Source: Methanothrix sp.
Lineage (GTDB): Archaea; Halobacteriota; Methanosarcinia; Methanotrichales; Methanotrichaceae
Assembly: GCF_030055635.1 (NCBI RefSeq)
Contig: NZ_JASFYM010000003.1
Coordinates: 62,001-126,000, forward strand
Length of the DNA: 64,000 nt
Reading direction: 5' to 3'
Shown: piece by piece, positions 1-64,000 of the stretch
Position numbering within the stretch: the first letter of the stretch is position 1
How the letters are laid out: the number at the start of each line of letters is the position of its first letter
Notes under the pieces: generated by a model
Database searches by the model: none
What the model saw: only the letters and a program-made list of their open reading frames with translations
Told to the model about the DNA's origin: nothing
Program-made: the position numbers and the translations under genes

Positions 1-2
1 GG

Positions 3-58
3 GTGACCTCCTCTCCGGCCTGAAGACCGGAGCCTGCGCCCTGCTGCTCTATATCCAT
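3..58 (+). repeat. Hairpin repeat family 1, copy 1
   Basis: A CTCCGG/CCGGAG stem (13-18 with 27-32) encloses an 8-base loop. It is preceded by GTGACCTCC and followed by GCCTGCGCCCTGCTGCT. The same layout recurs at 60142-60199 (+), 23421-23470 (-), 21031-21087 (-) and 48978-49030 (-). All copies lie between genes. The sequence directly shows the repeat. Its resemblance to the end hairpins of IS200/IS605-type elements is inference, and no transposase is present here. Confidence 0.75.
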
Positions 59-134
59 CAGTACAATAACTGGAGAGGAGATGTGGGGAGAAGGAAGGCA
101 CCAGGAGGGGCAGTGTTTCGAATTCTACCAGATC

Positions 135-1115
135 TCACCTGAAGAGATCTGTTTTGTGGAGGCCGGAGAAGCAGACCCTCTCGCATCTTCCGCACCCAAC
201 GCATCCCGGCATTCCAGCGCGCGAGAGCATGTACTCCAGCTTCTCCATGTACCATGAGAGGAGCCTTTCCTCAGGTCTGGCCTTAGGGTTTGCACCGGAT
301 GCCATTCTGTGGAATCCGGAGAGTATGCAGGAGTCAGCGCATCTGATTCTCTCACCGTCTGGCAGGCCGAGATCTGCGATCGTAAAGCAGTGGCACGTGG
401 GGCATACAAAGCTGCATCCGCCGCAGGAGATGCATTCCCTCGACATGGATCTCCAGTCGATCTCCCTGAGCTTGGATCGCATGCGCTCCTGAGAGAGCCA
501 GGGCCTGGCGCTCAGGATCCTCTCACGGCTTTCTCTCATCAGCGCCCTCTTTTCCGCATCATCGCCCCTCTCGAGAAGCTCCTCTGAGAGCCGCGCGAGC
601 ATGATGCCATCCGGAGACCCGGTCTCCAGGAGGTAGCGTTCTCCCAGATCAGTGAGAAGGAGATCGAAGCCCTCATGCGCCTCAGGTCCAGATCCCATCT
701 GGGCGCAGAAGCAGCTCTCGGACGGCTCAGTGCAGCTCAGAGCGACTATAGCAGTCGATCTTCTGCGTTTTGAGTACAGCTCGTCAGCAGGCTCGGAGAG
801 CATTATTCTGTCAAGCAGGGAGAGTGCACGGAGATCGCATGGTCTCACGCCGACGATCAGCCTCTCTTTGACCTGAGGAACCTGAAATGTGTAAAGGCCG
901 CTCTCCTGGAGGTATGTGAAGAGCGTCTCACGCGGCGGGAGAAACAGCCGTGTTGGCGGTAAGAGCGGATTCGGGGCGCCGAGCGCCAGATCCTCTCCCC
1001 TCCACGAGACCAGCTGCGGCTCCCCATTCACGAGAACAGGTGCGATGATCTCGAAGTATGCGCTGGCCCTTCTGAGCAGCTCAGGGAGGTCGTTCTTTTC
1101 GAGGAAGAACATCAT
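135..1115 (-). CDS. 4Fe-4S electron-transfer subunit, AsrA/HydB family
   Basis: Predicted cytoplasmic iron-sulfur subunit of 326 residues, last gene of the formate-dehydrogenase-like operon. Two classic 4Fe-4S motifs are visible near the C-terminus: Cys 228/231/234/238 and Cys 305/308/311/315. The central GVRPCDLRAL stretch is typical of the anaerobic sulfite reductase A / sulfhydrogenase beta (HydB) family. The open frame reaches 1187. The ATG at 1115 is preferred because GGAGGGAGGG lies just before it and it overlaps the upstream stop as ATGA, the mark of translational coupling. In HydBG-type enzymes this subunit passes electrons between a catalytic subunit and the flavin subunit, which is encoded two genes upstream. 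The partner role is inferred from family and context. Its physiological acceptor is unknown. Confidence 0.85.
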   Translation of the reverse strand: MMFFLEKNDLPELLRRASAYFEIIAPVLVNGEPQLVSWRGEDLALGAPNPLLPPTRLFLPPRETLFTYLQESGLYTFQVPQVKERLIVGVRPCDLRALSLLDRIMLSEPADELYSKRRRSTAIVALSCTEPSESCFCAQMGSGPEAHEGFDLLLTDLGERYLLETGSPDGIMLARLSEELLERGDDAEKRALMRESRERILSARPWLSQERMRSKLREIDWRSMSRECISCGGCSFVCPTCHCFTIADLGLPDGERIRCADSCILSGFHRMASGANPKARPEERLLSWYMEKLEYMLSRAGMPGCVGCGRCERVCFSGLHKTDLFR

Positions 1116-3130
1116 GCCCCCTCCCTCCTGATGCTGACGGATGTGATCTTGAGAGATGGAATCTTCGAGTGCGGATCGAGCTGCCATCCTGTGAGCATAT
1201 TCGCAGGCGACTCCCTGAAGTGGAAGGGCATGAAAAGGGTTCCACTGCTGACGCTATCGCTCAGTCTCGCCCTCGCCCTTATGGTTCCGCTCTCCGACTC
1301 CAGGATCACGCCGGTCCCGTTTCTTATTCCAAGAGACGCAGCATCTTTTGGATTTACATCAACAAAAGCCTCAGGCACCTCGCGCTCCAGTATGCACACC
1401 CTTCTGGTCATGCTCCCTGTGTGGAAGTGGTACTGGCTCCTGCCTATGATGAGCGTGAACCTACCATCCCCACACTCATGTTGATCAACATGCCTGAAGA
1501 GAGCGCGCCCGCGCGGAAAACCGTCCCTGTAAAGCACGGGCGTTCCAGGATGCTCCTGTGTCGGGCATGGCCAGTGGATGCCACCGCGCTCCAGCCGCTC
1601 GTGGGATATGCCGCCGTAGCTTGGAGTCAGTGCCGCTATCTCTCTCATAACAGCAGCGGAGGAATCATAACCTGCGGAGATACCGAAGATCTCGAGAAGC
1701 TTCGCTGCCACGACCCACTCGGGCAGCGCGTTCCCTGGAGGATCGATCGCCTTTCTGATGAGCTGTACCTTTCTCTCTGTTGATGTCACCGTCCCGTACT
1801 TCTCCGCAAACGATGCAATGGGGAGGACAACATCTGCCATCCTGGTCGTCTCTGTTGGGAATATGTCCGCAACCACCAGGAGATCGAGAGACTCCAGCGC
1901 ACTCCTGATCCTCGAGCTGTCCGGGTAGCTGAGAGCCGGGTTCTCTCCAGAGATGTACATCCCCCTGATCTCAGATCCAGCGGAGCTCATGATCTCGATC
2001 GCTGTCCTGCCCTGAGATGCCGGAAGCTCCACATTCCATGAATCCTCGAACTTCTCTCTGAATTCAGAGACCTTCTGGTAACCTGTGTAGTAATCGGGAA
2101 GCGCGCCCATATCGCACGCGCCCTGCACGTTCTGGTGGCCTCGAAGCGGATATATGCCGGAGCCGTCTCTGCCAAGATTTCCGGTCGCGAGCGCAAGGTT
2201 GACGATCGCCTGAACGTTGTCTGTGCCGTGCGCGTGCTGGGTTATGCCCATAGCGTACACGATCGCAGCATCGCCTGCAGATCCATACATCACAGCTGCA
2301 TCGTGTATGAGCTCTGCCGGCACACCGCATATCCGCTCCGCAGCCTCAGGCGTGTATTCTGCAACGCGATCATGCACTTCATCGAACCCATCCGTCCTGG
2401 AGCGTATGAACTCCTCGTCTATCATCCCCTCACGAATCACCACGTTCAGGATCGCGTTCAAAAGAGCAATATCTGTGCCAGGCCTCATCTGGAGGTGCAG
2501 ATCTGCGATCTCCGCTATCTGTGTCCTCCTCGGATCCATCACTATGATCTTGGCACCGTTTCTCCTGGCCTCCATGACATAAAAGGAGACCACAGGATGC
2601 TGCTCTGTGGTGTTCGATCCGATAATCATTATCAGATCAGAGTGGAGAAGGCTCTCGATCGGGTTCGTCATCGATCCGCTGCCGAGAGATGAGCCGAGCG
2701 CGAAGAGCGTGGGCGCGTGGCAGAGCCGCGCGACGTTGTCGATGTTGTTGGTCCCGAGTGCTGCGCGGCAGAGCTTCATGAGGAGATAGTTCTCCTCATT
2801 CGTCGCCTTCGCAGATGTGAGAACCGCGAGCGCATCCGGTCCTGAATCTCTCTTTATATCAGCGAACGATTTTGCTATGAATGAGAGGACCTCGCTCCAG
2901 GATGTTTGAACATAGCGATCCCCCCTTCGCATCAGCGGCTCCCTGAGCCTGTCCGGATGGTTCGCGAAGCCATGGAGGAGCCAGCCCTTTGCGCAGAGCC
3001 TCCCTCTGGCTGGTGGTTTCATGGAAGGGGTGACAGCGATTATTTTGCTGTCCTCCACATGCAGATAAAGGCCACAGCCGCAGCCGCAGTAGACGCAGGT
3101 AGTCTCGATCGCATCCAAAACCATCACCAT
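1112..3130 (-). CDS. fdhA: Formate-dehydrogenase-like molybdopterin oxidoreductase, short form
   Basis: A 672-residue catalytic subunit of the molybdopterin (bis-MGD) oxidoreductase family. The N-terminal 4Fe-4S ligands are Cys12, 15, 19 and 46. The metal-binding active-site residue is Cys137, in VARLCHAP; the codon is TGC, so this is a cysteine rather than a selenocysteine enzyme. Length and the GTNNIDN, SNTTEQHP and NVQGACDMG motifs fit formate dehydrogenase alpha subunits. It lacks the NuoG-like extension of the larger paralogue at 4039-6804. It sits 40 bp after the flavin subunit gene and overlaps the next gene by 4 bp. Substrate could be formate or a related small molecule; formate is the best guess from homology. 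Confidence 0.88.
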   Translation of the reverse strand: MVMVLDAIETTCVYCGCGCGLYLHVEDSKIIAVTPSMKPPARGRLCAKGWLLHGFANHPDRLREPLMRRGDRYVQTSWSEVLSFIAKSFADIKRDSGPDALAVLTSAKATNEENYLLMKLCRAALGTNNIDNVARLCHAPTLFALGSSLGSGSMTNPIESLLHSDLIMIIGSNTTEQHPVVSFYVMEARRNGAKIIVMDPRRTQIAEIADLHLQMRPGTDIALLNAILNVVIREGMIDEEFIRSRTDGFDEVHDRVAEYTPEAAERICGVPAELIHDAAVMYGSAGDAAIVYAMGITQHAHGTDNVQAIVNLALATGNLGRDGSGIYPLRGHQNVQGACDMGALPDYYTGYQKVSEFREKFEDSWNVELPASQGRTAIEIMSSAGSEIRGMYISGENPALSYPDSSRIRSALESLDLLVVADIFPTETTRMADVVLPIASFAEKYGTVTSTERKVQLIRKAIDPPGNALPEWVVAAKLLEIFGISAGYDSSAAVMREIAALTPSYGGISHERLERGGIHWPCPTQEHPGTPVLYRDGFPRGRALFRHVDQHECGDGRFTLIIGRSQYHFHTGSMTRRVCILEREVPEAFVDVNPKDAASLGIRNGTGVILESESGTIRARARLSDSVSSGTLFMPFHFRESPANMLTGWQLDPHSKIPSLKITSVSIRREGA

Positions 3131-3170
3131 GTACGCACGGACATCTCAGCTGGAGTGTGAAAGATTCCAC

Positions 3171-4055
3171 TCACCTGTAACACCGACCGTTTGTATTACC
3201 GTTCGTTTGAATTTGCACAAGCCTGTGCCAGTTCCGCCTCTCCCACAGCCGCTGGGATAGATCCTCCTCATCAACCATCTGCCTCATCCTGTTTGTGAGC
3301 ATCCTCCAATTAACAAGGTGCCCATCGAAGTCCGGCCCGTCCACGCATGCGAACCTGGTTTCTCCTCCCACCTCAACCCTGCATGCCCCGCACATCCCTG
3401 TTCCGTCGACCATGAGAGGCGTGAGGCTGACCACTGTCTTCACGCCAAAAGGCCTCGACGCATCTGAGACGACCATCATCATGAAGGGGCAGCCGTGAAC
3501 GAAGATCCTGTCCACACTCTTGCCCTCTGAAAGATACCTTGATATGAACTCGTTCGCCCAGCCGGGCTCGCTGCAGCTCCCATCGCCCAGAACAATATGC
3601 AGCTCGTCGCTCATACCCCTTAGAATCTCCTCCCAGAAGATGAAGCTCCTCCCGCGCCCCTCCACCACGGTCACAACATGGTTACCTCTTTCCTTCAGGG
3701 CTTTGATAAGGGGAATGGTCGGCCCTATCCCGAAGCATCCGCATGCGCATACCACCCTGCCGAAGTGAGAGATCTCAGTCGGCTCGCCCAGGGGGCCTGC
3801 CAGATTGAGCACGTGCTCATCCACCTTCAGGGATGCGAGCTTCATCGTGCTCGTGCCGAGAACATAAAATACAACATCAACTGTGCCATTTTCCGGATCC
3901 CACCCGGCCAGGCTGAGTGGCAGCCTCTCGCCCCTCTCATCCACCCTGATTATGAGAAACTGCCCCGGACGGGCAGCCTCGGCGATCCGCGGCGCCTCGA
4001 AGCGCATGTGGATTATGTTGGGCGCAAGAACCTCCTTCTCACATATTCTGTACAT
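3171..4055 (-). CDS. FAD/NAD(P)-binding 2Fe-2S subunit (SudB/NfnA/HydG-like)
   Basis: A 294-residue ferredoxin-NADP reductase-type subunit. A flavin-site LPLSLAG motif lies near residue 45, the nucleotide-binding segment CGCFGIGPTIPL near 104-115, and a C-terminal 2Fe-2S site has Cys222, 225 and 237. Asp217 precedes them with four residues between, which resembles the Asp(Cys)3 cluster reported for Pyrococcus sulfide dehydrogenase. Homologues are the beta subunit of sulfide dehydrogenase, NfnA and sulfhydrogenase gamma (HydG). It overlaps the end of the 921-residue gene by 17 bp. Together with the AsrA/HydB-like protein it probably links the formate-oxidising subunits to NAD(P) or ferredoxin. 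That role is inference. Confidence 0.87.
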   Translation of the reverse strand: MYRICEKEVLAPNIIHMRFEAPRIAEAARPGQFLIIRVDERGERLPLSLAGWDPENGTVDVVFYVLGTSTMKLASLKVDEHVLNLAGPLGEPTEISHFGRVVCACGCFGIGPTIPLIKALKERGNHVVTVVEGRGRSFIFWEEILRGMSDELHIVLGDGSCSEPGWANEFISRYLSEGKSVDRIFVHGCPFMMMVVSDASRPFGVKTVVSLTPLMVDGTGMCGACRVEVGGETRFACVDGPDFDGHLVNWRMLTNRMRQMVDEEDLSQRLWERRNWHRLVQIQTNGNTNGRCYR

Positions 4056-6804
4056 GCTGCGACCCCTGGATCTTTTTTATGCGAACCGCGCAGAACTTGA
4101 GCTCAGGTATCTTTGCCACAGGGTCTAGGAACCTGGATGTTAATACATTTGTTGGGGTCTCAGAGAAGTGGAACGTCATGAATACCGTCCCTCTTGGAGA
4201 CCTTTCTGTGAGCCTGGCCCTCGCCATGACAGATCCACGCCTGGATGTGATCTCCACAAGATCTCCATCTTTCAATCCCATCTTCGCTCCATCCTCCGGG
4301 TTCATCTCGACGACCTCCTCGCCGCGAAGGTACTCCAGATCGTGGACCCTTCTGGTCATAGTGCCTGTGTGGTAGTGATAGAGGATCCTCCCTGTGAGGA
4401 GGACCATCGGATACTCGCTGTCCGGGAGTTCCTCGGGAGGCCTGTATCTGAGGACTCTGAATCTGCCCCTGCCGTTTGCAAAGCCATCCCTGTGGAGATA
4501 CGGTGTACCGGGGTGATCTGGATCCGTACACGGCCACTGTATTCCTCTGCTCTCAAGCCTCTCATGGGATATGCCTCCGTATATCCTCGCTACCCTGGAG
4601 ATCTCGCGCATTATATCCGCTGTGGAGCTGAACGAGAATCCCTTTCTGTACCCCATTCTGAGCGCAAGCTCCTGGATAATCCACCAGTCAGGCCTCGCAT
4701 CCCCTGGCGGATCCAGGATCCTGCGAACCATCTGGACCCTTCGCTCTGTGGATGTGAACGTCCCGTCCTTCTCCAGTGAGCATGCAGCCGGAAGAACGAC
4801 ATCCGCGAGCTGTGCTGTCTCCGTCAGGAATATGTCCTGCACTACAAGAAAATCCAGACCCTTCAGCGCCTCGATGACGTGCCCTGCGTCCGGCTCGCTG
4901 AGCACCGGGTTCTCTCCCATGATGTACATCGCTTTTATTCTGCCGCTTCTCGCCGCATCGAACATCTCAACGAGTGTCAGACCAGGGCGCTCAGGTATCC
5001 TCATACCCCAGATGCCCTCGATCATGGCCCTGGCCTCGGCGCTCATCACATTCTGATATCCGGGCAGCATTTTTGGAAGCGCCCCCATATCGCATGCGCC
5101 CTGGACATTGTTCTGCCCCCGGAGCGGGTTTATCCCACCTCCGGGCACGCCTATGTTTCCTGTCATCATCGCCAGATTCGCGAGTGCGAGGACGTTATCC
5201 GTTCCGCAGACGTGCTGCGTGATGCCCATCGAATATACAATAGATGATGGTTTGCTGCTTGCGTATAGCAGCGCAGCCTCTCTGATGAGCGATTCATCGA
5301 CGCCTGTGATTCTTGATACTACATCCATCTGAAGCTCATCGAGTGATCTGGAGAAATCCTCAAAGCCCTCGGTGCGCTCCCTGATGAATCTCATGTCCGC
5401 AAGCCCGGCATCCTTTATCGATTTGCACATCCCCAGAATTAGAGGCAGATCCGTTCCCGGACGGTTGCGAAGCCAGATGTCTGCGATATCGCACAGCTCG
5501 ATCCGGCGCGGGTTGACCACGATGATCCTGGCACCCCTCCGCTTCGCCTCCTTTATCCTGAGGCCTATCACCGGATGCTGCTCTGTGGTGTTCGATCCTA
5601 TAACAAATATGCATCCAGCTCTCCTGATATCATCTATGGAGTTGGTCATCGCTCCGCTGCCTATCGCAGCTGATAGCCCTGAGATCGTCGAGGCGTGGCA
5701 GAGCCTTGCGCAATTGTCTATGTTGTTCGTGCCCATTACGACCCTTGCAAACTTCTGAGCCAAATACACCTCCTCGTTGGTGCACTTCGCTGATGCAACC
5801 ATCCCGAACTCATCGCCTCTGAAGGATCTGAGGCGCTCTGCGATCAGATCCAGCGCCTCATCCCAGGTGGCGCTCACGAGCACGCTGTTTTTCCTGATCA
5901 TCGGGGTTCTGAGACGGTCCGGGCTCTCTGCGAACTCCAGCCCGAACCTGCCCTTCACGCAGAGCTGACCCTCATTTGCTCCGTCCCTGTGTCCCCTGAC
6001 CCTCACGATGTGGTTGTTTCTCGCACCGACCTCCATCTGGCATCCGACACCACAGAACGGACAGGTCGTCACCGCGCTCCTCTCAGCACGCTCCCACTTC
6101 TCAATTCTCGCGTGGAGAGCGCCAGTCGGGCAGGCATCGACACATGCCCCGCAGAACTTGCAGTTGCTCTCGATCAGCGACTCAGGGCCGATCCGGCTGC
6201 CTCTGTGATAGTCCGCGATCATGCGCAGAACACCCTCGCCCCTGAGCTCGGAGCATATCCTGGCGCATCTGCCGCACATTATGCAGAGATTGTAATCCCG
6301 GTCGAAGAAGGGCTCCCTGAGCACTGGCAATCCCTTGTATGAGACAGGGTATCTGATTCTCTCAAGACCGAGATGCTCTGCAGCCCTCTGGATCTCGCAC
6401 TCCCCGTCCTTCGGGCAGTACTTGCATCCCACGGTGGCGGGAAACTTGCGCATGCACTCCTTGAGCTCAGAGCATTCACGTTTGCGCTCGCAGATCAGGC
6501 AGCTCACAGGGTGACTGGTGATCGCAAGCAGGAGCTCCAGCGTGTTCCTCCTCATCTCCCGTATCTTAGAGGTATCGGTGCGGACTACCATCCCGTTCTC
6601 CGCACACGTTGTGCAGGACGTCGGATATGTCTCCCATCCCGCGATCTCGACTATGCAGAGCTTGCAGATGCCTATCGGCTTCAGATCCGGGTGATCGCAG
6701 AGCGCCGGGATGTAGATTCCGGCCTTCCGTGCTGCATTCAGGATCGTTGTCCCTCTGGGGACCCTCACCTCAATACCGTCGATCGTAAGGCATATCTCGT
6801 CCAT
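4039..6804 (-). CDS. fdhA: Formate-dehydrogenase-like catalytic subunit with NuoG-type N-terminus
   Basis: First gene of the operon, 921 residues. Visible cofactor sites in order: 2Fe-2S (Cys36, 47, 50, 64), His-Cys 4Fe-4S (His98, Cys102, 105, 111), two ferredoxin-type 4Fe-4S sites (Cys174/177/180/184 and Cys215/218/221/225), the molybdopterin-domain 4Fe-4S (Cys248, 251, 255, 282) and active-site Cys369 in CARLCHAS. This is the layout of NAD-linked or bifurcating formate dehydrogenases and NuoG-fused FdhF proteins. The GTNNIDN, SNTTEQHP and NNVQGACDMG motifs are shared with the shorter paralogue downstream. The active-site codon is TGC. The start follows a 305 bp gene-free stretch that must hold the operon promoter. 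Confidence 0.9.
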   Translation of the reverse strand: MDEICLTIDGIEVRVPRGTTILNAARKAGIYIPALCDHPDLKPIGICKLCIVEIAGWETYPTSCTTCAENGMVVRTDTSKIREMRRNTLELLLAITSHPVSCLICERKRECSELKECMRKFPATVGCKYCPKDGECEIQRAAEHLGLERIRYPVSYKGLPVLREPFFDRDYNLCIMCGRCARICSELRGEGVLRMIADYHRGSRIGPESLIESNCKFCGACVDACPTGALHARIEKWERAERSAVTTCPFCGVGCQMEVGARNNHIVRVRGHRDGANEGQLCVKGRFGLEFAESPDRLRTPMIRKNSVLVSATWDEALDLIAERLRSFRGDEFGMVASAKCTNEEVYLAQKFARVVMGTNNIDNCARLCHASTISGLSAAIGSGAMTNSIDDIRRAGCIFVIGSNTTEQHPVIGLRIKEAKRRGARIIVVNPRRIELCDIADIWLRNRPGTDLPLILGMCKSIKDAGLADMRFIRERTEGFEDFSRSLDELQMDVVSRITGVDESLIREAALLYASSKPSSIVYSMGITQHVCGTDNVLALANLAMMTGNIGVPGGGINPLRGQNNVQGACDMGALPKMLPGYQNVMSAEARAMIEGIWGMRIPERPGLTLVEMFDAARSGRIKAMYIMGENPVLSEPDAGHVIEALKGLDFLVVQDIFLTETAQLADVVLPAACSLEKDGTFTSTERRVQMVRRILDPPGDARPDWWIIQELALRMGYRKGFSFSSTADIMREISRVARIYGGISHERLESRGIQWPCTDPDHPGTPYLHRDGFANGRGRFRVLRYRPPEELPDSEYPMVLLTGRILYHYHTGTMTRRVHDLEYLRGEEVVEMNPEDGAKMGLKDGDLVEITSRRGSVMARARLTERSPRGTVFMTFHFSETPTNVLTSRFLDPVAKIPELKFCAVRIKKIQGSQHVQNM

Positions 6805-7109
6805 GTCAATACCGCTCGCGAGATCAATCGCCGCGGGTTTGGGCTGATTGTATTAGAATATTGCCGGTGAGCTGCTACGAAGAGACGGCCCTCTACTTCA
6901 CCAAAACCGTGCTCTACGCTGAAACTCTCATGCGCCTGGAAACTTCAGGTCATGCAGGCGTGCCGCATGTGCAATCGGTTAAGCCCACCAATCATCAGTG
7001 AATCGAGTCTGCTTACATGGAGTGCATCACACGAGCTGATAACAAACAGAGGCGCTGCACATATCGCATTGCTGCTGCAGCCTTGTGTCCTCATCAACTG
7101 CGGCGCGGA
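6805..7109. other. Gene-free stretch upstream of the formate-dehydrogenase-like operon
   Basis: This gap lies between the operon start and the end of trmY. The only AT-rich patch is near 6848-6862 (ATTGTATTAGAATATTG), which could supply a TATA element for the minus-strand operon, but it is not a good match. No structured RNA, repeat copy or convincing small gene was seen in the rest. Confidence 0.4.
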
Positions 7110-7700
7110 TCATCTGCTTCGAGCGGCGTTATCGCACATCCAGTTTACTATAACTATGCAGTGGTCTGCGTGCAGGCTAAGCGGGCCTATGCTTACAGTC
7201 TCAACTCCCATTGATTCCAGGAGGCGCTCCTCATCCTCTGTCATGCCTGTGTGGTCCCCGAGTATGAATGCGCCATCTGAAACTGATTCGCTGAGAGGAG
7301 CACCATCCTCTTTTAGGTAGTACAGCCTCTGACCCTCTTCCATCAGGGACTCGAGCAGTGATCTGAGATCCCCCTTCCTGATGAAAATGCCGGGCGTGGA
7401 CTCCCTCCACGAGGGACCAACATCGATGGAGAGTGCCCGCTTTATCAGGGCAGCCGTGCTCCTCTCGTCCGGGTTCAGGTGGCGAAGCCTGTCCCCATCA
7501 AAGCGGAGTATCTTTGGCTCAGGTCCGCCCATGAGGAGGAGGTGGCACCGGACATCTCTTCTTATTCCGTGAGACAGCATGAATGCCGAGTTGATGCATC
7601 TGCAAAGCACATCGATTCTCCCTGAGGTTCCGGGGAGATCCTCCAGGGAGAAGTCCGGCGTGGTCTTCGCGATGTGACCCACAATCACAAAGTCGCGCAT
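7110..7700 (-). CDS. trmY: tRNA (pseudouridine54-N1)-methyltransferase
   Basis: A 196-residue SPOUT-fold methyltransferase of the TrmY (former DUF358) family. It makes N1-methylpseudouridine at position 54 in the T loop of archaeal tRNAs, using SAM. Family features are the N-terminal RDFVIVGH strand, the [14 protein letters not shown] segment and the C-terminal SAM-binding loop with [11 protein letters not shown]. Length is normal for the family. The gene stands alone, with long gaps on both sides, so no functional partner can be read from context. Confidence 0.9.
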
Positions 7701-7855
7701 GATTGTACCCTCGCATCCATGGTATTCAAACTATGCAGGAGCTCCGCAGGGTTCAGCATGTGCAACTCATCAGGTTCTCTCATATCGAAGGCCCTTCAGA
7801 AACACCGGATGCTCACAGTGTGTGTATGCATCAGAACAATAGTGATCATCGCAAG

Positions 7856-7864
7856 CAATAAATC
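7856..7864 (+). promoter_or_regulatory. TATA box for the nuclease lipoprotein gene
   Basis: CAATAAATC lies about 28 bp before the ATG at 7888, the distance expected between an archaeal TATA box and a transcription start at or just before the start codon. No Shine-Dalgarno is visible, so a leaderless mRNA is likely. Confidence 0.5.
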
Positions 7865-7887
7865 GATCTCATGAGAGAATCGCAGAT

Positions 7888-8487
7888 ATGAGGCAGCTCC
7901 AGCCCGCTGCAGTTCTTGTGGTCGTAATTCTGATGGGCTGTGTCACATCCGCGCCGGATGAGTTCCGAGGGACAGTCATCAAGGTGGTTGACGGCGATAC
8001 TTTCGATGTTGATGGCCTTGGCAGGGTGCGGCTTGCAGACGTCGACTGCCCTGAGATGGATACAGAGGCTGGAAGAGCTGCCGCGAACTACACGATCTCC
8101 TGGCTCTTCGGGCGCACCGTCTGGCTGGACATAGACGACCTGAGAGGGAGAGATGATTACGGGAGATGGATCTGCGTTGTTTATCTCGATGATAATGGCT
8201 CGCCGAATCAGGAGATGAACTTCAACCGGATGATCGTTGACAGCGGCCACGCTGTTGTTAGGGACTTCAAGGACAACGAGTTCAACCCAGCCGAGTGGTG
8301 GAACCTCAGCTCTATCCAGCCGGTCGGTGGATGCGCGTACGTCGGCTCGGTGAAATCCAGCAAGTACCATTACCCTGACTGCGAGTGGGCGCGGAAGATC
8401 TCCCCGAGTAACCTCATATGCTTCTCCAGCCCATCCGAGGCGCGCTCGAAGGGATACACACCCTGCCGCGTCTGCAAACCTCCTTGA
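7888..8487 (+). CDS. Staphylococcal-nuclease-like exported lipoprotein with C-terminal metal-binding module
   Basis: A 199-residue protein. The hydrophobic N-terminus ends in the lipobox-like LMGC (Cys18), which suggests a membrane-anchored extracellular protein. Residues 27-130 are a thermonuclease (SNase) domain: VVDGDTFDV, a VRLADVDCPE strand with the metal/active-site Asp and Arg, and a DDYGRW arginine motif. The last 50 residues contain a Cys/His cluster (YHYPDCEWA and YTPCRVCKP) like the Ada-type zinc module often fused to secreted SNase proteins. It probably degrades external DNA or RNA. Substrate preference cannot be told from sequence. Confidence 0.85.
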   Translation: MRQLQPAAVLVVVILMGCVTSAPDEFRGTVIKVVDGDTFDVDGLGRVRLADVDCPEMDTEAGRAAANYTISWLFGRTVWLDIDDLRGRDDYGRWICVVYLDDNGSPNQEMNFNRMIVDSGHAVVRDFKDNEFNPAEWWNLSSIQPVGGCAYVGSVKSSKYHYPDCEWARKISPSNLICFSSPSEARSKGYTPCRVCKPP

Positions 8488-8549
8488 TACCGGAGCGTGG
8501 GCATCGCGCAGGGTTTTAGCTTCACAACGTATGCGGCACGATTTTAGTT

Positions 8550-8578
8550 TTAATAATAACATTTATTGTTATTATTAA
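8550..8578. promoter_or_regulatory. Perfect AT-only inverted repeat upstream of the PUA gene
   Basis: TTAATAATAACA (8550-8561) and TGTTATTATTAA (8567-8578) are exact inverted copies around a 5-base loop. The site is 54 bp before the PUA gene and 63 bp after the nuclease stop. It could be an operator, part of the PUA promoter, or the 3' hairpin of the nuclease transcript. The AT purity stands out in this GC-rich genome. Confidence 0.7.
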
Positions 8579-8631
8579 CCAAAAGATTCATATCAAAGCA
8601 TCTGCAACAGTTACAGAGGGGGTGAGAAGAC

Positions 8632-8814
8632 ATGGACGGCGCGACAAAACCCAAGAGAGTTGTCGTCTCCGATGACGCTGTGCCTTTTGTTGCAAGAGGC
8701 GGGCGTGTGTTCTCGAAGCTCGTGCTCAGGGCAGATCCTGACGTGAGCCCGGGAGATGAGGTGCTGGTGCTCGACAGGAACGACAGAGTGATAACTGTGG
8801 CAAAAGCATATTAG
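8632..8814 (+). CDS. Stand-alone PUA-domain protein
   Basis: A 60-residue protein that is essentially one PUA RNA-binding domain: VVVSDDAVPFVARGG, then PGDEVLVLDRND and a terminal VAKAY strand. These match the PUA units at the C-terminus of archaeal tRNA-guanine transglycosylases and related RNA-modifying enzymes. No catalytic domain is attached. The start is supported by GGGGTGA 7 bp upstream. It may act as an RNA-binding accessory. No function can be named from context, because both neighbours are exported proteins. Confidence 0.8.
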   Translation: MDGATKPKRVVVSDDAVPFVARGGRVFSKLVLRADPDVSPGDEVLVLDRNDRVITVAKAY

Positions 8815-8824
8815 CATACATCAT

Positions 8825-8870
8825 TCAGAACAGCGGCGCCGATGGCGTCCTGGCTGTTCTGATTTCCTTT
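8825..8870 (+). terminator. Hairpin terminator after the PUA gene
   Basis: TCAGAACAGC (8825-8834) pairs perfectly with GCTGTTCTGA (8853-8862). The following bases are T-rich (TTTCCTTTT). It starts 10 bp after the PUA stop codon. Confidence 0.65.
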
Positions 8871-9127
8871 TGGCTGTGGATCTCGTTGAACATACTGTCG
8901 CAGTGAGTTGAACTGGCTGATGATCCATGGGCCGCATGCCTCTGAACCAGGCTCATCCAGTGATTCGGCGGACCGATCTTGGAGAAGGAGACGGAGTCTA
9001 TTGCAATTGATCGAAGTTACCAGAGTTTGCTATCTGACGATTCGACCGGATGAGCCCTGAACTATGCACGCCATCAATTCAGGCTGTGCACGTCGGAATC
9101 TATGCACGCAAAAAATATTGCCCTGGA
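8871..9127. other. Gene-free stretch between the PUA and lamin-tail genes
   Basis: No credible ORF or RNA gene. The motif TGCACG occurs three times between 9065 and 9110. A GCCCTGGATCAGGGC near-palindrome at 9120-9134 covers the end of the converging lamin-tail gene and may help terminate it. Confidence 0.4.
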
Positions 9128-9553
9128 TCAGGGCTTGCTGTCGATGATGCTGCCTGAGCCGTCCCTGAGCGTGGCTTTGTCACCATCGTTGTTCCAGACT
9201 GGGACGCTCCTCCCCCAGTAGAGATCCTCCTGGGTATCATTGCCAGCGCCTGTGTGAACCTTCACCCTGGCGCCAGATCGGAGCATGAATCCATCGGGAA
9301 ACACATATGTGTGCTCCTGCTCATCGGATATGCTCCATCCGGTGAGATCCACATCGATTCTCCCGATGTTCTCGATCTCCACCCACTCATCATTGAGGTT
9401 CGCCCTCTCCGGGCTCGGCGCCACGAAGCTGACGTTTGATATCCTTATGGGGGCTTTCTCAGAGCTCGATACATTTCCATCCCCGTATGCAGGGGATGCC
9501 ATGAGGACCAGCAGGATGGCCAGTCCCAAGCACGTTTTTGTGATCCACACCAT
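9128..9553 (-). CDS. Exported lamin-tail-domain protein
   Basis: A 141-residue protein with a signal peptide (hydrophobic residues 8-20, likely cleavage after SPAYG). One lamin-tail (LTD) domain follows: ISNVSFVAPSP, NDEWVEIENIG, LTGWSISDEQ and a WNNDGDKATLRD closing strand. LTD domains on secreted prokaryotic proteins are thought to bind surfaces or accompany nucleases, and an exported nuclease gene lies about 0.6 kb away. The RBS AAGGAGAGGTGGGG precedes the start closely. The role is unknown beyond cell-surface location. Confidence 0.82.
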   Translation of the reverse strand: MVWITKTCLGLAILLVLMASPAYGDGNVSSSEKAPIRISNVSFVAPSPERANLNDEWVEIENIGRIDVDLTGWSISDEQEHTYVFPDGFMLRSGARVKVHTGAGNDTQEDLYWGRSVPVWNNDGDKATLRDGSGSIIDSKP

Positions 9554-9783
9554 ACTTCCCCACCTCTCCTTGAGAGGTTACTACTACGATTAGCTGCATA
9601 GATTTAAACTTTTCCAAGTAATTTTTGATTTTTGAGATTATAATCATGTTTATACCATCTTATTGAGAATATTTTTGATATAATCTTCACAATAATTAGA
9701 AGAATTTAATTGAAATGTTTCATTCAGCAGAGGAGCGCAACAGAGAAATCCCATGATGGAACCAGATCTGATGAGGTGTCTTT
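9554..9783. promoter_or_regulatory. AT-rich divergent promoter region
   Basis: This 230 bp region between two divergent genes is far more AT-rich than its surroundings. On the minus strand GTTTAAATC (about 9600-9608) can serve the lamin-tail gene. On the plus strand GATATAATC (about 9678-9686) is a candidate for the DUF169 gene, whose RBS GAGGTG lies near 9774. Confidence 0.5.
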
Positions 9784-10482
9784 ATGGATTATGCTGAGAT
9801 GTCAGATACTCTGAAGAGCACGCTCGGCCTCGATAGCGAGCCTGTCGGTGTGGTTCTATTCAAGAGCGAGGAGGACATACCAAAGGATCTGAAGGAGATT
9901 GATAAACCCATGCCCTACTGCGGGATGGTCCAGCGCGCCCGAAGGGGAGAGGTGCTCTTCGCCCGCCTGGATAAGCACGATTGCAAGGGAGGTGCTTCCG
10001 GAATAGGGCTGGTGGAGTGTCCCGAGAACATATCTTCAGGAAAGCTCTACTTTTCAAAGCTCAACAAGAGCGCCACACAGACCGTGGGCCAGCGGATCGC
10101 CTCGAGCATGCCCAGGCTGCCAGCAGGCAGCACAGTTGCGACTCTCGTCGCGCCTCTATCAAAACTTAAGACGGATCCTGACGTGGTCATCCTCGTCGGA
10201 AATGCACTGCAGGCCCGCCGCATAGTTCAGGCTGTCATGTACAGGCGCGGTGGGCGCATGAACCTGGACACAGCCGGCATACAGTCCTTCTGCGTCGATG
10301 CCACAGCATCTCCGATCCTCAAAGGCGATGTCAATGTCTCGCTCGGATGTGATGGATCCGCGAAAAAGACCGGGCTTGCGGATAACGATGTCGTCGTCGG
10401 CATACCCTTCGAGATGCTGGAGGACATATGCAGGGTTCTGAAGGAGAGGCACGAGGGCTGGGACAGGTTCATGCGCTCCTGA
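9784..10482 (+). CDS. DUF169 family protein
   Basis: A 232-residue cytoplasmic protein of the DUF169 family, common in methanogens and anaerobes and of unknown biochemistry. Recognisable family blocks are the N-terminal SEPVGVVLFKSEEDIP strand, the PYCGMVQRAR block, the GGASGIGL loop and the C-terminal GIPFEMLEDI helix. Conserved Cys residues (PYCGM, HDCKGG) could bind metal or Fe-S, which is inference. Its end overlaps the end of the converging arfC gene by 14 bp. Confidence 0.85.
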   Translation: MDYAEMSDTLKSTLGLDSEPVGVVLFKSEEDIPKDLKEIDKPMPYCGMVQRARRGEVLFARLDKHDCKGGASGIGLVECPENISSGKLYFSKLNKSATQTVGQRIASSMPRLPAGSTVATLVAPLSKLKTDPDVVILVGNALQARRIVQAVMYRRGGRMNLDTAGIQSFCVDATASPILKGDVNVSLGCDGSAKKTGLADNDVVVGIPFEMLEDICRVLKERHEGWDRFMRS

Positions 10483-11137
10483 CCACCCTCCATTTTATGA
10501 GAAGGCCATCATCGATACGCTCTGAGGATTCAAGCTCAAGCTTCTGAAAGTTCTCTGCGAAACCAATGCCGTCCACAAGCGTCGGTGCATCGCGACCTCC
10601 TATCACCATCGGCCCCAAGAAGACGCATATCTCGTCGACGAGGTCCTGCTCTATGAGCGACCAGTTAAGAGTACCCCCGCCCTCGACCATCAGCCTCCTA
10701 ACCCCCCTCTCGTACAGCATATCCATGAGCCTCCTGAGATCGACGCTATCCTCCCCGCAGACCGCGATCTCGCATCTCTTCGAGAGCCCTTTAATCCTCT
10801 CAGGAGGAGCGGAGCTCGATACGGCGATGATGCATCCCGGGCCCAGAACTGCAGCATCTGGCGGAGTTCTCGCTCTGCTGTCAGCCACGATCCTTAAAGG
10901 GTTCTCAGGCATGCCTCTTTCCAGCCTCCAGGCTCGCAGCGCCTCAGACTTCACCCGGAGCTTCGGGTTGTCCGCGATGACAGTTCCCACTCCAACCATC
11001 ACCGCGTCGCTCTCCGCCCGGAGCCTGTCCACCCTCAGAAGGTCATCAGACCCCGATATGCGCACCTGTCTTCTCAGAAAAGAGCTTATCTTCCCGTCGG
11101 CGCTCATTGCGCTGTTGATGAAAACATAGGGTCTCAT
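10469..11137 (-). CDS. arfC: 2,5-diamino-6-ribosylamino-pyrimidinone 5'-phosphate reductase
   Basis: A 222-residue member of the RibD C-terminal (dihydrofolate-reductase fold) family. It performs the NAD(P)H-dependent reduction of the ribosylamino side chain in the archaeal riboflavin/F420 pathway. Signature pieces are FINSAMSADGKI, GVGTVIADNPKL with the substrate loop, VEGGGTLNW for the nucleotide site and GPMVIGGRDAPTLVDG. The open frame extends far upstream, but homology begins at MRPYVFINS, so the ATG at 11137 (or 11140) is chosen. The start faces a divergent amidohydrolase gene. Confidence 0.88.
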   Translation of the reverse strand: MRPYVFINSAMSADGKISSFLRRQVRISGSDDLLRVDRLRAESDAVMVGVGTVIADNPKLRVKSEALRAWRLERGMPENPLRIVADSRARTPPDAAVLGPGCIIAVSSSAPPERIKGLSKRCEIAVCGEDSVDLRRLMDMLYERGVRRLMVEGGGTLNWSLIEQDLVDEICVFLGPMVIGGRDAPTLVDGIGFAENFQKLELESSERIDDGLLIKWRVVRSA

Positions 11138-11255
11138 CATGCACATGATCGACGAGGATGTTAATAAGCTGAAGGCTACCAGCGCATGCGGTACCTCCGG
11201 CCTGAAGCGCTCTACCTCCGCGTCAGGATATGCTGCAGGCCTGCCGGATGAGCTG

Positions 11256-12290
11256 ATGCTCTCGGGAACCGTGATCGCAGGCGAGGAGATGCTCGCCCTG
11301 GATGGGTATGTCGTTATAGAGAAAGGTATAATAAAAGAGATCGGCGAGGGCAAGGAGAGGGGAGATTTCGAGGGCATCATATGCCCTGCTTTTGTCAATG
11401 CTCACACGCATGTGGCGGACTCCATCGCGAAGGATCCGCCGTTCATGAGCCTTGCGGATCTTGTTGGCCCCGGGGGCCTGAAGCACAGGATCCTTGAGAG
11501 CGCGAGCGATGATCGCCTAGTAGAATCGATGCGTTTCTCCGCTGAGGAGATGATCAATACTGGAACATGCGCCTTCGGCGATTTCAGGGAGGGCGGCCCT
11601 CACGGGGTGGAGCTCCTCCTCAGAGCTCTTGAGGGGCTGTCCATTCAGAGCAGAATCTTCGGCAGGCCTCTGAAGGATCCAGGGGACGTGCATCCAGCAT
11701 GCTGGGGCGTGGGGCTGAGCAGCACCAGGGATTACGATAGGGGCTTTGTGGATGAGGTGGTGAGGATTGCAAGAAAAAAGGGAATGCGCATCGCGATACA
11801 CGCGGGAGAGGCTGGCAGGGATGATATAGAGGGCGCGCTCGCGCTCGAGCCTGACATTATGATACATTTATCAAGAGCGGAGCGCTCCGATCTCAGGGAT
11901 GTTGCGGAATCCGGCGCCTCCGTGGTGGTGTGCCCCAGATCGAATCTCTTCACGCGCTCCGGCCTTCCTGATATCGCAGAGATGCTCTCCCTGGGGATCA
12001 ATGTCTGCGTGGGCACGGACAACCTGATGATCAGTTCGACCTGCATCTTCAGGGAGATGGAGCTCCTATCAAAAGCGCTTGTCAGAGACGACAGACAGGT
12101 TTTTATGATGTGCACGATAAATGGAGCAAGAGCGCTGGGAATGGACGAGAGGCTCGGCTCAATCGATCCCTGCAAGGAGGCACGGCTGATCGTGTTCGAC
12201 AGGAACTCCCGTAACCTGAGGGGTTCGCTGAACCCGCTGGCGAGCATCGTGAGAAGGGCCGAGCCCTCGGACATAATGCTTAGGATATGA
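11256..12290 (+). CDS. Amidohydrolase-superfamily deaminase-like protein
   Basis: A 344-residue metal-dependent hydrolase of the cytosine deaminase/chlorohydrolase group. Visible metal ligands are the NAHTH motif, the IHAGE histidine, the HLSRAE histidine and Asp of GTDNLM. The flanking beta-sandwich strands are present (MLSGTVIAG at the start, EARLIVFD near the end). The ATG at 11256 is preferred over the one at 11139, because the extra 39 residues match nothing in the family and would run from the arfC start. Substrate is unknown. The gene order arfC < > amidohydrolase hints at nucleotide or pterin chemistry, but this is only context. The 115 bp before the start probably carries both divergent promoters. 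Confidence 0.82.
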   Translation: MLSGTVIAGEEMLALDGYVVIEKGIIKEIGEGKERGDFEGIICPAFVNAHTHVADSIAKDPPFMSLADLVGPGGLKHRILESASDDRLVESMRFSAEEMINTGTCAFGDFREGGPHGVELLLRALEGLSIQSRIFGRPLKDPGDVHPACWGVGLSSTRDYDRGFVDEVVRIARKKGMRIAIHAGEAGRDDIEGALALEPDIMIHLSRAERSDLRDVAESGASVVVCPRSNLFTRSGLPDIAEMLSLGINVCVGTDNLMISSTCIFREMELLSKALVRDDRQVFMMCTINGARALGMDERLGSIDPCKEARLIVFDRNSRNLRGSLNPLASIVRRAEPSDIMLRI

Positions 12291-12294
12291 AAGC

Positions 12295-12738
12295 ATGATC
12301 GAGAAGATTATGATAGCAACGGATGGCTCTGAGACGAGCGAGAGGGCCGCGAGGTTTGGCGTCGAGCTCGCGCGGAATCTAGGGGCCAGGGTGATAGCGG
12401 TCTATGTCGCAGACACAGGCAGGCTGAGCCATCTCCCTGACGAGATGATACTGGTTGGCATAAGGGATATGCTCCTCAAGGAGGGCGAGGATGCGACATC
12501 ATACGTGGAGTCGATCGCATCGAATGCGGGAGTGCAGTGCGAGAAGAGGGTTGTGGAGGGGAAGCCGACTGATGAGATCCTGAAGCTGTCCAGGGATCTC
12601 AACGTGGATCTGCTCGTCATGGGAAGCGTTGGAAGGAGCGGTCTCGACAGGTTCCTTCTTGGAAGCGTAGCAGAGAAGGTTGTCCAGCACTCCAGGGTTC
12701 CGGTTTTAACTGTGCCCGGCGAGAGAAAGGAGGGTTAA
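12295..12738 (+). CDS. Universal stress protein (UspA family)
   Basis: A 147-residue single-domain UspA protein. It begins with the IMIATDGSE strand and ends with the ATP-loop motif (GSVGRSGLDRFLLGSVAEKV), the GxxG-x9-GS pattern of ATP-binding family members. It follows the amidohydrolase stop after 4 bp and is followed after 3 bp by a CBS-domain gene, so the three are probably one transcript. Coupling to adenylate-sensing CBS domains suggests an energy or stress role, which is inference. Confidence 0.88.
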   Translation: MIEKIMIATDGSETSERAARFGVELARNLGARVIAVYVADTGRLSHLPDEMILVGIRDMLLKEGEDATSYVESIASNAGVQCEKRVVEGKPTDEILKLSRDLNVDLLVMGSVGRSGLDRFLLGSVAEKVVQHSRVPVLTVPGERKEG

Positions 12739-12741
12739 CCT

Positions 12742-13593
12742 TTGGAGATCCTGGTCAGAGATGCAATGGTCAGGGATGTCGCTTACGTCAGCCTGCCAGG
12801 CACCAGGGATAAGGTGCTGAGGGTCCTGAACGAGCGGCATGTCTCTGGCGTTCCTGTCGTCAAGAACTGCACCGTTGTCGGCATGGTCACCAGGACAGAT
12901 CTCCTCCGGAACCCGGAGGAGGACCAGATCGCCATGCTCATGACCAGGAACCCGTATGTTGTGCGTCCTGAAGATCGTCTGGTCGATGCAGCGAAGCTCT
13001 TCGTCGAGAAGCATGTGAGACGTCTGCCTGTGGTCGAGGACGGAAGGCTCGTGGGGATCATCAGCGTGGCAGATATCGTTAGGGTGATCGCGACTCTCAG
13101 CATAGATGAGACCATAGATAGATACTTCGAGAGGAATGTCGTCGCCGTTTGGTCAGAGATGCCGCTGCCGGTGGTGGGCGCGATCATGGAGTATGCCGGA
13201 GTCCAGGCATGCCCTGTGATCGATACAGATCTACAGCTTGTCGGCATCGTCACGGACAGGGATCTCATAGCAAAGAGCGTCGTCGAGGAGTCCCTGGAGA
13301 GGGCTGATGCAGACACCGCGCCTGAGATGGATGAGTGGAGCTGGGAGAGCCAGAAGGAGGCCATCTCCAGGTACTACCAGGTATCAAAGATCAAACTGAA
13401 GAATGTGAAGGTAAGGGAGGCCATGGTTCAACCCATAATCGCGCTGAGATCCAGCCGGGTCAGCGAGTGCGCAAGGATAATGTCACAGAAGAGGATAGAC
13501 CAGATGCCGGTCGTCAATGCTCACAGAAAGCTGATAGGCATGCTGAACGACCACAACCTGCTGGTTCCCTTCATCTCAGCATATGGGAAGTAA
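12742..13593 (+). CDS. Protein with four CBS domains
   Basis: A 283-residue protein built only of CBS domains, in two Bateman pairs (about residues 1-125 and 135-283). Repeating signatures are VKNCTVVGMVTRTDLL, VEDGRLVGIISVADIV, DTDLQLVGIVTDRDLI and NAHRKLIGMLNDHNLL. Such proteins bind adenosyl ligands such as AMP, ATP or SAM. The start is TTG at 12742, supported by AGGAGGG at 12729-12734, which overlaps the end of the upstream uspA-like gene. No enzymatic domain is fused, so the target of regulation is unknown. Confidence 0.88.
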   Translation: MEILVRDAMVRDVAYVSLPGTRDKVLRVLNERHVSGVPVVKNCTVVGMVTRTDLLRNPEEDQIAMLMTRNPYVVRPEDRLVDAAKLFVEKHVRRLPVVEDGRLVGIISVADIVRVIATLSIDETIDRYFERNVVAVWSEMPLPVVGAIMEYAGVQACPVIDTDLQLVGIVTDRDLIAKSVVEESLERADADTAPEMDEWSWESQKEAISRYYQVSKIKLKNVKVREAMVQPIIALRSSRVSECARIMSQKRIDQMPVVNAHRKLIGMLNDHNLLVPFISAYGK

Positions 13594-13774
13594 CATGGAT
13601 GGCATTGGGGTTGTGTAGGAAGCGAAGATGCTCAATGTTGTGGAGGACCTGCATTAACCGGCCAAACGAAATCGCCCAGAACTGGTCACTCATCAGATAC
13701 TCTGCTAAGAATGCGATTTACCTCAACGCATTGAGTATGATCTAGGAAGCGCTTGCTCCCTTTGAGATTGCCTG

Positions 13775-14848
13775 CTATGCCATCCCCAGCTCTGAGAGCC
13801 TCTCCGGAAGATACCTTTTTGTCACAAAGTCCAGGCCCTTGCCAGCGAATGCCTGCTGCTCTGCCTTCTTCTTCAGGTCTATCTGGAGCTGTATCTGCCT
13901 CTGCCAGTAATCGCTGCCGAACCTCGGATCCGTGAGCTCTGCCCTCAGTGCATGGAGATCCCTGTCTGTGAGCCTGTCTGTGGAGAGGTTGTACTCAACG
14001 ATATCTGTGGGCTGCACACCCAGGAACTTCGCATCCGGTGTGGCGAGGTGCTCCGAGAGATGCGCGCTCTTTATCGCGCCATACGCGACGCTCGCGTATA
14101 TCCTGTAGCTCCATGGATCACCATCTGTGAAGACAGCCACGGGCAGTTTGAGCTCGGTGTTTAGCCTCTTTATGAAGCGCCTGGTGGACCGCGCAGGCTG
14201 GCCTTTCAGGTGGACCAGAATTGCATCGAACTCCTCATCGAATCCGTTCTCGATCAGCCTGGCGTACATTCCGCCGGTCTCAACCGCTATGACCATCCTG
14301 GCATCATGCTCCAGGAACTCGACAAAGTCGACATTGAACGGTATCTGGTAGCCGGCCTCGCCGATATCCTCCTGGCAGTGGATCTCGCGCTCGCCGCGGC
14401 GCGTCCGCTCCCTGATCCGGAGGGGGCCGAATACAGCGGCACCATCCTCCTCAGGCCTGACATGAAAGTCCTCACGCTGCAGGCCTGTGATTATCTCCAG
14501 ATCCTCTATGAGCCGATCGCTCTCGGCCTGCTCTGCGAACTTGGCGAGATCCCAGTTCTCGGAGATGTAGTATATCTCTCTGAGCGTCGACGCCCTGTTT
14601 CCTCTGAGATGTTCTTTTACAAGGAGATCTATCAGATGCACGGTCTTTAGCAGCGTCCTCGCGCCGCGTATCGTCTTTACGCTCCTCACGCTCTCCTGAT
14701 CGCCGTACACCCACACATCATCTTCCGTGCTGTACTCGATGTTCTTCTTGGTCCTCGTCGGAAGGACTAGATGAGGTACAGTACCCTCTCTGAACTGATC
14801 GTAGAGGGATCTCGCTATACCGAGAAGCCTGCTCTCCGGATCATGCAT
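13775..14848 (-). CDS. top6A: DNA topoisomerase VI subunit A
   Basis: A 357-residue cleavage subunit of the archaeal type IIB topoisomerase (Spo11 family), which relaxes and decatenates DNA by double-strand passage. The winged-helix catalytic motif REIYYISE carries the nucleophile at Tyr94. The Toprim metal residues are Glu190 (AVETGG) and Asp242/Asp244 (TDGDPW). Length is typical. Its ATG overlaps the end of top6B by 8 bp, so the two subunits are co-translated. Confidence 0.97.
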
Positions 14849-16682
14849 CTGAAAGCACCCTCGCCCCTGTCACAATCTCAGGCTCCAGCCCCTCGACAAC
14901 AGCCTCCGGCATTTTCTGCAGATGGTTCTTTACTGTGTATCTCAGAACCACCTTCTCGCCAGATCTGATCGCTATCTTCCACTGGTAGTCGTAGCGGTCT
15001 CCCATATCGACCCTTCTCGCGGGTGGATCGAGATCCTCTGCCTCCACGGAGATTATCTCGTGCAGCTTGAAGCTCCTCTGGGAGGATGTGTTGTTCTCTA
15101 TCTCTATACGCACCTTCAAACGCCCATTCTCCTGCTCGATATCCCTTCTGACAAGAACGTTGCCCATGATCCTGGCCACAACCCTGCTTATGTCAGGTCT
15201 CTCGAGCCCGAGCATATCCGCAAGCTTCTCTGCCATCCTCGGGAGTATCCTGCCTATGATCTCCTCCTTCTCCCTCCGCTCTGATAGAGTCTCCTGGAGT
15301 GCAAGGAACCTCCTGAGCTTTCTTCCGATCTCCTTCATCGCGAGATCTATCTCAGCAAGTATCTCAGGTATGTCTGCTATGGCATCCTTCGACTCGGATG
15401 TGAAGGGTATGTTGGTGGATGCCACATGCACCAGGATCACAGCAGGCCCGAACGGCAGTCCCCCACCAGGCTGGTCCAGGCCGTAGCTCTTCCAGGAGAC
15501 GCCCTCTATCGCATGGGTGATGGCGCAGGCGCCCTGCTGGTATATCAGAGGCACGCGGTTCGCAAACCGCAGGATCTCCACCCTGCCGTTCCGATCGAGA
15601 TCCCCCCCGAATCCGATACCTGCTTCGACCACAAAGGGGTTCCCGGAGTGGACAGCGACGGGTCTTGACACTGTCGCGATGAAATCCACGCTGTACTCCT
15701 TCGCCAGGCCGGATCTTATCAGGTCCTCCCCTATCGGCGAGAGACAGTCTACCGGCGGGGACTTTATCTTTATGCGCCTGAGCGCCTCAAAGAGCCGCCT
15801 GGACTGATCGTAGTCGAGGCTTCTCGGATCCATCGATGGATCCAGACCTGAATTCTGAAGGATCTCCTGAGCAGCGATGTTGCCGATGGATGAGAACGAT
15901 TCCTTCAGGAAGCTGGAGAGCTTTCTCCTCTCAGTGTATCTCAGCATCTTCGTGAGCTCTCCCAGCTCTATCCCCGACGGGTGGGGTTTTATCTCATACG
16001 CTCTTTTTGGAAGAAGCTCTGTAGCCCTCTCGAACCTTTCTGTGGATCCATCAGGCTCCACGAAGGTTATCCGTGCATGCGGGTTCACTATCGCGACGCT
16101 CTTCAGGTAGCTGTAAACCGACTGTCTCCTGCCACGTACATACGATCCCTCGATATCGAGCTCCACCCGCGTGCCTCTGGGCCGCTCCCAGTCGATATCC
16201 CCCTCTCTGATGATCTCCGGCTCGTTCTTCGCTGTGTTTATCATCACCTCCACGTATCTCGCTGGTCTCTCAGGCGATGTCCTGGATGTGATCCTCGTCG
16301 GCTTCCCTGTGGTCAGCTGTGAGTAGAGGACAGCCGCAGATATGCCTATGCCCTGCTGCCCCCTGCTCTGCCGGAGAACATGAAACCTGGAGCCGTAAAG
16401 CAGCTTTGCGAAGACCCTGGGGATCTCAGATGGCACAATGCCGGGACCGTTGTCCTCGACTATTACACGGTAAAGCTCGCCGGCGCGCTTGATCTGCACA
16501 AAAATGTCAGGAAGTATGCCGGCATCCTCACATGCGTCAAGGGAGTTGTCGACAGCCTCCTTGACGCATGTGATGAGGGCACGCGGGGCTGAGTCGAATC
16601 CAAGAATCTGGCGGTTCTTCTCAAAGAACTCCGCAACAGATATCGATCTCTGCTGCTTTGCCAGCTCCTCGGCTGTGTCCAT
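14841..16682 (-). CDS. top6B: DNA topoisomerase VI subunit B
   Basis: A 613-residue ATPase subunit of topoisomerase VI. The GHKL ATP site is clear: [12 protein letters not shown] (N box), VEDNGPGIV (G1) and [13 protein letters not shown] (G2 lid). The helix-two-turn-helix and transducer domains follow, with the switch lysine expected in the [10 protein letters not shown] region. The C-terminal Ig-like extension is present (about residues 510-610). The start codon shares its A with the stop of the small Lrp-domain gene upstream (TAATG), so all three genes form one operon. Confidence 0.97.
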
Positions 16683-16912
16683 TAAAGCTCTGCCCCGACC
16701 ACCGTCTGTGTTGCTGTTACGTTCTCAATCTCACGAATCGTATCGACCAGGCGGTTCAGCATGCTCAGACCATCGACCTCTATGATCACAACGAAGTCGA
16801 ACTCTCCGAATACGTGATAGACGTTCTTTATGCCATCTATCTGTCTAAGCGCATTGTAAACCGGCTTCTCCTGTCCAGGCACTACCTTGACCATTGTTAC
16901 TCCAATCACCAT
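16682..16912 (-). CDS. Stand-alone Lrp/AsnC ligand-binding (RAM) domain
   Basis: A 76-residue protein consisting only of the C-terminal RAM domain of Lrp/AsnC regulators ([12 protein letters not shown] start, [16 protein letters not shown] core). There is no DNA-binding helix-turn-helix. Such small proteins oligomerise and bind amino acids in related archaea. It heads the topoisomerase VI operon with a 1 bp overlap to top6B, a context worth noting because no link between an amino-acid sensor and DNA topology is implied by the families themselves. Confidence 0.9.
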
Positions 16913-17069
16913 TGCCTCTCACCATAATCAAACGCTACCGCATATTATATTAACTTTACATCCACAGGAGCTACGCATCACAGAATGGAGCGCTGTGTTT
17001 TCTGTAAGCTGCACAGCTCAGGCACACAGGAGTCGGGCCCTCTCTTCGGGCATGTAACCATATCATAAG
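16913..17069. other. Gene-free stretch between the Lrp-domain gene and repeat copy A
   Basis: Together with the repeat at 17070-17182 and the lonB promoter this forms a 480 bp gap. The part next to 16912 (CGCATATTATATTAACTTT, about 16938-16957) is AT-rich and probably holds the promoter of the topoisomerase VI operon. Nothing else was recognised. Confidence 0.45.
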
Positions 17070-17182
17070 TTGTGTACGCAGATCATTGAACCCAATAGCA
17101 TGCGGCCCTCGCAGGTTTGTGATCTGTTGTGCCAGTAAATGCCGATTCCTGAAATTCCGTTCGGTGATTCAAGTACACGACC
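17070..17182 (-). repeat. Repeat family 2 (about 110 bp, pairing ends), copy A
   Basis: Read on the minus strand it begins GTGTACTTGAATCACCGAA and ends GGGTTCAATGATCTGCGTACACA. Blocks shared with copies B (36515-36626) and C (44603-44716) include TCAGGAATCGGC, CAACAGATCACAAA and CTGCGAGG. The two ends are imperfect inverted copies of each other over about 19-24 bases, giving a MITE-like or foldback structure. Confidence 0.8.
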
Positions 17183-17344
17183 GCATCATGAAATCAACAT
17201 CAATCAACCTGTACAGACTCATGAAATATCTTTCCCTGGCTATCGATTCTGGCAAATCATCCAGCGAATCAGGCCCACAGCATGGCACTCCACAGAATTC
17301 TGACCGCGCAGTGCTCCGCGGCATGCCAGCGTGAGGCAAGCATC

Positions 17345-17353
17345 AAATATATA
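17345..17353 (+). promoter_or_regulatory. TATA box of lonB
   Basis: AAATATATA lies 46 bp before the TTG start. It predicts transcription start near 17375, just before the GAGGG ribosome-binding site at 17380-17384. Confidence 0.65.
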
Positions 17354-17390
17354 GATCAGAAGGGTAACGATCAGATTTAGAGGGCAGATA

Positions 17391-19295
17391 TTGAGTATGG
17401 AAGAACCGAACGAGTTGCTTGGCAGCATTCAGTTCGAGGATACGAGCAGCATCGCCGTCCCCGAGAGCCTCATAGACCAGGTCATAGGCCAGGAGGAGGC
17501 GGTGGAGGTCATCAAGAAGGCGGCACACCAGCGTCGCCATGTGATGCTCATCGGCTCGCCAGGCACAGGCAAGTCGATGCTGGGAAAGGCCATGAGCGAG
17601 CTGCTCCCTGTCGAGGAGCTGCAGGACATCCTGGTCTATCACAACCCAGAGGACAACAACAACCCGCGCATCAGGGTCGTGCCCGCAGGTCGTGGCAGGC
17701 AGATCGTGGATGCCCACAAGATGGAGGCCAGGAAGAAGGTCCAGACGAGGAACATGTTCTTCATGCTCATCGTCATGGGGCTGATAGTCTACGCTTACTA
17801 CACCGGCCAGCTCCTCTTCGGGATAATCGCGGCGGCGCTGATATTCCTTTCAATGAGGTATCTCATACCAAAAGAGGATGTGTTCATCCCGAAGCTTCTC
17901 GTGGATAACAGCGGGAAAAAGACTGCTCCGTTCGTTGATGCAACAGGTGCGCATGCCGGAGCGCTGCTCGGTGATGTCCGGCACGATCCGTTCCAGTCGG
18001 GCGGCCTGGAGACCCCGAGCCATGAGAGGGTCGAGTGCGGCGCGATCCACAGGGCGCACAAGGGTGTGCTGTTCATAGATGAGATCAATACTCTCAGGCT
18101 TGAGTCGCAGCAGAGCCTCCTTACAGCCCTCCAGGAGGGCGCGTACCCGATAACAGGGCAGAGCGAGAGGTCCTCAGGAGCGCTCGTGCGGACGGAACCG
18201 GTGCCCTGCAGCTTCATAATGGTCGTCGCGGGGAACCTGGATGCGGTGCAGGGAATGCACCCGGCGCTCAGATCACGCATCAAGGGCTACGGCTACGAGG
18301 TCTACATGAGGGACACCATGGAGGACACCGTGGAGAACAGGGACAAGCTGATCAGGTTCGTGGCCCAGGAGGTCGTGCGTGACGGCAAGATCCCGCACTT
18401 CACGAGGGATGCTGTTGCTGAGATAATCAGAGAGGCCAAGAGGCGCTCCGGCAGAAAGGGGCATCTGACACTGATGCTCAGGGATCTCGGCGGGCTGATA
18501 AGGGTCGCCGGCGACATCGCGAGATCCGAGGGCGCGCCACTGACAGAGGCCAGGCATGTCATAGAGGCGAAGAGGATGGCGAGATCGCTGGAGCAGCAGA
18601 TGGCTGACAGATATCTGGAGAGGAGAAAGGAGTACAGCATGTACAAGAGCTCCGGCGATGAGATCGGCAGGGTTAACGGGCTCGCTGTCATCGGCGACTC
18701 TGGCATCGTCCTGCCCATAATGGCCGAGGTAACCCCTGCCCAGTCCAAGGAGGAGGGGCGGGTGATCGCAACCGGCAGGCTCCAGGAGATAGCGAAGGAG
18801 GCTGTTACAAACGTCTCCGCTCTGATCAAGAAGCTCCAGGGAGAGGACATAACAACAAAGGACGTCCACATCCAGTTCATCGGCACATACGAGGGCGTTG
18901 AGGGCGACAGCGCGTCGATATCGATAGCCACAGCGGTCGTCTCCGCTCTTGAGGGAATACCCGTGAAGCAGAGCGTCGCTATGACCGGCTCCCTCTCGGT
19001 CAGAGGAGATGTCCTTCCCGTCGGAGGGGTAACACAGAAGATAGAGGCTGCTGCCCAGGCAGGGATAAAGACGGTGCTGATACCCAGGTCCAACATGGGA
19101 GATGTGCTGGTGGATGAATCGATAAGAGATAAGATAGAGATTATACCTGTGTCCAATATCAGCGAGGTCTTCGAGTACAGCCTGGCCGGGCAGAGATCCA
19201 AGCTCCTCGAGAAGCTCAGGAGATTCGCAACAGAGAAGAAGATAGGGATCTCAATACCCGATGGCATTCCAAGTCCAGCGATGAGCATACTCTAG
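17391..19295 (+). CDS. lonB: Archaeal membrane-anchored Lon protease (LonB)
   Basis: A 634-residue ATP-dependent protease. The AAA+ module has Walker A GSPGTGKS (55-62) and Walker B VLFIDE (226-231). Two transmembrane helices (about 122-138 and 139-160) are inserted between them, the hallmark of archaeal LonB. The proteolytic domain has the Ser507 (EGDSAS) / Lys550 (VTQK) dyad. The TTG at 17391 has an ideal 6-base spacing from GAGGG; the ATG at 17397 is an alternative. The active site faces the cytoplasm and degrades unfolded and membrane proteins. The last base of its TAG stop is the first base of the tldD GTG. Confidence 0.95.
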   Translation: MSMEEPNELLGSIQFEDTSSIAVPESLIDQVIGQEEAVEVIKKAAHQRRHVMLIGSPGTGKSMLGKAMSELLPVEELQDILVYHNPEDNNNPRIRVVPAGRGRQIVDAHKMEARKKVQTRNMFFMLIVMGLIVYAYYTGQLLFGIIAAALIFLSMRYLIPKEDVFIPKLLVDNSGKKTAPFVDATGAHAGALLGDVRHDPFQSGGLETPSHERVECGAIHRAHKGVLFIDEINTLRLESQQSLLTALQEGAYPITGQSERSSGALVRTEPVPCSFIMVVAGNLDAVQGMHPALRSRIKGYGYEVYMRDTMEDTVENRDKLIRFVAQEVVRDGKIPHFTRDAVAEIIREAKRRSGRKGHLTLMLRDLGGLIRVAGDIARSEGAPLTEARHVIEAKRMARSLEQQMADRYLERRKEYSMYKSSGDEIGRVNGLAVIGDSGIVLPIMAEVTPAQSKEEGRVIATGRLQEIAKEAVTNVSALIKKLQGEDITTKDVHIQFIGTYEGVEGDSASISIATAVVSALEGIPVKQSVAMTGSLSVRGDVLPVGGVTQKIEAAAQAGIKTVLIPRSNMGDVLVDESIRDKIEIIPVSNISEVFEYSLAGQRSKLLEKLRRFATEKKIGISIPDGIPSPAMSIL

Positions 19296-20617
19296 TGATC
19301 TGCATGGAGTTCTTCGATACCAGGATCGTCAGGGGCCGGAGGATAAGCATAGTCGTCGACAACTCGAAGGTCGAGGAGATCTCGGAGAGCATATTCCAGG
19401 GTGTGGCGGTCAGAGCCCTCGTTGACGGTGCATGGGGTTTTGTGAGGAGCGACAGCGTCGAAGACCTGGAGAAGAGCATCGAGAGGGCCCGGAGGATCGC
19501 CAGATCGGTCGATGGCCGGGAGATACTGCGCCTGGCTGAGAGCGAGAGGGGTGTGAGCTGCAGGGTGCCGGTGAAAAAGGATCCATCATCGGTCTCACTG
19601 GAGGAGAAGGTCGATCTCGTCAGGGAGATAGAGAGGGCTGCGCGTCTCCCAGGGATCTCCAGCACTCGCGTCTTCTACACAGATATTCTCACCGAGACAG
19701 AGTACAGCAGCTCAGATGGGGTATCACTGAGAAGCTCCGTGACCAGGACAGGCTTCGGGATAAGTGCCGTCGCAACAAGGGCCGGCCTCCTCCAGTCGAG
19801 CAGCGAGATAAGAGCCGGTGTCTGCGGGCTTGAGCTTATCGAGCGGGAGGATCCCTTCGAGCTCGCACGCAGGGCATCTGAAACAGCTCTCGATCTGCTC
19901 GATGCACGGGTCCCAAAAGGCGGAAGGTTCCCGGTCGTGCTGGATCAGGAGCTCGGCGGAGTATTCATACACGAAGCTGTGGGGCATGCAGCAGAGGGAG
20001 ACATAGTTCTTGAGGGCGGCTCGATACTCCAGGGGAGGATCGGAGAGCGAATAGGCTCTGAGCTTGTAACCGTTAAAGACGATCCATCCCTCATGCATTA
20101 CGGCCACTATCCCTTCGATGATGAGGGCTCCGCAGCGAGGGAGACCGTTCTTGTTGAGAATGGTGTACTGAGATCGTATCTCCACACAAGAGAGACTGCT
20201 GGAAGACTGGGAGGAGAGCCACGGAACGCCAGAGCTCAGGGATACAACCGCCCGATAGTGAGGATGTCAAACACATATCTGGCCAACGGCGACTGGAGTC
20301 TGGAGGAGATCCTCGAGGAGATGAAAGAGGGTGTATACCTCATAGGAAGCCGCGGCGGGCAGGTCAACACCGCCGAGGGTATCTTTCAGTTCAATGCCCG
20401 GAGAGGTTATCTTGTGAGGAACGGAGAGATCGCCGAGCTCGTAAGGGATGTCTCACTCTCAGGCCAGACCCTGAGCATTCTTAAGGGGGTGAGAGCTGTA
20501 GCAGACGATCTCAGGTTCAACAGCGGAGGATGCGGAAAGGGCGGGCAGGTCGTGCCTGTGGGAGATGGTGCGCCGCACATCCTCATAGAGGAGGCTGTGG
20601 TCGGCGGCGCGGGATAG
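19295..20617 (+). CDS. tldD: TldD-family metalloprotease
   Basis: A 440-residue protein of the TldD/PmbA family. The zinc-binding HExxxH motif is seen as IHEAVGHAAEGD, and the late glycine/cysteine-rich segment (SGGCGKGGQ) is also conserved. TldD normally works as a heterodimer with TldE/PmbA to degrade unfolded peptides; no tldE follows here. The start is GTG at 19295, overlapping the lonB stop by one base, or the in-frame ATG at 19304. Co-transcription with lonB suggests a shared protein-turnover role. Confidence 0.92.
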   Translation: MICMEFFDTRIVRGRRISIVVDNSKVEEISESIFQGVAVRALVDGAWGFVRSDSVEDLEKSIERARRIARSVDGREILRLAESERGVSCRVPVKKDPSSVSLEEKVDLVREIERAARLPGISSTRVFYTDILTETEYSSSDGVSLRSSVTRTGFGISAVATRAGLLQSSSEIRAGVCGLELIEREDPFELARRASETALDLLDARVPKGGRFPVVLDQELGGVFIHEAVGHAAEGDIVLEGGSILQGRIGERIGSELVTVKDDPSLMHYGHYPFDDEGSAARETVLVENGVLRSYLHTRETAGRLGGEPRNARAQGYNRPIVRMSNTYLANGDWSLEEILEEMKEGVYLIGSRGGQVNTAEGIFQFNARRGYLVRNGEIAELVRDVSLSGQTLSILKGVRAVADDLRFNSGGCGKGGQVVPVGDGAPHILIEEAVVGGAG

Positions 20618-20773
20618 AATTACGCTGTAAATGCGACCCCTGCGCCTGGTTATACTGTACACATCAATCTGCATTCGGTGAATGGCAGTGTATCGGGAAG
20701 TATGCTCGGAGAGGGTTGATTTCAAGTGGAATATTTTATCGCTCACATGATAACCGAGATGCATAACACAAGC

Positions 20774-20781
20774 TATAAATA
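20774..20781 (+). promoter_or_regulatory. Possible TATA box for the CAT tRNA
   Basis: TATAAATA is the strongest TATA match in the gap before the tRNA, but it lies 61 bp upstream. A weaker GCATAAAATC at 20815-20824 is too close. Either the precursor has a long leader or the first element is fortuitous. Confidence 0.35.
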
Positions 20782-20834
20782 CAGGAGTGGAAAGTAGGCA
20801 TAACGCCAGTGGTTGCATAAAATCAGGTTACTGT

Positions 20835-20909
20835 GGGCCTGTAGCTTAGTCCGGTTAGAGCGCTCGGCTCATAACCGAGTGGTCGCCGGTTCAAATCCGG
20901 CCAGGCCCA
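20835..20909 (+). tRNA. tRNA with CAT anticodon (elongator Met or Ile2)
   Basis: The acceptor stem GGGCCTG pairs with CAGGCCC and is followed by discriminator A. The D arm is GAGC-type, the anticodon stem CTCGG/CCGAG encloses CTCATAA with CAT at 20870-20872, and the T arm is GCCGG-TTCAAAT-CCGGC. All stems pair. The anticodon stem lacks the three G:C pairs typical of initiators, so this is an elongator Met or an Ile tRNA whose C34 would be modified to agmatidine. The sequence does not settle which. No CCA is encoded. Confidence 0.93.
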
Positions 20910-20914
20910 TGTCC

Positions 20915-20945
20915 ATCCCGCGTGGGGATTCCTGTGATTTTTGTG
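20915..20945 (+). terminator. Hairpin after the CAT tRNA
   Basis: ATCCC (20915-20919) pairs with GGGAT (20925-20929). T-rich sequence (GATTTTTGTGAG) follows. It is short, so the terminator role is tentative. Confidence 0.4.
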
Positions 20946-21030
20946 AGTTTATTTCAAAAATGCGTCCTATAGCGACAGGCACCCTGCAGTGCATCTGCCA
21001 AGCACCGCAGATGGCCACTCAGGCGAACAT

Positions 21031-21087
21031 GATCGGGAGCAACAGACGCAAACTCCGGTCTTCCGGCCGGAAGAGATGGGTCGCCCA
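21031..21087 (-). repeat. Hairpin repeat family 1, copy 4
   Basis: On the minus strand the copy reads GGGCGACCCATCTCTTCCGG, then CCGGAAGACCGGAG, then TTTGCGTCTGTTGCTCC. The core TCTTCCGGCCGGAAGA (21059-21074) is a perfect palindrome in this copy. It lies just after the topA stop on the same strand, so it may also end the topA transcript. Confidence 0.7.
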
Positions 21088-21095
21088 GTGCCGGT

Positions 21096-23330
21096 TCAGC
21101 ATGTGGACGATCCGGAGACCTCGCCGCCCTGCTCTCCGCCGGAGATGATGCTCCTGGCCGACTTCTGCCAGGAGATTATCTTTTTGATGCTGATGCCGGT
21201 CGACTCAGAGATGCTGGCGGGATCTGTGGATATGAGCGCATCAAGAGTCTTTATTCCCGCGCTCTCGAGGCGCTCCCTGCTCTTAGGACCTATTCCCGAG
21301 ATGTCACCAAGCTCGGGCATCCGCTGCGTTTCAGATCCCTTTTTCGCCTGCCAGTTGTTGAAGTTGCAGTATGGGCATCCGAGATCCCACGGTCTCTTCC
21401 CGCGATTTATTATTCTTATGTGGTTCATGCCGTGCGTCTCGCATCTCCGCTCCGTGACAACTATCATGCCTCCTCGGGGGAGAGGAAGCGTGAACCTGCA
21501 CTCAGGGTAGCCGGAGCATCCCACGAACCTGGCACCGCGCCTTCCGCGCCGTATGATCAGATCCGAGCCGCAGAGGCTGCACCTCCCCACGATCCTGTCG
21601 ACGCGAAGCCCCTCTCTCAGTGAATCCTCGATCTCCTTCCTGTGGGCGAGAAGCTCATCGAACACCGCTTCGAGCATCTGCCTCGACTCCTCGATGACCT
21701 CTCCCTTCGTGATCTTACGCTCCGCGATCTTGAGCATGTCATTCTCGAGGGTCCGTGTCATATCTGGCTTCGTGATCGCAGGGGCATGACGCTGGAGCGT
21801 ATCCACAACGGCGTATGCTGTCTTCGTCGGTCTTATCGGATTGCCATGGATGTAGGCTCTCGCATAGAGCTTGCTTATTATGTCGTGCCTGGTGGACTTT
21901 GTTCCCAAACCGAGCTCGTCCATGAGCCTGACGAGACGCCCCTGCCCGAACCTTGCTGGCGGCTGGGTCTCTTTGGACAGCACCTCATGGCCAAGAACCT
22001 TCAGCATCTCTCCCTCCTCGAGAGGAGGAAGGACGTTCTCCTCAGCCCTGCTGTACGGATAGTACCTCCTCCAGCCCGGATCCAGAATCCTGGAGCCGTT
22101 TGCCCTGAAGGTCTCATCTCCGATATCAAAGCTGATGCTCGTCGTCTCCCAGACGCACTCGCCTGAGAGCGTCGCGAAGAACCGCCTCACAACGAGCTCG
22201 TATATCCTCCACTGCTCCTCTTTGAGGTCGTTTTTATCAGCGACAGAGGTCGGATATATCGGAGGGTGATCTGTTGTCGAGCGTTTCCCCCTTGTGGGCA
22301 CAATGCTGCCCTTCATCAGCTCAAGAGCATCCTCACGGAACGGGCCTGATGAGAGCATCTCGAGCAGCGATTTTAAGTCGATCGATGGAGGGTAGACGGT
22401 GTTGTCTGTTCTGGGATAGCTGATGTACCCGTTTGTGTAAAGATCCTCTGCGATCCTCATCGCGTTCGCAGCTGTGAAGCCGATGCTGCTGGCAGCGCTG
22501 ATGAAGCTGGTGGTATCGAAGGGCGTTGGCGGCCTGTCCCTTCTCCCTCCCCTGGAGATCGACCTGACGAGTGCAACATCGCTGAGAGAATTCAGTATGC
22601 GATCGACCTCGTCCCTGCTCCAGATCCTGGGTTTCGCATGCCTTACCCTTATGCCCTTCTCGAGATCTGCGTAGATCTCCCAGTAGGGCTTCGGCTGGAA
22701 CGACTCTATCTCCCTCTCGCGGTCCACGATCAGAGCAAGCGTCGGGGATTGGACCCTCCCCACAGAGAGGAACTCCTTCCCGAGCCGGCCTGATGTTATC
22801 GAGATGAACCTCGTCAGCGCCGCGCCCCACACGAGGTCGATGATCTGCCTCGCCTCGCCTGATGCGGCAAGATTGAAGTCGACCTCCCCTGGCTGGGCGA
22901 ATGCCCTGAGAATCTCGCTTTTTGTTATTGCGCTGAACCGCACCCTGTCAGCTTTTAGGGATGGATTGACCTCCTGCAGTATGCGGAGTGCCTCAACACC
23001 TATGAGCTCGCCCTCTCTGTCGTAGTCTGTGGCGATCGTGACATGATCCGCCTCTCTTCCGAGCTTTCTGAGCGCAGAGACTATCCGCTCCTGTGTGGGT
23101 TTTGATACGATCTCAGCCCTGATGAGATCCCTGTAATCGACTTTGTGCCAGTTGTTGTAGCTCTCCGGATAATCAAGGCCCACGATATGGCCGCTGAGGC
23201 CTATGACAACACGATCATCAAAACGAAATGTGTCAACACCGGAGACCTTCGCAACAGCCGGCTTCCTGCCAGCAAGAATCTCGGATATCCGCCTCGCAGC
23301 ATCGTGCTTCTCAGCAATGATGAGGTGCAT
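21096..23330 (-). CDS. topA: DNA topoisomerase I (type IA) with C-terminal helix-hairpin-helix
   Basis: A 744-residue type IA topoisomerase that relaxes negative supercoils through a 5'-phosphotyrosine. The Toprim residues are Glu7 and Asp102/Asp104/Glu106 (TDYDREGE). The catalytic Tyr305 lies in GYISYPRTDN. Two zinc-ribbon-like segments follow near residues 590-665 (CSLCG...GYPEC, and CETHG...CPYC). The last 60 residues carry a helix-hairpin-helix with SGIGPKSRERLESAGI. The ATG at 23330 starts directly with the MHLIIAEK strand. Confidence 0.95.
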   Translation of the reverse strand: MHLIIAEKHDAARRISEILAGRKPAVAKVSGVDTFRFDDRVVIGLSGHIVGLDYPESYNNWHKVDYRDLIRAEIVSKPTQERIVSALRKLGREADHVTIATDYDREGELIGVEALRILQEVNPSLKADRVRFSAITKSEILRAFAQPGEVDFNLAASGEARQIIDLVWGAALTRFISITSGRLGKEFLSVGRVQSPTLALIVDREREIESFQPKPYWEIYADLEKGIRVRHAKPRIWSRDEVDRILNSLSDVALVRSISRGGRRDRPPTPFDTTSFISAASSIGFTAANAMRIAEDLYTNGYISYPRTDNTVYPPSIDLKSLLEMLSSGPFREDALELMKGSIVPTRGKRSTTDHPPIYPTSVADKNDLKEEQWRIYELVVRRFFATLSGECVWETTSISFDIGDETFRANGSRILDPGWRRYYPYSRAEENVLPPLEEGEMLKVLGHEVLSKETQPPARFGQGRLVRLMDELGLGTKSTRHDIISKLYARAYIHGNPIRPTKTAYAVVDTLQRHAPAITKPDMTRTLENDMLKIAERKITKGEVIEESRQMLEAVFDELLAHRKEIEDSLREGLRVDRIVGRCSLCGSDLIIRRGRRGARFVGCSGYPECRFTLPLPRGGMIVVTERRCETHGMNHIRIINRGKRPWDLGCPYCNFNNWQAKKGSETQRMPELGDISGIGPKSRERLESAGIKTLDALISTDPASISESTGISIKKIISWQKSARSIISGGEQGGEVSGSSTC

Positions 23331-23420
23331 TCATCTCCGGAGACTCTTACAGGAAATATAAGAATCTGTCGGGATCGCCTGTGCGGATCGCATGTGTACA
23401 ATCTCCAGAGGATCATCTGG

Positions 23421-23470
23421 ATTGATAGCAGCAGGGCGCAAGCTCCGTCCTTCAGGCCGGAGAGGAGACC
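23421..23470 (-). repeat. Hairpin repeat family 1, copy 3
   Basis: The minus strand reads GTCTCCTCTCCGGCCTGAAGG, then ACGGAG, then CTTGCGCCCTGCTGCTATC. The stem is CTCCG (23443-23447) with CGGAG (23458-23462). It is the closest match to copy 1 and sits between the divergent topA and rps8e genes, just before the rps8e TATA box. Confidence 0.75.
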
Positions 23471-23482
23471 ACGGCCGTAAAG

Positions 23483-23491
23483 TCTATATAA
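23483..23491 (+). promoter_or_regulatory. TATA box of rps8e
   Basis: TCTATATAA lies 42 bp before the ATG. The GGAGGT ribosome-binding site is at 23511-23516. Confidence 0.75.
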
Positions 23492-23524
23492 GGATCTGAA
23501 AAAGGGGAACGGAGGTTATCGGTT

Positions 23525-23908
23525 ATGAAGTGGCAGGGAAAGTCTGCTAGAAAGCCCACTGGCGGGAGGCTGGTTCCGGCCAGAGGGAAGAGGAAGTACG
23601 AGCTGGGAAGAGAGCCAGCAGAGACGCTCATCGGGACAATCCGGGTCAAGAAGATCCGCACACGTGGAGGCAACCAGAAGCTCCGCCTTCTGAAGGCGGA
23701 TATGGCCAACGTCTCAGATCCCGTCACAGGTGCCACAAAGCTTGTGAGGATCGAGACCGTGGTGGACAACCCGGCGAACCGGCATTATGTGAGAAGGAAC
23801 ATAATCACAAGGGGCGCTGTGATCAGGACCGAGATCGGCGAGGCCAGGGTCATGAGCAGGCCCGGACAGGACGGCGTGGTGAATGCTGTTCTCCTGCCGA
23901 AGCACTGA
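23525..23908 (+). CDS. rps8e: Small ribosomal subunit protein eS8 (S8e)
   Basis: A 127-residue archaeal/eukaryotic-type ribosomal protein of the 30S subunit. The N-terminus [14 protein letters not shown] and the following basic [15 protein letters not shown] are family signatures, as are [12 protein letters not shown] and the C-terminal [11 protein letters not shown]. The basic composition and length are normal. A strong TATA box and RBS precede it, as expected of a highly expressed gene. It is monocistronic here. Confidence 0.97.
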
Positions 23909-24307
23909 CGTGCAGAGGCAGGGCACCTCGGTCCCCTACAGTCATTGCGTCCGGTGGTGCTGGCTTCTCAGGCCGAGTCGCACGTTGTTTTGTTGGGCCT
24001 GAGTGATTTGGTCTCACTTGGTTCTTATCAGGGTGGTCCGCCTTTCACTGCAGGGCAGTTCGCAGAGACGATCTGCAGAGATATGGCTCCAGGTCTTTAG
24101 CTTGAATCATCAGATAGTCTGCCATGAAGTCCTCTCTTCCCCTGAATGGGGAGGGGTCTTCTGCCTGCTTTTCTATAAAATCGATGCCTTCGGCATACCA
24201 CCTCACAGAACCTGAGATGGCCGGGATCGAACGGCTCCGTTGAGCTGGTCTGAAAGATCATGAGATAGTTATTTATCCTATGGCGATTGACTTTTTAAGG
24301 GGTACTG
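23909..24307. other. 400 bp gene-free stretch after rps8e
   Basis: No credible ORF or tRNA was found. At 24130-24178 a hairpin with CCCCTGAATGGGG and a following CTTCTGCCTGCTTTTC resembles a diverged member of repeat family 1. Near the end TTATTTATC (24269-24277) is a likely TATA box for the bactofilin-like gene, with GGGG at 24299-24302 as its ribosome-binding site. Confidence 0.45.
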
Positions 24308-25300
24308 ATGCAGAAGCATTTACTGATATGCATACTTTTCCTGATGCTGTTGATGGTTCAGGGAGCGACATCGCTCAGAATGTACTCTGATGAATCCATA
24401 ACAATCGATTCTCCTGTGGATGACGATATCTTCGCTGCAGGCAGCGTTGTGAACATAAATGCACCTGTCGACAGCGCCATCGTGGCCGGAGGTGTAGTAA
24501 ATGTGAACGCGCCGGTATCCGGCGATCTCATCCTGGCCGGAGGTCAGGTAGTTCTCCGATCTGATATCGGGGGAAAGCTTGTCGCTGCTGGAAGCAGGAT
24601 CAATATCTCATCGAGGATACAGAGAAATGCTGTGCTGATGGGTGAGGATATCAGCATGCTTCCCGGCACAGTTGTCGGTAGAGATGCTCTCATCGGCGCG
24701 AAGCGATTCAGCAACCAGGGAAGCATCAACGGCACGCTCACCGTTGCGGCTGAGGAGTTCGAGAACAACGGAACTGCAGGACGGGTGGAGTTCCAGAAGA
24801 TCGAGGGCAGGCGCGAGGATACGGCATTCATGAGTTTCTTCCACCTGCTCAGCACCATCGGCTTTCTTCTGCTCGGCCTGATTGGACTCAGGGTGTTCCC
24901 ATGGCTCTTCAGGGCATCGGAGGCCAAGATGCTCCGGGATCCAGCGATCGAGACACTCGTGGGCCTTCTGGCTATAATCGTGTGCGTCATCCTTGCAGTG
25001 ATACTGGCCATAACGGTTGTGGGTATACCGATAGCTATAATGCTCCTGCTCCTCCTGGCGGTGGGCATCATGCTCTCAGGTCTTCTCGTATCATTCACGC
25101 TGGGGAGAAGGGTGATGGCCCTGCTCAGGAGCGGAACAGGCAGCTCTGTTTCATTTACAGTTGGGTACGTGATACTCAACATTCTGTTCCTGCTGCCGTA
25201 CATCGGCTGGATCTTCATGCTGATCTCGGTGTGCCTGGGCATTGGTGCTCTGCTGTACGTTGTGCGGGATGGTGCGTCACCGCAGCTTACCACCGCATGA
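24308..25300 (+). CDS. Bactofilin-like exported/membrane protein
   Basis: A 330-residue protein. A signal peptide (about 1-22) precedes a right-handed beta-helix-type region (23-155) with repeated short strands such as SPVDDDIFAAGSVVNINAPV and SGDLILAGGQV. This pattern is that of polymer-forming bactofilin/DUF8173 proteins. The C-terminal half holds about four transmembrane helices (near 173-195, 215-240, 243-268, 285-318). It probably forms a surface or membrane scaffold. No partner genes are adjacent, and the following arsR-like gene has its own promoter. Confidence 0.8.
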   Translation: MQKHLLICILFLMLLMVQGATSLRMYSDESITIDSPVDDDIFAAGSVVNINAPVDSAIVAGGVVNVNAPVSGDLILAGGQVVLRSDIGGKLVAAGSRINISSRIQRNAVLMGEDISMLPGTVVGRDALIGAKRFSNQGSINGTLTVAAEEFENNGTAGRVEFQKIEGRREDTAFMSFFHLLSTIGFLLLGLIGLRVFPWLFRASEAKMLRDPAIETLVGLLAIIVCVILAVILAITVVGIPIAIMLLLLLAVGIMLSGLLVSFTLGRRVMALLRSGTGSSVSFTVGYVILNILFLLPYIGWIFMLISVCLGIGALLYVVRDGASPQLTTA

Positions 25301-25466
25301 ACTCCCAGGAATGGTGAGGGGGAAGAGTTCTCGGTCGCCAGGATGAGATCTGCACCCTCCCCTCTCCTGATCTCAACGGGCACAAAAACAACGTTTGTAC
25401 CGAAGATGATCTTTCAGGATGGTTTGCAGCGGTGATGCTGATATTTTTCAGGCTCAGTGGAAATTC

Positions 25467-25487
25467 TTATATATCGAGAAATATCGA
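25467..25487 (+). promoter_or_regulatory. TATA box and direct-repeat operator of the arsR-like gene
   Basis: TTATATAT (25467-25474) is about 29 bp before the ATG at 25500. Two copies of ATATCGA (25471-25477 and 25481-25487) are spaced by exactly one helical turn, with the first overlapping the TATA box. This suggests autorepression by the ArsR protein. The mRNA would be leaderless. Confidence 0.6.
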
Positions 25488-25499
25488 TACGTTTCCAGG

Positions 25500-25889
25500 A
25501 TGCACGAACTTACTGATGGATCTGTGGAGAAGCTCGCGAGGCTGATCGGTGATGAGGAGCGGGCGAGGCTCAAGATCCAGAGGCTCCGCTCTCTGGCAGA
25601 CGTCATAGAGAGTGATGTGCAGGATGAGGTGAAGATCTTCAAGGCCCTCTCGGATCCGTGCAGGCTTGCGATACTCAAGCTCCTCCAGAATGGAGAGTTC
25701 TGCGTCTGCGAGATAATGATAGCGCTGGACCGACCGCAATCGACGACATCCCATCACCTCTCCATACTGAAGGATGCCGGGCTCATAAAAGAGCGGAAGG
25801 TGGGGAAGTGGTCGAACTACCGCCTCGCGGATGGCGCAGTGATTGAGATCATGAACCAGGCGCGCCTGCTCTCCAGGCTACAGAAATGA
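25500..25889 (+). CDS. arsR: ArsR-family transcriptional regulator
   Basis: A 129-residue winged-helix regulator. The core covers FKALSDPCRLAILKLLQNG, EFCVCEIMIAL and the recognition region RPQSTTSHHLSILKDAGLI, followed by the beta-wing ERKVGKWSNYRL. The CVCEI cysteine pair on helix 3 matches the metalloid-sensing site of classical ArsR. The ATG at 25500 is preferred over the frame's earlier start because the TATA box lies between them. It precedes a rhodanese-like lipoprotein and an ACR3 arsenite pump, so arsenite-responsive control of those genes is likely. Confidence 0.9.
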   Translation: MHELTDGSVEKLARLIGDEERARLKIQRLRSLADVIESDVQDEVKIFKALSDPCRLAILKLLQNGEFCVCEIMIALDRPQSTTSHHLSILKDAGLIKERKVGKWSNYRLADGAVIEIMNQARLLSRLQK

Positions 25890-25893
25890 TAAG

Positions 25894-26910
25894 ATGATGA
25901 GGATGACGAGAAAGATCGTAATTGTTTTGATTGCGTCTGCAATGCTTTTGTCGCTACCATCAGCGCTCGCGGGCTGTGCATGCTCTGCCGGTGGCACGTG
26001 GGATCCATACGCGTTCCTGAACTACAACCCCACCCTGAGCATCAGCTCCACCGCTGATGGCAGGAGCGCTGGCGTGCAGGACGATTACAGAGCGGAGGAT
26101 TTCCCGAATGGTGATATTCTCAGACCAATGCCATCGGTCTCCAGCTCGGATACGGTCCTGGCGATCACAGAGAAAGAGAACTCGAGCGACGGCGCTTACG
26201 TTAGGGGCGCTCTGATGCTGAGCCGTGGATCGCTGGTGAACCAGAACAACACCCTTAAGAGCCCGGAGGAGATCGCGAGCGCTCTTGGACGCGCTGGCGT
26301 GACCCCTTCAGACAGAATTGTTGTATACGGTGATGATCCTGGAGACGCAGCTCTGGGATTCCTCGCCCTGAAGTATGTGGGCCAGAGGGATGTGAGCCTT
26401 CTGGATGGTGGTATTGAGAGATGGAAATCAATGGGCCTTCCAGTGCAGAGCACTCCATCTGTGAGGGATGAGAGCGATTACACCCCCAACAAACAGGATC
26501 TAGTGGCAACATATGATTACATCATAAGCGGAGAGGCCCAGATAGTCGATGCGCGGCCCTTCAGGGACTTCGGCATCTCCAGGATACCCGGGGCGATACA
26601 CATCGATTCTGAGAGGATCACAGATGGAGACAGAATTGTGGATAACGAGACCCTGAGTGGCTTATTCGCGCCTCTTCAGAGAGACCGGCCGGTTGTGGTG
26701 TACTCTGAGAACCTGAATCAATCATCACTTGTGTGGTTCGCTCTCCAGCTCATGGGATACAACGCCAAGATCTACTCATGGAGCGACTGGGTCTCACACA
26801 CCACATCGTTGACACAAAACGCGCCCGGTGCGCTCGGTCGCAGCTCCACTGCCGTCACAGGATCGGAGGGCACGGGATCGGTTAGCAGGTACAGAAAGCT
26901 GGGACGGTGA
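25894..26910 (+). CDS. Rhodanese-like exported lipoprotein without active-site cysteines
   Basis: A 338-residue protein with a signal peptide and lipobox LAGC (Cys28), so probably anchored outside the membrane. Two rhodanese-like domains follow (about 85-190 and 200-310), with the [15 protein letters not shown] and [15 protein letters not shown] signatures. The catalytic loop positions read [10 protein letters not shown] and [10 protein letters not shown]. Neither has the cysteine needed for sulfur transfer. It starts 4 bp after arsR and ends 4 bp before the ACR3 gene. A binding rather than catalytic role is inferred. A longer relative lies at 41389-42852. Confidence 0.85.
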
Positions 26911-26914
26911 TGAA

Positions 26915-27961
26915 ATGGCTACAAAGCTATCGCTTCTCTCGAGATTTCTCACGCTGTGGATATTCCTGGCGATGGTGCTGGGCATCGCGATAGGGAACTT
27001 CGCACCGCAGATCACGGAGCAGATACTGAAGCTCTCGATCGGAACGACATCGATACCGATAGCGATAGGTCTCATACTCATGATGTATCCGCCTCTTGCG
27101 AAGGTGAGGTACGAGGAGATGGGCCGGGTCTTCCGGGAGGTGAGGCTGCTCGGCTTTTCCCTTATCCAGAACTGGATTGTTGGTCCCATCGTGATGTTTG
27201 TGCTTGCGATCATCTTTCTGCGCGATTACCCGGGGTACATGATCGGAGTCATCCTGGTGGGTCTGGCACGATGCATTGCCATGGTCATTGTATGGAATGA
27301 GCTGGCCGAAGGCGATCGGGAGCTGGCAGTTGGCCTGGTGGCCTTCAACGCGGTCTTTCAGATTCTCTTCTACGCGGTCTACATCTGGCTCTTCATCACT
27401 GTGGGGCTGAACTGGCTCGGCCTGGTCAGCGGCCTCAACGTGAGCATCTCCATGGCAGAGGCAGCAAAGACTGTTTTCATCTACCTCGGCATACCATTTC
27501 TGGGCGGCGTCATCACCCGCTTCTCTCTGATCCCGCGAAAGGGCAGGGACTGGTACGAGAATGTGTTAATGCCGAAGATCAGCCCTGTCACGCTTGTTGC
27601 ACTGCTCTTCACAATTGTGGTGATGTTCTCTTTGAAGGGTGAGTACATCGTGCGTCTGCCCATGGATGTGGTGCGTGTTGCAATACCGCTGACCTGCTAC
27701 TTCTTCATCATGTGGTTCATGACATTTTTCGTGGTGCACCGGATCGGCAGCGACTACGCCAAAGCAACAGCGGTTTCATTCACAGCGGCCAGCAACGACT
27801 TCGAGCTGGCAATCGCCGTGGCAGTGGCGATCTTCGGGATCGGCTCAGATCAGGCATTTGCCACAGTCATCGGTCCCCTCATTGAGGTGCCTGTGCTCAT
27901 CTCTCTGGTCAACGTCGCGCTGCGCCTCAGGGATCGTTACTATCCGGAAAGGATAAGGTGA
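26915..27961 (+). CDS. acr3: Arsenite efflux transporter, ACR3 family
   Basis: A 348-residue inner-membrane protein with about ten transmembrane segments. The conserved ACR3 motif [16 protein letters not shown] contains the essential Cys. The paired broken helix region [16 protein letters not shown] is also present. It exports arsenite using the proton gradient. The ATG at 26915 has GGTGATG just upstream; the longer open frame begins inside the previous gene and is unlikely. It lies downstream of arsR and the rhodanese-like lipoprotein and 4 bp before an Fe-S HTH gene. Confidence 0.94.
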
Positions 27962-27965
27962 GATT

Positions 27966-28754
27966 ATGGCAGGACATGCTGAGGTAAAGCTCGTGAGCAA
28001 CGCCATGGCGAACACGACCAGGCGGAAGATAATGAATCTGCTTCTTGAGAAGAGCCTCTCAAAGGAGGACATAGGAAGGGCTGTGGGCCAGAGCATGCTG
28101 GACTACCACCTTCAGATACTGCAGCAGGCAGGGCTCATCAAGATTGATAACGATATGGTGGACCTCACGGATTTTGGGAGGAACTTTCTGGAGTCGAAGG
28201 GGGAAAAGAGCGAGAGGATTGAGATCAGAGATGCAAAGAAGGTTGAGGTGGTCGAGGTCAAGCAGCTTCTCCCATGCATAGCGGATACAACGAAGTTCCG
28301 GATCATAGCGCGCATGGATCCGCCGCTGGGAGGCGCCCTGAAGGCGCTGGAGCCGCTCTTTCCCAGGGGAAGGTACTCTGATAGGATCGGCGCTCTGATC
28401 ATACAGAAGGGCACCGTGCTCATAACGATCTACAGCACCGGAAATGTGACGATGACCATGATACGGGATGAAACACACGCGAGAGAGCTTCTTGAGGAGT
28501 TGAGGAAGACCATAAACGATGCCATAGAGAGAGGAGTCACCCCCGCGCCCAAGGAGAAGGTTCGTGTGGATCCTATGGAGGTCTACAGGTATCTGCCGGG
28601 AACGAACTGCAGGGAGTGCGGCGAGCAGAGCTGCTACTCCTTTGCCATCAGGCTGGTCAGCGGGGAGGTCTCCCTGGAGATGTGCAGACCCCTCCAGGAG
28701 GAGAAGTACGCGACAAGGCTCGAGCACCTGAGATCGCTTCTCGCGTATCTGTAA
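27966..28754 (+). CDS. ArsR-type HTH regulator fused to a 4Fe-4S domain
   Basis: A 262-residue protein. Residues 1-75 form a winged helix (NTTRRKIMNLLLEK, SMLDYHLQILQQAGLI). The central part (100-190) holds an uncharacterised domain with IGALIIQKGTVLITI. The C-terminus has a Fes-type 4Fe-4S motif (NCRECGEQSCYSFA and a later EMC). This architecture is seen in methanogen regulators, but the signal is not known. The cluster could sense redox, sulfur or arsenic status. It lies between the ACR3 pump and the DsrE-like trio, and could control either. Confidence 0.85.
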   Translation: MAGHAEVKLVSNAMANTTRRKIMNLLLEKSLSKEDIGRAVGQSMLDYHLQILQQAGLIKIDNDMVDLTDFGRNFLESKGEKSERIEIRDAKKVEVVEVKQLLPCIADTTKFRIIARMDPPLGGALKALEPLFPRGRYSDRIGALIIQKGTVLITIYSTGNVTMTMIRDETHARELLEELRKTINDAIERGVTPAPKEKVRVDPMEVYRYLPGTNCRECGEQSCYSFAIRLVSGEVSLEMCRPLQEEKYATRLEHLRSLLAYL

Positions 28755-28797
28755 GCTGTCTGTTCCCGAGGATGGTAGTATCCTCTGGTGAGTTCAT

Positions 28798-29163
28798 ATG
28801 AAGACGCTGACAATAGTGCTCACAGACGGGCCATACATCAATCAGAACGCCGAGATCGCATACAGGATAGCGAGAGCAGCTCTCAGAAATTGCAGGGTTA
28901 ACATATTCCTCTATCTCGATGCAGTTCACATACCGAAGAGGGGGCAGAGGCCGGTGCAGTTCATGAATATCGGGAGCCTCTTTCAGGAGCTAGCATCGAT
29001 GGGTGCGACCATAAGAGCGTGCCCAAGATGCGCATCCTCGCGTGGATATGCATCGGAGAACGGAGTGTGTCAGGAGTACATCGAGGGAGTGCGCATAACA
29101 AGCCTCTACGATCTTGAGCGCATGATCAGGGAGAGCGATAGGGTGATATCGCTCTCGGGATGA
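28798..29163 (+). CDS. DsrE/TusD-like sulfur carrier protein
   Basis: A 121-residue DsrE-fold protein. The ACPRCASSRG segment contains two cysteines at the position of the sulfur-binding Cys of DsrE/TusD. It is the first of three consecutive genes in the order TusD-, TusC- and TusB-like, as in sulfur-relay operons. Upstream GGTGAG is the RBS. A small hairpin (GAGGAT / ATCCTC, about 28769-28786) lies in the 43 bp leader gap. Family knowledge suggests persulfide transfer, for example to tRNA thiolation. The acceptor here is unknown. Confidence 0.83.
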   Translation: MKTLTIVLTDGPYINQNAEIAYRIARAALRNCRVNIFLYLDAVHIPKRGQRPVQFMNIGSLFQELASMGATIRACPRCASSRGYASENGVCQEYIEGVRITSLYDLERMIRESDRVISLSG

Positions 29164-29167
29164 GGAT

Positions 29168-29491
29168 ATGGGTCCGGTGGTATTTCTCGTCGATTCATCC
29201 CCATATGGATATGAGCGGGCGTTTGGAGCGCTGAATGCAGCTGCTGTCTGCCTCCCGATAGGATCTGCAGTTGCGCTTTACGCAGATGGCGTCTATCTGG
29301 CGCTTGCAGATCAGCGCGGGCACCTGGCGGAGCTGCTGTATGCCTACCCGGAGATCGATATCTTCGCGCATGAGCCATCGATGGCCGAGCGCGGCCTCCT
29401 CTCATGCGATCTCTCAGATCGGGTCGAGATGCTTGACGATCTCGAGTTCGTGGAGCGCATCAAAGGCTTCAGGGCGATGGTGGTTATATGA
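29168..29491 (+). CDS. DsrF/TusC-like protein
   Basis: A 107-residue DsrE-superfamily protein (VVFLVDSSPYGYERAFGALNAA start). In TusBCD-type heterohexamers this subunit is structural and lacks the catalytic Cys. The two cysteines seen here (AVCLP, LSCDL) are not in the expected active-site context. It starts 4 bp after the TusD-like gene and overlaps the next gene by 4 bp (ATGA). Confidence 0.8.
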   Translation: MGPVVFLVDSSPYGYERAFGALNAAAVCLPIGSAVALYADGVYLALADQRGHLAELLYAYPEIDIFAHEPSMAERGLLSCDLSDRVEMLDDLEFVERIKGFRAMVVI

Positions 29492-29760
29492 GCCATGTCT
29501 TCATACTGACAAAGCCCCCGGGAAGCCCCAGGGCAGAACTCTGCCTCAAGATGCTCAGCGGCAGCTTCAGGCTGTACCTCATCGGAGATGGTGTTTACAA
29601 TATACTCACAGGGCGGCTCGACGGAGTCGCAGGAGATGTTTTTGCATTCGCCCAGGATCTGAGGGAGAGGGGTGTTTCATCCGCGGGCATAAATGAGCTT
29701 GACGATTACGGTATTATGGTGGATGATATCATGAACGCAGATGGCGTCTTTGCATTTTGA
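29488..29760 (+). CDS. DsrH/TusB-like protein
   Basis: A 90-residue member of the DsrH/TusB family (HVFILTKPPGS start, LYLIGDGVYNIL core). It completes a TusBCD-like set with the two preceding genes. The ATG overlaps the previous stop as ATGA, indicating coupled translation. In bacteria the complex relays sulfur for 2-thiouridine or sulfur oxidation. In this methanogen the donor and acceptor are not evident from the window. Confidence 0.8.
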   Translation: MSHVFILTKPPGSPRAELCLKMLSGSFRLYLIGDGVYNILTGRLDGVAGDVFAFAQDLRERGVSSAGINELDDYGIMVDDIMNADGVFAF

Positions 29761-29802
29761 TTGTTCTCTTGGATTAACGCCTTCCAGCGTGCGATCGGCT
29801 TA

Positions 29803-30162
29803 ATGGAGAAAAGATTATCACCGATGCTAATGCACTTCCTGCTGATGAGGATGGAGCTGGATGTGAACGAGGTGAGGGCCCTCTTCGAGAGATGCTCTCA
29901 CCAGGACGATGTTCTTGAGGGTCTCTACAGAATGGTGCTCCCCGAGTGGGATAGAATAGAGTACGTCGTCGAGGGCAGACCGCATATAGGCGAGGCTGGC
30001 TGGGACACGATATTCTCCCTGTTCCAGGCGTTCGACGAGAGGCACCACGGAGAGTTCGTGTTTCCAGGCTACATGTGGCTGAGCCTCGGGTTCCAGAAGG
30101 ATTTGAGCCTCAGCTCATGGGAGGTTGACACATCCGAGGTCAGGTATATCCTCAAGAGGTGA
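29803..30162 (+). CDS. Hypothetical protein at the end of the DsrE-like cluster
   Basis: A 119-residue acidic protein not recognised. It is predicted alpha-helical (MRMELDVNEVRALFERC, FSLFQAFDERH) with a tryptophan- and phenylalanine-rich end. The frame is open from a TTG at 29761 directly after the TusB-like stop; the ATG at 29803 is chosen, without a clear RBS for either. Context suggests it belongs to the same transcript as the sulfur-relay genes. No export signal or catalytic motif is visible. Confidence 0.6.
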   Translation: MEKRLSPMLMHFLLMRMELDVNEVRALFERCSHQDDVLEGLYRMVLPEWDRIEYVVEGRPHIGEAGWDTIFSLFQAFDERHHGEFVFPGYMWLSLGFQKDLSLSSWEVDTSEVRYILKR

Positions 30163-30172
30163 TCGCTGCCAG

Positions 30173-30247
30173 AGCCTCGGGCGGGATTCGAACCCGCGGC
30201 CTCGTCCTTACCAAGGACGCGCAATGACCGAGCTTTGCTACCGAGGC
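30173..30247 (-). tRNA. tRNA-Thr (GGT anticodon)
   Basis: On the minus strand GCCTCGG pairs with CCGAGGC, followed by discriminator T. The D stem is GCAA/TTGC, the anticodon stem CGTCC/GGACG encloses TTGGTAA with GGT (30210-30212), and the T arm is GCGGG-TTCGAAT-CCCGC. All four stems pair. No CCA is encoded. A CTACTAAAG element at about 30272-30280 may be the TATA box. Confidence 0.95.
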
Positions 30248-30474
30248 GCTATCCGCTCGAGTACCTCTGCGCTTTAGTAGTTTTCGGTCAGGCTCAGATG
30301 CTCCCGGCCCGAAAGGGTTGCTCCTGTCTCATACAGCCCCAGGATCCCATGGCGGTGTGCACTGTTCCCATGAAATGATCGCATGCGCGAGCCATGAAGG
30401 CGCTTGCCTGCGCAAACGCAAGCAAAACGGGATGTTGTTGATTCGATGGTGTGCCGACCAAGCGATGCATGCAG

Positions 30475-30510
30475 ACAAAAAAGAGACGCTTCCCGGACCT
30501 CACGCCGGGG
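30475..30510 (-). terminator. Terminator of the exported SdrD-B-like gene
   Basis: On the minus strand CCCGG (30505-30509) pairs with CCGGG (30492-30496) and a TCTCTTTTTT run follows. The hairpin overlaps the stop codon. Confidence 0.65.
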
Positions 30511-31243
30511 TTGATACGTTGAGGGGCACTGTCACGTTCTCGGTCAAGTTCGTGGCGACGGCGGTCTCATTGACCTGCGGTACAACCACAGGCACCCTGA
30601 CAACAGGGAAGTCTATGGTCTTGTCGGAGTCGAGCGTGACATTCACCGGAGCAACCGGCTTGTACTCAGGCGGTACGAGCAGGCTCAGCACGTAATCGCC
30701 TGCGCTCAGGTTCGCAAAGACGTATGTGCCATCCGCTGCGGTTGTGGTTGTCACACCGCTCAGATCCAGCGTCCATCCTGCGAGGCCTGTCTCGTTCTCG
30801 TCCCTGGCAGCGTTTTCATTCGCATCCTCATAGACAACTCCAGAGATCGTGTAGGTCACAGGCACCACTGGGGTTACATTCTGCTCAGCTGTGGCATTGG
30901 GCTCGACAGCTGGCACCTCTGAAGGTGTCTCCTGGGGTTTGACCGCAGCAGGTTCCTCTCCAAGCTTGAACGTGTACTGATATGGCTTTCCTGTTGCAAT
31001 CGAGAAGCTCTTCGGCTTCTGAGAGCTGAACGAGAAGCGTGCCTCCTTCTTCACAACGACCAGCTCGTTCGTGAGGTTGTGAGCGGGGGTTCCTGTGGAT
31101 ATGGAGAACGGTGGCCTGGACTCCGCCTTGTTAGAGAACGGGTACGGGCTTTTATCATCCTTTATTGTGTATCCCATGGCAGAGGTCATGGCAAATGCCG
31201 CCACCGCCAGGATCACAGAGATCACCAAAATGCTCTTCTTCAA
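30500..31243 (-). CDS. Exported protein with SdrD-B-like repeat domain
   Basis: A 247-residue secreted or surface protein. The signal peptide is about residues 1-24 (cleavage near TSAMG). A Pro/Glu/Asn-rich linker (about 95-130) precedes an SdrD B-like domain (ISGVVYEDANENAARDEN, an EF-hand-like calcium site, then GTYVFANLSAGDYVLSL). The end is rich in NVT/NLT/NET sequons, so glycosylation is likely. No C-terminal anchor is visible. The RBS GGAGGAGGA at 31246-31254 fixes the start. Its role is probably structural. Confidence 0.82.
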   Translation of the reverse strand: MKKSILVISVILAVAAFAMTSAMGYTIKDDKSPYPFSNKAESRPPFSISTGTPAHNLTNELVVVKKEARFSFSSQKPKSFSIATGKPYQYTFKLGEEPAAVKPQETPSEVPAVEPNATAEQNVTPVVPVTYTISGVVYEDANENAARDENETGLAGWTLDLSGVTTTTAADGTYVFANLSAGDYVLSLLVPPEYKPVAPVNVTLDSDKTIDFPVVRVPVVVPQVNETAVATNLTENVTVPLNVSTPA

Positions 31244-31345
31244 TTTATCCTCCTCCTATCTGTGTATCGATTATCCGCTTTTGCGTGACCGTTACCAAAC
31301 ATTCTCCCTTTCGAGAAGAACTCGGCTCTACAGTCGTTATTCTTC

Positions 31346-31355
31346 GTATATATAG
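31346..31355 (-). promoter_or_regulatory. TATA box of the SdrD-B-like gene
   Basis: The minus strand reads CTATATATAC. It predicts a leader of about 80 bases before the start at 31243. It lies just before the end of the upstream radical SAM gene at 31360. Confidence 0.6.
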
Positions 31356-31359
31356 ACTT

Positions 31360-32223
31360 TCATCGCAAAATACGCTGCTTACGGGCCTCTGTAAGATGAG
31401 ATCCATCGCATGAAGCGTCGCTCCCGAAACCCTCCCTGCAGGAGCCGAAGCTGATTTTATGCTCATGACATACCTCCCTAATGCGTGAGAGTATGGCATG
31501 TCTGATCTCGGCTGGCAGGTAGCGGTAGCCACCAACACGCTCTCCCTGCTCGAAGTACACCGGCCTCAGATCCTCCATGACCTCCGGGAACGCAAAATAC
31601 AGGCGGCGCCAGCTATCCTGTCTGGCCTTGTAGGTGGATGAGATGACATAGGATGCGCCTGCATCTGCGACGCTCTCCACAAGCTCATCGATCTCGGAGT
31701 CGTTTATCCCGGGTATTATCGGATCTATCCTCGCCGCCACCGGAACGCCGCTATCTGCGAGCATCCTGATGGCTCTGAGCCTCAGGCTGCTCGGCGGAGC
31801 TCCGGGCTCGAGCCTGGAATCCAGGCGCAGTGATGTGAGCGTTATGGAGACCGCAGCCCTCATCTCCGAGAGGAGATCCACATCTCTCAGAACGATATCG
31901 GATTTTGTGACGATCTGGAGCCGCAACCCCCTTCTCTTTATCGCTGAGATGCAATACCTGGTGATGCCGAGCTCGCGCTCCATTGGAGGATAGGGGTCAG
32001 AGCTGTTGGAGAGCGATATGAGCTCGTTCCCTTGAAGCCTGGAGATCTCAGAGCTCAGACGATTGATTCCGCCCTTTGGCCTGCAATCGCTGAAGCGTCT
32101 TATGTATGAGGATGCATAGCAGTACAGACAGCCATGCGTGCATCCTGTGTACGGGTTGAGGCTCAGCTTCGCCGGGCATGTGCACAGCCTGCTGCGCCAG
32201 GGATCGAATGGCCTGAGGAGCAT
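31360..32223 (-). CDS. Radical SAM protein, SplB-like family
   Basis: A 287-residue radical SAM enzyme. The cluster motif is CTHGCLYCY (CxxxCxxC), followed by SLSNSSDPYPPMER and ITLTSLRLDSRLEPG, the pattern of the spore-photoproduct-lyase-related group (COG1533). The open frame extends to 32340, but this would overlap the upstream NHL gene by 94 bp. The ATG at 32223, just before LLRPFDPW where homology begins, is preferred. Substrate is unknown; many archaea carry this family without spores. Confidence 0.85.
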   Translation of the reverse strand: MLLRPFDPWRSRLCTCPAKLSLNPYTGCTHGCLYCYASSYIRRFSDCRPKGGINRLSSEISRLQGNELISLSNSSDPYPPMERELGITRYCISAIKRRGLRLQIVTKSDIVLRDVDLLSEMRAAVSITLTSLRLDSRLEPGAPPSSLRLRAIRMLADSGVPVAARIDPIIPGINDSEIDELVESVADAGASYVISSTYKARQDSWRRLYFAFPEVMEDLRPVYFEQGERVGGYRYLPAEIRHAILSRIREVCHEHKISFGSCREGFGSDASCDGSHLTEARKQRILR

Positions 32224-32246
32224 TATTAGACCTACGGGGCTTGGAT

Positions 32247-33683
32247 TTATTTCTTCATATTGATTCTCATCGTTGAGACATCCCCTGACCTCAGATCGTA
32301 TACCCTCACGGCGTGATTGTTGGTATCTGCTATGAAGCACGAATCCCCCAGAAAGGTGATTCCGGAAGGCTCGTAAAACGCTGCCATATCACCAGGACCG
32401 TCTGCGAACCCGGGCCTCCCCGTTCCGGCGATGGTGTGAATGGATCTGCTCGAGAGATCCGCTTTCTTGATCCTGTGGTTGTATGTGTCCGCAATGTAAA
32501 TGGATCCATCTCTGTAAATGAGACCGAGAGGATGCTGAAGCCTGGCTCTCTCGAAAGCACCATCTATATCCCCAAAGTAAAACAGATCCCTGCCGATGAG
32601 CGTTCTCACCCCTCCATCTATCACCCTGAGGGAAGAAGACTCGCTGTCGACGAAGTATATCCTATTTCCGTCGGTCGTCAGTCCGGAGGGCTGCGCCAGA
32701 CGCGCCATCTCCAGAGGGCCATCCATGAGCTCTTCGGCTCCGGATCCTGCGTAGGGCTCTACCATTCCATCGAGATCCATCCTCCATATCTGATGGAATC
32801 CGGCCATCGCGATGTAGAGATGATCCCCGAGAAAAACCAGATCCCACGGCGAGCTCAGGGATACCTCAGCGCCTCTCCCACCAAAGCCGGGACGCCCCGA
32901 CCGGCCAGTGCCTGCCACTCTCATCAGAGTTCTCCTTCCCAGATCAGCCACCCGGATCATGTGATTCTCGGTGTCTGCTATGTAAACCATATCCCCGGCA
33001 ATCGCGATTCCCTGTGGCCTGAAGAGCTGCGCATATCCAAATTCACCATCATCGTGCCCCTCCTCTCCTGAGCCGATAACGTCCACCAGATCCCCATCCT
33101 GAGATACAATCAGCACCCTGTTGTTGTTTGAATCCGCAATGAAGATGTTATCTCCATCCGATGCCACCTTTCCGGGGAATGAGAGGATCCCCGACACTTT
33201 CTTCTGCGTCATACCGGCCATCATCCTCTCGCGATGGAGGCTTCCACGTTTCTCGTACTCCGGAATTAGCTGCTCCATTATGGGCACGAGGATCGAGAAT
33301 ATGCCCTCCCCAGAGGTCCTCCCGAGAATCTCTCCGTCTGGCGCTATCAGTACAAACGAAGGCCATGCTTTTATGCCGTATGTGCGCCACATGATTTGAC
33401 CGCTGTCAACAACAACCGGGTGCTTTATTCCATACCGCATTACCGCCTTCTCAATGTTCTCCACTCTCATCTCGTTCTCGAACTTGGCGCTGTGAACTCC
33501 TATCACAACCAGCTCAGGGTATCTCTCCTCAAGCATCTTCAGCTCAGGAATGACATGCATGCAGTTTATGCAGCAGTATGTCCAGAAGTCAAGCAGAACG
33601 AATCTGCCGCGGAGGTCCCTCATCGTGTACCTCCGGTCGGTGTTGAGCCATACAAGATCCTCGGGAAACTCAGGGGCTATCAT
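32247..33683 (-). CDS. Thioredoxin-like/NHL-repeat protein (NHLRC2-like)
   Basis: A 478-residue fusion. Residues 1-150 are a thioredoxin/TlpA fold with the WTYCCINCMH active site, as in NHLRC2 relatives. The rest is a six-bladed NHL beta-propeller with repeated FIADSNNNRVLIV, YIADTENHMIRV and FIADTNNHAVRVYD units. Homology starts at APEFPEDLVWLN, so the ATG at 33683 is chosen over the GTG at 33773. No signal peptide is seen in this form. It ends 24 bp before the radical SAM gene start. Confidence 0.86.
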   Translation of the reverse strand: MIAPEFPEDLVWLNTDRRYTMRDLRGRFVLLDFWTYCCINCMHVIPELKMLEERYPELVVIGVHSAKFENEMRVENIEKAVMRYGIKHPVVVDSGQIMWRTYGIKAWPSFVLIAPDGEILGRTSGEGIFSILVPIMEQLIPEYEKRGSLHRERMMAGMTQKKVSGILSFPGKVASDGDNIFIADSNNNRVLIVSQDGDLVDVIGSGEEGHDDGEFGYAQLFRPQGIAIAGDMVYIADTENHMIRVADLGRRTLMRVAGTGRSGRPGFGGRGAEVSLSSPWDLVFLGDHLYIAMAGFHQIWRMDLDGMVEPYAGSGAEELMDGPLEMARLAQPSGLTTDGNRIYFVDSESSSLRVIDGGVRTLIGRDLFYFGDIDGAFERARLQHPLGLIYRDGSIYIADTYNHRIKKADLSSRSIHTIAGTGRPGFADGPGDMAAFYEPSGITFLGDSCFIADTNNHAVRVYDLRSGDVSTMRINMKK

Positions 33684-33915
33684 GGGAACCGCTCTGAATT
33701 GGATGCAGATCACTCTTGTGGTCGCGGGAGATCTTGCCGCGGTCTGATAAACCCGGATCATGGATAAAAACACTCACTGCGCAGGGCAATTCATGTGGAT
33801 GAAACGGCTCTGAATCCGGTGCTGTTTAGTAGCACACTGGATATCCCGATGAGCTGAATATCATGAAATGTGCTCAGCCGCTCGATAAAAGAAACACTCT
33901 TTGGTGTTCGGCTCG

Positions 33916-34587
33916 ATGAAAATGAGATACAGGAAACTCCATTCATGGGACGTGAAGCCGGATGAGGCTGTGAGGATACAGGAGATGCTGTCCGGCAGCG
34001 TGAGAATTCAGAGGGTCGATCGCGTGGAAACCGTGGCAGGGGCAGATGTCTCCTTCTCGGGATCGAGGGCATATGCGGCAGCAGTTCTTCTCGATTACCA
34101 AGATATGCGCATCCTGGATGCATCTTTCGCGGAGATGGATGTGAGCTACCCCTACATCCCGGGGCTGCTGACGTTTCGCGAGGGACCTGTCATACTCAGG
34201 GCTCTTGAGGGGATCGACAACGCTGACATCCTGCTCTTCGATGGGCAGGGTATCGCGCATCCGCGCAGATTTGGAGAGGCGAGCCATCTGGGGTTGCTCC
34301 TCGATCGTCCCTCTGTGGGGTGTGCAAAGTCGAAGCTCTGCGGGGAGTTCTCCGAGCCCGGGAAGGAGAGGGGATCATTCTCCCTGCTTGTCGATCACGG
34401 AGAGATCGTCGGCGCTGTCCTCCGCACCAGAACGAATGTCAGGCCTGTGTTTGTATCTCCAGGCCACATGTCAGACCTGAGCTCCGCGATCGAGATAGCG
34501 CTGAACTGCGCTAGATCTCATCGAATACCGGAGCCCCTGAGAATCGCACACATCCTCTCACTGAAAAGGGCAGGATCAAAGCGATGA
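33916..34587 (+). CDS. nfi: Endonuclease V
   Basis: A 223-residue repair nuclease that nicks near deoxyinosine. Family motifs are AGADVSF (catalytic Asp), YPYIPGLLTFRE with the YIPG wedge, LFDGQGIAHPRRFG and the VGCAKSKL lysine region. A TTG at 33901 is an alternative, but the ATG at 33916 gives a normal-length N-terminus. It stands alone. A poly-T run at about 34646-34651 follows the gene. Confidence 0.92.
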   Translation: MKMRYRKLHSWDVKPDEAVRIQEMLSGSVRIQRVDRVETVAGADVSFSGSRAYAAAVLLDYQDMRILDASFAEMDVSYPYIPGLLTFREGPVILRALEGIDNADILLFDGQGIAHPRRFGEASHLGLLLDRPSVGCAKSKLCGEFSEPGKERGSFSLLVDHGEIVGAVLRTRTNVRPVFVSPGHMSDLSSAIEIALNCARSHRIPEPLRIAHILSLKRAGSKR

Positions 34588-34699
34588 GAGTTGGGTGAGA
34601 TTCCTCTATCAGCTCGTCCAGGTGTTCTGCCAAAGACGCACATTTTTTGCTATCGGATCAGATGCTAAATATATACGCGCTGATATAAAAGTGGGCGGG

Positions 34700-34714
34700 A
34701 GAGGAAAAAAAATG
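34700..34714 (-). terminator. Poly-T terminator after the symporter gene
   Basis: On the minus strand a run of eight T follows GGGCACA, about 18 bp after the symporter stop. This is a typical archaeal termination signal. Confidence 0.55.
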
Positions 34715-34730
34715 TGCCCAGCTCTGCGTC

Positions 34731-36152
34731 TCAGCCTTTCAGCATCTCCGGCTTTGGTGAGCTGAAGCCTGAGGTGAAGAGGCTGCCGGTGATGTATGCA
34801 GTGCCTCCACAGATCAGCCCCACGAAGACAGGGTGGATGAGGGTATTCCCGTAGAAGTTCCAGATGACGATGGAGATGAATGACGCGAGAAGGCTTGCCA
34901 CGAAGCCTGCTGAATTGCCCCTGCGCCAGTAGAGCCCGAACACAAGCGGCACAAATACGCAGCATGCGATCACCCCCATGCTTATCGAGACGAGGGGCAC
35001 GATCTGTGAGGGGACGCGTATCGCCGAGACCGCTGCTGTGATGAGTATGACCACCCCAACAAGCCGCGTCAGGCGGAGGACTGTGCTCTCCGAGATCCCG
35101 GGTCGCAGGTAGTGCAGTATGTCCGATGTGAGCGAGGTCGTGGTAACAAGAACTATTGCGCTGATCGTCGACATCGCAGCAGATACCGCGGCAAGGAGAA
35201 CAAGCGCGTCAAACCCGGGCGGCAGGTACGTCCTTGCGAGGAACGGCACCAGGCTGTCCGGATTTTTTATGAACGCACCAAGCTGCTCTCCGCTGAGAAC
35301 ACCATATGCGAGAACGCCGAGCGAGAATATGCATATGGAGTAAACCGCTATGGATACCGGGCCGTAGATGCCTGCGAAGCGCACAACCCTTCTGTCCCTG
35401 GCGGAGAAAATCATTATCAGGAGATCGGGAAGCGCGAGAAGCCCGAGGCTTATGGAGAAAGCCATGCCGAGTGTCCTCTGCCACGGCAGATCGATGCCGT
35501 TCATCGAGGTCACATATGCTGGAATTCTTGACCATATCTCAAAAGCGCCAGAGGTTGAGAGCACGCTTCCGTAAAGCAGCACCGCACCGCCGACCATGAG
35601 CACTCCCTGGAGGAAACCTATCCATATTATTGCAGGGAGGCCGCCGATAGCATAGTATATGGCCACTATGAGCACTGTTAACATCAGACCCTGAATGTAT
35701 GTGACCCCTATCAGCCCCTGAAGGAGCGTGGCGCACCCCTTGAAGATGGGCACCAGGTAGACGGTATACAGCACGAGCATTATGGCGGCCAGCAGGACCT
35801 TCCCCACTGGCGATCTGTACCGCCTCTCCAGAAGCTGCGGTACCGTCTTCGCGTCATACTCCTTTGCTGCCTCCCATATCCTTCCCGCCATCAGCCATGC
35901 TAGGCATGCAAATGCGACATGGAAGAATGCGCAGAAGACCACCCATGGCATCCCTGCGGTGAGGCCATACCCGCCTCCGCCGAGGAAGGATGCCGCGCTG
36001 AAGTAGGCTGCTGTGTATGCCACTCCGATGATCGCAGGTGTGGCGATGTTTCTGTCAGAGAGAACAAAGCCGGAGAAAGTCCCCTGCCGGAGCCTCCAGG
36101 ATAGGAAGAGAATCACAGTCACGTAGGCCAGGAGCAGGATCTGGTTAATCAT
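34731..36152 (-). CDS. Solute:sodium symporter (SSS family)
   Basis: A 473-residue membrane protein with about 13 transmembrane helices. Family signatures are SFLGGGGYGLTAG early, YYAIGGLPAIIWIGFLQG near 165-180 and LVLLAAVSAAMSTISA near 310. It resembles the PanF/ActP branch, which moves small carboxylates with Na+. In an acetoclastic methanogen acetate is a plausible substrate, but this is inference. The ATG follows AGGAGAT and lies inside the last codons of a 31-residue ORF (36145-36240), so the two are translationally coupled. Confidence 0.9.
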   Translation of the reverse strand: MINQILLLAYVTVILFLSWRLRQGTFSGFVLSDRNIATPAIIGVAYTAAYFSAASFLGGGGYGLTAGMPWVVFCAFFHVAFACLAWLMAGRIWEAAKEYDAKTVPQLLERRYRSPVGKVLLAAIMLVLYTVYLVPIFKGCATLLQGLIGVTYIQGLMLTVLIVAIYYAIGGLPAIIWIGFLQGVLMVGGAVLLYGSVLSTSGAFEIWSRIPAYVTSMNGIDLPWQRTLGMAFSISLGLLALPDLLIMIFSARDRRVVRFAGIYGPVSIAVYSICIFSLGVLAYGVLSGEQLGAFIKNPDSLVPFLARTYLPPGFDALVLLAAVSAAMSTISAIVLVTTTSLTSDILHYLRPGISESTVLRLTRLVGVVILITAAVSAIRVPSQIVPLVSISMGVIACCVFVPLVFGLYWRRGNSAGFVASLLASFISIVIWNFYGNTLIHPVFVGLICGGTAYITGSLFTSGFSSPKPEMLKG

Positions 36153-36240
36153 GGTATCTCCTCATGAGCAGAAAGATGGTCACTGTGAGCATGAACACGA
36201 TCGAGATCAGAAGCGCCAGATATGGAACGGGAATAATCAT
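36145..36240 (-). CDS. Tiny membrane protein coupled to the symporter
   Basis: A 31-residue ORF starting MIIPVPYLALLISIVFML and ending LMRRYHD. It is one hydrophobic helix followed by a basic end, so a single-span membrane protein with the C-terminus probably inside. GGGGTGAT lies 5 bp before the ATG, a strong ribosome-binding site. Its last 8 bp overlap the start of the symporter in another frame. Short one-helix proteins encoded directly before SSS symporters are known as accessory subunits in other prokaryotes. Assignment to that group is by position and form only. Confidence 0.75.
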   Translation of the reverse strand: MIIPVPYLALLISIVFMLTVTIFLLMRRYHD

Positions 36241-36478
36241 GCACAATCACCCCGATGAATTCTGCATTCGGCACATGTTTGCAGCACTGTTTGCATTATG
36301 GTTTCCTCCATACATCCATTGCTTTAATGTATGTTTTTGTGCTTTGATGCACTTCCATATTAAAACCCTTCCCTTGAACGAGGTCGCTGGCTCATAAAAA
36401 TCCAGAGGTGGCAGCACCCAGGATGTGGTTGTGAGCTCGAATCACTGAGGTCAGCATGAAATCGATGTCTATCAGCAC
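36241..36478. promoter_or_regulatory. Promoter side of the symporter operon
   Basis: On the minus strand GTTTTAATATGG (about 36355-36366) can act as TATA box, giving a leader of roughly 100 bases. CATACAT (36309-36315) and ATGTATG (36327-36333) form an inverted repeat with an 11-base spacer inside that leader or at its start. It is a possible operator or RNA hairpin. Confidence 0.4.
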
Positions 36479-36626
36479 GGTATCACAGAGCCTGCATGGT
36501 CACATGCTGTTGGGTCGTGTGCCTGAATCGCTGGATCGAATTTCAGGAATCAGCACCATCTAGCACAGCAGATCACAAATCATGCGATGTCACATGCGGC
36601 TGGCTTCAATGATCTGAGCACACAAT
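36479..36626 (+). repeat. Repeat family 2, copy B with an attached partial copy
   Basis: The full copy (36515-36626) starts GTGTGCCTGAATCGCTGG and ends CTTCAATGATCTGAGCACACA. A fragment of the 3' half (36479-36514: TCACAGAGCCTGCATGGTCAC, then ATGCTGTTGGG) stands directly before it. The terminal hexamers GTGTGC and GCACAC are complementary, although copy A has GTGTAC and GTACAC. Confidence 0.78.
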
Positions 36627-36740
36627 CTGCTGTTGATCCCATCGATAAAGCAGGCCACTTTCAGCTCAAGATCTGCCGTTCAAACCGATGTGCTGGTCAT
36701 ATGGGTGCATGGATCTCTGGTGCAGCCATCCTCAAAAAGG
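36627..36740. other. Remaining gap before trpB2
   Basis: Nothing recognised between repeat copy B and the trpB2 TATA box. Confidence 0.4.
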
Positions 36741-36749
36741 TTATATAAT
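36741..36749 (+). promoter_or_regulatory. TATA box of trpB2
   Basis: TTATATAAT, 68 bp before the TTG start at 36809. The GGAGG ribosome-binding site at 36796-36800 fixes that start. Confidence 0.7.
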
Positions 36750-36808
36750 GTGATTTAAGGTTCTATGATGAACATATTGTTTCTCTAATCCATCTGGAGG
36801 ACGACCGA

Positions 36809-38161
36809 TTGAGATCCAAGATACTGCTCGATGAGGAGGATATCCCGAAGAGATGGTACAATGTGGCCGCAGATATGCCCCGGCCGCTCGACCCGCCGCT
36901 GAATCCGGCAACGCATGAGCCGCTGAAGCCGGAGGACCTCGAGGCGATATTTCCGAAGGCGCTCATAAAGCAGGAGATGAGCACCGAGCGCTGGATAGAC
37001 ATACCTGAGGAGGTGAGGGATGTCTACAGGCTCTGGCGTCCGACGCCTCTGTACAGGGCGGTCAGGCTCGAGAAGGCCCTCAGGACTCCTGCCAGGATCT
37101 ACTACAAGTACGAGGGCGTGAGCCCTGCAGGAAGCCACAAGCCGAACACTGCTGTGCCTCAGGCCTACTACAACATGAAGGAGGGCATAGAGAGGATAGC
37201 CACAGAGACAGGCGCAGGCCAGTGGGGCTCGGCGCTCGCGCTTGCCACCTGCATCTTCGGCTTGAAATGCACGATCTACATGGTCCGCTCGAGCTACGAT
37301 CAGAAGCCATACCGGAGGAGCATGATGCGGGTCTGGGGCGCGGAGTGCTTCCCGAGCCCGAGCAACAGGACGAACGCAGGCAGAAGGATCTTAGAGCAGT
37401 TCCCTGATACGCCTGGCAGCCTGGGGATAGCGATATCAGAAGCTGTTGAGGACGCAGCCACGCATGATGATACGAACTACGCCCTCGGATCTGTTCTGAA
37501 CCACGTGCTTCTCCACCAGACCGTCGAGGGGCTTGAGGTAAAAAAGCAGTTCGAGCTCGTGGACGATTACCCTGACGTGATTTACGGATGCTGTGGCGGT
37601 GGGAGCAACTTCCCGGGAGTCTGCTTCCCATTCATCCCCGACAAGCTCAATGACAGAAAGGAGCTCCGGCTTGTGGCATGCGAGCCGACTGCGTGCCCGA
37701 GCCTCACCAAGGGTCTGTACACATACGACTACGGGGATACAGCCCGCCTGACGCCGCTGCTCAAGATGTACACGCTCGGCCACGACTTCGTCCCGCCGGG
37801 AATACATGCCGGAGGGCTGAGGTACCACGGGGATGCACCACTGCTCTGCAACCTGGTGAACGCTGGAATCATCGAGGCCCAGGCGTTCCGCCAGCGAGAG
37901 GTCTTCGAGGCAGCGACGACCTTCGCCCGCGCGGAGGGCATCGTGCCAGCACCGGAATCTGCACACGCGATCAAGCCCGCGATCGACGAGGCGATCAGGT
38001 GCAGGAAGACCGGAGAGGAGAAGACCCTGCTGATAAACCTGAGCGGCCACGGGCACTTCGATCTCTCTGCGTACGATGCGTACAACGATGGAATCCTCGA
38101 GGATTACGAGTATCCAGAGGAGCTGGTGAGGCAATCGCTTGCCAGGCTGCCGAAGGTGTAG
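36809..38161 (+). CDS. trpB2: Tryptophan synthase beta chain, TrpB2 type
   Basis: A 450-residue PLP enzyme of the longer TrpB2 family, which condenses indole with serine. The PLP lysine lies in GSHKPNTA (about residue 112). The ETGAGQWG motif, the glycine-rich phosphate loop CCGGGSNF and the C-terminal [12 protein letters not shown] are present. TrpB2 lacks the residues that bind TrpA, so it probably works alone, perhaps salvaging indole. The start is TTG with a strong SD. The next gene overlaps its end by 23 bp. Confidence 0.94.
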
Positions 38162-39293
38162 GCTTGGGTTTCTGATAAATCCGATCGCTGGAATGGGGGG
38201 AGCGGTCGGGCTCAAGGGCACCGATGGCGTCGCGGCACTCGCGGAGCGCCTCGGCGCCTCGCCGGTGTCCAGAGGTAGAGCGGAAAGAGCTTTCAGAAGG
38301 CTTCTGGAGCTGTTCGGTGGACACATCCCCGCGCATGTGCTCACCGCGGGCGGGCCCATGGGCGGGGATCTGCTCTCGGAGCTGGGCGTGGAGCACTCTG
38401 TTGTGCACACTCCGGGAGAGAGAACAACAGCTGAGGACACGAAAAGGGCATGCTCCATATTCGCATCTGAGAATGTGGACCTGATACTTTTCTGCGGAGG
38501 AGATGGCACCGCGAGGGACGTTGCATCCGTATCTGGTGACCTCCCGATCCTCGGAATACCAGCGGGCGTGAAGATGCACTCCGGCGTATTTGCTGTGAGC
38601 CCGGAAGCCGCTGCAGATCTTGCCTCTGGATACATAAGAGGCGAGCTGCGAGCCAGGGAGACCGAGATAGCTGATGTGGACGAGGAGCGCTACAGAAGGG
38701 GCGAGCTTGTGGTGCGTATCTACGGCGTGGCCAGGACGCCCTATCTACCGGTGCTGGTTCAGCAGAGGAAGCAGATATACGCAAGCTCTGATGAGGAGCA
38801 CTCCAGGCTCGAGATCGCTCAGTTCGCCAGCGAGTTCATGAGCGACGGCTCCTACTACATCCTTGGAGCTGGAACCACGACCGCGAAGATCGCAGAGCTT
38901 ATCGGATGTGAGAAGACTCTTCTGGGTGTTGATGTCATCCGGAACGGGAGGACGGTGATGAAGGACGCCTCTGAGCGAGACCTCCTGAAGCTTCTCGAGG
39001 GGATCGATGGGGATGTGAGGATCATCGTCAGCCCGATAGGTGCTCAGGGATTCATACTCGGAAGAGGCAGCCAGCAGATAAGCCCGCGGGTTCTGAGGAT
39101 CGTGGGGCCGGAGAAACTGATTATTATAGCGACACCTCACAAGCTCAGAGATCTGAAGCACCTTCTGGTAGACACCGGAGACTTGGAGATGGACAGGGCA
39201 CTGGCTGGGAGGCGGCAGGTGGTGACTGGATACCGGATAGCTCAGCTCAAGGAGGTCAGGGCTGCGAGCGATGTTTTGGAGACGGGAGATTAA
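38139..39293 (+). CDS. ATP-NAD kinase-like protein (COG3199 type)
   Basis: A 384-residue member of the ATP-NAD kinase/diacylglycerol-kinase superfamily. The GGDGTARD motif (about residues 119-126) is the signature of the NAD kinase phosphate site. [13 protein letters not shown] begins the domain and [15 protein letters not shown] follows. It is longer than classic NAD kinase, and the substrate may be another metabolite. No ATG exists near the domain start, so TTG at 38139 is used, with GGTGAGG 8 bp upstream, inside the trpB2 frame. It is probably cotranscribed with trpB2. Confidence 0.85.
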
Positions 39294-39384
39294 GAGCGAA
39301 GAGGAGCTTGTGTCTGATGTGAAATCTGAGTTGCTCTGGCACTCGATCTGAATCTATCATGGACTGTGGATCCAAATCCCTCAG

Positions 39385-39433
39385 CTCACGAGAAACCTGC
39401 TCCTGTCTTCAAGGCCGTAGGGGATCGCTGAGC
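39385..39433 (-). repeat. Possible diverged member of hairpin repeat family 1
   Basis: On the minus strand GATCCCCTACGGCCTTGAAGA, then CAGGAG, aligns with the 5' half of the family consensus. The 3' tail is not conserved. It lies between the ends of two convergent genes. Confidence 0.4.
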
Positions 39434-39441
39434 GGCGGAGG

Positions 39442-41373
39442 CTATCTCCTCCTGGGGTTCAGACGAAAGGGTATGGATCTGCTGATCCTTTCTCCATACC
39501 TCCCGCGGAGCTCGACTTTTATCGTGTAATCCCCCGGCCTCCAGAGGCCGGTCTCCCAGAAGGTGGTGTAGATGCTGTTTAGATCAAAGTCGACCATCGG
39601 GATCTCCGCCTCCTTCCCAGCTCCTGTTATTGTTGATGTAACCTCCTCGACCTCGCCTGCGACGAGCGCCTCTATCACAACAAGATCCCCCACGTTCGCC
39701 TCATTCGAGCTCACGTCGACACTCCTAAGCTCAGGCCCAGCGACCGTTTCCGGGTCCTCTCTGAGGCAGAGAACTGCCCTTGTGATGTTCATCGCCCCCC
39801 AGCCGAATGTGTTATCCGCTCCCGGATCCCCCAGATCATCCGCTGATCTGAGAAGCACCCTTTTTACATCAGCTGGGGTGAGGTTCCCGAAGCCCTCCAG
39901 AATCAGAGCAGCAGCTCCAGCAACCTGTGGAACAGCCATGGATGTACCGCTCATGCAGCTCTCATCGTTCTTCGTCCCCGCAAGCGCCGACGGCACATCG
40001 ACCCCGATGGTCACTATGTCAGGCTTGATCCTCCCATCGGATGTGGGGCCACGTGAGGACCTCTCGAAGATCTTCCCTTTCGCGTCTATGGCGCCGACGG
40101 TTATCACCTCCTCAGCCTCTCCAGGAACGACGATGGAGGACGGCGATGGGCCGGAGTTGCCTGCCGCCACAACAACGACGATCCCATCCTCGACCATCCT
40201 GTTGCAGGCCTCGTCGAGGAGCGTCGGCCTCTCAGAGCCCTTGTCCCCTCCGACGCTGAATGATATCACCCTGATATCATACACATCCCTGTTCTTGGCA
40301 CACCAGTCGAGCGCAGAGAGTGCGTCTGATAGATAACATGATCCATCCCGGTCCATGACCTTGAGCACCACGAGCCTGGAGCCGGGAGCAACACCGATGC
40401 CCTTTGTGCCGGATATCAGGCTTGCGCAGTGCGTTCCATGGCCGTTGTCATCATACGGCTTCTCAAGGTTGTTGACCATATCGACAAACGCGACGATCTT
40501 GGGGTCTGGTGTGGCTGGATCATCATCAAGATCGTCCAGAGATTCATGCTCCGCATCCACGCCTGTATCTATCAGCGCAACCGTCACGCCCCTGCCTGTC
40601 AACCCTGTTGCCGCCCTCCTGGGGTTCTCAGGTGGCCCTGGAAGTTCTGATCCATTTCCCCCGCACTGCTCCCCGAGGATCCTGAGCTTCTGATCCCTGT
40701 AGATCCCCCTCACGCCCCTGAGCCTTGCCAGCTCCGGGATCCTGTTCCCCGGAACGAGCATGGCACTTCCTCTCAGAATATCCAGGTTCCTCAGTTTTTC
40801 GCCTTCTGACCCTGTCACATTATCGTCATGAAGCACTATCACCCTGGTCTCCTCAGGGCCGAGCGATTCGAGCGAGTCCTCTATCCTGTTCGCGTTGAGG
40901 TCCAGAGGATCCAGAACCTTGAGCGACCTGCACGGGGATATGGCCGCGTTGCCTGCCCTGTCCACGGCAACTATATTTATATCATAATCACCTGGCGCCA
41001 GGTTCGAGCCGCAGTAGCCGATGTACCTTCCATCCCCGTCCAGATCGAACATTAGCACCTGTTTTCTGCCGACCTCTGCGTATACCGAGGAGATGCCGGA
41101 TCTGTCGTACACATTCGCGCTTATCTCAGCCCGTGGATCGCCGCGCTTCATCTGGTAAGGAAAAATCCTGGGATTGGTTATCACTGGCGGCGTGGTGTCG
41201 CTGTGATCCCTCTCCATAAGGGCCCTGAACTCCTTCTGGAACCATCTTGCCGCCCTGTCTGAGATGAACGGGTCCTCGGCGAAGACTATGGAGAAGAGAA
41301 GAGCAGCCGCTAGGGCTGCCGAGAAAATACATACCGCCTTTCTGCTTAGGAGCCTTTTCTCCTGATCGCCCAT
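39442..41373 (-). CDS. Exported subtilisin-family serine protease
   Basis: A 643-residue S8 protease. A basic N-terminus and hydrophobic segment (about 12-32) form a signal peptide or anchor. Residues 60-150 hold an Ig-like domain and 175-235 an inhibitor-like propeptide. The catalytic domain has Asp269 (LIDTGVD), His312 (NGHGTHCAS), oxyanion Asn406 (AAGNSG) and Ser478 (GTSMA). A second beta-sandwich domain follows (about 545-643). It is the last gene of a three-gene operon of exported proteins and could process the other two, which is inference. Confidence 0.93.
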   Translation of the reverse strand: MGDQEKRLLSRKAVCIFSAALAAALLFSIVFAEDPFISDRAARWFQKEFRALMERDHSDTTPPVITNPRIFPYQMKRGDPRAEISANVYDRSGISSVYAEVGRKQVLMFDLDGDGRYIGYCGSNLAPGDYDINIVAVDRAGNAAISPCRSLKVLDPLDLNANRIEDSLESLGPEETRVIVLHDDNVTGSEGEKLRNLDILRGSAMLVPGNRIPELARLRGVRGIYRDQKLRILGEQCGGNGSELPGPPENPRRAATGLTGRGVTVALIDTGVDAEHESLDDLDDDPATPDPKIVAFVDMVNNLEKPYDDNGHGTHCASLISGTKGIGVAPGSRLVVLKVMDRDGSCYLSDALSALDWCAKNRDVYDIRVISFSVGGDKGSERPTLLDEACNRMVEDGIVVVVAAGNSGPSPSSIVVPGEAEEVITVGAIDAKGKIFERSSRGPTSDGRIKPDIVTIGVDVPSALAGTKNDESCMSGTSMAVPQVAGAAALILEGFGNLTPADVKRVLLRSADDLGDPGADNTFGWGAMNITRAVLCLREDPETVAGPELRSVDVSSNEANVGDLVVIEALVAGEVEEVTSTITGAGKEAEIPMVDFDLNSIYTTFWETGLWRPGDYTIKVELRGRYGERISRSIPFRLNPRRR

Positions 41374-41388
41374 CTACATCTGATGCAC

Positions 41389-42852
41389 CTACTGGATCAC
41401 AACTGTGAGGGCGTTCTCGAACTCCTTTGAGAGCGAGTACACCGTCACAACAAAGCTGACTGAGTAGCTGCCAGGGGTTGCGTTTGTCGCGTCCCACGTC
41501 CCGACGTACTCATCATCAGAGACCCTCTCCATGGGAACAGACGCGACCTCACCGCCCTGCGAATCCCTTATCATAGCGGTGCATGTGAAGTACTGCGTGG
41601 AGCTGCCCAGGCTCAGCCCTGGGTTCTTGTTCTTCGTGAGCGAGCCTGCCCACACCGTTATGGGCTCGCATGTGGCACAGCCCATCACGCTGAGCTTCGT
41701 CAGATTCCCCTCCTCAGTCCCGCTCGCGTTCTCTGCGCCATCCTCCGGCAGCTCAAAGACCGCGTGGATCCTCACAGGTCCGGGGGTCGAGGGATTCGGC
41801 TCAGCTCTTGTCAGTGTGCTGTTGAGCCTCATCCTGAATGCTGGCAGGTTCTTAAGCCAGTCGTTCCATGTGTAGATCCTGGCATCGTATCCCATCATCC
41901 TCAGCGCAAACCAGACCATCGACGCCTTGAACTCTGTGTTCGCGTAGACAACAACAGGCTTATCCTTTGTAAGGCCTGTGAAGACGCTCGCCAGCTCGGA
42001 CTCGTCCTTCAGCCTGCCATTTTCGAGGACCGATTCGTAGGGTATGTTCAGGGCTCCCGGTATCGATCCCTGGCCGAACGCATCGAATGTCCTGGAATCC
42101 ACGATCTGCACATCAGCGTTCCTCACGTAATCATTCGTGGCCAGCAGCTCCGATCTGATCCCCTGAACCGTGTAGGTCGTGGCAGGTCTCACATACGGTG
42201 CGCTCTGCACAGGTAGACCTGCAGCCTTCCAGTCTGCTGTATCCCCATCCAGGAGCTTCAGCCTGCTCTCGTCGTGCCCTATGTACAGCATCAGCCAGTA
42301 CACGAACGTGGCCGCAAATGGCCCACCCACGCATGTCGGGCAGTCGTAATCGGTGCCTGTCAGCACCACTCTGTCATTTGGAGTAATACCTGCGCTTCCG
42401 AGAAGCGCTGCGATCTCATCCACCGATTTGAGCTTCTTGTTCTCGTTGTAGAAATCCATGTAGTTTATGTGCACCGCGCCGTCTATGTACTCGCTTGCGC
42501 CATTGCTCACATCCAGAACCACATCGGAGCGGGCGACGGCTGTGACCGGCACAAGCATGCTGCTCGATCTCACCGGCGCGCTTTCGGTCGTCTGGGTTTT
42601 ATCGCTCTTCGCCTCTGTCTCAGACGTCTGGAGGCTCTTGTTGAATAGCGGGTTCTTGAGCCTCTCTGTCTTTGCGGAGATCACCGGGGCTGAAGTCTTC
42701 TCCTCCTCCGGCCCCAGGCTTTTCAGGAACCCCTCATGCGGATACTCTTCGTAATCTGGCTTGCACATCGGGCATGCAGCGCTTGCCCACTGCATGCTAA
42801 CTGCGGAGATGATAAGCATCATTCCAAGCACAGTAATGAATCTGCGAATCAT
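41389..42852 (-). CDS. Exported protein with two rhodanese-like domains and an Ig-like tail
   Basis: A 487-residue protein with a signal peptide (cleavage near ASA-A at residue 25) and an N-terminal CPMC motif. Rhodanese-like domain 1 (about 105-225) has a TDYDCPTCVGG loop with two cysteines where the active loop should be. Domain 2 (about 235-345) has VYANTEFKAS without cysteine. The tail (365-487) is a beta-sandwich with CATC. It is related to the arsenic-cluster lipoprotein at 25894-26910. Its ATGA overlap with the beta-helix gene upstream and the 15 bp gap to the protease gene show an operon. Confidence 0.85.
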   Translation of the reverse strand: MIRRFITVLGMMLIISAVSMQWASAACPMCKPDYEEYPHEGFLKSLGPEEEKTSAPVISAKTERLKNPLFNKSLQTSETEAKSDKTQTTESAPVRSSSMLVPVTAVARSDVVLDVSNGASEYIDGAVHINYMDFYNENKKLKSVDEIAALLGSAGITPNDRVVLTGTDYDCPTCVGGPFAATFVYWLMLYIGHDESRLKLLDGDTADWKAAGLPVQSAPYVRPATTYTVQGIRSELLATNDYVRNADVQIVDSRTFDAFGQGSIPGALNIPYESVLENGRLKDESELASVFTGLTKDKPVVVYANTEFKASMVWFALRMMGYDARIYTWNDWLKNLPAFRMRLNSTLTRAEPNPSTPGPVRIHAVFELPEDGAENASGTEEGNLTKLSVMGCATCEPITVWAGSLTKNKNPGLSLGSSTQYFTCTAMIRDSQGGEVASVPMERVSDDEYVGTWDATNATPGSYSVSFVVTVYSLSKEFENALTVVIQ

Positions 42853-44387
42853 GATCTTCCTCTCAGCTGGGCCATCGCAGCCTCAAAGCTGCGTCCGGCC
42901 CTGGGTGTGATCCTGAACTTTCCTATAGCCTCTTCTAGTTCATATCCTCTTCTGTCCGTCGCTGTGATCACAACGGAGTACTCACCGGGATCAAGAAGTG
43001 CGGTGGTGAGAGAGCCCTCGTAGTGATCACCGGCCTGGTAGAGACGCACATACGACCTCGACTCAGGGATCCGTGCTGATACCTGTGATAGACCATTGAG
43101 GGATTCGATCCATGCCTTTATGAGAAGCTGTTCTCCAGCTTCAATCTCCTCCGGCACGCTCGCATTCATTATCCTGATCGGCCTGAGCTCGTATCCCATG
43201 ACCGGGTACATGTCCCTCGAGCGGTTGCTGATCTCTCTAGGAGTGTCACCGAATCCATCCGCCCCGGGTACGTCCTGAGCAGGTCCGCTGTGCTCATCAG
43301 CACCGGTGTAATCGCTCCATGCGTTCCCTCCAGCAGGGTACGGAGCGTTCCATATGTTCTCCCCTCTGTCCACCGCCTGGACCACATTGTCGATGAGGTA
43401 ATTGGAGTAAAAGATGTTGCTGTTCGACTCCACGAAGATCCCTGTGGGGCTTTGAGTGATGTTGTTCCCCACCACAGTGTTGCCATCGCTCCTTCCCTGT
43501 ATCTGTATTCCGAACCTCATGTTGGAGCGTATATCGTTGCTGAGGATCTCGTTTTCGCCTGAGTCCAGGAGGGATATCCCCGCGACCTGGTTATCGGTGA
43601 TCGTGTTGTTTTTTATCACGTTTTGCTTGCAGTTGAACCGCAGATCGATCCCGTTCGCCTTGTTCCCAGAGATCAGGTTCTCCTCTATGATGTTGTTCGA
43701 GCAGCCTGTGAACATGTAGACCCCGTACATGTTGCCGTTGAGCGTGTTCCCTCTCACCGTGTTGTTCGAGCATGATGTTGAGAGGTGTATTCCATACGCC
43801 CCGTTGTTGCTAGCGATATTGTTCACGATCAGATTATCGTTGGAGGAGTCCGTGAGGTATATCCCGTACCAGCCCTCCCCGACGACGCCGTTGTAGCTGG
43901 CGTTGTTGTTCGCAATTATGTTCCCGGAGGATGTGAGAAGAACAATTCCCGGCTGCTTGCATCCTGTCACGGTGTTGTTTGTGATGCTGCATCCCCTGAC
44001 CCTGCTCAGCCGTATCCCGTAGAGGCCGTTTCTCACTGCAAATCCGCTTATGTTCACCATGTCCGCCTCAACGCTTATGCATGCATCTGAAGATGATGCT
44101 ATGACAGTCGCCCCATTGCCTATGAGGTTCAGGCGCTTGTTCACTGTAAACTTCTCATAAACTCCCGGTCCCACAATTATGGTATCTCCCGGAGACGCGG
44201 CATCTATGCTCCTCTGTATATCGCTTCCAGCATGTATTGTGGCTGCGCTGCATGTCATTGAGAGGGCTAGCAATGCGAATACAACTGCTGGTATGCACAG
44301 ACCGAAAATCATGCCGCATGGATTTACAGCTGTCTCTTCCGGAGTCCCAGGCCATTTGATGCTCTGCCAGCTCAGGCGAATGCTCAA
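42849..44387 (-). CDS. NosD-like parallel beta-helix surface protein
   Basis: A 512-residue exported protein. After a 25-residue N-terminal stretch a hydrophobic segment ends at SMTCSA. Residues 52-340 are right-handed beta-helix repeats of the NosD/PbH1 type (units like NNIIEENLISGNKANGIDL and NGAYGIHLSTSCSNNTVRGN). The C-terminal 110 residues form an Ig-like domain (EEIEAGEQLLIKAWIES, DPGEYSVVITATDRRG). The start is TTG at 44387 with GGGGTGAT at 44391-44398; an ATG at 44312 would give a plain signal peptide. It is the first gene of the surface-protein operon. Confidence 0.86.
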   Translation of the reverse strand: MSIRLSWQSIKWPGTPEETAVNPCGMIFGLCIPAVVFALLALSMTCSAATIHAGSDIQRSIDAASPGDTIIVGPGVYEKFTVNKRLNLIGNGATVIASSSDACISVEADMVNISGFAVRNGLYGIRLSRVRGCSITNNTVTGCKQPGIVLLTSSGNIIANNNASYNGVVGEGWYGIYLTDSSNDNLIVNNIASNNGAYGIHLSTSCSNNTVRGNTLNGNMYGVYMFTGCSNNIIEENLISGNKANGIDLRFNCKQNVIKNNTITDNQVAGISLLDSGENEILSNDIRSNMRFGIQIQGRSDGNTVVGNNITQSPTGIFVESNSNIFYSNYLIDNVVQAVDRGENIWNAPYPAGGNAWSDYTGADEHSGPAQDVPGADGFGDTPREISNRSRDMYPVMGYELRPIRIMNASVPEEIEAGEQLLIKAWIESLNGLSQVSARIPESRSYVRLYQAGDHYEGSLTTALLDPGEYSVVITATDRRGYELEEAIGKFRITPRAGRSFEAAMAQLRGRS

Positions 44388-44418
44388 TCGATCACCCCGG
44401 CTAACGAGATGTGATCAT

Positions 44419-44427
44419 CTTATAAAT
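44419..44427 (-). promoter_or_regulatory. TATA box of the surface-protein operon
   Basis: The minus strand reads ATTTATAAG, 32-40 bp before the TTG start. It leaves a short leader containing the GGGGTGAT ribosome-binding site. Confidence 0.65.
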
Positions 44428-44540
44428 CTTGCTCACCGTGGAGGTCTCTAAATTCTGAGAGCCGGTCCGGTGCATGTCTTATGGACAGAAGCCTGTAAGA
44501 TCTACACTCCGAGTGTTGATGCCCTCAATTTCCGGTCACG

Positions 44541-44716
44541 GACCTGAATAGCTGAATAGGTTCCGGAATCAGTATGCATCGACATAATGCTATGAATACA
44601 GGTCCTGTACTTGAATCACTTAATGGAAACTCAGGGGTCGGCGTTCTCAGACACAGCAGATAACAAATCCTGCGAGGTCACATGCTGCTGGGTTCAATGA
44701 TCTTAGTACACGACTT
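44541..44716 (+). repeat. Repeat family 2, copy C with a preceding partial copy
   Basis: The full copy (44603-44716) starts CTGTACTTGAATCACTTAATGG and ends GGGTTCAATGATCTTAGTACACG. A 5'-half fragment (44541-44582: GACCTGAATAGCTGAATAGG, then TTCCGGAATCAG) precedes it. A lone end fragment AAAGTACACGACC occurs at about 44852-44864. Confidence 0.78.
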
Positions 44717-44891
44717 GGATACATACCTGAGAACTCCTAAAAACTAAGCTTTTTGATATAAAACTACTTTAATATAAGCATGCATCGACACGCGCAGATT
44801 GTTGAACAGAAGGTTAATAGGAGTCCTCATGCTATTCAGTCAAACAAGTACAAAGTACACGACCCGATTCATATCCTTTTGAGCGAGCGCT
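44717..44891. other. Rest of the 500 bp gap
   Basis: An AT-rich segment near 44745-44780 (TTTTGATATAAAACTAC, TTTAATATAAGC) looks promoter-like on the plus strand, yet no gene follows it. Nothing else was recognised except a repeat-family-2 end fragment. Confidence 0.4.
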
Positions 44892-45698
44892 CTACTTTAT
44901 TGCTTTTGCCTTGAAGAAGGTGTAGCAGAAGGTTCCGGAAGGAGGCTCTGCTGTGCGATAGAGGTCAGCGATCCCTTTATCCCAGGACTCCCTATCTGCC
45001 ATGCCATTTGAGATCGCCTGGTCCCTCACACCTTCGACCATCGGTATGATGGTCCTTCTGACAAATCCCTCCACCATCTCGGGGTGCGTCTCATCGCTAT
45101 ACACCATTCGCGGGGATACGGATATGCCGGTAAAGCCTGCTGCCTTGATCAGCGGATATAGTCGCCGGCCTATGAGTGAGTCGCAGCCGATTGATGCCTG
45201 TACATCGATAAGACAGCGCCATACCCTGAGTGCCTCAGGGGTCTCTGGATAAAAGTAGCAGGATCCGTGATCACCTTCGATCACGGTTATAGTGCCGCCC
45301 TTCTTGAGAACTCTGTACAGCTCTGCAAGCGCCATATCTGGCTCCTTGAGGTGCTCTAAAAGGAAGCAGACGAAGATGTCATCAAATGTCTCATCATCGA
45401 ACGGCAAGCGGAATGTATCTGCCTGGAGCAGCCTGATGTTTGCAGCATTGAGACTCTTCAGCTCAGCTCCTGCTCTCAGAAGGGAGCTCCTGGATATGTC
45501 CAGCGAGATTATTACAGCATGCGGGCTGGATGCGGCAAGGATCCTGGATTGCGAGCCTGTACCGCAGCCGGCCTCGAGAACCAGACGCCCTCTCTGATAT
45601 GATGTGTCGAAGTGCAGCAGATGTGCGAGTGTCGCAGCCTGGTCTGATAGCCGCTCAGCCTCACGATCTGAGTAGCCGTGAACGTAGCATTCTGTCAT
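44892..45698 (-). CDS. SAM-dependent methyltransferase (class I)
   Basis: A 268-residue Rossmann methyltransferase. The SAM motifs are LVLEAGCGTGSQSR, IISLDISRSSL, LLQADTFRLPF and the LEHLKEPDMALAELYRVLKKGG region typical of UbiE/type-11 enzymes. The acceptor is unknown. A TATA box (TTTTATAGAAA on the minus strand, about 45722-45732) lies 25-30 bp before the ATG, so the mRNA is probably leaderless. No neighbouring gene suggests the pathway. Confidence 0.88.
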   Translation of the reverse strand: MTECYVHGYSDREAERLSDQAATLAHLLHFDTSYQRGRLVLEAGCGTGSQSRILAASSPHAVIISLDISRSSLLRAGAELKSLNAANIRLLQADTFRLPFDDETFDDIFVCFLLEHLKEPDMALAELYRVLKKGGTITVIEGDHGSCYFYPETPEALRVWRCLIDVQASIGCDSLIGRRLYPLIKAAGFTGISVSPRMVYSDETHPEMVEGFVRRTIIPMVEGVRDQAISNGMADRESWDKGIADLYRTAEPPSGTFCYTFFKAKAIK

Positions 45699-45732
45699 AG
45701 GTCGACCACTTGCTAAAGGATTTCTATAAAAC

Positions 45733-46048
45733 TATCGGACCTGTCCGAATAACATTAGCACCTTCTGACGAGGTTATAGTAAAAATGGTGGTCACTGCAA
45801 TCGCTTATAACCTCCATCAGCTCTGCACCCTGAAAAAGGCCAACATAATTTGAACCCAGCGGAAACCATCAAATTAAACACGAAAAACATGGTAAAACCG
45901 GGACAAATCAGGAGAATATGGTCCCTAATGTGCCAAATAAACAATCAAAGCCAGATGATGAGCTGAAGATACATGTAAATAGAAATCCTCACCTGCATCG
46001 CCTGAACTCAATGATACACCTGCATTTGCTGTATCGCAACCCAAAAAC
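45733..46048. other. Gene-free stretch before surE
   Basis: A 316 bp AT-richer stretch with no convincing gene. The small plus-strand frame at 45918-46127 has no codon bias like its neighbours and runs into surE, so it was not accepted. GGACCTGTCC (about 45738-45747), a near-palindrome, is close to the upstream methyltransferase promoter. Confidence 0.4.
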
Positions 46049-46057
46049 ACATATAAC
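46049..46057 (+). promoter_or_regulatory. TATA box of surE
   Basis: ACATATAAC lies about 46 bp before the ATG at 46099. GGGGATCGCAGG just upstream of the ATG supplies the ribosome-binding site. Confidence 0.6.
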
Positions 46058-46098
46058 TCCTGACTCAGACGGGATGAGAGCTGAGCGGGGATCGCAGG

Positions 46099-46893
46099 AT
46101 GCGCAGGATACTTGTCACGAACGATGACGGGATTTATGCCCCCGGGCTCCGGGCGGCGGTGAGGAGCGTCGAGGATCTTGGTGAAGTGGTGGTGGTAGCA
46201 CCGTCCGGCCAGAGGAGCGGAGTTGGCAGGTCTGTCTCGGTATTCGAGCCGCTGAGAATGGCAGAGGTGAGCCTCGACGGGAAAAGAGCGTATGCGGTCT
46301 CCGGCACCCCAACAGACTCAGTCATACTGGGCATATTTGTTGTGATGAAAGGAGAGCTCCCGGATCTCGCAGTCTCTGGCATAAATGTGGGGGAGAACAT
46401 CAGCACAGACACCGTCACAACCAGCGGAACCATCGGCGCTGCCATAGAGGCCGCCAGTTATGGGATTCCCGCGATCGCTGCGTCGATACAGGTCGCGGAT
46501 CAGGGCGACAAGTTCGATAACAACCACTCGGTGGAGTACAGGTTCGACACAGCAGTCAGTATTCTTCGCAGGATCGCTATCAGGGTCCTGGAGAGGGGCA
46601 TGCCTGAAGGGGTCGATATCCTGAACATCAACCTGCCGCTGAACGCCACAGAGGAGACGGAGATAGTCGTCACCAGGCTCGCAAGGAAGATATTCAGGAC
46701 CGCCGTGGAGGAGCGCAGGGATCCAAGAGGACGTCCGTACTACTGGATCGGAGGGGATCTGATATGCAGCGAGAGGGAGGGCACGGATGTCAGGGCGGTG
46801 TATCAGGATGGCAAGATCTCGGTGACCCCGTTAACGATCGATTCCACAGCAAGGGTCGATTTCGCGGAAGTTCTTGATCTTGTGGAGACCTAG
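46099..46893 (+). CDS. surE: 5'/3'-nucleotidase SurE
   Basis: A 264-residue metal-dependent phosphatase acting on nucleoside monophosphates. The N-terminal motif VTNDDGIYAPGL holds the metal-binding Asp pair (Asp9, Asp10). VVVAPSGQRSGVGRSVS, VSGTPTDSVI and VSGINVGENI with the metal-binding Asn follow. Length is normal. It lies 54 bp before the antiporter gene and may share its transcript. Confidence 0.95.
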   Translation: MRRILVTNDDGIYAPGLRAAVRSVEDLGEVVVVAPSGQRSGVGRSVSVFEPLRMAEVSLDGKRAYAVSGTPTDSVILGIFVVMKGELPDLAVSGINVGENISTDTVTTSGTIGAAIEAASYGIPAIAASIQVADQGDKFDNNHSVEYRFDTAVSILRRIAIRVLERGMPEGVDILNINLPLNATEETEIVVTRLARKIFRTAVEERRDPRGRPYYWIGGDLICSEREGTDVRAVYQDGKISVTPLTIDSTARVDFAEVLDLVET

Positions 46894-46947
46894 CCTCTAC
46901 AGGGAATGCAAGGCAGCGCACCTACTGCAGCAGGGGATGGGATCTGA

Positions 46948-48906
46948 TTGGAGACAGAGCTGCTCAGGGATGTGGTGATCATATTTGGCCTGTCCTCAGC
47001 TGTGCTCTTCCTCTTCCACAGGATCAGGATGCCTGCGATTCTGGGGTATCTCATAACAGGTGTTATTGCCGGCCCCCAGTGTCTGGGTTTGATCCGCTCC
47101 CTGGATCAGGTCGCGGTCCTGGCGGAGATCGGCGTTATACTGCTTCTCTTCACGGTCGGCATAGAGATCTCGCTCAAGGATATGCTCCAGATAAAGAGGT
47201 TTGTTCTGGTCGGTGGCTTTCTCCAGGTGATGTTCACCACACTTGCGGTGCTTTTTGTTCTGGTGAATCTGGATAGGCCGCTTGGAGAGGCTGCGGCACT
47301 GGGATTCATGGTATCGCTCAGCAGCACTGCCATAGTTCTCAGGATAATACAGCAGAGAGGGGAGTTTGATGCGCTTCACGGGCGGACCATACTTGGCATA
47401 CTGATATTTCAGGACATCATAGTGGTCCCGATGATGCTGCTCATACCAATGCTGCCCGGAGCAGCGGTATCCAGAGCGGAATCACCTCTGTTCATCATCC
47501 TCAAAGCGATGCTGCTCATAGCAGTCGTGATCGTAGGCGCGAAGTGGATCGTGCCGGAGATTCTCTATCAGGTTTTGAAGACGAGGGATCACGAGCTTTT
47601 CATCCTCTTCACGGTAGGCATGTGCTTTGCTGTGGCATGGCTCAGCTCTTTCGCAGGGCTCTCTCTGGGACTGGGCGCATTTCTGGCCGGGCTGGTGATA
47701 TCCGAGTCTCCCTACAGTCTCCACGCGATCGGGAACATCCGACCGCTGCGTGATGCATTCTCAAGCTTCTTTTTCGTATCCATCGGCATGCTTCTCGATC
47801 TCAGGGTGCTCATGGAGAACACAGCATTCATCATAGCTCTTACAATATGTGTCATATTAATAAAAGCAATAACATCAGCATTGGCGACATCCATCATCGG
47901 TCTTCCAGTGCGCATGGTGGTGCTTGTCAGCCTGGCGCTGAGCCAGGTCGGGGAGTTCTCCTTCATACTCTCCAAGGTCGGTCTGGACTCAGGTATCATA
48001 TCCCCTGAGGTGTACCAGCTGTTGCTTGATGTGACAGTGCTGACGATGGCCGCCACAACCTTCATGATAGCCATCTCTCACAGAGTAGCGGCTGGCTTCT
48101 CACAGCTCTCAAGATACGATGAGCTTGATGGGATCGGAAAGCGTCAGACGCTAAGGGACCATCTCATAATCGTTGGCTTCGGGGTGAATGGAAGAAACGT
48201 TGCCATGGCAGCTAGGTCGAAGGGCATACCGTATGTTGTAGCAGATGTAAATCCAGATATTGTGAGGAGCGAGGGCGGGAATGGAGAACCCATCTACTAC
48301 GGGGACGCGACACAGGAGTCGGTGCTGAGGCATCTCGGAATAAGAGATGCCAGGGTGATAGTGATCGCCATCTCAGATCCACTGGCCACACGCCAGATCG
48401 TCGAGATGGCAAGACGTCTCAATGAGGATATTTTTATAATAGCCAGAACCCGATACGTTCAGGAGGTTGGGGCCCTTCACAGCCTCGGCGCAGACGAGGT
48501 CGTTCCAGAGGAGTACGAGACATCTGTCAAGATATTCGCGAAGGTTCTTGAGAGGTATCAGCTCTCCAGGGACGATATCGAGAGGATTGTGGAGGACGTG
48601 CGCGCCGGGGATTACAGCCTCTTTCGCAGTGTATGCGAGGAGGCATACTGCGATGCAAACCTGAAGCCCATGGGAAAGGTGATCTACACCATAAGAGTGC
48701 CTGAGGGCTCAAAGGCTGCAGGCAGACCCCTCGATGAGCTCGGCATCGAGGGCATACTTGCGATAAACAGGGGAGATGAGACGCTGAAGCCCATCGGCGG
48801 ATTGAGGCTGCAGGAAGGCGACATTCTGATAGTGATCGGCCCACCTGAAAAGATCCGTGAGGTCGAGAGCATGCTGACTGAAACTGCCTCTGACTCAGAG
48901 CGCTGA
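46948..48906 (+). CDS. CPA2 cation:proton antiporter with TrkA-N/TrkA-C domains
   Basis: A 652-residue KefB/GerN-type transporter. Residues 1-380 contain about 12-13 transmembrane helices with the Na/H exchanger core (LLLFTVGIEISLKDM, SSTAIVLRIIQQRGE). A TrkA-N Rossmann domain (about 400-520) begins LIIVGFGVNGRNVA, so it binds NAD(H). TrkA-C is at 560-645. It probably exports K+ or Na+ under NAD(H) control. The start is TTG at 46948, with GGGGATGGGATC upstream. Confidence 0.9.
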   Translation: METELLRDVVIIFGLSSAVLFLFHRIRMPAILGYLITGVIAGPQCLGLIRSLDQVAVLAEIGVILLLFTVGIEISLKDMLQIKRFVLVGGFLQVMFTTLAVLFVLVNLDRPLGEAAALGFMVSLSSTAIVLRIIQQRGEFDALHGRTILGILIFQDIIVVPMMLLIPMLPGAAVSRAESPLFIILKAMLLIAVVIVGAKWIVPEILYQVLKTRDHELFILFTVGMCFAVAWLSSFAGLSLGLGAFLAGLVISESPYSLHAIGNIRPLRDAFSSFFFVSIGMLLDLRVLMENTAFIIALTICVILIKAITSALATSIIGLPVRMVVLVSLALSQVGEFSFILSKVGLDSGIISPEVYQLLLDVTVLTMAATTFMIAISHRVAAGFSQLSRYDELDGIGKRQTLRDHLIIVGFGVNGRNVAMAARSKGIPYVVADVNPDIVRSEGGNGEPIYYGDATQESVLRHLGIRDARVIVIAISDPLATRQIVEMARRLNEDIFIIARTRYVQEVGALHSLGADEVVPEEYETSVKIFAKVLERYQLSRDDIERIVEDVRAGDYSLFRSVCEEAYCDANLKPMGKVIYTIRVPEGSKAAGRPLDELGIEGILAINRGDETLKPIGGLRLQEGDILIVIGPPEKIREVESMLTETASDSER

Positions 48907-48977
48907 AGTGCTCCACGCAGCGCTGCCCACCATAAACTCGCAGGTAATACAGCGAGGTCATGGGCGTGGATCTGATG

Positions 48978-49030
48978 GAGGGCAGCAGGGCGCAGCCTGC
49001 GGTCTCCAGGCCAATGGGGAGGTCACACAG
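48978..49030 (-). repeat. Hairpin repeat family 1, copy 5
   Basis: The minus strand reads TGTGTGACCTCCCCATTGG, then CCTGGAGACCGCAGG, then CTGCGCCCTGCTGCC. The tail and the GTGACCTCC head match copy 1, while the hairpin itself is weakened. It lies between two convergent gene ends. Confidence 0.6.
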
Positions 49031-49097
49031 CCAGACAATCAGGTATCACAGTAACCGCTGCGCAGAAGCCGGCCCTCGGATAAAGTCATCGCCGCGC

Positions 49098-49964
49098 TCA
49101 GGAGCCCTCTCTCCATCCCAGATACACCCACTGATCGTATACAGCTATGGAGCTGCTGTTATCGATCAGCCTGCCCTCCCATCCGAGAGTCCCGAGGAGA
49201 TCTGCGACCCTCTCAGCCTCCCTCCTCGAGTAAACTGTGTATAGGACGGTATTCCTGGCGAGAGATGATGATCTGGCTATTATCTCCTTCCAGATATGCC
49301 AGTTCGAGTCGTCTATCAGCCCCACCATGAATCCCATCACAGCATCGAAGCTCTCCGCGCTGAAGAACCTGGGGAGGAGCCTCGCATCCAGCACGAACGT
49401 TCTCATGGGATCCAGAGCGCCGGATCTCAGACCCTGGCACACCTCGCATCGGTCTATGTCCATTGCCCACGGATCTGCTCCGAGCGTTCTCAGAACCATC
49501 GTCCCAGTGCCGCTTCCGCATCCAACCTCAAGCACGCTGGCTCCATCGAACACCACATCATCGAGGAGCTCTCTCAGCATGCACTCAAGTCTGGATACCC
49601 TGTCCTCAGGATGGTGAACAGCGCCGCTCTCCATACAGCTCTCGCAGAATACGCCCTCCATCAGAGATACCGAGAGGCACTCCACAATCGCCTGGAAGAG
49701 ATCGTCAGCATTCACATTAACCCTCCTGCAATCCATGCGTCTGATGAGATCACTCACCGGCCTGATCTCCGAGTAGAGATCTGTAATGAGAATCCAGAGA
49801 TCCTGAGGCTCCGAGTACAGCGCAAGTGTTCTGTCGTTAACAGCAATGGCTCGATCGAAATCATCAGCCTCAGCCACAATGTTCCTTGTGACCGGAAGCC
49901 ATATGAGATCCTCCAGGGACTCCTCTGCAAGGAAGACGCACTCATCCTCTCCGAGATTGAGCAT
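49098..49964 (-). CDS. SAM methyltransferase-like protein with unknown N-terminal domain
   Basis: A protein of 288 residues from the ATG at 49964 (a GTG at 49979 adds five). The first 120 residues are acidic and not recognised; they include a CESCMESGAVHH segment. Residues 135-260 form a class I methyltransferase (SVLEVGCGSGTGTMVLR, PWAMDIDRCE, FDAVMGFMVGLIDDS). The acceptor is unknown. On the minus strand ACATTATAAGTGC (about 50030-50042) is the likely TATA box. Confidence 0.8.
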   Translation of the reverse strand: MLNLGEDECVFLAEESLEDLIWLPVTRNIVAEADDFDRAIAVNDRTLALYSEPQDLWILITDLYSEIRPVSDLIRRMDCRRVNVNADDLFQAIVECLSVSLMEGVFCESCMESGAVHHPEDRVSRLECMLRELLDDVVFDGASVLEVGCGSGTGTMVLRTLGADPWAMDIDRCEVCQGLRSGALDPMRTFVLDARLLPRFFSAESFDAVMGFMVGLIDDSNWHIWKEIIARSSSLARNTVLYTVYSRREAERVADLLGTLGWEGRLIDNSSSIAVYDQWVYLGWREGS

Positions 49965-50101
49965 CTTGTTAATCTGCACAGCAGTATTGCTTTGAGCATG
50001 CAGATATGAACCTTCGCACCAAACCCACTTGCACTTATAATGTTAATCATAAAATAATATTTTAACTATCATATGCACACCCCGAGGCGGGCAGCTGCTG
50101 G

Positions 50102-50962
50102 CTAAATCAGAGGCCTTGGCTGGCGATCTGCATGCAGATACGGCAGGCTCGATCTGTGTATCACAAGTGGGCCCTTGAAGTGGAGCGCCCTGTTCAGGAC
50201 GAGCCGCTTTCCCTCCTGGGTCATGGCGAAGACCGGTATTGAGATGCCTATCTGGAGCATTGCCCTCGCTCCCACGACATCCCTCACAGCGCTTGATGCG
50301 CAGGACCAGATGATATCACAGCTCTCTGCCAGTGCGACAGCCTCATCCCTGCCTATGCCGGTGGTGTGTACCGCAAGGATCAAAGGCCTCCTTTCAGCCC
50401 TCGCCCCTATCGCACGAAGATCTCTGGCATCACAGGACATGGTGCCAGTTATGGTAACAGCAACCCGCTCAAAGCCCGCATCGAGTGCGGCCACGAAACC
50501 CCTGATCTGGTCTATGGTAGCATTCCTATCGATAAGGATGCATCCCCGCTCCTCCAGGCCATCCTGGATCTCCTTTACGGGCTCTGTCTTTATGAGCCCT
50601 GTCATGTGCGCTCCGACAGCCTGCAGCACATCCGGTCTGGTTATGACAGCAGTCCCGGCGCCGTCGCAGACAACGACAGCAGCGTTCACCAGGCCCTCGA
50701 TCATTCCATCCATGAGGATCTCCGATGCGCCGAAGCTCACCGGATCCTCTGCAAGCTCAAGAACCCGATGCGGGCTGTACATGCCGAGATCCCTGATGTG
50801 ACTGCGAATCACATTTTCCACTGTCTCACGGTTCTCCTCATGGATCCCGTAGAGATCCCTCCTGAGAGGGCAGAACCTGATCTGGGGATCGGTCAGGACC
50901 TCAGGCACCCCATCCCTGATCCTCACCAGCGCCTTCGCCATCTCAGCAAGATGCTCTGCCAT
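50102..50962 (-). CDS. Methanogenesis marker protein 8 (DUF2099)
   Basis: A 286-residue protein of the DUF2099 family, found almost only in methanogens and used as a marker. Recognisable blocks are CPLRRDLYGI, RSHIRDLGMYSPHRV, AAVVVCDGAGTAVITRP, VAVTITGTMSC and LAVHTTGIGRDEA. The function is not firmly known; a link to methanogenesis cofactor or enzyme assembly is presumed. It is transcribed divergently from pan, and its start codon lies inside a perfect inverted repeat. Confidence 0.87.
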   Translation of the reverse strand: MAEHLAEMAKALVRIRDGVPEVLTDPQIRFCPLRRDLYGIHEENRETVENVIRSHIRDLGMYSPHRVLELAEDPVSFGASEILMDGMIEGLVNAAVVVCDGAGTAVITRPDVLQAVGAHMTGLIKTEPVKEIQDGLEERGCILIDRNATIDQIRGFVAALDAGFERVAVTITGTMSCDARDLRAIGARAERRPLILAVHTTGIGRDEAVALAESCDIIWSCASSAVRDVVGARAMLQIGISIPVFAMTQEGKRLVLNRALHFKGPLVIHRSSLPYLHADRQPRPLI

Positions 50963-50995
50963 CCAGGAAGCATTGATCCTGGATGCACTTATACC
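50960..50995 (-). promoter_or_regulatory. TATA box plus perfect inverted repeat over the marker-8 start
   Basis: GGTATAAGTG on the minus strand (50986-50995) is about 28 bp before the ATG. CATCCAGGA (50960-50968) and TCCTGGATG (50977-50985) form a perfect 9-bp inverted repeat with 8 bases between. The repeat begins right after the TATA box and includes the start codon, the usual place for a repressor site in a leaderless gene. Confidence 0.7.
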
Positions 50996-51081
50996 TGTGC
51001 ATCAGTGCCAGGTAACATACCCAGATGCCATTTCCTGCAGTTAATTGATCCATGAACGCCTCCCGAGCGTGGATGCATGAG

Positions 51082-51089
51082 TTTATATC
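51082..51089 (+). promoter_or_regulatory. TATA box of pan
   Basis: TTTATATC lies 26 bp before the ATG at 51112. This implies a leaderless mRNA and rules out the upstream in-frame start at 51052. Confidence 0.65.
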
Positions 51090-51111
51090 GTTGAAGATCG
51101 AAGATGCTACC

Positions 51112-52344
51112 ATGAGTGAATCGTCAGCTATGACGGATCAGGAAAGCCTGATCGAGTCGTTCACCAAGAGGATCGCAGCGCTCGAGAGGGAGAACAGGGC
51201 ACTGGCTGAGGAGGCCGAGGCCCTCCGCATGGAGCGCGAGGAGGCCAGAGCGAAGCTCTTTGAGTCTCTGATATCAAACAAGAAGTATCTGCGCGAGCTT
51301 GAGCGTCTGAAGAAGGAGAACGCTCTGCTGAGGCGCATGCCGCTGTTTCTGGCCACAGTGATAGAGGTGGGCGACGACTACGTCATGCTCAGACAGCATG
51401 GGAACAACCAGGAGTTCATAACCACAGCTCCCCCAGAGATAATGGAGAAGCTGCAGCCGAACAGCAGGGTTGCCATAAACAACTCCCTGACGATAGTGCG
51501 ACTCCTGGAGAGATCTGTGGATGTCAGGGCGAAGACGATGGAGCTGATCGAGGCTCCTAATGTGACGTATGATGATGTTGGAGGTCTCGACTCCCAGATA
51601 CAGGAGATACGCGAGACCGTTGAGCTTCCGCTGACAAGGCCGGAGCTCTTCAGCAACATAGGAATAGAGCCGCCCAGGGGGGTGCTCCTCTACGGGCTCC
51701 CGGGCACCGGCAAGACGCTCCTAGCCAAGGCTGTTGCACACCATGCGAAGGCAACGTTCATACACATGTCTGGAAGCGAGCTCGTCCACAAGTTCATCGG
51801 AGAGGGCGCGCAGCTCGTGCGGGACATATTCCAGATGGCCAGAGAGAAGGCGCCATCGATAGTCTTCATCGATGAGATAGACGCTGTGGGAAGCATCAGG
51901 ACACATGATGGCACAACAGGCAGCGCAGAGGTCAACAGGACCATGATGCAGCTCCTGGCCGAGATGGACGGGTTCCGGGAGAGAGGGGATGTCAAGATCA
52001 TAGCTGCGACAAACAGGATAGACATCCTGGATCCCGCGCTCCTCCGGCCAGGCAGGTTCGACAGGATCATAGAGATCCCGATGCCCAACGAGGTCGCGAG
52101 GCTGAAGATACTTGAGATCCATACGAGAAGGATGAAGAAGTCTGATGATGTGGATCTCTCAGCCATAGCAAAGCAAACAGATGGCGCAAGCGGAGCCGAG
52201 CTGAAGGCAATTGCTGTCGAGGCTGGAATGAACGCGATAAGGAGAGAGGCCACCGTGGTCACCATGGATGACTTCAGACAGGCTGTGAAGAAGGTGCTCG
52301 GCGAGGAGGAGAAGACAGACGAGTCTCTCAGGATGTTCTACTGA
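51112..52344 (+). CDS. pan: Proteasome-activating nucleotidase (PAN)
   Basis: A 410-residue AAA+ ATPase that unfolds substrates for the archaeal 20S proteasome. An N-terminal coiled coil (about 15-75) and an OB domain (about 78-135) precede Walker A GLPGTGKT (195-202), Walker B VFIDEID and the arginine-finger segment LRPGRFDR. The C-terminus ends MFY. The gate-opening HbYX motif expects Tyr in the second-last place, and here it is Phe. Genes for the 20S subunits are not in the window. Confidence 0.94.
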   Translation: MSESSAMTDQESLIESFTKRIAALERENRALAEEAEALRMEREEARAKLFESLISNKKYLRELERLKKENALLRRMPLFLATVIEVGDDYVMLRQHGNNQEFITTAPPEIMEKLQPNSRVAINNSLTIVRLLERSVDVRAKTMELIEAPNVTYDDVGGLDSQIQEIRETVELPLTRPELFSNIGIEPPRGVLLYGLPGTGKTLLAKAVAHHAKATFIHMSGSELVHKFIGEGAQLVRDIFQMAREKAPSIVFIDEIDAVGSIRTHDGTTGSAEVNRTMMQLLAEMDGFRERGDVKIIAATNRIDILDPALLRPGRFDRIIEIPMPNEVARLKILEIHTRRMKKSDDVDLSAIAKQTDGASGAELKAIAVEAGMNAIRREATVVTMDDFRQAVKKVLGEEEKTDESLRMFY

Positions 52345-52363
52345 GCCTGAGAGCTCAGCAACC

Positions 52364-52390
52364 TATTTTCAGGATGTTATTTTCAGGATG
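52364..52390 (+). repeat. Two tandem copies of TATTTTCAGGATG
   Basis: Exact 13-base copies at 52364-52376 and 52378-52390, separated by one T, 20 bp after the pan stop. The meaning is unknown; a slippage duplication is the simplest reading. Confidence 0.6.
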
Positions 52391-52613
52391 CCCGCAGAGC
52401 GCTTCCCGGCAATCGCCTGCACATGTCTCACAAAAGCGATGTGCTTGGGGGCTGTGGACATCCCATCGACGCATGGATAGATCGCATGCATCGTCTTGGG
52501 TGAAGAGCTCCACCGAGACCCCACATGCTCTGCAGATGTTTTGTGTCCAGCAACCCACAGCACAGAGCTGCCGGGTCTGTTAACTGAAACAAATAAAAAA
52601 AGCAGGTAGATCC

Positions 52614-52790
52614 TTACTCGATGTGTATTGCCTCAGACGGGCAGGCCTCTACGCATGTGCCGCACTCTGTGCACTTCTCCGGGTCGACTACTGCTATCTC
52701 CTCGTCATCGAGTTTGATAGCCTCCTCCGGGCACTCCTCCACACAGGTTCCACAGCTCACGCATTCCTCTCTGTTAACTACTGCAGGCAT
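52614..52790 (-). CDS. 2[4Fe-4S] ferredoxin
   Basis: A 58-residue clostridial-type ferredoxin. Two CxxCxxCxxxC(P) motifs are visible: [12 protein letters not shown] and [12 protein letters not shown]. It carries low-potential electrons between enzymes such as CO dehydrogenase and membrane complexes. The ATG at 52790 is preceded by GGAGGA. The longer frame from a TTG at 52805 would overlap this SD and is unlikely. The minus-strand TATA box GGTATATATC at 52847-52856 gives a leader of about 34 bases. Confidence 0.95.
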
Positions 52791-52846
52791 TACGAAATCC
52801 TCCAATTTTGCCTTTTATCGGCCAGTATCGTGGAGTAGGCAGATAT

Positions 52847-52856
52847 GATATATACC
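52847..52856 (-). promoter_or_regulatory. TATA box of the ferredoxin gene
   Basis: GGTATATATC on the minus strand, about 57-66 bp before the start codon. Confidence 0.7.
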
Positions 52857-53172
52857 TTTCGTCAGCAGCTTTTGCAATCGATTCGAATGCAGCATGCAAT
52901 ATTACAGAGGCTCCTCCAGGCGAATTAGCGGAATATTGAGAATGGCGAAAGGGGAAGCTTCAACGTTACCGAAAATACGGCTCAATCAAGCTTTCCGATG
53001 ATTCGCGGAGATGAGCCTTACAGAAAATGCGGATCTCAGGGGTGGCCCGGCTGGCCGAGTGCGGGCTCGAGCAAGTGGATTATTCTGCTGAAATCGACAA
53101 CCACAGGGAGATATTCCACAAACCCGGAGGGGCTGAACGCTGCGGATTTCATGATGCAGAGTAAACGACCGG
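52857..53172. other. Gene-free stretch between ferredoxin and nrdD
   Basis: 316 bp with no gene, tRNA or repeat copy recognised. The composition is mixed, and it contains a GC-rich patch near 53040-53075 (GGTGGCCCGGCTGGCCGAGTG) that does not fold as a tRNA. Confidence 0.4.
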
Positions 53173-55446
53173 CTAGCTCAGATCCCTGTATCTCTTCCGG
53201 TCCCTGAGCTCCTGCTGCTTCGCAGCATTCCAGCCGCTGACAGCCTGCAGGTATCCGGTTATCCTGCTGATGTGATCCACCTCAGGAGATCTGCAGCGCG
53301 GGCACGTATCCTGGAGCCCCGGAGAGATCGCGCAGCAGCTCAGACACACAGTCATATCCCTGGTGAACGCGAAGTACCCGATCTGGGTGTTCTTCGCGAG
53401 GTTCATCCCGAAGCTCATCAGCGACTCCGGATCCGGATCGTTCTCTCCCAAGAAGATATGGAAGATGTTGCCCCCATCCACTATCGGGAAGAAGACATGC
53501 TCCAGCATGGCCCTCTCCATGATCGGGATGTCTGCATTCACGCACACATGGGTGCCATTTGTGTAGTAGACCGGCAGATCTCTGGTCCGATGGAGGTTCT
53601 CCAGTGCAGTCTTGAGATCTCCCTTCACAACACGCATTGCGCACTCCCTGTACTCATCATGCAGCAGATCCGAGACGGCAAATCGCTGTGCTGTGGTCTC
53701 TGCTGGGGTCCTCGCAAGCGCGATTGTCATGCCATGATCCCTGCTCAGCTTTTTGACATAAAGCTGCATCTCGGTCATCGCCCTGACGGCAAACCGCCAT
53801 GCATCCCTTGATTCGTGCATCTGTTTCCCTGTATGGAACTGGACCATCTCGTTTATGCCCACGACGCCTATTGTGTAGACGAGCTTTTCAAGATCAACAG
53901 CCATCGCGCCCCTCTCTCCGGTGACCGGATCCCTGGGCTGCTGGGTGGCAAACGGCATCCGTCCGTTTGCTATGATCTTGCTCATCCACTCCCTCTTCAC
54001 CTTGAAGATCTCGACGGAGACATCCATCAGTTCTTTGAGATACTCGAAGAGCAGCTCGTCCTCCCCGCGCGCCTTGTATGCAGCCCTCGGGCAGTTGAGC
54101 GAGACGACCTGCCACGAGCCCATCGAGAAGTGCTTTCCATCCCTGAAGTACAGCTTGTCCTCAAACTCTGTGTCGTTCTGGATGGTGGAGGAGAACTGGT
54201 ATGCGCAGCACTGGTAGCACGATATCCCCTTTCCGGCGCCTCTGTACTCAGGGAGCTGGTTGTCGAAGTACGGCGCGCCGTATTTTGCTGCAAGCTTGAA
54301 TGCCATCAGGTACAGGTCTCTGTATGCCGGCAGGTCCGGATGTTCCCTGTTGAAATCCTCATCCTCCTTCATGAAGTCAGGCTCAATGCTTATCTCCGGC
54401 TTCGGGAAGTTGAACGGCTTGCCCCAGTAATCGCCCTCCAGCATGACCTCCATCAGTGCCTTGAAGGCCAGCCGGACCTCCCTCTCGAACTCGCCGTAAG
54501 TGCGACGTGGCGCCTGCTCCCCGTTCCATATCCGGCCCTTGTAGACGACCGGCTTGTCCTTCCAGATCCTGGGCACTCCGGGCGTGAGCTGGACTGAGGA
54601 GAAGACGAGCTGCCCGCCGCGCGCGACCATCATCTGGGTCATCTCGTACACAAACATCTGCATGAGCTGCTTGATCTCCTCGTAGCTCAAACCCTCCAGA
54701 TACGGCGCCACGAACGTCAGGAAGTTGTAGAAGCCCTGCCCTCCCGCGAAGTTGGTCTGCGCGCTGCCCAGCGCCTTCACAGCATGTAGTATCGCCACCT
54801 CAGGCTTCTTTGCGGGGCCTGCGACAGATGCCTTGGTTCCGCGGCCATCCGGCATCAATCCGTAGTAGAAGAAGTACCTGAGATCATGGTCCTGGCAGAA
54901 CGGCCTTGTGCCGAAGTACTCCAGATCGTGGATGTGGAGGTCCCCGGAGATGTGATGATCCGAGAGGTGCGGGGGAAGAAGCAGGAGGTACTGCTCCTTG
55001 CTTATCTTATCGGCCTTCTTCTTGTGAGATGTCTCCGCGTTGTCCTGGAGGTTTGCATTCTCTCTCGACTCGAACCCTGTGCCTATATCGATGAGGTGAG
55101 CATCGTACACGGGCGTGCCTATTCTTGTGCATATGTTGCGCCACTCGGGGTGGTGCCTCTCGAGGAGCACCACGTTTACGATCTCTCTGACAAGAGGCCC
55201 TGAGAGGTAGCGGACATTCATCCACCTGATCCTGCGCTCCACCTCCTTCGCGATCTCCCTGGCCTCATCCTCGGTTATGGCTGGTAGTTTATAAAAATTC
55301 TCCGATAGTTTTGTCTCCTTGAGAAGCTGCTTCACTATCGCATTCCTGTCCCAGTCGAGCAGGTGTCCATCTGTGGTGCGCACCTTCGGCATCGCGGAGA
55401 CGACAACACCCGTAAGGGTCAGCTGCTTGTTTTTCCCGTTCACCAT
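53173..55446 (-). CDS. nrdD: Anaerobic ribonucleoside-triphosphate reductase
   Basis: Class III reductase of about 757 residues that makes deoxynucleotides by glycyl-radical chemistry. An ATP-cone lies at the N-terminus (VRTTDGHLLDWDRNAIV). CYQCCAYQ and SLNCPRA hold catalytic cysteines. Near the C-terminus CLSCCAIS and CPRCRSPE form the zinc site, and RITGYLQ carries the radical glycine. The ATG at 55446 is given. The ATG at 55392, right before the cone, fits better with the AAATATATCG TATA box at 55457-55466. The activase gene nrdG is not adjacent. Confidence 0.93.
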   Translation of the reverse strand: MVNGKNKQLTLTGVVVSAMPKVRTTDGHLLDWDRNAIVKQLLKETKLSENFYKLPAITEDEAREIAKEVERRIRWMNVRYLSGPLVREIVNVVLLERHHPEWRNICTRIGTPVYDAHLIDIGTGFESRENANLQDNAETSHKKKADKISKEQYLLLLPPHLSDHHISGDLHIHDLEYFGTRPFCQDHDLRYFFYYGLMPDGRGTKASVAGPAKKPEVAILHAVKALGSAQTNFAGGQGFYNFLTFVAPYLEGLSYEEIKQLMQMFVYEMTQMMVARGGQLVFSSVQLTPGVPRIWKDKPVVYKGRIWNGEQAPRRTYGEFEREVRLAFKALMEVMLEGDYWGKPFNFPKPEISIEPDFMKEDEDFNREHPDLPAYRDLYLMAFKLAAKYGAPYFDNQLPEYRGAGKGISCYQCCAYQFSSTIQNDTEFEDKLYFRDGKHFSMGSWQVVSLNCPRAAYKARGEDELLFEYLKELMDVSVEIFKVKREWMSKIIANGRMPFATQQPRDPVTGERGAMAVDLEKLVYTIGVVGINEMVQFHTGKQMHESRDAWRFAVRAMTEMQLYVKKLSRDHGMTIALARTPAETTAQRFAVSDLLHDEYRECAMRVVKGDLKTALENLHRTRDLPVYYTNGTHVCVNADIPIMERAMLEHVFFPIVDGGNIFHIFLGENDPDPESLMSFGMNLAKNTQIGYFAFTRDMTVCLSCCAISPGLQDTCPRCRSPEVDHISRITGYLQAVSGWNAAKQQELRDRKRYRDLS

Positions 55447-55452
55447 CCCCAC

Positions 55453-55784
55453 CCACGATATATTTCGACAACAAAATCAGCGTATCCACAGCACACGCTT
55501 TAACTGTTTCGCCCATAGTGTTGATATAAAAATAATGTTTTATATGTGGCAACTCGTTTAAAGACACTCGAGCTCACAGAATCATCTGGCTGCCAGCCTT
55601 CCATCAAATTCCAACGGATCACTCACTCCGATCAGCCAGACCTTTTGCGCCACGCATTTGATGCCTTCACGCAGTATCATGGGCCATCATGCTTTATTCC
55701 CGCCTCAGTCGTGTACGCCTTGGAAGCATCTGGATTTTAGGAGTCCTCTGCACATCCTACGCGTGCCCCATGTTACCGCGAACT
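55453..55784. other. Gap between nrdD and hisC
   Basis: It holds minus-strand TATA candidates for nrdD: AAATATATCG (55457-55466), TTTTATATC (about 55521-55530) and ACATATAAAAC (about 55536-55546). The remainder, up to the hisC stop, shows nothing recognisable. Confidence 0.4.
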
Positions 55785-56819
55785 TTAAAACTCCTCAGCC
55801 CTTCTGTAGGCTTCAAGGAATGCATCGTTCTGCTCCGGAGTTCCTATGGTGACCCGTATGTGGTGGTTGTCAGAGCCCGGTATTTCCGAGCAGTCCTTTA
55901 CCGATATACCCTCTTTCAGAAGATCCTCGACCAGAGCGCTGGACTCCCTCGAGGTCTCCACGTACAGAAAATTTGCATGCGATGGATGCGCCCTCAGAGA
56001 TCCCGCGACCCTCTCCCTCTCAGCCACGATCTTTTTGACGGCGCTTCTCATGTGGTCTGTATCTCTCAGGGCTGCCACGCCGCCAGCTATCGCAGGAGCG
56101 CTTATCCCGAAAGATGGTGCAGCCCTGTTGTACTGCTCCACCACCCACTCAGGTGCGACCGCATACCCTATTCTGAGCCCTGCCAGGCCGAATGCTTTTG
56201 AGAGCGTCCTTCCGACTATGAGGTTCTCATACCTCTCGACCCAGTCCGCATGGCTCACCCCCGCGAACTCCGCGTAAGCCTCGTCCAGGAAGACCACGGA
56301 GTTTGTACCCTCGAGAACCTCTCTGATCACCTCATCATCTATGAGCCCTCCTGTGGGGTTGTTTGGCGAGCAGATGAATGTGAGGGTCACGCCCTTTGGA
56401 ACATTCCTCAGGTCGTGGCCGAGCACGGGCGTGGCACCACAGAGCCTCGCTGCAAGCTCATAGTATGTGTATGTAGGCACAGGTATGAACACAGATCTGC
56501 CTTTCTCCAGGAAGAGCCTTGAAACAGAATCGATTATGCCATCGAGCCCGGCTCCTGCGATTACGAGATCCTCTGAAACGCCGAGGTACTCAGCAGCAGC
56601 GCTCAGAAACTCATCCTGCGACGGATACCTTCTAAGATCCGCGCGGCTCACTGCCCTTATGACCTCAGGAGAGGGACCATACGGGTTCTCGTTCCTGCTG
56701 AGGAACACGATCCTCTCTGCGGGTATGCCGTAAAGGCGCTCGATATCCATTAAGCTGATCCCGGGATCATCGGGAGTCACGCTCTGCAGCGCATCAACAA
56801 GGAGGTGTCTGTAGACCAT
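55785..56819 (-). CDS. hisC: Histidinol-phosphate aminotransferase
   Basis: A 344-residue class II fold-type I aminotransferase acting in histidine biosynthesis. The PLP lysine is Lys208 in RTLSKAFGLAGLRIGY. NENPYGPSP, SPNNPTGG and FLDEAYAEF are conserved. Related enzymes include cobalamin-pathway CobC-type decarboxylases, but the overall fit is to HisC. The ATG overlaps the upstream rhomboid stop by one base. Confidence 0.9.
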   Translation of the reverse strand: MVYRHLLVDALQSVTPDDPGISLMDIERLYGIPAERIVFLSRNENPYGPSPEVIRAVSRADLRRYPSQDEFLSAAAEYLGVSEDLVIAGAGLDGIIDSVSRLFLEKGRSVFIPVPTYTYYELAARLCGATPVLGHDLRNVPKGVTLTFICSPNNPTGGLIDDEVIREVLEGTNSVVFLDEAYAEFAGVSHADWVERYENLIVGRTLSKAFGLAGLRIGYAVAPEWVVEQYNRAAPSFGISAPAIAGGVAALRDTDHMRSAVKKIVAERERVAGSLRAHPSHANFLYVETSRESSALVEDLLKEGISVKDCSEIPGSDNHHIRVTIGTPEQNDAFLEAYRRAEEF

Positions 56820-57502
56820 CAGTAATACCTTCTTCTTCTCCCGAAGCTCTGGCCGAAGAAGAGGCCGGCGAGAAGGCCTGCGAGGTGTGCCATGTGCCCT
56901 ATGCCATCCGCTCCCCTCAGACTTATCTGGTAATACAGATCCAGGAATGCAAGGAGGGCTATAGCCAGTGGTATCCCAATAGGTATCGGTATGGGGAATA
57001 TTATCACCCTTATCTCGGGCGCTATAATCGCCAGGGCGCCCATGACCCCCATGATCGCTCCGCTGGCGCCCATCATGTATCCGGTGGCCACAAGCATCTC
57101 TATGATGCCGCCGAATATTCCGGATGCGAAGAAGATCAGGAGGAAATTCCTCTCGCCAACCCTCCTCTCGAGCTCAGTACCGAAGAAGAAGAGGGCCAGC
57201 ATGTTCCAGAAGAGGTGGCCTATGTCAGCATGAACGAATATGTGCGTTACCAGGGTCCACGGCCTGGACTCGACAAGTGCTGGATTGAGGGAGAGATATC
57301 CCCTCACAGCCCAGGGGTTCACGGCCATTGCGATCGATACGATGATGCACAAAGCGATTATAGCGAGAGATGCTGGGATGCTGGAGCCTCTGGGCCTGAT
57401 ATCATCCCAGATCTGATCGGAGACCATGCCAGATGATAGCAATCCTCTGATGATTCTTATGTTACCACTTCCGGTTTCAGGACTCTGTGACGTACTCGCC
57501 AT
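56819..57502 (-). CDS. Rhomboid-family intramembrane serine protease
   Basis: A 227-residue membrane protein with six transmembrane helices after a 40-residue cytoplasmic N-terminus. The catalytic Ser147 (MGASGAIMG) and His206 (MAHLAGLLAG) are present, with the GHLFWNM motif in helix 2 (His96, Asn100). It cleaves membrane proteins inside the bilayer; substrates are unknown. The start at 57502 overlaps the preceding gene by 26 bp; an ATG at 57427 is an alternative that keeps all helices. Confidence 0.92.
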   Translation of the reverse strand: MASTSQSPETGSGNIRIIRGLLSSGMVSDQIWDDIRPRGSSIPASLAIIALCIIVSIAMAVNPWAVRGYLSLNPALVESRPWTLVTHIFVHADIGHLFWNMLALFFFGTELERRVGERNFLLIFFASGIFGGIIEMLVATGYMMGASGAIMGVMGALAIIAPEIRVIIFPIPIPIGIPLAIALLAFLDLYYQISLRGADGIGHMAHLAGLLAGLFFGQSFGRRRRYY

Positions 57503-57965
57503 TTCTGAGCACTATTACGTAGTCTGCGGAGTTCCTCAGCGCAACAGAAAAGCCGGGCTCTGCCCCGAATATGATCGTCTCCTTGCCGTGCTCCATGGCC
57601 TTCATGAGCACCGGCTTCAGATCCGCATCTCTCGTGACCAGGGCGATGGTGTCTATGACAGGGTTGTAGATCATGTCGACGCCCTCCACGGCCATCCTCA
57701 CATCGACATCGCTGGTGCATATCACCGGCTCAAACCCCTGGTTCTCGACAGCCTCGACGAGCTTCTCAGAGGCGTACTGGTTCAGGAAGACCTTCCCAAC
57801 CTTTATGTCGCCGTAGTCCCTGAGTATGTTCCGAATCTCCTCCAGGTCCATCTGGAACTCCTTGCGCAGCATGTTGGGACCATCTACCAGGAGACCGATC
57901 TTCTTCCTTCCCTTCTCCTTCTTCGATCCAAGGTACTTCAGGATGTGCTCGAAGTGTATAGCCAT
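57477..57965 (-). CDS. NYN-domain protein (LabA/DUF88, TIGR00288 type)
   Basis: A 162-residue PIN-like NYN domain. The acidic pocket residues are in IGLLVDGPNML, VDVRMAVEG and TIALVTRDADLKPVL, so nuclease activity on RNA is likely from the family. The C-terminus ends VIVLRNGEYV. It heads a nyn-rhomboid-hisC operon with overlapping ends. The minus-strand TATA element ACATAATAAAG (about 57996-58006) lies close to the start. Confidence 0.86.
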   Translation of the reverse strand: MAIHFEHILKYLGSKKEKGRKKIGLLVDGPNMLRKEFQMDLEEIRNILRDYGDIKVGKVFLNQYASEKLVEAVENQGFEPVICTSDVDVRMAVEGVDMIYNPVIDTIALVTRDADLKPVLMKAMEHGKETIIFGAEPGFSVALRNSADYVIVLRNGEYVTES

Positions 57966-58103
57966 GCTCGCTAATCCTCTATTTCAGAACCCTAATCTTT
58001 ATTATGTCCACAGGTCGATTCATATAATTTTCTATCGCAGGCGGTGGCTGTGGAGTCCCGTAAGTCTTGACCATATGCGCATCATCCTGGGTGATAAACA
58101 GTG

Positions 58104-58255
58104 TCGTGCACTCGATTCAATGAATGACTCTGCTGGAATCGGGTCTTGTACTCGAATAGCGAAGAGGCTGTCAGGAACCAGCGCCCACCGGTACAATGCT
58201 GCATGAACCCCACAAGGTCGCATCCCTTCTGATCCAGTGATGCGAGTACACAGCC
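58104..58255 (+). repeat. Repeat family 2, diverged copy D
   Basis: The core (58145-58255) starts CTTGTACTCGAATAGCGAAG and ends CCAGTGATGCGAGTACACAG. CAGGAACCAGC and CACAAGGTCGCAT align with the other copies. An extra end-like piece GTCGTGCACTCGATTCAATGA stands at 58104-58124. The ends TGTACTCG and CGAGTACA are fully complementary. Confidence 0.55.
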
Positions 58256-58284
58256 CTATGTTGAAACCCCTGTCAAAACGACGG

Positions 58285-58346
58285 GTATATAAAGTCAAAG
58301 GTTTCGGGACTCCCCACACCACAGCGTATGCGAAATCTTTATATAG
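58285..58346 (+). promoter_or_regulatory. Two TATA boxes of the thermosome gene
   Basis: GTATATAAA (58285-58293) and CTTTATATAG (58337-58346). The nearer one predicts transcription start near 58367, just before the AAGGAGAGGTG ribosome-binding site at 58375-58385. The farther one could be a second, stress-dependent promoter. Confidence 0.65.
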
Positions 58347-58390
58347 AACTTCAAAACACTTACATCCCCGCTGTAAGGAGAGGTGTCGGA

Positions 58391-60025
58391 ATGGCTGGAC
58401 TAGGTGGAACACCTGTACTGATACTTAAAGAGGGAAGCCAGCGGACTGCTGGCCGGGAGGCGCAGAGGTCGAACATAATGGCGGCCAAGGCAGTGGCCAG
58501 CGCCGTCAGAACCACGCTGGGACCCAAGGGCATGGACAAGATGCTTGTGGACACACTTGGAGACGTGGTCATAACAAACGACGGCGTTACGATTCTCAAG
58601 GAGATGGATATCGAGCATCCGGCCGCCAAGATGATGGTGGAGATCGCCAAGACTCAGGATGAGGAGGTAGGCGACGGCACCACAACGGCTGTTGTCCTGG
58701 CTGGCGAGCTTCTGAAGCAGGCCGAGCTGCTTCTCGAGCAGGAGATCCACCCGACCGTCATAGCCACCGGCTACAGGGACGCTGCGACGAAGGCCATCGA
58801 GATCCTGAAGGATCTCGCGGTGAAGGTATCGCCTGATGATGAGGAGCTCCTGAAGAAGATCGCGATCACAGCGATGACCGGAAAGGGCAGCGGCAACGCC
58901 AGGGGAGAGCTCGCTGAGCTCGCGGTCAAGGCTGTGAAGGCGATCGTTGATGAGGATGGCTCTGTGGACATCGACAACATCACCGTGGAGAAGAAGGTGG
59001 GCGGCAGCATAACCGACTCCCAGCTGATCCATGGCATGGTGATCGACAAGGAGCGCCTGCATCCCAACATGCCGAAGAAGGTGAAGGATGCCAGGATCGC
59101 GCTGCTCAACGCGCCGATAGAGATCGAGAAGACCGAGGTCGATGCGAAGATCGAGATCACCTCGCCTGATCAGCTCCAGGCCTTCCTGGACCAGGAGGAG
59201 GCGATGCTCAAGGAGATGGTCAACAAGATTGTCTCCACAGGCGCAAACGTCGTCTTCTGCCAGAAGGGCATAGATGATCTGGCGCAGCACTTCCTGGCGA
59301 AGGCAGGTATCTACACGCTCCGCAGGGTGAAGAAGAGCGACATGGAGAAGCTGGCCCGCGCGACCGGCGCCAGGATCGTGACAAGCCTGCATGAGCTCAC
59401 TCCGAACGATCTCGGCAAGGCCGGGCTTGTCGAGGAGAGGAAGATCGCCGGAGACGACATGACCTTCGTCGAGGAGTGCGAGAATCCCAAGTCAGTGTCC
59501 ATAATCCTCCGCGGCGGCACCGAGCATGTGGTCGATGAGCTCTACAGGGCCATGGAGGATGCGCTCCGCGTCGTGGGTGTTGTCGTGGAGGATGGCATGC
59601 TTGTGCCCGGAGGTGGAGCGCCCGAGGTGGAGCTTGCCCTCAGGCTCAGGGAGTACGCCGCCACAGTCGGCGGAAGGGAGCAGCTCGCCATAGAGGCATT
59701 CGCCGAGGCGATGGAGATCATCCCGAAGACGCTCGCTGAGAACGCCGGTCTCGACCAGATCGATACGCTCGTCGCTCTGAGGAGCAAGCACGAGAAGGGC
59801 ATGAAGGCTGCCGGTCTCGATATGGATACAGGCGAGGCGGTCGACATGCTGGAGCGCGGCGTAGTCGAGCCCCTCAGGGTCAAGACACAGGCGATCAGCT
59901 CAGCCGCAGAGGCAGCTGTGATGATACTGAGGATCGATGATGTGATCGCCTCCAAGTCGACCGGCGCTGGCAAGGAGAAAGAGAAGGAGAGGGAGCCCAG
60001 CGGAATGGGCGAGGACTTCGACTGA
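58391..60025 (+). CDS. thsA: Thermosome subunit (group II chaperonin)
   Basis: A 544-residue subunit of the ring-shaped archaeal chaperonin. [37 protein letters not shown] and [10 protein letters not shown] are the ATPase and equatorial-domain signatures. The tail is charged ([10 protein letters not shown], then GMGEDFD) rather than a run of GGM repeats. The ATG at 58391 has a strong SD; the in-frame ATG at 58328 lies before the TATA box and is excluded. It folds cytosolic proteins and is expected to be highly expressed. Confidence 0.97.
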
Positions 60026-60141
60026 ATTCTTCCTTCCACATATTTTTGATCATACCCACGGATCACCAGGGATTTTCATCGAGCGGATCTTTCAGTGGTT
60101 GATGCTGCTCTTTTCCGCATAATGTGTCCGATACCTGCTGA
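60026..60141. other. Gap after the thermosome gene
   Basis: First part of a 311 bp gap between convergent genes. Nothing recognised before hairpin repeat copy 2. The part after it (60200-60336) is also empty. Confidence 0.4.
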
Positions 60142-60199
60142 GTGACTAATCTCCGGCCTAGAAGACCGGAGCTTGCCCCTTGATGCTCTCTATCAACTG
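60142..60199 (+). repeat. Hairpin repeat family 1, copy 2
   Basis: It reads GTGACTAATCTCCGGCCTAG, then AAGACCGGAG, then CTTGCCCCTTGATGCTCTC. The stem CTCCGG (60151-60156) pairs with CCGGAG (60166-60171). It lies between convergent genes. Confidence 0.72.
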
Positions 60200-60336
60200 G
60201 ATGAGACATTTTGGTTGTGAAAATGGTCATTGATGCGCCAATGCACACATGCCTGGTTATGCAAAAGGGTGGATGGTACGTCCGGAGATCCGCTTCATGT
60301 GGCGCCAGGGTGCATGATTGGGATTAACCCAGCCGA

Positions 60337-61605
60337 TCATGAGATGGACACGAGCATGTAGAATGTGGCCGCTGTCAGCGCGTCTCCAAGGCCGACGGTC
60401 GTCACAGGCTCAGGGGCTATGAAAGATGGATGGACGCAGACGCTCGATCCATCTTTTTCTTTGAACGCCCCGAGCCCGGACCTCTTTCCACCACGGCGGG
60501 CAAGATCCTCCACTGCCCTTCTGCCCACATCGCTCACGCCCAGCTCCGCATCTTTTTCGATGCAACCTGTAGCAGCGAGCCTGCCCGCGATCTCCGCGCC
60601 CAGCTCCAGCGCAGCGATCTCTTTTACCGGATCGGGCGATATGCTCACAGTGAACTCACGGGTGTGAACGCACACCCTTGGAATATCAAACTCATCATGG
60701 ATCTGCTCTGCGGCCCCTGCGATCTCCTCCCAGCTCCCTCCTGAATGCAAGAGCATCGAGAGCTCGTCCTCATTCATGCCGATGCTCTCTACCTCCAGAA
60801 CCTCCAGAAGGAATCTCATGATCTCTTCTCGTTCGAAGCTGCCCATCTCAGCGTGGCTGTATCTGGTGGAGAGCCATTCCCTCATGGAGTGCAGCCTCTC
60901 CTCGAAGATCTCCCTGTGGAGATCGCAGGGCACGAGATGGAATCCTGAGAGGATCACGCCCCTCACATCGGGATCGGGCTTCTCCAGAAACGTGCGGAAT
61001 GCGGGATTTAGGTGCATGATTCGATTCAGCGGGTCGAATGTCGCAATTACCCTGTTCTCCCTTGGAGCTGTGAATCTTCCCGAAGGCGTATCGACCCTCT
61101 CGCCACCCCTGTACTGGATCACGAAGTGCCTGAGCTCCTGGCCCTCCTCTGATGCATCGAAGGGAGTTGTGAGCGAAACGCCGTCATCCGTGACAGGAAC
61201 CCTGACCGCTGGATGAAAGAGCGATGCCTGGCGTGGAGTAAGGGATGGGACGTTGACGACAGGCTCTGCACCGAGCGCGGCGAGAACGTTTGCAGCGTTT
61301 CCTGCATTACCTCCCATCCTGATCTCCCAGGGGAAGAGCGATGCGATCTCGTCAGCAACATCCTCGCTCTCAATGATAAGCTCTACACCGGTTCCACGGC
61401 GCATGTGCTCCAGGATCGAGACGACGAGATCCTCAACGGAGCCGATCTCTGATGGAATCCCAGAGCCCTCACCGGCGAATTCGATGCGGTGTGACAGTCT
61501 CTCGATCTCCTCTCCCGTGATGGTGTGAACGCAGTCTATGTTGACGTTGAAGGCGCAGAGCACCCTGGGATCAGATCCTGATGAGCCTGTATTTGCCGGT
61601 TCCAA
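60337..61605 (-). CDS. pfkC: ADP-dependent phosphofructokinase/glucokinase family protein
   Basis: A 422-residue ribokinase-fold enzyme of the archaeal ADP-dependent sugar kinase family. FNVNIDCVHTI, RMGGNAGNAANVLAALGAEP, FDPLNRIMHLNP and the C-terminal GLGDALTAATF with the catalytic Asp are visible. It phosphorylates fructose 6-phosphate and/or glucose with ADP. In methanogens the family often does both, so the exact substrate is open. Its start overlaps the end of the DUF362 gene by 35 bp; no later start keeps the N-terminal strand. Confidence 0.88.
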   Translation of the reverse strand: MEPANTGSSGSDPRVLCAFNVNIDCVHTITGEEIERLSHRIEFAGEGSGIPSEIGSVEDLVVSILEHMRRGTGVELIIESEDVADEIASLFPWEIRMGGNAGNAANVLAALGAEPVVNVPSLTPRQASLFHPAVRVPVTDDGVSLTTPFDASEEGQELRHFVIQYRGGERVDTPSGRFTAPRENRVIATFDPLNRIMHLNPAFRTFLEKPDPDVRGVILSGFHLVPCDLHREIFEERLHSMREWLSTRYSHAEMGSFEREEIMRFLLEVLEVESIGMNEDELSMLLHSGGSWEEIAGAAEQIHDEFDIPRVCVHTREFTVSISPDPVKEIAALELGAEIAGRLAATGCIEKDAELGVSDVGRRAVEDLARRGGKRSGLGAFKEKDGSSVCVHPSFIAPEPVTTVGLGDALTAATFYMLVSIS

Positions 61606-62677
61606 GGCCGATCTTCTCCCCGTACGCGATCTGGTGCAGGGCGTTCGTCGACTCCCAGCACCCCCTGAACTTGTCCTCTCCCGGCCTCCTGTTGCTCTTC
61701 AGGTAGCTTTTCTCGATGCCCATCTGCGCATTGACGAGATCGTAGCTGGCCATGTCGATGGCGACCGGATCCCTGGACGCGAGAATTCCCACGTCCGGGA
61801 CCACCGGAGCATCGGACCACGGGACGCAGTCGCAGTCCGGCGTTATATCAATCAGGAAGTTGATGAAGCCGATGCGTCCGGCCTTGCCCCTGACCGCCCC
61901 GTATGCGTACTCAACCATTCTCTCCACGAATGGGGGTATTGCAACGAGCCAGTCGAAGTCCATTGCCCTCTCCGGGCATGCCCTCACGCACTCACCGCAG
62001 CCAACACAGAGACTGAGATCGATGACCGCCTTTTCATCCACAACAGAGATTGCGGACCTGGGGCATGCCCTCAAGCATCTGCCACATCCCCTGCATCTCT
62101 CTTTATACACTATGGGCCTTGCAGTGTGCTGCTCTGCCTTTCCGATCGGCGGCGCGCACCCCATCCCGAGGTTCTTGATCGCCCCGCCAAAGCCTGCCAG
62201 CATGTGCGCCTTGAAGTGCGAGAGCACGATCATGCTGTCGGCGCTGGCGATATCTCCCGCGATCTTCACAGACCTGAAGTGATTGAGATTCACATCAACG
62301 CCTATGTAGTTATCCCCACGCAAGCCGTCTGCTATTATCACGGGCGCGTCGACGACAGCATATGCGAAGCCATGCTCTATCGCTGTCCGGATGTGATCCA
62401 CAGAGTTCCCGCGGCCTCCGCTGTAGAGGGTGTTTGTATCGGTCAGGAACGGCCGCGCGCCCCTCTCCCTCACAAGCTTCACGACCTCGTGCACAAAGAC
62501 CGGGCTGATGTAAGTGTCGTTCCCCACCTCGCCGAAGTGGAGCTTTATGGCAGTGAGATCTCCCTTATCGAGAATTTTATCGAAGCCGGCAGCCCTGAAT
62601 AGCCTCCTGATCTTCTCGAGCTTGTTCTCACCATCGCTCCTGGATCTGATATCCGCGAAGTAAACATCACTGGTCAT
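61571..62677 (-). CDS. DUF362 protein with two 4Fe-4S clusters
   Basis: A 368-residue protein. The DUF362 domain (IKLHFGEVGNDTYISP, DTNTLYSGGRGN) flanks a two-cluster ferredoxin insert: CRGCGRCLRACPRS and CVGCGECVRACPER (about residues 195-240). A cysteine pair CDC occurs later. Such proteins are widespread in anaerobes with unknown function, probably redox. The GGATGGAAG ribosome-binding site precedes the ATG. The minus-strand ACATATAAGC near 62799-62808 may be its TATA box. Confidence 0.88.
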   Translation of the reverse strand: MTSDVYFADIRSRSDGENKLEKIRRLFRAAGFDKILDKGDLTAIKLHFGEVGNDTYISPVFVHEVVKLVRERGARPFLTDTNTLYSGGRGNSVDHIRTAIEHGFAYAVVDAPVIIADGLRGDNYIGVDVNLNHFRSVKIAGDIASADSMIVLSHFKAHMLAGFGGAIKNLGMGCAPPIGKAEQHTARPIVYKERCRGCGRCLRACPRSAISVVDEKAVIDLSLCVGCGECVRACPERAMDFDWLVAIPPFVERMVEYAYGAVRGKAGRIGFINFLIDITPDCDCVPWSDAPVVPDVGILASRDPVAIDMASYDLVNAQMGIEKSYLKSNRRPGEDKFRGCWESTNALHQIAYGEKIGLGTGKYRLIRI

Positions 62678-62869
62678 GATACTTCCATCCTGCCGGCCAG
62701 CAGATCAGCCTTTCCGTCTGATGCATGCTGTCATCCCGATGCGCAGATGTATCCGGCCGCTCATCCCGGATCAGAAGACGCAGCGATCCAGACATCCGAA
62801 CGCTTATATGTATTCAGAACCTTGATCGCCCAACATAGAAGCTGGTGCCGGATCATGATGCCATCACAA

Positions 62870-64000
62870 TCAGATCCCCAGCGCTCGTCGCTTCTCCTCT
62901 ATGTGCCCCAGGATCAGATCCGCTGCCCTCACAGGATCCCTCTCCACGGATATCACGCCGCCTGTGATATCCCTGCAGCCTCTGAGGAGCAGATCCAGGA
63001 GCCTTGGAGCGCCGGTGATTGTCGGCACGGGGTTCACGTATGTGTAGAGGCCAAACGCGAGGGCGAAGATCGCATCGATTGTGGCCTTCTGCTCCATGTA
63101 CTCAGGCGCTGCCGCAGCCACAGGGAGATCCTTGACAGGTACGCCGAGCGCCTCCGAGACGCTCCTGAGAAGCCCGGAGAGCCTGCCGACGTCTGTGCAT
63201 GTTCCGTAGCTCAGCACGGGCGGGATACCCAGAGAGCTGCAGATTCCTCCAAGACCGCTGCCTGCAAGAGATGCAGCCTCTTTTCGACAGAGACCTGCGA
63301 GCTGCATGGCCGCATTTCCGCAGCCCATCGAGAGGATCAGAACATCTCTCTTTATGAGCTCCCTTGCAAGCGCGACGCTGTGCACATCCTGACCTGAATC
63401 CCTGAGCGTGGTGCATGAGACCAGGCCCACAACGCCTCTGATCTGCCCGGACCTCAGCGCATCCAGAAGCGAATCGAGGCTGCCTCCGAGCAGTTCCATA
63501 ATGCTCTCCGTGGAGAAGCCAACAGTCGCCTCTCCGATGGGCATATCCCGCACATCCTTCTGCCTCGCTCTCCGCGATGGGAAGTTAGATATCGCCATCT
63601 CCAGGAGCTTCGCGGCCTGATGCTCCACCTGCTCAGGGACATAGTCCAGCCTCTCCTCAATACCCTCAAATGCGACAAGCTCGCTGACCGGAACCAGCCT
63701 GAAGCCGTATCTCCTCGCATACTCTGGATCGAGAGGAAGCGAGCAGTTCATATCGCATGCCATGAGGTCTATGGAGCCGGTGGCCATCATCGGCTCCTGG
63801 GAGATCCAATTTCCGGTAAAACCACCGAGCACCCCATCCACGGACCAACGCTGGATTATCTCCTGGCCGGTCTCGATGCTAGCTATTACCCTCAGACCCC
63901 TTGCGCCCGCGCTTCTCGCCCTCTCCTGCCACTCAGGCCGCCTGGCGAGCATTATCATCGCGAAGCCCATGAACGGCTCGTGACCGTTGACTATGACGTT
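62870..64000 (-). CDS. cooS: Carbon monoxide dehydrogenase catalytic subunit (CooS), 5' end beyond window
   Basis: The visible 376 residues are the C-terminal part of a Ni-Fe CO dehydrogenase; the frame is open to the right edge, starting NVIVNGHEPFMG. Candidate C-cluster ligands are in CDMNCSLP, VSCTTLRD, SMGCGNAAMQL and SYGTCTDVGR. This is the monofunctional CooS type rather than the CdhA subunit of the acetyl-CoA decarbonylase complex. It would interconvert CO and CO2 with ferredoxin. The 5' part with the B/D-cluster cysteines is not seen. Confidence 0.93.
   Translation of the reverse strand, partial: NVIVNGHEPFMGFAMIMLARRPEWQERARSAGARGLRVIASIETGQEIIQRWSVDGVLGGFTGNWISQEPMMATGSIDLMACDMNCSLPLDPEYARRYGFRLVPVSELVAFEGIEERLDYVPEQVEHQAAKLLEMAISNFPSRRARQKDVRDMPIGEATVGFSTESIMELLGGSLDSLLDALRSGQIRGVVGLVSCTTLRDSGQDVHSVALARELIKRDVLILSMGCGNAAMQLAGLCRKEAASLAGSGLGGICSSLGIPPVLSYGTCTDVGRLSGLLRSVSEALGVPVKDLPVAAAAPEYMEQKATIDAIFALAFGLYTYVNPVPTITGAPRLLDLLLRGCRDITGGVISVERDPVRAADLILGHIEEKRRALGI

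Follow-up and report, generated by a model that had tools for sequence, protein, structure and literature searches.

A dispersed 115-bp repeat of Methanothrix sp. is probably a MITE with the ends of an IS1-family insertion sequence

The window analyzed here, a stretch of 64,000 nucleotides from Methanothrix sp., contains a dispersed repeat with complementary ends, which we consider, with a probability of roughly 0.9 and on the basis of sequence comparison, to be a MITE mobilized in trans by a transposase of the IS1 family. The original prediction had described four copies, A to D, and had read their ends as a sign of selection for a fold, as in a structured RNA or a foldback mobile element. 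The mobile-element half of that proposal is borne out by a unit of 115 bp with inverted ends, 8-bp duplications, a nested copy, presence/absence differences between relatives, and ends of IS1-family type. The element ends most likely represent the sites gripped by a transposase.

Copy A (17068–17182, plus strand) is a 115-bp member of subfamily F1, delimited by a genome search and by alignment with 19 other F1 copies from the same genome. Its left terminal inverted repeat, AGTTGTGTACGCAGATCATTGAA (17068–17090, plus strand), deviates from the end pattern of the family at two positions, and the right one, GGTCGTGTACTTGAATCACCGAA (17160–17182, minus strand), at one. The previously assigned boundaries, 17070–17182, were correct to within two bases; the true start is at 17068, and the two bases were missed because the terminal GG of the family reads AG in copy A. 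The decayed left target-site duplication, ATATCATA (17060–17067), agrees with the right one, GCATCATG (17183–17190), at only five of eight positions, a point against the IS1 reading. Copy A lacks a transposase gene and is located in the intergenic gap upstream of lonB; the sole ORF of at least 80 amino acids overlapping it (82 amino acids, 17086–17334) extends into the flank.

Three further copies, inferred to be copies B, C and D of the original prediction, are found on the minus strand of the window. Copy B (36513–36627) is an F1 element bounded by a perfect 8-bp duplication, TGCTGTTG, at 36505–36512 and 36628–36635. It is apparently nested, interrupting an older F1-like copy, part of which is preserved at 36427–36512 (minus strand), as suggested by an end match with two mismatches and by a resemblance to the F1 interior that was judged by eye. 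Copy C (44601–44715), likewise of subfamily F1, has the duplication TGAATACA/TGGATACA, identical at seven of eight positions. Copy D (58142–58255) is a decayed F3 element adjoining a further end at 58102–58124 on the plus strand. The complementarity noted for the ends is present, namely GTGTAC/GTACAC, GTGTGC/GCACAC and TGTACTCG/CGAGTACA. A single decayed end of the MITE type, with five mismatches to the pattern and followed by F2-like sequence, occurs at 53148–53170 (minus strand).

A search of the genome to which the window belongs (1.76 Mb, 33 contigs, 99.75% complete) returned 17 near-full-length copies with E values below 1e-14, besides several partial ones, confirming that the repeat is real and multi-copy. 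When the copies were aligned in corrected orientation, ends and interior were common to them, while the flanks were unrelated. The terminal inverted repeats of the family comprise 23 bp, GGTCGTGTAC...TGAA. A degenerate pattern of the 23-base end matched the genome 102 times with up to three mismatches; the reversed pattern, used as control, did not match it at all. Pairing of these ends yielded at least 41 non-overlapping elements with both ends, 31 of them 112–116 bp long. Three subfamilies that hardly differ in length can be told apart, F1 (including copies A, B and C), F2, and F3 (including copy D), with the two consensus ends equal at 17–19 of 23 positions, depending on the subfamily. The interiors of F1 and F3 are 66% alike over 65 bases, and the F2 interior has no recognizable relation to either. 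The copies avoid open reading frames: ORFs of at least 120 amino acids are overlapped by 9 of the 41 copies, as compared to 70% of random positions. In this genome, no two full-length F1 copies share more than 84% identity, an argument against a very recent burst. At G000:C5:34920–35155 (locus L127), MITEs from two subfamilies are adjacent, and TGATTCTC occurs before, between and after the second, as if the second element had inserted at the edge of the first.

The 8-mers flanking the copies have a mean identity of 0.591, as compared to 0.278 (sd 0.026) when flanks were permuted between copies. The match is perfect in 8 of the 41 copies, including those at C9:32566, C5:42622 and C8:13351, and extends to seven of eight positions in five and to six of eight in another five; thus, 18 of 41 copies match at 6–8 positions, versus 0.81 expected. 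Target-site duplications, proposed earlier as a check on mobility, are therefore present and are 8 bp long, other lengths giving no comparable signal among the copies of this genome. Similar 8-bp duplications were observed in three sister species. Duplications of this length fit the IS1 family, members of which duplicate 8–9 bp.

Relatives differ in the occupancy of the region upstream of lonB, where no recognizable F1 copy is present in four of six genomes of the genus, and where another insertion, bounded by a perfect duplication of its own, AACTCAGT, is present in genome G004. Elsewhere, orthologous copies are shared by different species, with deletions and decay of the ends in the orthologues, and one intergenic region can carry a copy in two species. 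Decayed orthologous copies together with insertion differences indicate an old family in which insertion has continued.

The autonomous relative that the original prediction had suggested looking for was found in other genera. Matches confined to the ends led to a contig from another genus of the same family, on which the end overlaps the 3' end of a transposase gene. Relatives of this transposase, some of them distant, are encoded in 28 of the 61 genomes searched, and in other genera the same ends adjoin an IS1-type transposase at more than ten places. Complete elements of about 1.2 kb, with GGTCGTGT... ends on both sides, are present in genomes G009, G021 and G042. They apparently contain two ORFs that overlap in different frames, with a zinc-finger-like cysteine pattern in the first and a DDE domain in the second; some copies of the IS1-type element are broken and contain stops. 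The first ORF did not match any IS1 model of Pfam. The second scored 28.5 bits (G009) and 23.6 bits (G008, just below the cut-off) against the Pfam model DDE_Tnp_IS1 (PF03400, cut-off 24.1), but remained far below the cut-off of the NCBIfam IS1 model, indicating a distant IS1-type transposase. Right ends of the insertion sequences agree with the MITE consensus ends at up to 21 of 23 positions, whereas shuffled ends never exceeded 17. In the genome of the window itself, a decayed remnant at C1:110874–110981 comprises the last approximately 30 transposase codons beside an end matching at 21 of 23 positions.

A point against the IS1 reading is that the six genomes of the genus yielded no intact insertion sequence with such ends, so that the partner is deduced from neighboring genera and this one remnant; the absence does not amount to proof, since multi-copy insertion sequences can drop out of draft assemblies. 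A search of the window's genome for an autonomous element in the form of a wider-spaced pair of ends retrieved only a 538-bp segment (C8:43338–43875, locus L050), in which no recognizable transposase is translated; it may represent a pair of decayed copies or else a non-autonomous element of greater length. The likeness between MITE and insertion sequence is confined to the ends, the interiors sharing only 10-base matches (E = 0.41). A deletion derivative of an IS1-family element with an IS-derived interior is not supported, as the MITE interior is not recognizably derived from the insertion sequence, which also speaks against the IS1 reading. A further point against it is that the full IS copies inspected in G009 and G042 lack a clear 8-bp duplication; the flanks of an internally deleted copy in G050 match at six of eight positions, as judged by eye. 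An IS1-type ORF of G004 (contig C22, 40% identical) is not an evident partner, because neither matching ends nor inverted repeats were found nearby.

According to the proposed mechanism, the two 23-bp ends would serve as binding and cleavage sites for a DDE transposase of the IS1 family. The enzyme would be supplied by a full-length insertion sequence, bind both MITE ends in trans, and join them to a target cut in a staggered fashion, giving rise to the 8-bp duplication. Such mobilization of MITEs in trans by the transposase of an insertion sequence is our inference from the shared ends. The ends would then owe their complementarity to the same transposase site being present in inverted orientation, rather than to selection for a fold of RNA or DNA. 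The copies in this genome are presumably now mostly immobile fossils, nothing more than a remnant of the transposase having been found. The occurrence throughout the genus of three subfamilies of about 115 bp, one with an unrelated interior, and the lack of an intact insertion sequence in the genomes searched could mean, although we regard this as unlikely, that length and interior are under selection, due to transpososome geometry or a role in the host, or that the elements are mobilized by transposases arriving from neighboring genera.

The notion that a former MITE family has been co-opted by the host and is kept for that use, for instance as intergenic sites of regulation or transcript processing, would accommodate the intergenic position of the copies, their near-constant length, and the orthologous copies, including the intergenic region occupied in two species. 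However, an intergenic bias is expected from selection against gene disruption, and the orthologues show the deletions and end decay described above. The TATA-like stretch near lonB, upstream of which copy A is located, is identical in all six genomes of the genus, and the element is missing from most of these genomes. Co-option therefore appears highly improbable.

Duplications of 8 bp are made by several IS families. Mobilization by a transposase of another family with similar ends and 8-bp duplications, such as IS1595 or ISL3, also has a precedent in an IS1595-linked archaeal MITE with 8-bp repeats (PMC3852290). Nevertheless, the ends adjoin an IS1-type transposase at more than ten places in other genera, and the remnant in the window's genome is of the same type, leaving this explanation slightly less credible than co-option.

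The least probable explanation, and one already largely refuted, is that of a structured non-coding or cis-regulatory RNA with a terminal stem preserved through compensatory selection, the reading of the original prediction. It draws on the folding of single copies, which is better than that of dinucleotide-shuffled sequences (z of –2.6 for copy A, mean of about –2 for each subfamily), and on a weak A-T/G-C association at position 9, the position taken as example at the time. The folding signal was lost when the right end was shuffled, and the interior alone had a z near 0. At position 9, nine copies of the genome have A-T, five G-C and six a mixed pair, an association which is not significant (p = 0.14 in this genome, 0.13 over all copies) and fits a marker of a sub-lineage. 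Changes were counted across the genus in 56 F1 copies, considering those 18 end positions at which the consensus is the same for both ends. Of these changes, 223 were one-sided and 9 compensated, versus an expectation of 7.8 compensated changes if the two ends changed independently (permutation p = 0.37); F2 and F3 had 3 and 5 compensated changes, versus 1.3 and 5.8 expected. The larger set of copies thus did not reveal covariation at the ends, and the supposed compensation reflects independent changes. Within each subfamily, 4–6 end positions are mismatched between the two consensus ends. The covariation score of 20 copies from this genome was equaled by 53 of 500 shuffles, RNAalifold predicted neither pairs nor a consensus structure, and Rfam contained no match to the element. 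Selection for a fold is accordingly not supported: the lack of covariation among more copies and the IS type of the ends are essentially the two circumstances named beforehand as speaking against it. A simple account would be that both ends are the same protein-binding site in inverted orientation, decaying independently after insertion.

Archaeal MITEs whose ends resemble those of insertion sequences are well known (PMC3852290, PMC10969869), and several of those compiled by Kamoun et al. (2013, PMC3852290) are from methanogens (Methanosarcina, Methanospirillum). Like the element described here, archaeal MITEs are short, multi-copy and devoid of ORFs, and resemble their partner insertion sequences in the ends only; the 18 MITEs tabulated in that study include none from Methanothrix and none tied to IS1, their partners belonging to other IS families. 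The partner shares with the IS1 family the IS1-type DDE domain (PF03400), 23-bp ends starting with GG, and the two overlapping ORFs in apparently different frames, but differs in its distant transposase, and the element studied here has no transposase at all. QMITE2 of Coxiella burnetii (PMC10969869) is comparable in its predicted fold of inverted ends, its terminal repeats of 23–29 bp and its direct repeats of 7–9 bp, but has a longer core of 113–145 bp and a bacterial host. The element is thus of an ordinary kind; for this particular family, no description was found in the literature searched, ISfinder lying outside that search. The same literature described no MITEs for Methanosaeta and nowhere mentioned ISMhu11. 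Among 84,980 species genomes, a set that may omit the records for the genome of the window, the exact end pattern occurred in six stretches, all from Methanothrix or "Euryarchaeota archaeon" MAGs. A phage origin was dismissed, the consensus matching none of 50,697 phage records.

A repeat that is easily mistaken for a structured RNA is hereby explained, and a MITE annotation is gained for genomes of Methanothrix, important acetate-using methanogens. The family is also a clean example of complementary ends that, by themselves, do not prove selection for a fold. As the partner is decayed in this genome and better preserved in sister genera, the family lends itself to studying what becomes of MITEs once their transposase is lost.

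Other repeats were observed in the window. Between 1385 and 5733, several pairs of direct repeats of 42–69 bp, 75–88% alike, have a constant spacing of about 2950–2980 bases, suggesting that a gene or operon was duplicated in tandem. Another dispersed repeat, GTGACCTCCTCTCCGGCCTGAAGACCGGAGC...GCAGGGCGC, some 55 bp long and unrelated to the MITE, is present at 3–57, 23418–23472 and 48974–49026, with copies 81–85% alike; similar pieces also occur near MITE copies on other contigs.

Follow-up and report, generated by a model that had tools for sequence, protein, structure and literature searches.

Does a reading frame of only 31 codons that runs into the start of a transporter gene encode a protein, and what would such a protein do beside its transporter? 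The question is raised by a locus in a 64,000-nucleotide stretch of Methanothrix sp. DNA (the window), in which an earlier note had placed an overlooked membrane ORF in front of a sodium:solute symporter (SSS) gene and had proposed that it encodes a needed subunit of the symporter, possibly an acetate carrier. The results presented here indicate a real gene for a 31-aa membrane protein, the product of which is probably a dedicated accessory subunit, similar to MAP17, that packs on the symporter.

The mini-protein gene occupies 36145..36240, as the earlier note had it, and lies on the minus strand, which the note did not name. It runs from ATG to TAA and encodes a 31-aa protein with one predicted transmembrane helix (MIIPVPYLALLISIVFMLTVTIFLLMRRYHD, minus strand, 36240-36145), carrying the motif P-x-P-Y...M...T...R-[RK]. 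A Shine-Dalgarno sequence, GGTGAT (36246..36251, minus strand), stands 5 nt upstream of the ATG. The mini-protein stop codon and the symporter start codon (ATG at 36152) share an 8-bp overlap, ATGATTAA (36145..36152, minus strand), and the symporter Shine-Dalgarno sequence, GAGGAGAT (36156..36163, minus strand), is within the mini-ORF. Both the ribosome-binding site of the mini-ORF and the overlap had been pointed out before and are borne out here. AlphaFold2, given an alignment of 11 sequences, predicts a single helix over residues 5-30 (mean pLDDT 93.6), in agreement with the one hydrophobic helix noted earlier. No comparable coding was found on the plus strand of the same stretch.

The adjoining gene (34731..36152, minus strand) encodes the symporter, P0003, of 473 aa. 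Among named loci, its nearest relatives come from Methanothrix/Methanotrichaceae. P0003 is a member of the SSS/SSF family; it scores 155 bits with PF00474 against a cut-off of 22.8, and its predicted structure has the SSS fold. This structure is of moderate confidence (pLDDT 75.6, pTM 0.76), and its closest folds in a Foldseek search are SiaT (E 3.8e-11), vSGLT and human SGLT2. Entries of the SGLT2-MAP17 complex rank among the best fold matches.

Conservation of the frame identifies the mini-ORF as a gene. Symporter orthologs were collected from the host's own family and from named assemblies, identical sequences were removed, and loci cut at a contig end (L016, L017 and L045) were left out, leaving 26 distinct own-family loci. 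Together with 17 loci from a second family, which belongs to the same class, they make up 43 distinct loci. Over 22 codons beginning at the first conserved proline, none of the 43 loci contains a stop or an indel. Loss of the frame in relatives, which the earlier note had named as the result that would speak against its reading, was therefore not found. The mini-ORF is present in all 26 distinct own-family loci and, with an 8-bp overlap, before 17 of the 18 second-family orthologs; the 18th symporter (L109, G348:C52) appears to be broken, the match covering residues 70-311 alone, and has a mini-protein profile match beside it. The pN/pS of the mini-ORF is 0.39 in the 26 own-family loci and 0.24 in the 17 second-family loci. 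Shuffling the column order of the own-family loci gave a mean of 0.89, and none of 200 shuffles was as low as the observed value. The comparison frames ranged from 0.82 to 2.23 on the same strand and from 0.42 to 1.99 on the reverse strand. The genus alone, a weak test with four sequences, gave 0.40 for the mini-ORF versus 0.42 in one reverse frame. Residues P4, P6, Y7, L10, M17 and T21 are invariant or nearly so in a 25-row alignment; the C-terminal tail differs among relatives, both in how long it is and in its sequence. Judged from these sequence comparisons, the mini-ORF is a real gene for a membrane protein.

The gene is found where the symporter is found. Among 392 genomes of the phylum, a 31-column profile of the mini-protein matches 27, and 26 of these coincide one for one with the genomes that hold a symporter ortholog (66-100% identity), also 26 in number. 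The 27th match is weak (E 0.0036), lies inside a 441-aa frame and is spurious. Strong matches occur in 27 of the 50 family genomes and symporter orthologs in 28; the genome with a symporter and no match (G036) is cut by a contig end. In every readable locus, the mini-ORF is immediately 5' of the symporter, and where a second, partial symporter copy exists (G026 and G008) a mini-ORF is beside each copy. Across the phylum and family panels, no strong match is without an adjoining symporter gene save in G025, in which the match is on one contig and the symporter on another, where the symporter stands at the contig end, preceded by the last part of the mini-ORF; in G348 the symporter looks broken. 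The mini-protein gene is beside the symporter wherever the DNA can be read, which makes a small subunit dedicated to this symporter the most likely identity of its product. In the second family, a gene of 118-121 aa also directly follows the symporter in 16 of 17 loci (L092-L107); one member was scanned and had no NCBIfam match.

Since the mini-ORF lies directly before the symporter gene and overlaps it, both proteins are most likely translated from one mRNA and made together in the membrane. The mini-protein would begin with a short outer end that holds the conserved P-x-P-Y, cross the membrane once as a helix and finish inside the cell with the positive charges of its R-R end, an N-out/C-in orientation predicted by the positive-inside rule. 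It probably packs against the symporter and stabilizes it or sets its activity, as MAP17, also a single-helix protein, does with human SGLT2, and the symporter may in turn need it. Evolution is faster in the mini-protein (pN/pS of 0.39) than in the symporter (0.19 for codons 1-100), and the mini-protein tail is variable; any contact may thus involve the helix alone. From their charge patterns, both proteins seem to start outside the cell, which would make a simple fusion awkward. As read from sequence, the gene, its conserved frame, its overlap and one-to-one co-occurrence with the symporter and its one predicted helix are firm. Frame conservation, co-occurrence and co-location likewise give good support to the earlier description of an overlooked, translationally coupled membrane ORF. 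The subunit role proposed with it seems the best reading, given that the mini-ORF and the symporter strictly co-occur, side by side, in two families.

Co-occurrence in a two-gene unit is also compatible with a leader peptide acting in cis or with a regulator. As a leader peptide or translational coupler, the mini-ORF would matter through its translation in cis, by drawing ribosomes or the nascent chain to the membrane and by making the start of the symporter gene accessible, and not through a lasting protein. The mini-ORF does overlap the symporter start in 42 of the 43 loci, with the symporter Shine-Dalgarno sequence inside it. However, the overlap is not fixed (8 bp in 33 loci, 4 bp in five, 11 bp in four and a 9-bp gap in one), whereas the peptide is; P, P, Y, M, T and R are conserved at the amino-acid level, and pN/pS is low along the helix. 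A coupler is therefore unlikely. It also seems improbable that the mini-protein is a small regulator, an inhibitor or turnover adaptor of the symporter rather than a subunit required for activity. There is precedent in MgtR (30 aa), MgtU (28 aa) and MgtS (31 aa), tiny proteins reported to act on other transporters (PMC10710835), and the association by itself does not show the sign of an effect. The one-to-one pairing at near-fixed spacing, with no strong match lacking an adjoining symporter (G348 and G025 aside), nevertheless suits a dedicated subunit better.

A subunit implies a cargo for the symporter, and acetate had been suggested. ActP and other acetate carriers belong to the SSS family (PMC7746861), and the host family is described as aceticlastic (PMC10598746), both of which favor an acetate carrier with the mini-protein as its subunit. 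The model scores speak against it. The best curated match of P0003 is PanF, at 153.7 bits and under its cut-off of 328, and the ActP models score lower (TIGR02711, 36.9 bits against the 1099 needed). The symporter is absent from two of the six genus genomes, which are 99% complete. A YaaH-type acetate permease (PF01184) is encoded by 37 of the 50 family genomes and by each of the six genus genomes, the two that lack the symporter included. Ady2 and YaaH belong to one family. An Ady2 gene has been named as the putative acetate transporter of Methanosaeta (PMC3349665). In relatives, the neighbors of the symporter are aromatic-acid genes, for indolepyruvate oxidoreductase and phenylacetate-CoA ligase. 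An acetate carrier was rejected as the main reading on model scores, genome distribution and the YaaH-type permease, and a role for the mini-protein as subunit of such a carrier is very unlikely.

The neighbors in relatives provide a different hint. An IorA-type gene is head-to-head with the symporter in 17 of 42 loci, ten in the own family (L037-L041, L043, L046-L048 and L056) and seven in the second family (L096, L100, L101 and L103-L106), the assignment being to TIGR03336 (713 bits in L038). Beyond IorA, part of the own-family loci also have IorB and a PaaK-like fragment, the fragment in four loci. At least ten of the 18 second-family genomes with the symporter have IorA within 20 kb on its contig, and IorA was seen in the locus layouts of three more; among the matches listed, there is none for five of the 18. 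Each of the 119 genomes examined contains IorA-type matches, and a second copy occurs also where the symporter is absent. In the window's genus, the neighbor of the symporter is not IorA but a TrpB-like PLP enzyme, which in the window is head-to-head at 36809..38161 on the plus strand (NF009057, 750 bits). Methanococcus maripaludis is reported to draw on aryl acids in making its aromatic amino acids (cited in PMC4162585). The head-to-head placement with indolepyruvate oxidoreductase genes in relatives hints at aromatic acids, and it is possible, if tentative, that the cargo is an aromatic acid or a related compound, which is more likely than acetate.

That the mini-ORF is a chance frame without function, as its length of just 31 codons would allow, can safely be dismissed given the frame conservation, the low pN/pS, the co-occurrence with the symporter and a control within the window, in which only one of 44 non-overlapping ORFs of at least 150 aa, the symporter ORF itself, has at its start a hydrophobic mini-ORF with a Shine-Dalgarno match of at least 5. 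Elsewhere in the window, a hydrophobic ORF of 74 aa ends beside a candidate start of the gene at 55785-56819 on the minus strand; it may be the end of a longer ORF that begins further upstream.

No existing family accounts for the mini-protein. Pfam and NCBIfam scans of 25 members returned no model that recognizes it, and DUF4212/TIGR03647, DUF485, YhdT and DUF3311 were absent from these scans at E<=10. NF045580, the curated NCBIfam model named 'symporter small accessory protein' (cut-off 35 bits), did not match the window ORF or 24 relatives at E<=10, and a search of the genome with NF045580 gave no row at the window ORF. Comparison by hhalign for remote homology to NF045580 gave a local P of 0.46-0.59, against 0.26-0.32 for the reversed control, far below significance. 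Filing the mini-protein under NF045580 was rejected on these sequence tests. No PDZK1IP1-type family appeared in the family scans or among PDB sequences, and a PDB sequence search with the mini-protein profile produced only weak matches (anoctamin, E 0.13), which were rejected. In the open-licence literature, no title or abstract opening was found that describes the mini-protein, and the phrase 'symporter small accessory protein' was not found. The mini-protein is a conserved protein without a family model, and probably another small accessory protein of an SSS symporter.

Other SSS clades have mini-proteins of their own. In the same genome, an SSS gene on another contig (G000:C13) is directly preceded by an NF045580 member (64.7 bits, cut-off 35), and the expected mini-protein is present in 12 of 13 loci of this class (L144-L156). 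A third type, LFGLPTETLITVTMVPGIIALVLLGWALRWS, is encoded before the SSS gene at C2:117161, with the Shine-Dalgarno sequence GGAGG and a TTG start; in the corresponding locus of the host's own genome (L004) it spans 1367-1462 and overlaps the SSS gene start. Mini-ORFs of this type, with the pattern GLPTETF...WALRW, occur in 13 of 17 loci of their class (L004, L157-L162, L164 and L168-L172), and the one member scanned had no NCBIfam match. A fourth type, MIIETVYGASVFLILVGIIIAVRRARRML, with the pattern MI...VY.ASI..M..GF..A.R.ARR (L110-L126 and L173-L184), is found in a more distant family, f8, in which the symporters have 31-36% identity. Sixteen of 17 f8 loci have a mini-ORF, either of this type or, in L114, of another, and the 17th has a profile match. 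The fourth-type profile matches 30 of the 392 phylum genomes, all within the f8 family, and all 12 matched loci that were fetched, three of them not used in building the profile, contain an SSS relative. No IorA was found in the flanks of the f8 loci, which span just ~0.1-1.5 kb. The mini-protein of L114, LGLDPAIGVIYIVNILLIVLWVVFSVANAKRRG, which belongs to the first-branching f8 symporter, resembles NF045580 by eye, and the other f8 mini-proteins are alike; it is possible that the L114 mini-protein is a link between types. No convincing mini-ORF was found in 17 PutP-type SSS loci (L127-L143), in which one candidate had no Shine-Dalgarno sequence and was 53 bp away, and another was a broken symporter's own start.

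In a tree of 43 symporters, every mini-protein type maps to a single clade found in 100% of bootstrap trees. The A1-type and f8 symporter clades are placed as sisters (99/92). Both results carry the tree program's long-branch warnings. Profile comparison unites the window-type mini-proteins of the own and second families as one family (P 98.95). The same comparison of the four mini-protein families gave no homology signal above reversed-sequence controls, and the argument for a shared function therefore rests on position, size and topology. We tentatively suggest that many archaeal SSS transporters outside the PutP-type clade may have two subunits, with each clade carrying a single-helix mini-subunit of its own that diverges fast and was passed down along with the symporter from an ancient pair (four families or more, of which only one is known here to have a curated model), and that the clade studied here might import aryl acids for reductive carboxylation by IorAB.

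SSS transporters are a standard model for secondary transport, and drawings of them usually show a single chain. If the suggestion is true, the one-chain picture of the superfamily is incomplete in archaea, as it is for SGLT2. If each clade has a tiny partner overlooked in annotation, archaeal SSS transporters purified or heterologously expressed without it may have seemed inactive or unstable for that reason, and transport studies should include the mini-protein. The mini-proteins also add a class of 26-35 residue proteins that default gene calling can miss, and the link to indolepyruvate oxidoreductase genes offers a testable guess at the substrate.

Several known systems can be compared. 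Members of NF045580, with about 33 positions, are like the window mini-protein in size, in having one hydrophobic helix and in being encoded just before an SSS gene, but the window protein does not match the model, gives no clear profile signal and belongs with a different symporter clade. In bacteria, YjcH (DUF485), YhdT, DUF4212 and DUF3311 proteins are small membrane proteins encoded beside SSS genes; they are larger than the mini-protein and have more than one helix. In M. mazei, sORF_05 of the trimethylamine permease operon was detected by Ribo-seq, is reported in the membrane fraction and has been proposed as a permease subunit (PMC11456600). It is likewise an unannotated tiny protein with a hydrophobic helix from a methanogen transporter operon, but it serves another permease, and the likeness is drawn from its description. 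Human MAP17 (PDZK1IP1), the partner of SGLT2 and SGLT1, is a small membrane protein bound to a transporter of the SSS fold, as the mini-protein is presumed to be, although it comes from an unrelated organism and no sequence match was found. MAP17 is encoded apart from its transporter. It is reported to activate and stabilize SGLT2 (PMC12605011). By analogy, MAP17 appears to be the best functional parallel of the mini-protein.
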